NCBI GenBank assembly: GCA_030605085.1
Contig: JAUWBH010000151.1
Span: 1 to 15,784 of the forward strand
Direction of reading: 5' to 3'
DNA from: Promethearchaeota archaeon
GTDB lineage: Archaea; Asgardarchaeota; Lokiarchaeia; Sigynarchaeales; SOKP01
DNA: 15,784 bases
Shown piece after piece: positions 1 to 15,784 of this stretch. The notes below the pieces were generated by a model, which was not told where the DNA came from, searched no databases, and saw only the letters and a program-made list of their open reading frames with translations. Position numbers and translations under genes: made by a program. Every line of letters begins with the position of its first letter. The first letter of the stretch is position 1.

Positions 1-1
1 T

Positions 2-583
2 AATCCTTTATTTAAAATATATTATCAAAAAATTACTTTAATTACTTCTGGTTCGTTGATTGTATATGTAAAAAGCGATCCTATTAAGGACGAGTTCATT
101 TTAGAGAAAGATGATCCAATTTTTAAAGATTATTTAAATTCAAACGAAATGAGCCTTGCTTTTCGTGGAAAGGAAAAATTTTTATGTCCTAAGATTAGTG
201 ATTTTAACTCTTTTGAAGAGGACGGAGAACCAATAAAATTAAATATTAAAGTTAACGATATGTTTCATACCTTAGAGAGTTTTGTTGCTGTTCTTGAACC
301 AAACATCCTATTTGTTTTAGAAGCTAAAGATTCGGCAGAATCAGATTTAATTTTTACCTTTAATATGATGCCAGAGATTTCTGGGAAATTAAATCAAAAT
401 CTCTTGAAAATTGATGTTTATTTAGATAAAGAGCACAAAACTAAAGATATAACATATTTAAAACGCGAAGAAAATTACCAACTCACCTTTATGGAAGATG
501 TTAAGGAAATAAGTCATGCAGACCTATATAAATCCTCGTTTTCTTTAGTTTTACATGTAAAATCTTTAAATAAACCCTATTAA
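2..583 (+). CDS. 3' end of an unrecognised protein gene, cut by the left window edge
   Basis: The reading frame is open from the first bases of the window to the TAA at 581-583, so this is the C-terminal part (193 codons visible) of a longer gene. The TTG at 56 is a possible start but has no Shine-Dalgarno site, and the frame upstream (NPLFKIYYQKITLITSGS) continues smoothly into it, so I do not take it as the true start. The protein is rich in Asp, Glu, Lys and Phe, with short alternating hydrophobic stretches suggesting beta strands. I see no membrane segment, metal site or nucleotide-binding motif. I do not recognise the family. The next gene on this strand begins 209 nt downstream behind its own promoter-like region. 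Confidence 0.7.
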   Translation, partial: NPLFKIYYQKITLITSGSLIVYVKSDPIKDEFILEKDDPIFKDYLNSNEMSLAFRGKEKFLCPKISDFNSFEEDGEPIKLNIKVNDMFHTLESFVAVLEPNILFVLEAKDSAESDLIFTFNMMPEISGKLNQNLLKIDVYLDKEHKTKDITYLKREENYQLTFMEDVKEISHADLYKSSFSLVLHVKSLNKPY

Positions 584-662
584 AATTAATTAATTATAGT
601 AATTTTAATTAATACCTCATTTTTTTCAATTCCAATTAAAAATCCAAAAAAATGTATTAACT

Positions 663-720
663 GATTGATACGCTTTATTCGTTAGAAATTAAACGATTAA
701 TACGATTAAAGGATTAATAC
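663..720. repeat. Iterated GATTRATAC motif upstream of the ribbon-helix-helix gene
   Basis: GATTGATAC (663-671), GATTAATAC (695-703) and GATTAATAC (712-720) lie in the same orientation. Inverted GTATTAA copies sit at 654-660 and 780-786. Ribbon-helix-helix repressors commonly bind repeated short operators near their own promoter, so this is a candidate autoregulatory site. The A+T richness makes partial matches cheap. Confidence 0.35.
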
Positions 721-722
721 TT

Positions 723-734
723 TTAATTTATAAA
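723..734 (+). promoter_or_regulatory. TATA-like box for the ribbon-helix-helix gene
   Basis: TTAATTTATAAA resembles an archaeal TATA box. It lies about 60 nt before the ATG at 793, which leaves room for a short leader. It directly abuts the last GATTAATAC repeat, so a protein bound there could block TBP/TFB. Confidence 0.35.
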
Positions 735-792
735 CCTTCGACAAAATATTTTATTAATATATTAATTCATATCCGTAGGGTATTAAATTAGA

Positions 793-996
793 ATGAAAAT
801 CATAACAATAAACTTGCCCGAGAAATATCTTGAAGGAATTAGAATTTTGAATGATTTAGGGATCTATGCTAGTCGTAGTGAAACAATAAGAGTCGCTTTA
901 AAAAGATTCTTATCGAATGAGTTAGAGTTTTTTGAAGATCTCGAAGAAGAGAATTTTAAACTGTTGGTTAAACATAATTCCAATAAACGTAATTAA
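793..996 (+). CDS. Ribbon-helix-helix (CopG/Arc-type) transcriptional regulator
   Basis: A 67-residue protein with the ribbon-helix-helix layout. A short N-terminal strand (KIITINLPEK, about 2-11) would pair in the dimer and contact the DNA major groove. Helix 1 follows (about 12-24), then the turn ASRSET (26-31) and helix 2 (IRVALKRFLSNEL). The SRSE-hR-A---F pattern is typical of archaeal CopG-like regulators. An acidic tail (EFFEDLEEEN) and a basic end follow. Length fits a stand-alone repressor. No toxin partner follows: the next gene is convergent and encodes a membrane protein. The repeats at 663-720 are the obvious candidate operator. Target genes cannot be told from sequence. Confidence 0.85.
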   Translation: MKIITINLPEKYLEGIRILNDLGIYASRSETIRVALKRFLSNELEFFEDLEEENFKLLVKHNSNKRN

Positions 997-1004
997 TTGA
1001 AATT

Positions 1005-1036
1005 ATAAGGAGCTTTTTATTCCTTATTATTTTTAT
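1005..1036. terminator. Hairpin plus T-rich tract between convergent genes
   Basis: ATAAGGA (1005-1011) and TCCTTAT (1021-1027) form a perfect 7-bp stem with a 9-nt loop, followed by a T-rich run. It lies 9 nt after the regulator stop and before the convergent stop at 1108, so it may end transcription from either side. Archaeal termination depends mainly on the U tract, so the stem may be incidental. Confidence 0.45.
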
Positions 1037-1107
1037 TATTTTTAAAAAAAATTAATTATTCTAAGTCTGTGATCAGTAATTAAAAAAATAAAATTTTTTA
1101 GTTATTA

Positions 1108-1554
1108 TTATTTTTGTCCTTCTTTTCTACCATAAATAAGATAAGCTAATATAAGTGTTTCGAGGATTATTAACGGATAGAGATATCCTGTTGTCGTTTG
1201 GAGCCAAAAATATGCGATTAAATCCACTTGTAGCATCACTCCGAAGAAAATAGCATCTAATAAAAAATTCATACCACAAATAATTGCCCCTAAAACGACC
1301 GCATCTAACGCCCACTTATCTGAAATTATCGGATTTTTTTGTTCGTACTTCCATAAATAAATCCCTAGAACGATAATAGAGATAATGAAAGTTACAATTA
1401 ACATTGCTATATAATATCCGAAATTGGGATTTTGGATTTGTTGACCTGTAGAAAAATCATAAAAAGTGGAACCTACAATTATAAACGCATAAAGCCACGA
1501 CGCAAAACCAAGAACGATTGCCAACACTAACGATTTAATATTGATTTCTGCCAT
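1108..1554 (-). CDS. Small integral membrane protein, four predicted helices, function unknown
   Basis: A 148-residue hydrophobic protein with four likely membrane helices: about 9-28 (LVLAIVLGFASWLYAFIIVG), 46-68 (YYIAMLIVTFIISIIVLGIYLW), 83-106 (DAVVLGAIICGMNFLLDAIFFGVM) and 120-143 (TTGYLYPLIILETLILAYLIYG). Both ends are short and polar. The pattern N-F-L-L-D-A in helix 3 and E in helix 4 puts acidic residues within the membrane, which could be functional. The start is supported by AAGGTAAG about 7 nt upstream and a TATA-like AATATATTT at 1585-1593. I cannot name a family. It faces the regulator gene tail to tail and is a separate unit from the ABC operon, which ends 163 nt upstream. Confidence 0.75.
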   Translation of the reverse strand: MAEINIKSLVLAIVLGFASWLYAFIIVGSTFYDFSTGQQIQNPNFGYYIAMLIVTFIISIIVLGIYLWKYEQKNPIISDKWALDAVVLGAIICGMNFLLDAIFFGVMLQVDLIAYFWLQTTTGYLYPLIILETLILAYLIYGRKEGQK

Positions 1555-1584
1555 AACATCTTACCTTCTTATTTATTATTTCAT

Positions 1585-1593
1585 AAATATATT
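1585..1593 (-). promoter_or_regulatory. TATA-like box for the small membrane protein gene
   Basis: AATATATTT on the minus strand, about 31-39 nt before the ATG at 1554, which would give a very short leader carrying the AAGGTAAG ribosome site. Confidence 0.4.
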
Positions 1594-1717
1594 GCTTATA
1601 TTTTTAATTTATTAATAAACACGAAAAAATAAATAGATTAGCATAAATTAAATGATTGAATCAAGTTTGAAATAATCAAGAATAAAAAATAAAAAATAAA
1701 AAAAAAAGATAATTAAA

Positions 1718-2473
1718 TTATAAAATTATTTCGTCGATAATCGTTCCATCTCTCATTTTTAAAAGTCTATCAGCGAGACGACCTATGGCAGGATCGTGGC
1801 TAACCATTAAGATTGTTTGATTAAGTTCTTTATTGAGGTCACGGAGTAGGTCAACTATTTCCCTTCCCATTTTTGTATCCAGTTCTCCTGTAGGCTCATC
1901 TGCGATAACCAAAGAGGGTTCGTTTGAAAGTGAGCGTGCGATTGCAACTCTTTGTTGTTCGCCACCAGAAAGCTCCGCTGGAAGATGGTCCATTCGTTTT
2001 CCTAACCCGACAACCTCAAGAAATTTAGTTACATTTTCTCTCCTCTCTTTTTCTGGTTTTTCCGCGAAAACTAATGGAAGCTCCACATTTTCGTAAGCTG
2101 TAAGAACCGGTACTAAGTTGTAGAATTGAAAGATAAATCCTATATTTCTAAGTCTCAAATTTGTTTGTTGCGTATCATCCATATGTGCTATATTAATTCC
2201 ATTAACATATACTGCGCCGTGTGTTGGATTATCTAAAGCACCAATCATGTTGAGTAGTGTAGTCTTTCCAGATCCAGAAGGTCCCATAACGGATACAAAT
2301 TCTCCTTTATCAATTTTCATGCTTAAACCGCTCAACGCACGAACTTCAACTTCACCCATATGATAGATTTTGGATAAATCAAAAATTTCGATCATTTTGT
2401 TGGGTTCAAGCTTATACTTCGTACCATCATCAACAATCCGTTTTACTTTTTCCTTTTTCTTTTTTAACCTCAT
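1718..2473 (-). CDS. ABC transporter ATP-binding protein, LolD/MacB type (second ATPase)
   Basis: A 251-residue nucleotide-binding domain that should power the FtsX/MacB-type permease encoded upstream in the operon. Visible motifs: A-loop Tyr in SKIYHMG, Walker A GPSGSGKT, Q-loop IFQFYNL, signature LSGGEQQR, Walker B LVIADEPTGELD, and the switch histidine in MVSHD. The FQFYNLVPVLTAYENVELP stretch is characteristic of the lipoprotein-release/macrolide-export subfamily. A lysine-rich N-terminal tail (MRLKKKKEKVKR) precedes the fold. The start is secure: GGAGGT lies 8 nt before the ATG. It begins 19 nt after the first ATPase stops and closes the operon. Two different ATPase genes with one giant two-module permease suggest a heterodimeric ATPase pair. 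The substrate is unknown. Confidence 0.93.
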   Translation of the reverse strand: MRLKKKKEKVKRIVDDGTKYKLEPNKMIEIFDLSKIYHMGEVEVRALSGLSMKIDKGEFVSVMGPSGSGKTTLLNMIGALDNPTHGAVYVNGINIAHMDDTQQTNLRLRNIGFIFQFYNLVPVLTAYENVELPLVFAEKPEKERRENVTKFLEVVGLGKRMDHLPAELSGGEQQRVAIARSLSNEPSLVIADEPTGELDTKMGREIVDLLRDLNKELNQTILMVSHDPAIGRLADRLLKMRDGTIIDEIIL

Positions 2474-2492
2474 GAATAGCTACCTCCAATTT

Positions 2493-3305
2493 TTAGTCGT
2501 TCCAAATCTCTTCTAAAGGCTTACCACCTTTTCTTTCGCCAGTGATTTCTCCATCAGAAAGCGTAATAATTCTATCGGCTGTTTCGGCTATCCTAAAATT
2601 ATGCGTCACCATCAGAATTGATTGCCCAGCGTTTTTTAATTCGAGAAAGATTTTTATTATTTGTGTAGTCGTTTCAGAATCTAATTCTCCTGTAGGTTCG
2701 TCTGCTAGTAATATCAAGGGGTCATTAGCCATTGATCTAGCCACAGTAACTCGTTGTTGTTCACCCCCCGACAATTGGGTTGGTCTATGATGCATCCTCT
2801 CTCCTAGTCCTACCAAAGTAAGAAGTTTCTTAACTTTTTCTTCTGCTTCTTTACGATTTTTTTTATCAAGTAACATTGGTAATTCGACATTTTCGTACGC
2901 TGTAAGGATTGGAAAAAGATTGTAGAATTGGAAGATTAATCCAATCCTCCGGAGTCGTATTTCTTTGTGTTCTTTATTTGTCATTTTAGAAATGTCTTGT
3001 CCTGTTCCCGCACCATCCATATTGTATATAATCGCACCCGAGTCTGGAAAGTCAAGCGCACCAAGGCAGTTTATAAGCGTTGTTTTTCCAGCACCAGAAG
3101 GTCCAACGATCGCTACGAATTCCCCTTCTTTCATTTGAAGATTAATGTTGTTAAGGGCCGTAACCTTGTAAGCTCCGAGCATGTAGGCTTTATTAAGGTT
3201 TCTCACGTCAAGAACTAAGTTTGAATCAATTGGTACCTTTTTTGAAGATTTCCTCTTTTTTTTGTTATTTCGAGTTTTGTTTTTTTTCGTATCGCGATTT
3301 TTAAT
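2493..3305 (-). CDS. ABC transporter ATP-binding protein, LolD/MacB type (first ATPase), probable AUU start
   Basis: Nucleotide-binding domain with A-loop (NKAY), Walker A GPSGAGKT, Q-loop IFQFYNL, signature LSGGEQQR, Walker B LILLADEPTGELD and switch His (MVTHN). It is a paralogue of the second ATPase. The first conventional start, GTG at 3206, has no ribosome site and would drop the first beta strand (NLVLDVRNLNKAY). The frame stays open upstream to 3305, where an ATT sits 5 nt after GGTGAT (3311-3316). That start gives 270 residues with a lysine-rich tail matching the one on the paralogue. No ATG, GTG or TTG exists in frame between 3305 and 3206. It starts 24 nt after the permease stop, so it is co-transcribed. 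The ATPase call is firm; the start is inferred. Confidence 0.9.
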   Translation of the reverse strand: MKNRDTKKNKTRNNKKKRKSSKKVPIDSNLVLDVRNLNKAYMLGAYKVTALNNINLQMKEGEFVAIVGPSGAGKTTLINCLGALDFPDSGAIIYNMDGAGTGQDISKMTNKEHKEIRLRRIGLIFQFYNLFPILTAYENVELPMLLDKKNRKEAEEKVKKLLTLVGLGERMHHRPTQLSGGEQQRVTVARSMANDPLILLADEPTGELDSETTTQIIKIFLELKNAGQSILMVTHNFRIAETADRIITLSDGEITGERKGGKPLEEIWND

Positions 3306-3329
3306 TTTATATCACCTTTTTCATATTAA

Positions 3330-6300
3330 TTATCGAGTGCGTACAGCATCAATAATGTTAATGTTTGCTGCCCATCTGCTTGGAAAACGGGAACTAACAA
3401 TTGCGGTGACAACGGTAACGACCACTAGGAGAGCAATTGTGACCCAAGGAATTGTAAATGTAACACTGAGAAATCCAGTGTCAGGCATTGAAAAGACCAT
3501 TAATGCACCATTTATTAGACCCGCAATAATTCCGATTAAGACGCCTAAGAACGCTACTACTAAAGTTTCTCCTGAAATTGTTCTAATTACACCTTTTTTG
3601 CTCAATCCAATCGATCTAAGCATTCCAATTTCCCTCCTACGAGCCATTGTAGATAGAAGACAATGAAGTGCGAGGCCAATCATAGCAATTATAATGGCAA
3701 AGATCAACACTCCACTAAAAGTCATCGTTATCAAACCGATGAAGCCTCTGAACATTTGGAGTAAAAACGATCTACTAAACGCAAATCCTACGATATATCC
3801 TTCATCTTCCATGAATTCGGTTATATTCTCTAACACTTCCTCGTCATCTTCTCCTTCTTCAATCCATACATACCATTCAAATACATTTGTTCTAAATGTA
3901 AGAGTATAAGTTTTGAGATCTACTATGGACCAGCCTCCATCAGCTATATTTTCCAATTCATCTTCCAAATCATCCTTAACATCTTCGATATCTTCTGGAT
4001 TATCGCTGTGAATTAAAACCGTTGTAACGTAATCGTTAGATGGATCAGAGCCTGCGTAATCGACATAAACTAATTCTCTTGCTTTTTCGTAATTAATGTA
4101 AACAGCATTTTCAGTTCCCGAAACATCCGGCATTGTCTCATAACCTGTTTGCCAGCCATATCTTTCTGTTCTATATAATTTTGGATCTTTTATTACTGCG
4201 GCAACTTGAAATTTAGACCAAGTCAATGGATTAATAAGATCTTTTACAGATTTCAATGTTGTAAAATTTAACCATTCAATATATAATTCGAAATCGCTGT
4301 GGTATGTTTCATTATTCCCCGTTATTCTCAGCTTGAGCTCACCTGTTAGAGGATTAATATATTGATGATCTGTATTAAACTCAAAAGGACGAAAGTCTAA
4401 TTCTTGAGAATTAATACTTCTAAGATAATCAAATGAACTAGTATAAAAGTTAAATGCTTCTAAATCAAGGCTATCAATTGTGGCATTAACGGAAGACTCT
4501 ATTGAACCAGATAAGGCTTTATAATAATTAGTTGGTGTTAAATAAACTGAAATGTTAAATTCGAACCTATTATTATCACTAACGTATGTTAAATTATTAT
4601 CGTCTGAAGCTGTTAAACTGTCTCCATCGCCAGAACCTATGCCACCATATTTAAACGCAAAAACCGTATTTAACGCATTTAGAGTTACATTGAAGAGGGT
4701 AGTATTTTGGGGGAATATATACACATAATCCCCTACTCCAAAATTAGGATCCCCGTTCTCTCTCTGGTTGTAATAATATGTCTCATCAATGACACACACA
4801 TCACCACCTAAATCAAGAATCTCCTCTAATGATAAATCTTTATATTTAGAAGCCACTTTTTTTATTTTATGGCTTCCAAAAGTTGAGTCAGATTTCAAAT
4901 TATTATAATCATTAGCTCTTATTCCAATAACTTGAGTTAAGGGATCTAATGTCGCCCCCTGTGTTGGTGTAGCATAATCCATTCTTGCCGTATAATAATC
5001 AATTTGATCAACATCTTCTAATTCGTCTTCAACTGAAGAAAAATTAAACCAATTGGGTTGAATAAGGTCCAATTCAGTATTTCCCGTTCGAGATTCTTGC
5101 TTAAATATTATATCTGTACCAGCACCAGGCAGTTCATGAAGAGTTAATTCTTCGTAAGTTTCCCAAGAAATGAATATATGATAAGTGTCTTCCTGACCAC
5201 CAATCATTCCCATACCCGCAAAACCCTCAATTTCTTCAACGACTGCGATAACTTCCAGTTCTTCTGTTACTGAATTTTCTAAAGCATGGTCTCTATCATT
5301 ATCAAACAAGGCTTCTAAATTTGGGTAAGTAAATCCAAGAGAAAATTTCACTAATATTTCATCGTCAACATCTATATCAAGCTCATCTGATGCTATTTCT
5401 GTAACTAATACGGTGTATTCCTCTGAAAGGTCGTCCATCATTTCGTCAAGGGTCATATCGTCGGGTGCGATAATGTTTGTTTTTGTCATATGCTTTTTAA
5501 TCTTATCGGTATCTATGATATGAACCATTATAGATTCGTCCCAATCTTCTTCAAGATACTCGTGTCCGAACCATTGATGCTCATCTTCGTTCCATATGAG
5601 AGCATTAGCGTGAGTTATTCCCATAACATCATCTACACCATCAACATCACGAAGATCATCCTCAAAATCCCTTGGTGTATCACCTGTAAAGATTCTTATG
5701 TCACATCCCATGATATCGTTAACAGATGTATCGGCACCGGCTTGTATAGACCCCATCATAACGCTTATACCAACTAGATAACTCGTTGTTAAAGCAATCA
5801 TTGAAAATGTCAGAACTGTTCTTTTACGGTGTCTCAACACGTTCTTTTTTGTGAGTAATTTTGTTTGTTTCAAGTATGGACTAAAAATCTTGATAAAAAC
5901 GCCAACAATGGGTTTTACAGCGAGTGCCATGAGCAATATCATACCTAACAATGTCAATGTAGGAGCAATCATAGAGATCATAGATTCCTCTTGTGAAGGA
6001 GGACCATGACCCTGTTCAAAAGTGGTAGCAAATATAAGATAAGAACCATAACTGATTAGAAAAATACCAAGCAATATATATGCGATGGTTCTCTTTACAC
6101 GCTTTTTCTCTCGTTCTGTCTTTTGAGCAAGGGGATTCAAACACTCAATAAGAGGCTTGCGACTTGCTTTCCAACTCGGATAGATTGAGGCTATGACACA
6201 AGATATTACGCCTATAGCTAAAGTTGCTGCGATTGTCTGCGGATAAAGAATAATTTCGTACTCCATTCCTTCAAAGTACTCACCAAATTGTCCTGGCATA

Positions 6301-7516
6301 CCCTTAAGGGATTCTATAACCATATAAAAGATAAGGTACGATACAAAAAATGAACATATCGTGCCAATTATAGCTCCTACTACTCCCATTATAAATCCCT
6401 GCGCCAAAAACATTCTAAACGTCTCAGATTTTGACGATCCTATCGCTTGGAGCATGCCCGTCTCGTATTCTTGTTCTTCCTTTATAATGTTAAAAATATT
6501 TAGTATAAGAATTATGGCGAGAATTAATGCGATCAAAGCAAACATCATAAACATAGTACTCATAGTTGTTACAGAGGCGTTAATATCTTCAACCGTTTCG
6601 GTTTTAAGGTCTGCGACACTCCAATCGTCTTCGTCAAGCTTTTTTTCCAGCTTCTTTACAATATTTTCAACATTATTAACATCATCTACACCGATAACTG
6701 CGAGATTATATTCGTCGTCATCAACATCCTCTTCTCCATCAACAAGTTCGTGGGCGTTATCAATATTAGTAAATATACATGGTCCTTGTGAAGGTGTCGA
6801 GTAGTCTGAAGGGGTTTCCGGGTCAAAATCACGAGCCTCCCCCATATCTCTTACTACTGCAACAGCGGTATACTCTATCCAAGTGTCAGTATCGTATATT
6901 GAGTAGCCCAGCTCTTCTCCATCCACAGGTAATATCCAAACGCTATCTCCTGCTTCAAAATCCTTACCGAGTTTAATTTTTAAGGATTCTGTAATTACAA
7001 CGACTCGATCGTCTGTATCTTTATCTTCATTATCAAGTAATTCTTCAATTGTATCTCCTTCAACATCAGAATCTAATATTTCAAAAATGCCCCCGAGATC
7101 TTTTTCGTCTTTCGATTCTGGATCAATTCCATAGACCGCCGTTCTCTCACTATCTTCGTCTTGATTTCCATCATTCGTCGCACTTACATAAACCCTATAT
7201 CCTGAGATTCTAAAAGAATAATCGGTAATACCGTCAATGTCATCGAATACTTCTTCAAGATCTTCTGGGTCAAACCAATCGTCGTCTATATCGCTCGTGC
7301 GTACAAGAATATCCGCGGTGCCCATTCTTCTATCGATGTCGTTTACAAACATAACATTGAAAGAATCGGAGGCGATCATTATTCCCCCAAAAAGAGCGAC
7401 ACTTAACGCAGATTAGCAGAAACTGCTAAATCTATCACGAGTGTCACTGTTGTGAGAATATAACGTGTCTTCCTTCTCATCATATTCCGAATAGCTATTT
7501 TAAGAATAATTCCCAT
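3330..7516 (-). CDS. Giant FtsX/MacB-type ABC permease, coding sequence interrupted by a 29-nt BHB intron (exons 7516-7434 and 7404-3330)
   Basis: Read with the intron removed, this is a 1385-residue permease of an ABC exporter. Exon 1 starts at ATG 7516 behind GGAGAAG, and encodes MGIILKIAIRNMMRRKTRY and the first half of membrane helix 1. Splicing joins it to ...ISVALFGGIMIASDS, giving a clean helix at about 19-39. Then follow a large acidic outer domain (about 40-305), helices near 308-332, 360-390, 418-437, 467-490, 503-524 and 557-579, a second outer domain of about 660 residues, and a C-terminal FtsX module (about 1249-1365) with the conserved cytoplasmic loop RRREIGMLRSIGLSK. The protein thus holds two MacB-like modules. 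Without splicing, translation stops after 37 residues; the long frame alone would begin at Met37 and lack helix 1. It lies 36 nt after padR and 24 nt before the first ATPase. Confidence 0.88.
7405..7433 (-). other. Candidate 29-nt bulge-helix-bulge intron in the permease message
   Basis: In the transcript, the outer helix is 7447-7440 with 7403-7396 (8 bp, one G-U). The central helix is CGUG 7439-7436 with UGCG 7410-7407 (4 bp including two G-U). The opposed 3-nt bulges are AUA (7435-7433) and UUA (7406-7404). The inner hairpin is 7432-7423 with 7419-7411 (9 bp, one bulged U, UUU loop). Cutting each bulge after its second base (AU|A, UU|A) removes 7433-7405 and creates GTG ATA AGT GTC, in frame. 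The intron shifts the frame and brings a UAA at 7405-7403. The exact cut cannot be set from DNA alone, because shifting by one base either way yields the same product. Confidence 0.85.
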
Positions 7517-7552
7517 ATTTAATCTTCTCCATTACTTATATTATTTCTATTA

Positions 7553-8167
7553 TTAATAATTCGCAAATTCAAGTACATTTTCGTTCTGTATCTCTTTTTT
7601 AATATTTGAAAGTATAGAATCTATCATATTGAGATTCTTAGTTAACAATTTAATTTGTTGTTTAATTATCTCTTTATGATATTTTAAAACGTCAATTTTA
7701 GAATCAATTGTACCTTCCTTTAAAAGTTCCATTTCTGGACTTGAAATCAATTTTTCTAAGTATTGAAGAAATGTAGGATTTGCCTCATCTGTAATTCCCG
7801 CAGTTGACAGAATAATAGACTTTATGGATTCTACCATAGTTGAATGTTTTTGAAGGATCATTTTCAATGTATCTCCTCCTTTTGGTGTTATTTCGTATTC
7901 TTTTCTTTCTCTTCTTCCATCCTTCTTCAATTTATATGTTATTAATCCTTTCTTGTTTAATGAATCTAAAAGCGGATAAATTGTAGAAGAAGTTGGTTGA
8001 AAGTACCCTAAAGTCCGTTTATCAATTTCTTTTTGAAGTTTATATCCGTGACAACAATCTTTTTCTAATAAAAGTAGTATAAGAGCGCTCATGAATCCCT
8101 TTTTCATCGTAATTTCGAAAGAATTAACTATTTCTCCGATGTTTTTGTTACTTTTATTTTCTGTCAT
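7553..8167 (-). CDS. PadR-family transcriptional regulator
   Basis: A 204-residue PadR-like regulator. A winged-helix domain spans about 20-105: ITMKKGFMSALILLLLEKDCCHGYKLQKEI, then the recognition region QPTSSTIYPLLDSLNKKGLI and the wing KKDGRRERKEYEITPKG. A C-terminal helical region (about 110-200) would dimerise. The sequence SSTIYPLLDSLNKKGLI is the PadR hallmark. The protein opens the operon with the ABC exporter, the usual place for a PadR repressor that senses the exported or a related compound and controls its own operon. Cys residues (EKDCCHGY) sit at the start of the wing domain. There is no Shine-Dalgarno site before the ATG. Candidate operators are the repeats at 8324-8349. Confidence 0.9.
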   Translation of the reverse strand: MTENKSNKNIGEIVNSFEITMKKGFMSALILLLLEKDCCHGYKLQKEIDKRTLGYFQPTSSTIYPLLDSLNKKGLITYKLKKDGRRERKEYEITPKGGDTLKMILQKHSTMVESIKSIILSTAGITDEANPTFLQYLEKLISSPEMELLKEGTIDSKIDVLKYHKEIIKQQIKLLTKNLNMIDSILSNIKKEIQNENVLEFANY

Positions 8168-8538
8168 TTTATTTAGCTTTCAAATATGTTTTTGGTAAAA
8201 TTTTTTGTTAGATTTTTTTTGATAAATTTTTTTGAAATAAAAAAAAACTGTAGACCAATTTTCATAAACTAATTTTTTATTAAATAAGGTTAATTTAGAA
8301 AATAAACCAGAATTTAAATATGTATCTATCTTACTCATCTATCTTACTTATTATTGGATCAGTAGAAACATAGAAATAGTTAATATAAAAAATAATACCC
8401 TAATTAAATAGTATTACATTTCATTTGTCTTTGTTCAAATTATTCAAATTATTTTTCCTCTTAATTGTTAAACTATAATTACGTAATTCACATTTATTAA
8501 AATATATATTTTAAACATTAACAATTCTCTCGTAAGTT
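8168..8538. promoter_or_regulatory. 371-nt divergent control region between padR and the dehydrogenase
   Basis: No coding frame is evident. It holds a tandem 13-nt repeat ATCTATCTTACTY at 8324-8349 (12 of 13 identical), two abutting TTCAAATTA copies at 8434-8451, a perfect 12-nt palindrome AATTACGTAATT at 8477-8488, and a TATA-like AATATATATTTT at 8500-8511 placed 28-39 nt before the dehydrogenase ATG. On the minus strand ATTTAAAT near 8312-8319 could be the TATA box for padR, with a leader of over 100 nt. Regulatory assignments are inference. Confidence 0.5.
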
Positions 8539-9588
8539 ATGAAAATCACAAAATATTATAGTAATACTGATGTGAGACTCGAAGAAATGCCTAGACCTAA
8601 GATTGGCCCCGGTGAATTCTTGGTTAAGGTAAAGAAATCGGGTATTTGTGGTTCAGATATCCTTGAATATTATAGGTTTGCTAAAATGAAAAAATTGGGG
8701 GTTGATAGCCTTGTTCTTGGCCACGAAATAGCTGGAGATATAGTTGAGGTTGATGAAGGCGTAATAAATCTTAAAGTTGGCGATCGAGTATTTGTATCGC
8801 ACCATGGTCCTTGTTTTAATTGTCATTTTTGCGAATTAGGGCATCATACAGCATGTCATTTACTTCATAATACTAATTACGACCCTGGAGGCTTTGCCGA
8901 GTATCTTAGAGTCCCCAACATTAATGTTGAAAAAAAAGGCGTTTATGTGTTAGATGACAATGTTTCTTACGAAGAAGGGGTTTTTATCGAACCGTTGGGA
9001 TGCGTCTGTCGAGCGCAAAGGTTAGCCAATATCAAGAAAGGACAGACTCTATTGATATTAGGTAGTGGCGTTTCAGGATTATTGCACCTCATGTTAGCAA
9101 AAGCGAAGGGCGTAGAGAAAGTAATAACTACAGATATAAGCGAATATCGATTAAAATTAGCTAAAGAATTTGGTGCTGATGGAGCGTTACACGCAACTGA
9201 GGATCTTTCAACAGCAGTAAAAAAAATTAACGATGGAATACCTCCAGATGTTGTAATTGTCTGTACTGGAGCTTTATCTGCAGCAAAACAAGCGATTGAA
9301 TACGCTGGACCCGGAACGACAATAATATTTTTTGCAGTTCCTAAACCTGGAATAAATCTCGAAATCCCAATTAACGATTATTGGAGAAATGAAATTACTA
9401 TTATGACTTCTTATGGAGCGGCTCCTCAAGATTTAGACGAGGCATACCACTTAATCTTTTCAAAGAAAGTTTCGGTAGTTGACTTGATAACCCATCGTTT
9501 TCCGCTCAGTAAGGTTGGAGAGGCATTTAAAGTTGTTTGTGAAGCGAACGAATCTCTCAAAGTTATACTAGAACCAGACAAAAGTTAA
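8539..9588 (+). CDS. Zinc-dependent medium-chain NAD dehydrogenase (threonine/sorbitol dehydrogenase type)
   Basis: A 349-residue medium-chain dehydrogenase/reductase. Catalytic zinc ligands are visible as Cys37 (GICGSD), His62-Glu63 (GHE) and Glu151 (FIEPLGC). The structural zinc lobe has Cys92, Cys95, Cys98 and Cys106. The Rossmann motif is G175-S-G177-V-S-G180, and Asp199 at the end of the second strand favours NAD over NADP. This pattern fits polyol, sugar-alcohol or threonine dehydrogenases; the exact substrate cannot be told. The ATG has no Shine-Dalgarno site, and the TATA-like box 28-39 nt upstream suggests a nearly leaderless message. It is transcribed alone, diverging from padR and converging on the coiled-coil gene. 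Confidence 0.92.
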   Translation: MKITKYYSNTDVRLEEMPRPKIGPGEFLVKVKKSGICGSDILEYYRFAKMKKLGVDSLVLGHEIAGDIVEVDEGVINLKVGDRVFVSHHGPCFNCHFCELGHHTACHLLHNTNYDPGGFAEYLRVPNINVEKKGVYVLDDNVSYEEGVFIEPLGCVCRAQRLANIKKGQTLLILGSGVSGLLHLMLAKAKGVEKVITTDISEYRLKLAKEFGADGALHATEDLSTAVKKINDGIPPDVVIVCTGALSAAKQAIEYAGPGTTIIFFAVPKPGINLEIPINDYWRNEITIMTSYGAAPQDLDEAYHLIFSKKVSVVDLITHRFPLSKVGEAFKVVCEANESLKVILEPDKS

Positions 9589-9632
9589 ATTTTCTCTTAA
9601 ATATTTCAACAACCAATTTCTACTTTATTTAG

Positions 9633-10175
9633 TTATTCTCTGGCAAGTTCTAATTTCTTCCATTCTACTTCTAACTTCTCTTTTTCCACTTTTAACTTCT
9701 CTTTTTCCACCTCGAGTTTCTTTGTTTCCAATTCTAATCCATCTATAGTTGTTTTCATAGTATCCCTTTCTACTTCTAATTTTTTCTTCCCTGCTTCCAA
9801 GTTATTCTTCTCCTCCTCTAATCTTTTCCTCTCCGGTTCTAATTCTTCCTTAGCTATTTTAAGGGTCTCGTTTTCATGTGCGAATTTCTCCTTTTCTGTT
9901 TCCAAACTCTTTTTCTCATCCTCTAACTTCTTCCTCTCCGCTTCTAGTTCTTCAATAGCCATTTTTAAATTTACCTCTCCTAGTTTTAATTCCTCTTTTT
10001 CCGCCTCCAATTTACTATATTCCGCTTTTAACTTCTCTTTCTCAGCCTCTAAGTTCTCTTTTTCTTCTTTTAAATCCTTCTGTATTTCCTCTACGCTTTT
10101 CCATTTTACCGTTTCACCGGTTATTTTTCCTAGTTTTATTTCAGCCATATTAAGCATATCGTTAAACGCTTGCAT
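9633..10175 (-). CDS. C-terminal part of a split gene: half repeat plus long coiled coil
   Basis: As an open frame from the ATG at 10175 it encodes 180 residues. The first 20 or so (MQAFNDMLNMAEIKLGK) are the second half of a repeat unit whose first half lies in the frame just upstream. The rest (about 35-180) is a highly charged coiled coil in clear heptads of the type LEAEKEK, rich in Glu and Lys, with no membrane segment. The frame is the same as that of 10200-10679, separated by TAA at 10202-10200 and eight sense codons (AEALDFSK). I think both are one 348-codon gene. There is no convincing ribosome site before this ATG. Function unknown; a coiled coil suggests a structural or scaffolding role. 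Confidence 0.6.
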   Translation of the reverse strand: MQAFNDMLNMAEIKLGKITGETVKWKSVEEIQKDLKEEKENLEAEKEKLKAEYSKLEAEKEELKLGEVNLKMAIEELEAERKKLEDEKKSLETEKEKFAHENETLKIAKEELEPERKRLEEEKNNLEAGKKKLEVERDTMKTTIDGLELETKKLEVEKEKLKVEKEKLEVEWKKLELARE

Positions 10176-10199
10176 TTTGCTAAAGTCTAAAGCTTCTGC

Positions 10200-10679
10200 T
10201 TAATTATATTTGGCTAGCATATCATCGAACAAGTTCTTTTTTTTTTGAAGAACAGGGTGACTAAGGTAACTTAAAAAGGTTGCGAGGGAATTTTGTGTGA
10301 GTTCGGGCAGACTCATGCCTAAGGAGCTTGCCATTAAATTATCCAATCTTTTTTTCAATTCTACGATCTCATAAGCGTAATTTACGAGTTCAGGCCTTTT
10401 TTGAGCACTTGCGGATTCTCTCTCATCATATTTCCCTAATTTTATACTAAGTTGATCTAGTTTACGAATAATGTCCTCCATTTTCGTGAAGTTTTTCGAT
10501 CTAGCAATGTAATAGAATTCCATTAATTCTTCTAATAATCTTGGATACTCGTAGATCTTAGGATGATCTAAGTAATACATTAGAGATTCAAGTTGCTTTT
10601 CTGTTTTTAACTGTAAACCGAGCCATTCTCTACCCTTTTTCTCTTTAATCTCATTTTTTATGGCTTCTATTTTTTCCAT
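10200..10679 (-). CDS. N-terminal part of a split gene: tandem YLxHP repeats
   Basis: 159 residues from ATG 10679 to TAA 10202-10200. It contains an internal duplication: residues 30-83 (LESLMYYLDHP... to ...IKLGK) align without gaps to residues 132-185 when the frame is read through the stop. Shared landmarks are Y36/Y138, L37/L139, HP39-40/141-142, F64/F166, KM66-67/168-169 and IKLGK79-83/181-185. The stop falls opposite Ile58 of the first copy. The annotated protein therefore ends in the middle of its second repeat. The family is not recognised; the repeats look all-helical. The gene may be a pseudogene, be read through, or carry a consensus error. Confidence 0.6.
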   Translation of the reverse strand: MEKIEAIKNEIKEKKGREWLGLQLKTEKQLESLMYYLDHPKIYEYPRLLEELMEFYYIARSKNFTKMEDIIRKLDQLSIKLGKYDERESASAQKRPELVNYAYEIVELKKRLDNLMASSLGMSLPELTQNSLATFLSYLSHPVLQKKKNLFDDMLAKYN

Positions 10680-10837
10680 AAATATTTAATAGTGTCAATC
10701 TTTAAATGTATTTTCTTCAATAAAATTAAACACAAAAATGAATTTTGAAACTATATATTTTATGTGATCTTGAACTACAAGGGATGAGTTTTCTTAAGCA
10801 AGCAGTCATGGTTTTAAACACGTTTTTTTTTGAATAT

Positions 10838-11746
10838 TTAAACTCTTAAAAGTTTGCTCTTTTGGAGATGCTGCACAATTATCCAATATTCCCAGTGGTT
10901 ATATATTTTTTTAAGAAATCCTTTCATCTTTTTCTTGGGGAAGAACAAGTCTTTTTTTAGTAGTTTTTTTACTTTTTCTTCAAAATCAGGACCTAACTTT
11001 AAGTTAACAACTGTCACATCAATTATTTTTTGATTTTCTTTAATTTTCCTCCTCATATACTCAAAAGGCGTTTTATCAGGATGTTTTATTATATAAGAAT
11101 GGCTAGATGTAAGATATTTTGCACCTTCAAGAAATATGATCTCAACCCTATCAATATCCTCCAAATATCGATCAATTGAACACTCTCTAAAACCATACCA
11201 CGGACCAAAACCCTCGACTCCTGGTTCAGGCTGATCAAATCCCATACAACTAATATGCATTATTTTTTCTTTTGGAAGGTAAAGGCCAACATGCGATTTT
11301 GAATGCCCTAATAATGGAATAGTTTCGACTTCAAAATCTTCAAATTTTAATATAACTCCAGCTTCAAAATCACTTACGCTTTTACATTTATTATATTTAT
11401 TTAACTTTCCAAATTCTTCTATTGTTGAGAACTCCATTGCCTCCTTAAACCCAAAGCTCTCGTAAAAGTTTTTTAAATTGATAAGACATTTAGATTCGGG
11501 ATTAGGAGCGTGAATCTTTGCACCCCTCTGTTCCCAGGCGTAAACATGCGTGATGTGATCCATATGTCCGTGAGTACAAACATAATCCGAAATAGGACCA
11601 TAATACTTATCAATTTCATTGATTAAATTCGGTTCAATATTAGCATCGAGAACAATAGTGTTTTGATTTCGATCTTCTTTAGGTAAAATTAGGAGCCCAT
11701 CACAGCAAGAAAAAACTGAAGGAGGATTAATTTGATGTAAGAGCAA
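10838..11746 (-). CDS. Metallo-beta-lactamase-fold hydrolase, 5' end uncertain
   Basis: The conventional frame from TTG 11746 gives 302 residues. Dinuclear metal ligands are clear: His59, His61, Asp63 and His64 (THGHMDH), His148 (GHSKSH), bridging Asp171 (SCMGFDQ) and His216 (SSHSY). This makes it an active hydrolase of the broad glyoxalase II/lactonase-like group; the substrate cannot be told. The frame continues coding-like upstream (IRKVSDDV from 11770, normally the first strand of this fold), but no ATG, GTG or TTG is there until ATG 11800, which meets TAA after four codons (MSLP). A TATA-like ATAAAAT at 11821-11827 would place a leaderless start almost at 11800. The TTG is reported only as the first conventional codon. 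Monocistronic by appearance. Confidence 0.85.
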   Translation of the reverse strand: MLLHQINPPSVFSCCDGLLILPKEDRNQNTIVLDANIEPNLINEIDKYYGPISDYVCTHGHMDHITHVYAWEQRGAKIHAPNPESKCLINLKNFYESFGFKEAMEFSTIEEFGKLNKYNKCKSVSDFEAGVILKFEDFEVETIPLLGHSKSHVGLYLPKEKIMHISCMGFDQPEPGVEGFGPWYGFRECSIDRYLEDIDRVEIIFLEGAKYLTSSHSYIIKHPDKTPFEYMRRKIKENQKIIDVTVVNLKLGPDFEEKVKKLLKKDLFFPKKKMKGFLKKIYNHWEYWIIVQHLQKSKLLRV

Positions 11747-11820
11747 AACATCATCGGAAACTTTTCTTATCTGAAGATTATCTATTTATGGTAAAGACAT
11801 TGAACCAAATATTCTCGATA

Positions 11821-11827
11821 ATTTTAT
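11821..11827 (-). promoter_or_regulatory. TATA-like box for the metallo-hydrolase gene
   Basis: ATAAAAT on the minus strand, centred about 25 nt before the ATG at 11800, the distance expected for a leaderless archaeal message beginning at that ATG. Confidence 0.35.
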
Positions 11828-11896
11828 GCTATTTTTTTTCTATTCTAGAAAAAAATAAATCAGAAGTTAATAATTTAACCTTATTAATAAACTTGA

Positions 11897-11913
11897 CATG
11901 AATTGAATTCATG
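11897..11913. promoter_or_regulatory. Perfect 8-nt-arm palindrome upstream of the metallo-hydrolase
   Basis: CATGAATT and AATTCATG flank a single central G. It is upstream of the TATA-like box and could be an operator. No regulator gene is adjacent, and it could also be chance in AT-rich DNA. Confidence 0.3.
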
Positions 11914-12003
11914 GTATTCATAGTTTCGAAAAATCTAATCGTTTTTTTTAAGACCCATATAAATTTTAAAAATTAAGAAAAAAAGAAAAAAATAAAATCA
12001 AAT

Positions 12004-12837
12004 TTAAAGACCAACTGGGCCACTCTGGTAAATTTCGTACGCCTCGTCTACTGAAACATTTTCGTGGACAATTGCTCTTACTGCTTTAATCATGCCAATA
12101 GGTTTATCTGATTGGAAAATATTTCTCCCCATATCTACGCCTACTGCGCCTTTCTCCACAGCATTCTTTGCCATTTGTAATGCGTCTCTTTCCTCTATTT
12201 TCTTGCCACCAGCTATAACTATTGGTGCCGGACAAATGTTAGTAACATCTTCGAAGTTTTCACAATAATATGTCTTTACAAATGTGGCGCCCATTTCTGC
12301 TGCCATTCTACTGGCCATGCCAAGATAGCGGGCATCTCTAACCATCTCTCTTCCAACAGCTGTTACTGCCAAGGCTGGGATTCCATATTGTTGCCCCCAA
12401 TTTACCAATTTAGATAAATTCATCAAAGATTGTTTCTCATATTCCCCACCTACAAAAATAGAACAAGTTATAGCTGATACATTTAATCTTATCGCATCAT
12501 CAATAGTTACATTAATTTCTTCGTTAGAAAGTTCTTTAAGCATGCTGGCTCCTGCTGATACTCTCAAAACTATTGGAATGTCTATCTCAGCTGGTACGCA
12601 GTTTCTTAGCATACCTCGAGTTAATATTAGAGCATCAGCATATTGAAATAAAGGAATCATATCATCAAAACACTTTAATTGGCCGGGGATATTTCCAAAA
12701 TAACCATGATCAATCGCTTTAATGGCTTTAAAGCGCTAACATTGCACTTTTAAAGCTAACATCACGCATCGACCAGATTTAGGTTTGATGATTCTATTTA
12801 ATCGGTTTTGAAATCCCCAATCTCCTACAACTGTAAT
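12004..12837 (-). CDS. lsrF: LsrF-type class I aldolase/thiolase, interrupted by a 39-nt BHB intron (exons 12837-12758 and 12718-12004)
   Basis: The spliced frame gives 264 residues very close, from memory, to LsrF, the DeoC/class I FBP aldolase-like enzyme that moves an acetyl group from phosphorylated AI-2 breakdown product to CoA. Exon 1 encodes GDWGFQNRLNRIIKP...GRCVM; splicing completes VMLAIDHGYF, the motif with the conserved active-site Asp. Later landmarks are Schiff-base Lys175 (VKTYY), PIVIAGGKK, GVDMGRNIFQS and the C-terminal VDEAYEIY. The long open frame alone begins at Met47 and would lack this catalytic motif. The only well-placed start is ATT 12837, 6 nt after GGATGTGA (12844-12851); GTG 12847 is one base out of frame because of an eight-A run. 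No lsr operon is nearby, so the true substrate may be another phosphorylated ketone, as in archaeal FBP aldolase or ADH synthase. Confidence 0.88.
12719..12757 (-). other. Candidate 39-nt bulge-helix-bulge intron in the lsrF-like message
   Basis: In the transcript, the outer helix is 12774-12768 with 12714-12708 and 12766-12764 with 12717-12715 (10 bp around one bulged G). The central helix is GAUG 12763-12760 with CAUU 12724-12721 (4 bp). The opposed 3-nt bulges are UUA (12759-12757) and AAA (12720-12718). The inner hairpin is 12756-12744 with 12736-12725 (12 bp, one bulged A, 7-nt loop). Canonical cuts UU|A and AA|A remove 39 nt and join GTG ATG TTA GCG ATT GAT CAT. The intron is a multiple of three but carries an in-frame TAG (12738-12736), so the unspliced message cannot give full-length enzyme. 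Confidence 0.88.
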
Positions 12838-12988
12838 TTTTTTTCACATCCTAATTTTTTAAAAGTTTTCTTTTATAAAGTGATTAAGGATCTTTATTTT
12901 ATTATTTTTTCTAAATAAATGAAATAAAACACAAAAACAAGTAAAAATAAGATTATAACAAATGAAATTCATATTTAAACCTATTTTA

Positions 12989-13120
12989 TTATTTAGAAAT
13001 AGACTTATAATATTCTTTATTAATAAAATCTTGCACTGCGTCCTTTTTTATCCAATAAGGTACAATAATTACGGGGATGTTATTTTCTTCTAATAAGTAA
13101 TTCTCTTCTAAAATTGATTT
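12989..13120 (-). other. 43-codon coding-like extension after the zinc-ribbon gene's TAG
   Basis: Directly after the TAG at 13123-13121 the same frame stays open for 43 codons to TAA 12991-12989. The product (KSILEENYLLEENN, then IPVIIVPYWIKKDAVQDF and a short tail) looks like real protein: alternating strand and helix patterns, Pro, Trp and Tyr. It has no start codon of its own near the TAG. It may be a lost C-terminal part of the zinc-ribbon protein, a readthrough product, or the tail of another decayed gene. Confidence 0.4.
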
Positions 13121-13969
13121 CTAAAGCAAGTCCAAGAACTCTTCGACTTTATTCCTTATTTTCGTCGTTAATTTAGGAGAAAACCATTGTTTGATAAAAC
13201 TTTTTATTAAACCTAATCTAAAATGATTTATTTTTGGAATCATTAAATCACTAGAAATTTTATCGATAAGATCATCCTCATAAATCTCATCTACAATTTC
13301 GAGAACATCTTTCGTGAATTCTGATTCTTTTATAAGTTTAGCGATAGCCTGCTGAATTATGATTAGTTGCTCTTCCTCGTCGATAATTTCTAACGCTTTT
13401 TTTACAATTGACTCTTCGAATTTTAGTTTTTCCTCCCAAGGAGTTTGAAATATGTGTTGTTGTGAATCCATTAAGAGAACATTCTTTTCTTTTAACTTAA
13501 TTTTGCTAAGATCAGGTTCTTCTATATAAGATATTCCTGATTTACCTTTATATCTACTAGGTAACATACTATTACCAATTGCATTAATTATATCAGCCTT
13601 AACATTAAAATTTTCGTTTACTATAACGCTAACTGGGTAATTAAAAATCTTTGCATGCATCATACTAAACACGCCATACATTCCAAACATTTGTATTAGT
13701 TTTCGTAATGTAATTACACCAGCCGCTTCTCTTTCGGTTTCTTCTGTAGGCATGCTCATTTGAATGTCTATCCTTTCGTATCCTCGTATATTTCCCTTAG
13801 AATCTACAAAAACTATGAATTGATGCTCGGGACAGACTGCTCCTGGAGGAACTTGAATCTTGATTGTACCAAATTTCTTTTGAGAAAAAACTGTCTCGGG
13901 GACATTAAGATTTTTGACGGTTTGGCAAATTGGACAGGTTACCTCTATTTCTATAATTTGAGGTTCCAT
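13121..13969 (-). CDS. Zinc-ribbon protein of unknown function
   Basis: 282 residues. The N-terminal 85 or so form a zinc ribbon: Cys12-x2-Cys15 (CPIC) and Cys46-x2-His49 (CPEH), followed by a beta stretch QFIVFVDSKGNIRGYERID. From memory this module recurs in Asgard archaeal proteins, but its role is not known to me. Residues about 90-160 are mixed alpha/beta (FGMYGVFSMMHAKIF, YPVSVIVNE), and about 165-282 are mostly helical and acidic with a basic C-terminus. There is no signal peptide or membrane helix, so it is probably cytosolic. The frame continues in a coding-like way past the TAG stop. It is transcribed apart from its neighbours, with 234 nt before the next gene. Confidence 0.75.
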   Translation of the reverse strand: MEPQIIEIEVTCPICQTVKNLNVPETVFSQKKFGTIKIQVPPGAVCPEHQFIVFVDSKGNIRGYERIDIQMSMPTEETEREAAGVITLRKLIQMFGMYGVFSMMHAKIFNYPVSVIVNENFNVKADIINAIGNSMLPSRYKGKSGISYIEEPDLSKIKLKEKNVLLMDSQQHIFQTPWEEKLKFEESIVKKALEIIDEEEQLIIIQQAIAKLIKESEFTKDVLEIVDEIYEDDLIDKISSDLMIPKINHFRLGLIKSFIKQWFSPKLTTKIRNKVEEFLDLL

Positions 13970-14203
13970 AATGAGGTCTCTTCTTTATTAATTATAATTA
14001 AAAAATAATAAGCGATTTTTTTATATTTTTTTTCCAATAATAAACACAATAATTTATAATTAAAAAATTTAGTTTTTTAAGTTTATTTTCTATACTAAAA
14101 AGTGCTAGATTCTTAATTAATTATTAATTTTCTCCGAGAGACATTCCAGAAACTATTAAGACATTTAAATTTTAACTTTTTCTGTAAAAAAATAACATGA
14201 AAA

Positions 14204-15124
14204 CTAAAAAATGGTTTCCAACCAAGGAATAATTCGCCTTAGAGCTTCATCAATGTTTTCCTGAAAAATTAAATGAGATGTATTTTCTAAAATTTCTAAT
14301 TTTTTATTCTTACACTTTAATCTATCGTATATTTCCTGCATATATTCGACAGAAAATAAGGCATCATCGTCTCCGTTAATTATCATGATTGGTGTTTCTA
14401 TTGTTTCGAGAGGTCGTGCTAAAGGAGCACTCATTTGAGTATAAATTGCTGTCATCGTATATTTATCCGAAAGGATCTTATCTTTCATCAGCAAGTCAAT
14501 CCTTTTAATCACCTCCTCTGATTTCGCTAATTTATAGAAATCTAAATATGTATAAATACTTAAACTTGATTTTGGAGCTGTTTTCGCTAATTTTGGTACT
14601 TCTTGAATTAAATCTATTAGCTTACCTTCGATTTTGATAATCCTTTTATATGCCTCCTCATTAAAGATTGCTGCATTATGACAAATTCCAGCCTTAAACC
14701 TCGTATCAAACGCAACACTATAGAGCGTCGTTATACCACCTAAACTTGAACCCATAACCACAATATCCTCTCCAAATTTCTCTCTGACATAAGTATTTAC
14801 ATCATACACAGTTTTTACAAACATTTCCATCGTAAAATGCCCTCTTTTTCCCTCGCTTAAACCGTGTCCAATCATATCTGGAGCAACTACTCGATAACCT
14901 TTTTGAAATAGATTATAGCAAAACTCCGCATAGAATCTGCTATAAACGGAAGTCCCATGGATAAATATTATTGTTTTGTCTGACTCCTCTTTATCGTAAA
15001 TGTCTAAGTGGATTTTTAATCCTTCGGAAGTAATGTATTCTTCTTTAATTATTTTTTTTATTTCAAGTGGATCAGTGTTTAGGACATAATTGAACCAATA
15101 ATCTTTATATTCTAATTTACGCAT
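14204..15124 (-). CDS. Alpha/beta-hydrolase (monoglyceride lipase/lysophospholipase-like)
   Basis: 306 residues with a complete alpha/beta-hydrolase layout. The oxyanion-hole turn is HGTS (56-59) after strand TIIFIHG. APDMIGHGLSEGKRGH (81-96) matches the monoglyceride-lipase/lysophospholipase signature region. The nucleophile elbow is G125-S-S127-L-G129, the acid is Asp254 in INGDDDALF, and the histidine is His284 in TSHLIF. A helical cap lies at about 155-230. No signal peptide is seen, so it should act in the cytosol or at the inner membrane face. The substrate is probably an ester or lipid but is not determinable here. AGGAAAA lies upstream of the ATG. The gene stands alone between the zinc-ribbon gene and the transposable element. 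Confidence 0.88.
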   Translation of the reverse strand: MRKLEYKDYWFNYVLNTDPLEIKKIIKEEYITSEGLKIHLDIYDKEESDKTIIFIHGTSVYSRFYAEFCYNLFQKGYRVVAPDMIGHGLSEGKRGHFTMEMFVKTVYDVNTYVREKFGEDIVVMGSSLGGITTLYSVAFDTRFKAGICHNAAIFNEEAYKRIIKIEGKLIDLIQEVPKLAKTAPKSSLSIYTYLDFYKLAKSEEVIKRIDLLMKDKILSDKYTMTAIYTQMSAPLARPLETIETPIMIINGDDDALFSVEYMQEIYDRLKCKNKKLEILENTSHLIFQENIDEALRRIIPWLETIF

Positions 15125-15368
15125 ATTTAATACAATTTTCCTAAGATATTAAATTTTTAAAAAAATCCTCAGAAGATAGTTTTGTTTAATGAGTTCTTTA
15201 TTTAATCCAAAACAATCGAAAGTAAAAAGAAAACTATTATTCCAACTGTTCGTTGAAATTCTATAAAACTTATAATTTCTTATAAATCAAAAATTTTTTA
15301 CTCTTTTAGATTTTATATTTTGGCTCTTCCTTTTACATTATAATCCCATTTATCCCTTAATAAGTATC

Positions 15369-15461
15369 ATGAGTTCAGAACGATTATTAAAAATTGGAGA
15401 TGTCGCAACTCTTTTAGGAGTCACTACTCAAACTCTTAGAAATTGGACGGTAAGTAGATGA
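15369..15461 (+). pseudogene. tnpA: Remnant of IS607-type tnpA: MerR-like helix-turn-helix only
   Basis: A 30-codon frame, MSSERLLKIGDVATLLGVTT followed by QTLRNWTVSR and stop. It matches the MerR-like helix-turn-helix that begins IS607-family serine recombinases (LKIGxVAxLLGVxxQTLRNW). The remaining 150 or more residues, including the resolvase catalytic domain, are absent. Its TGA overlaps the tnpB ATG as ATGA, as expected of the natural tnpA end, which suggests an internal in-frame deletion that kept both termini. It cannot be an active transposase. It could still bind DNA weakly as a mini-repressor, but that is speculation. Confidence 0.75.
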
Positions 15462-15784
15462 AACAAACCATAAAATTCAGATTGCACCCGACAGCTGCAC
15501 AAGAGCAAAAATTACACGAAATTTTTAAAATTTATAATAAAGTCAAGCGAGTGGGATATAAGCTATTTTATAGGTTAAAAGATATAGAGTATAATAAAAA
15601 TGAAAAACGAGGGCTCGTGCAACCTAAATTGATGGATATTTGTAATAATAATCCTTATGTGAATAGTATCCTCATAGATTGTGAGAATAAATTAGCCCAG
15701 CAACAAACATGGTTTGAGAAGCGAGAAACCTATCTGACGCGTCAATTAACTACGATTTTGGTGAAGATCGAACAGATAAAGGAA
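15458..15784 (+). CDS. tnpB: TnpB RNA-guided nuclease/OrfB of an IS607-like element, N-terminal part, cut by the right window edge
   Basis: The first 109 codons are present. MKQTIKFRLHPTAAQEQKL is the standard TnpB opening, followed by YNKVKRVGYKLFYRL and QPKLMDICNNNPYVNSILID, typical of archaeal IS607/IS605 TnpB. TnpB proteins are RNA-guided DNA nucleases that act near element ends. The RuvC-like catalytic residues and the zinc ribbon lie beyond the window, so whether this copy is an active nuclease or a dead, repurposed form cannot be judged. It is translationally coupled to the tnpA remnant by an ATGA overlap. The right end and guide-RNA region are not visible. Confidence 0.9.
   Translation, partial: MKQTIKFRLHPTAAQEQKLHEIFKIYNKVKRVGYKLFYRLKDIEYNKNEKRGLVQPKLMDICNNNPYVNSILIDCENKLAQQQTWFEKRETYLTRQLTTILVKIEQIKE

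What the first reader, a model, noticed from the sequence alone, without database searches (positions are those of the whole stretch)
12708..12774. Second BHB intron (39 nt) exactly before the catalytic IDHG motif of an LsrF-type aldolase
Seen: the long frame begins at Met47 of the enzyme, and the missing N-terminus is encoded upstream in the same frame behind a 39-nt insert holding TAG. The insert folds as a strict BHB with a 10-bp outer helix, bulges UUA and AAA, GAUG/CAUU central helix and a 12-bp inner hairpin. Canonical cuts give GTG ATG TTA GCG ATT GAT CAT = VMLAIDH, the conserved family sequence. The restored motif carries the active-site Asp, so the unspliced product should be inactive.
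Basis: partly seen in the sequence, partly recalled or inferred. Interest (0 to 1): 0.95.

Follow-up and report, generated by a model that had tools for sequence, protein, structure and literature searches.

The report
Introns splitting a Lokiarchaeal enzyme gene
A gene for an LsrF-type aldolase from a probable Lokiarchaeon is interrupted, one residue before its conserved IDHG motif, by a 39-base insert that is predicted to fold like the introns of archaeal tRNAs and is likely cut out of the messenger RNA; relatives carry such inserts at four other places in the same gene, which matters because few introns of this kind have been reported in protein-coding genes.

Summary
On the minus strand, window 12719-12757 is a 39-nt insert with an in-frame TAG. 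It has the geometry of an archaeal bulge-helix-bulge (BHB) intron, and the canonical cuts join ATGTT to AGCGATTGAT and restore VML-AIDHG; none of 55 related copies has an insert there. The exon before the stop is conserved as protein: 10-16 nucleotide but 0-3 amino-acid differences over 22 codons against 7 relatives.

It is not isolated. Of 55 full-length lsrF copies (54 of 83 genomes searched), 9 carry BHB inserts at four other sites (12 introns). One gene has three. At all 13 introns, cutting after the second base of each 3-nt bulge restores the protein. Site-5 introns show compensatory changes. All 9 genomes have two or more EndA matches, 8 have RtcB.

The window's ABC permease gene carries another BHB intron (7405-7433), and rtcB is interrupted in three genomes.

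Most likely EndA-type pre-mRNA splicing. No transcript was seen. The known protein-coding precedent is crenarchaeal cbf5. Weak points: no ATG/GTG/TTG start in frame for the window gene, and no relative with an intron at this site.

The parts
12758..12837 (-). exon 1 of the lsrF-type gene (ITVVGDWGFQNRLNRIIKPKSGRCVM + TT of the Leu codon); start codon uncertain: ATT (12835-12837) stands where relatives have ATG or GTG
   Evidence: frame read; 22 codons differ from 7 relatives by 10-16 nt but 0-3 amino acids; start region compared
12719..12757 (-). predicted 39-nt BHB intron (AGCTTTAAAAGTGCAATGTTAGCGCTTTAAAGCCATTAA)
12736..12738 (-). in-frame TAG inside the insert, which ends unspliced translation
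   Evidence: read from the frame
12708..12774 (-). bulge-helix-bulge RNA element: outer helix, core, two 3-nt bulges and inner hairpin
12760..12763 (-). 5' strand of the 4-bp core helix, GAUG (exon 1)
12757..12759 (-). 5' bulge UU^A, predicted 5' splice site between 12758 and 12757
12725..12756 (-). inner hairpin of the intron, 12 bp with one bulged A and a 7-nt loop
12721..12724 (-). 3' strand of the core helix, CAUU
12718..12720 (-). 3' bulge AA^A, predicted 3' splice site between 12719 and 12718
12004..12718 (-). exon 2 of the lsrF-type gene (A of Leu, AIDHGYFGN ... SGPVGL, stop)
7405..7433 (-). second BHB intron of the window, 29 nt, in an ABC permease gene (TLVI^SVALFGG)

Best explanation
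[quoted passage not shown] Shown here: the insert, its in-frame stop, the BHB complementarity, the exact restoration of a conserved protein by the canonical cuts, conservation of both exons as protein, and equivalent inserts at four other positions in lsrF of related genomes. Inferred: transcription, cleavage, ligation, and that the unspliced product is inactive.
For: (1) None of 55 full-length lsrF copies in 54 genomes has an insert at VML^A; 45 read as one open frame. (2) Exon 1 is conserved as protein: 10-16 nt but 0-3 aa differences in 22 codons against 7 chosen relatives; whole-gene dN/dS 0.015 and 0.024 against the two nearest, with saturated dS, against a median of 0.032 in 45 comparisons of uninterrupted rows. 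(3) 13 lsrF introns at 5 sites all have 4/4 core pairs and two 3-nt bulges, and the same cut rule restores the protein each time. (4) Shuffle test on 16 introns: 4/4 core with an inner fold at least as stable in 0-5 of 3000 for 14; 21 and 49 of 3000 for the two weakest. (5) Site-5 introns of 7 genomes: 95.9% of 98 cells paired against at most 43.9% when slid; 5 of 14 pairs with changes on both sides (shuffles reach this in 2 of 500); 8 double-change cells against a shuffled mean of 2.5 (0 of 500). (6) All 9 intron-bearing genomes have at least two EndA-family matches, 8 of 9 have RtcB; EndA of G002 is two genes, one that keeps the His missing in entry 3ajv and is nearest in the PDB to 3p1z, one in which that His is replaced. 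(7) No Rfam match in the window at the gathering threshold.
Against: No transcript evidence. None of the 54 genomes has an intron at the window's own site, so that intron rests on one record. The window gene has no ATG/GTG/TTG in frame before exon 1: ATT stands at the relatives' start, and an upstream GTG is out of frame by one base across A8; a sequencing error, a rare start or decay is possible. The strict BHB is 1.5 kcal/mol above the minimum-energy fold, and its outer pairs next to the core have probability 0.25. The BHB pattern is common enough by chance that it is evidence only at a protein-defined insert. RtcB was not found in G026, which has two introns (the genome may be incomplete). 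Site 1 (G034) has a weak inner stem (-0.7 kcal/mol; 49 of 3000 shuffles). In one search the number of further pair types is not raised (442 of 500 shuffles as high). Two intron-bearing rows (L017, L077) have nearest-pair dN/dS of 0.077 and 0.069, a little above the highest value among uninterrupted rows, 0.066.
Confidence: 0.91

Rival explanations
1. The window copy is a decaying pseudogene or carries an assembly error; the hairpin is a chance insertion.
For: No standard start codon in frame; single record at this site. G029 has a copy with two in-frame stops and no insert, so broken or misread copies exist.
Against: Exon 1 and exon 2 conserved as protein while synonymous sites are saturated; the insert has BHB geometry that restores the protein exactly, as do 12 introns in other assemblies; a second gene of the same window shows the same.
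Confidence: 0.05
2. The ribosome skips the hairpin (programmed translational bypassing), so the insert stays in the mRNA.
For: Short inserts with hairpins and stops inside coding genes are known as bypassing elements (recalled: T4 gene 60, byp elements of yeast mitochondria).
Against: The two 3-nt bulges and 4-bp core at all 13 lsrF introns are what EndA recognises (passage of PMC4090602) and are not required for bypassing (recalled); EndA and RtcB genes are present in relatives.
Confidence: 0.02
3. The insert is translated: TAG is read as an amino acid (for example pyrrolysine), giving a 13-residue insertion.
For: The insert is 39 nt, a multiple of three, and its only in-frame stop is TAG; the 30-nt insert of G034 also has a TAG; another gene of the window (13121-13969) has an in-frame TAG followed by 43 sense codons.
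Against: Inserts at site 3 carry TGA or TAA, that at site 4 several stops, and those at site 5 are 32 nt and shift the frame; 13 residues before IDHG occur in none of the 55 copies examined.
Confidence: 0.02
4. A self-splicing group I or II intron remnant.
For: Such introns exist in archaea (PMC6125680, seen as search listing and start of abstract only).
Against: 39 nt is far too short (recalled), and no Rfam family matches in the window at the gathering threshold.
Confidence: 0.005

Closest known systems
cbf5 pre-mRNA intron of Crenarchaeota (PMC2738675: abstract and background section read)
   Same: [quoted passage not shown] patchy presence among relatives; linked to hetero-oligomeric EndA (title of Yoshinari 2006, seen in a reference list)
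   Different: Other gene, other phylum. Here up to three introns per gene at five sites, 30-39 nt long in lsrF, a metabolic enzyme. In Lokiarchaeial cbf5 the TruB_N domain is found in 80 of 83 genomes with no interior stop in any listed match.
BHB introns of archaeal pre-tRNAs; for Asgard archaea see the intron-rich tRNA genes of Atabeyarchaeia and Freyarchaeia (PMC11291895, passages read)
   Same: 3-nt bulges and 4-bp core as in the description of PMC4090602 (passages read)
   Different: Those are in tRNA genes; here coding sequence is split and conserved as protein
[quoted passage not shown]
   Same: an mRNA substrate of EndA
   Different: Lies in the untranslated leader; here the coding frame itself is interrupted
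[quoted passage not shown]
   Same: Related introns recurring at several places
   Different: There in tRNA genes; here the same sites of one mRNA across lineages, and no comparable site-5 copy elsewhere among the candidates scored in 83 genomes (80 per genome)

Membership tests
Archaeal BHB intron | 4-bp core helix flanked by two 3-nt bulges on opposite strands | tested here: met
   4/4 core pairs at all 13 lsrF introns, at the permease intron and at two of three rtcB introns (3/4 in the third). Definition: PMC4090602, passage read
Archaeal BHB intron | cuts in the bulges give a functional product | tested here: met
   by homology only: joined proteins match relatives at every site
Archaeal BHB intron | structure conserved with compensatory change | tested here: met
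   site 5, 7 genomes; not possible at the window's site, which has one sequence
Archaeal BHB intron | cleavage by EndA and ligation in the cell | not testable with these tools
   only the genes were shown, in related genomes
cbf5-type pre-mRNA intron | lies in cbf5 | tested here: not met
   lies in lsrF and an ABC permease; no interruption seen in the TruB_N domain of cbf5
LsrF-type class I aldolase | sequence family and full-length match | tested here: met
   PF01791; LsrF structures 3gkf/3glc at E about 3e-89 over residues 8-261 of the joined protein
LsrF-type class I aldolase | enzyme activity | not testable with these tools
Group I / group II intron | conserved catalytic RNA core | tested here: not met
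   no Rfam match in the window at the gathering threshold; 39 nt

The most novel reading that the evidence does not exclude
Asgard archaea of the Lokiarchaeial group have a mobile class of mRNA introns that is spliced by the tRNA-splicing machinery: short BHB introns that spread laterally into conserved motifs of protein genes, up to three per gene, including rtcB, the gene for the ligase that splicing needs, so that splicing would control its own ligase.
Probability: 0.35. Interest if true: 0.93.

Novelty: new variant of a known kind. Interest (0 to 1): 0.83.

Why it matters
A 2020 paper states that the cbf5 mRNA was the only additional BHB intron reported in archaea (PMC7714728, passage read). 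Here at least three genes in Lokiarchaeia carry such inserts, at several sites and with up to three in one gene. That makes intron gain, loss and spread in archaeal mRNA testable by comparison, suggests that gene prediction truncates these proteins, and offers natural substrates for mRNA splicing without a spliceosome in Asgard archaea, the archaeal group nearest to eukaryotes (recalled).

Tried and rejected
BHB pattern as sole evidence: rejected. A scan of the window and L001-L025 on both strands gave 195 candidates; the window intron and five site-5 introns rank 1-5 and 8, but unrelated matches lie at ranks 6 and 7 and below; the scan missed site 1 (weak core) and the permease intron (bulged stem). 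The window itself has plus-strand matches of equal score. A second scan by stem energy over the window and L001-L021 put an uninterrupted coding stretch of L018 first, so it was not used for a genome-wide count.

Spread of the site-5 intron to other genes: a covariance model (R1) searched in 83 genomes gave the seven lsrF copies at E below 1e-10 and nothing comparable; the next match, G058, has E 0.0046 per genome, about what 83 genomes give by chance. Only 80 candidates per genome were scored, out of hundreds to thousands, so this is not a proof of absence.

Insertion only into the most conserved sites: sites 3 and 5 lie in invariant stretches, sites 1, 2 and 4 do not stand out (rank fractions 0.63, 0.32, 0.49), so the general claim was dropped. 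Recent co-conversion of flanking exon: four-fold sites within 25 codons of site 5 are more alike than distant ones in 14 of 21 pairs, equal in 1, less in 6, with 14-19 sites each and pairs that are not independent; uninterrupted pairs show no such difference (0.354 near, 0.360 far). Not excluded, not shown.

tRNA introns as a local control: no tRNA in the window or in the 13 loci tried. Phage match of the gene at high identity: none. LsrF active-site literature: two papers listed, neither read. Rows dropped: L071 and L073 were left out of the tree, entropy and dN/dS sets because my start motif did not fit them, and G029's copy because of its stops.

Full report
What was claimed and what is there. 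The minus strand of window 12004-12837 encodes an LsrF-type aldolase in two pieces of one frame, separated by a 39-nt insert with a TAG. The long piece matches PF01791 and the joined 266-residue protein matches LsrF structures (3gkf, 3glc) over residues 8-261 at E about 3e-89. Of 25 genome loci found by the protein, 23 are titled Lokiarchaeota or Lokiarchaeia and include every match above 65% identity over most of the gene; the other two are a Thaumarchaeota and a Deltaproteobacteria MAG at 63-65%. Hence 'probable Lokiarchaeon'. The RNA of 12700-12782 folds at -27.4 kcal/mol, z -3.72. Canonical cuts after the second base of each bulge define intron 12719-12757 and join ATGTT to AGCGATTGAT.

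More than chance. A BHB pattern can arise by chance in 15 kb. The test that counts is whether an insert whose borders are fixed by protein homology has the pattern in the right register: for the window, 0 of 3000 dinucleotide shuffles gave a 4/4 core with as stable an inner fold, allowing all four equivalent placements. Exon 1, which lies before the stop, differs from seven chosen relatives by 10-16 nt in 22 codons but by only 0-3 residues; the gene as a whole has dN/dS 0.015 and 0.024 against its two nearest uninterrupted relatives, with synonymous sites saturated, against a median of 0.032 (0 to 0.066) over 45 comparisons of uninterrupted rows, two of them outgroups. So the exon before the stop is still selected as part of the protein.

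Relatives. A scan of genome contigs returned 25 loci and a search of 83 genomes of the class of G001 found 55 full-length copies at 80% identity or more in 54 genomes (my count from the listing; one further genome, G038, has only a piece at a contig end). Forty-five copies read as one open frame, one (G029) has two in-frame stops without an insert, and nine carry inserts. Sites: site 1, QNRL^NR, 30 nt (G034); site 3, DHG^YFGN, 30 nt (G028, G026, G027); site 4, AGG^KK, 36 nt (G027); site 5, GVD^MGRN, 32 nt and hence frame-shifting (G002, G003, G004, G053, G077, G026, G027). With the window (site 2, VML^AIDHG, 39 nt) that is 13 introns at five sites. Every one has 4/4 core pairs and two 3-nt bulges, and the same cut rule restores the conserved protein. 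G026 has two introns and G027 three in one gene. Shuffle support is weak for site 1 (49 of 3000) and for site 5 of G027 (21 of 3000) and at most 5 of 3000 for the other 11 lsrF introns.

Covariation. On the seven site-5 introns 95.9% of 98 cells pair, against 23.5-43.9% for slid structures; five of 14 pairs show changes on both sides (shuffles reach this in 2 of 500) and eight cells carry double changes (0 of 500). One measure, the number of further pair types, is not raised (442 of 500). Seven related sequences are few, and cells are not independent events.

Machinery. EndA-family matches occur in 82 of 83 genomes, two or more in 68, in most cases as separate frames of about 200 residues; all nine intron-bearing genomes have at least two. 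In G002 one subunit is nearest among solved structures to 3p1z and keeps the His that entry 3ajv lacks; in the other the aligned His of 1a79 is replaced. That 3p1z is the A. pernix enzyme and that this His is catalytic is recalled. The two-subunit type is reported to accept a broad range of BHB motifs (PMC7714728, passage read). RtcB is found in 75 of 83 genomes and in eight of the nine intron-bearing ones, not in G026.

History. In a protein tree of 55 rows the site-5 intron needs five changes and site 3 two; intron-bearing rows of G002, G003 and G004/G053 sit next to intronless ones. Support is moderate: for the five rows with site 5 alone the firmly supported branches force at least two changes. 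Between hosts other than the near-identical pair G004/G053, site-5 introns are 59-88% identical while four-fold degenerate sites are 28-61% identical (28-45% without the sister pair G026/G027). This fits lateral spread, or one old intron with repeated loss and some sequence constraint; the data do not decide. The site-5 intron family was not found elsewhere among the candidates scored in 83 genomes (80 per genome).

Other genes. The same window has a second BHB intron in an ABC permease (7405-7433): 29 nt, frame-shifting, core CGUG/UGCG, strong outer helix, z -3.89; the joined 223-aa N-terminus matches over its length at 50-63% identity at 22 places in 21 genomes. In rtcB, G029 and G063 carry a 29-nt BHB intron at GVGY^DINCG with 4/4 core, and G081 a 30-nt one at LPD^AHQG with 3/4 core and a 10-bp inner stem. 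The TruB_N domain of cbf5 is found in 80 of 83 genomes with no interior stop in any listed match. Gene finders seem to mistake these genes: of the 16 proteins P0121-P0136 (one of them the window's own), five begin with M(Y/H)(I/V)(H/R)EYFGN, which fits a start inside a site-3 intron; their DNA was not seen.

What it most likely is. An archaeal BHB intron in pre-mRNA, cut by EndA and joined by RtcB. The step from structure to splicing is inference. Weak points are the missing standard start codon of the window gene (ATT at the relatives' start; an upstream GTG is out of frame by one base across A8), the lack of a second sequence with an intron at site 2, and the absence of any transcript. That the IDHG Asp is catalytic in LsrF, and that GYDINCG binds metal in RtcB, is recalled.

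Novelty. Passages of PMC7714728 (2020) say that the cbf5 mRNA is the only additional BHB intron reported in archaea, besides the HVO_1309 leader described there. My searches of the open library listed no report of protein-coding BHB introns in Asgard archaea; for the two broad ones (thousands of papers) only 20 and 8 were listed, and subscription journals and preprints are largely not covered. Asgard tRNA genes are reported to be intron-rich in Atabeyarchaeia and Freyarchaeia (PMC11291895, passages read). I rate this a new variant of a known kind: same mechanism, but new genes, a new phylum, several introns per gene and a patchy distribution.

Noticed in passing
window 7405-7433 (minus): 29-nt BHB intron in an ABC permease gene; joined product continuous with relatives at 22 places in 21 genomes.
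   Followed up: yes
L097:333-361 (G029), L098:1485-1513 minus (G063), L099:282-311 (G081): rtcB, the RNA ligase gene, is itself interrupted by BHB or BHB-like inserts at GVGY^DINCG (two genomes) and LPD^AHQG (one genome).
   Followed up: partly
window 12835-12847: ATT stands where relatives' lsrF starts with ATG or GTG; an upstream GTG followed by A8 is out of frame by one base.
   Followed up: partly
window 12970-13969 (minus): The frame of the 13121-13969 gene ends at TAG, followed in the same frame by 43 sense codons (KSILEENY...KSISK) before the next stop.
   Followed up: no
window 11650-11850 (minus): Upstream of the metallo-beta-lactamase gene an ATG reads MSLP, then TAA, then a plausible continuation IDNLQIRKVSDDV into the annotated frame.
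   Followed up: no
L017:5521-5634; L012:6404-6829: Partial extra copies of the lsrF C-terminal part (97% and 81% identical to the query) near the main gene.
   Followed up: no
L025:8001-8063: A 5' piece of lsrF (21 codons matched) that runs into unrelated sequence ahead of another gene.
   Followed up: no
P0128, P0129, P0130, P0133, P0135: Database proteins that seem to start inside a site-3 intron; DNA not seen.
   Followed up: no
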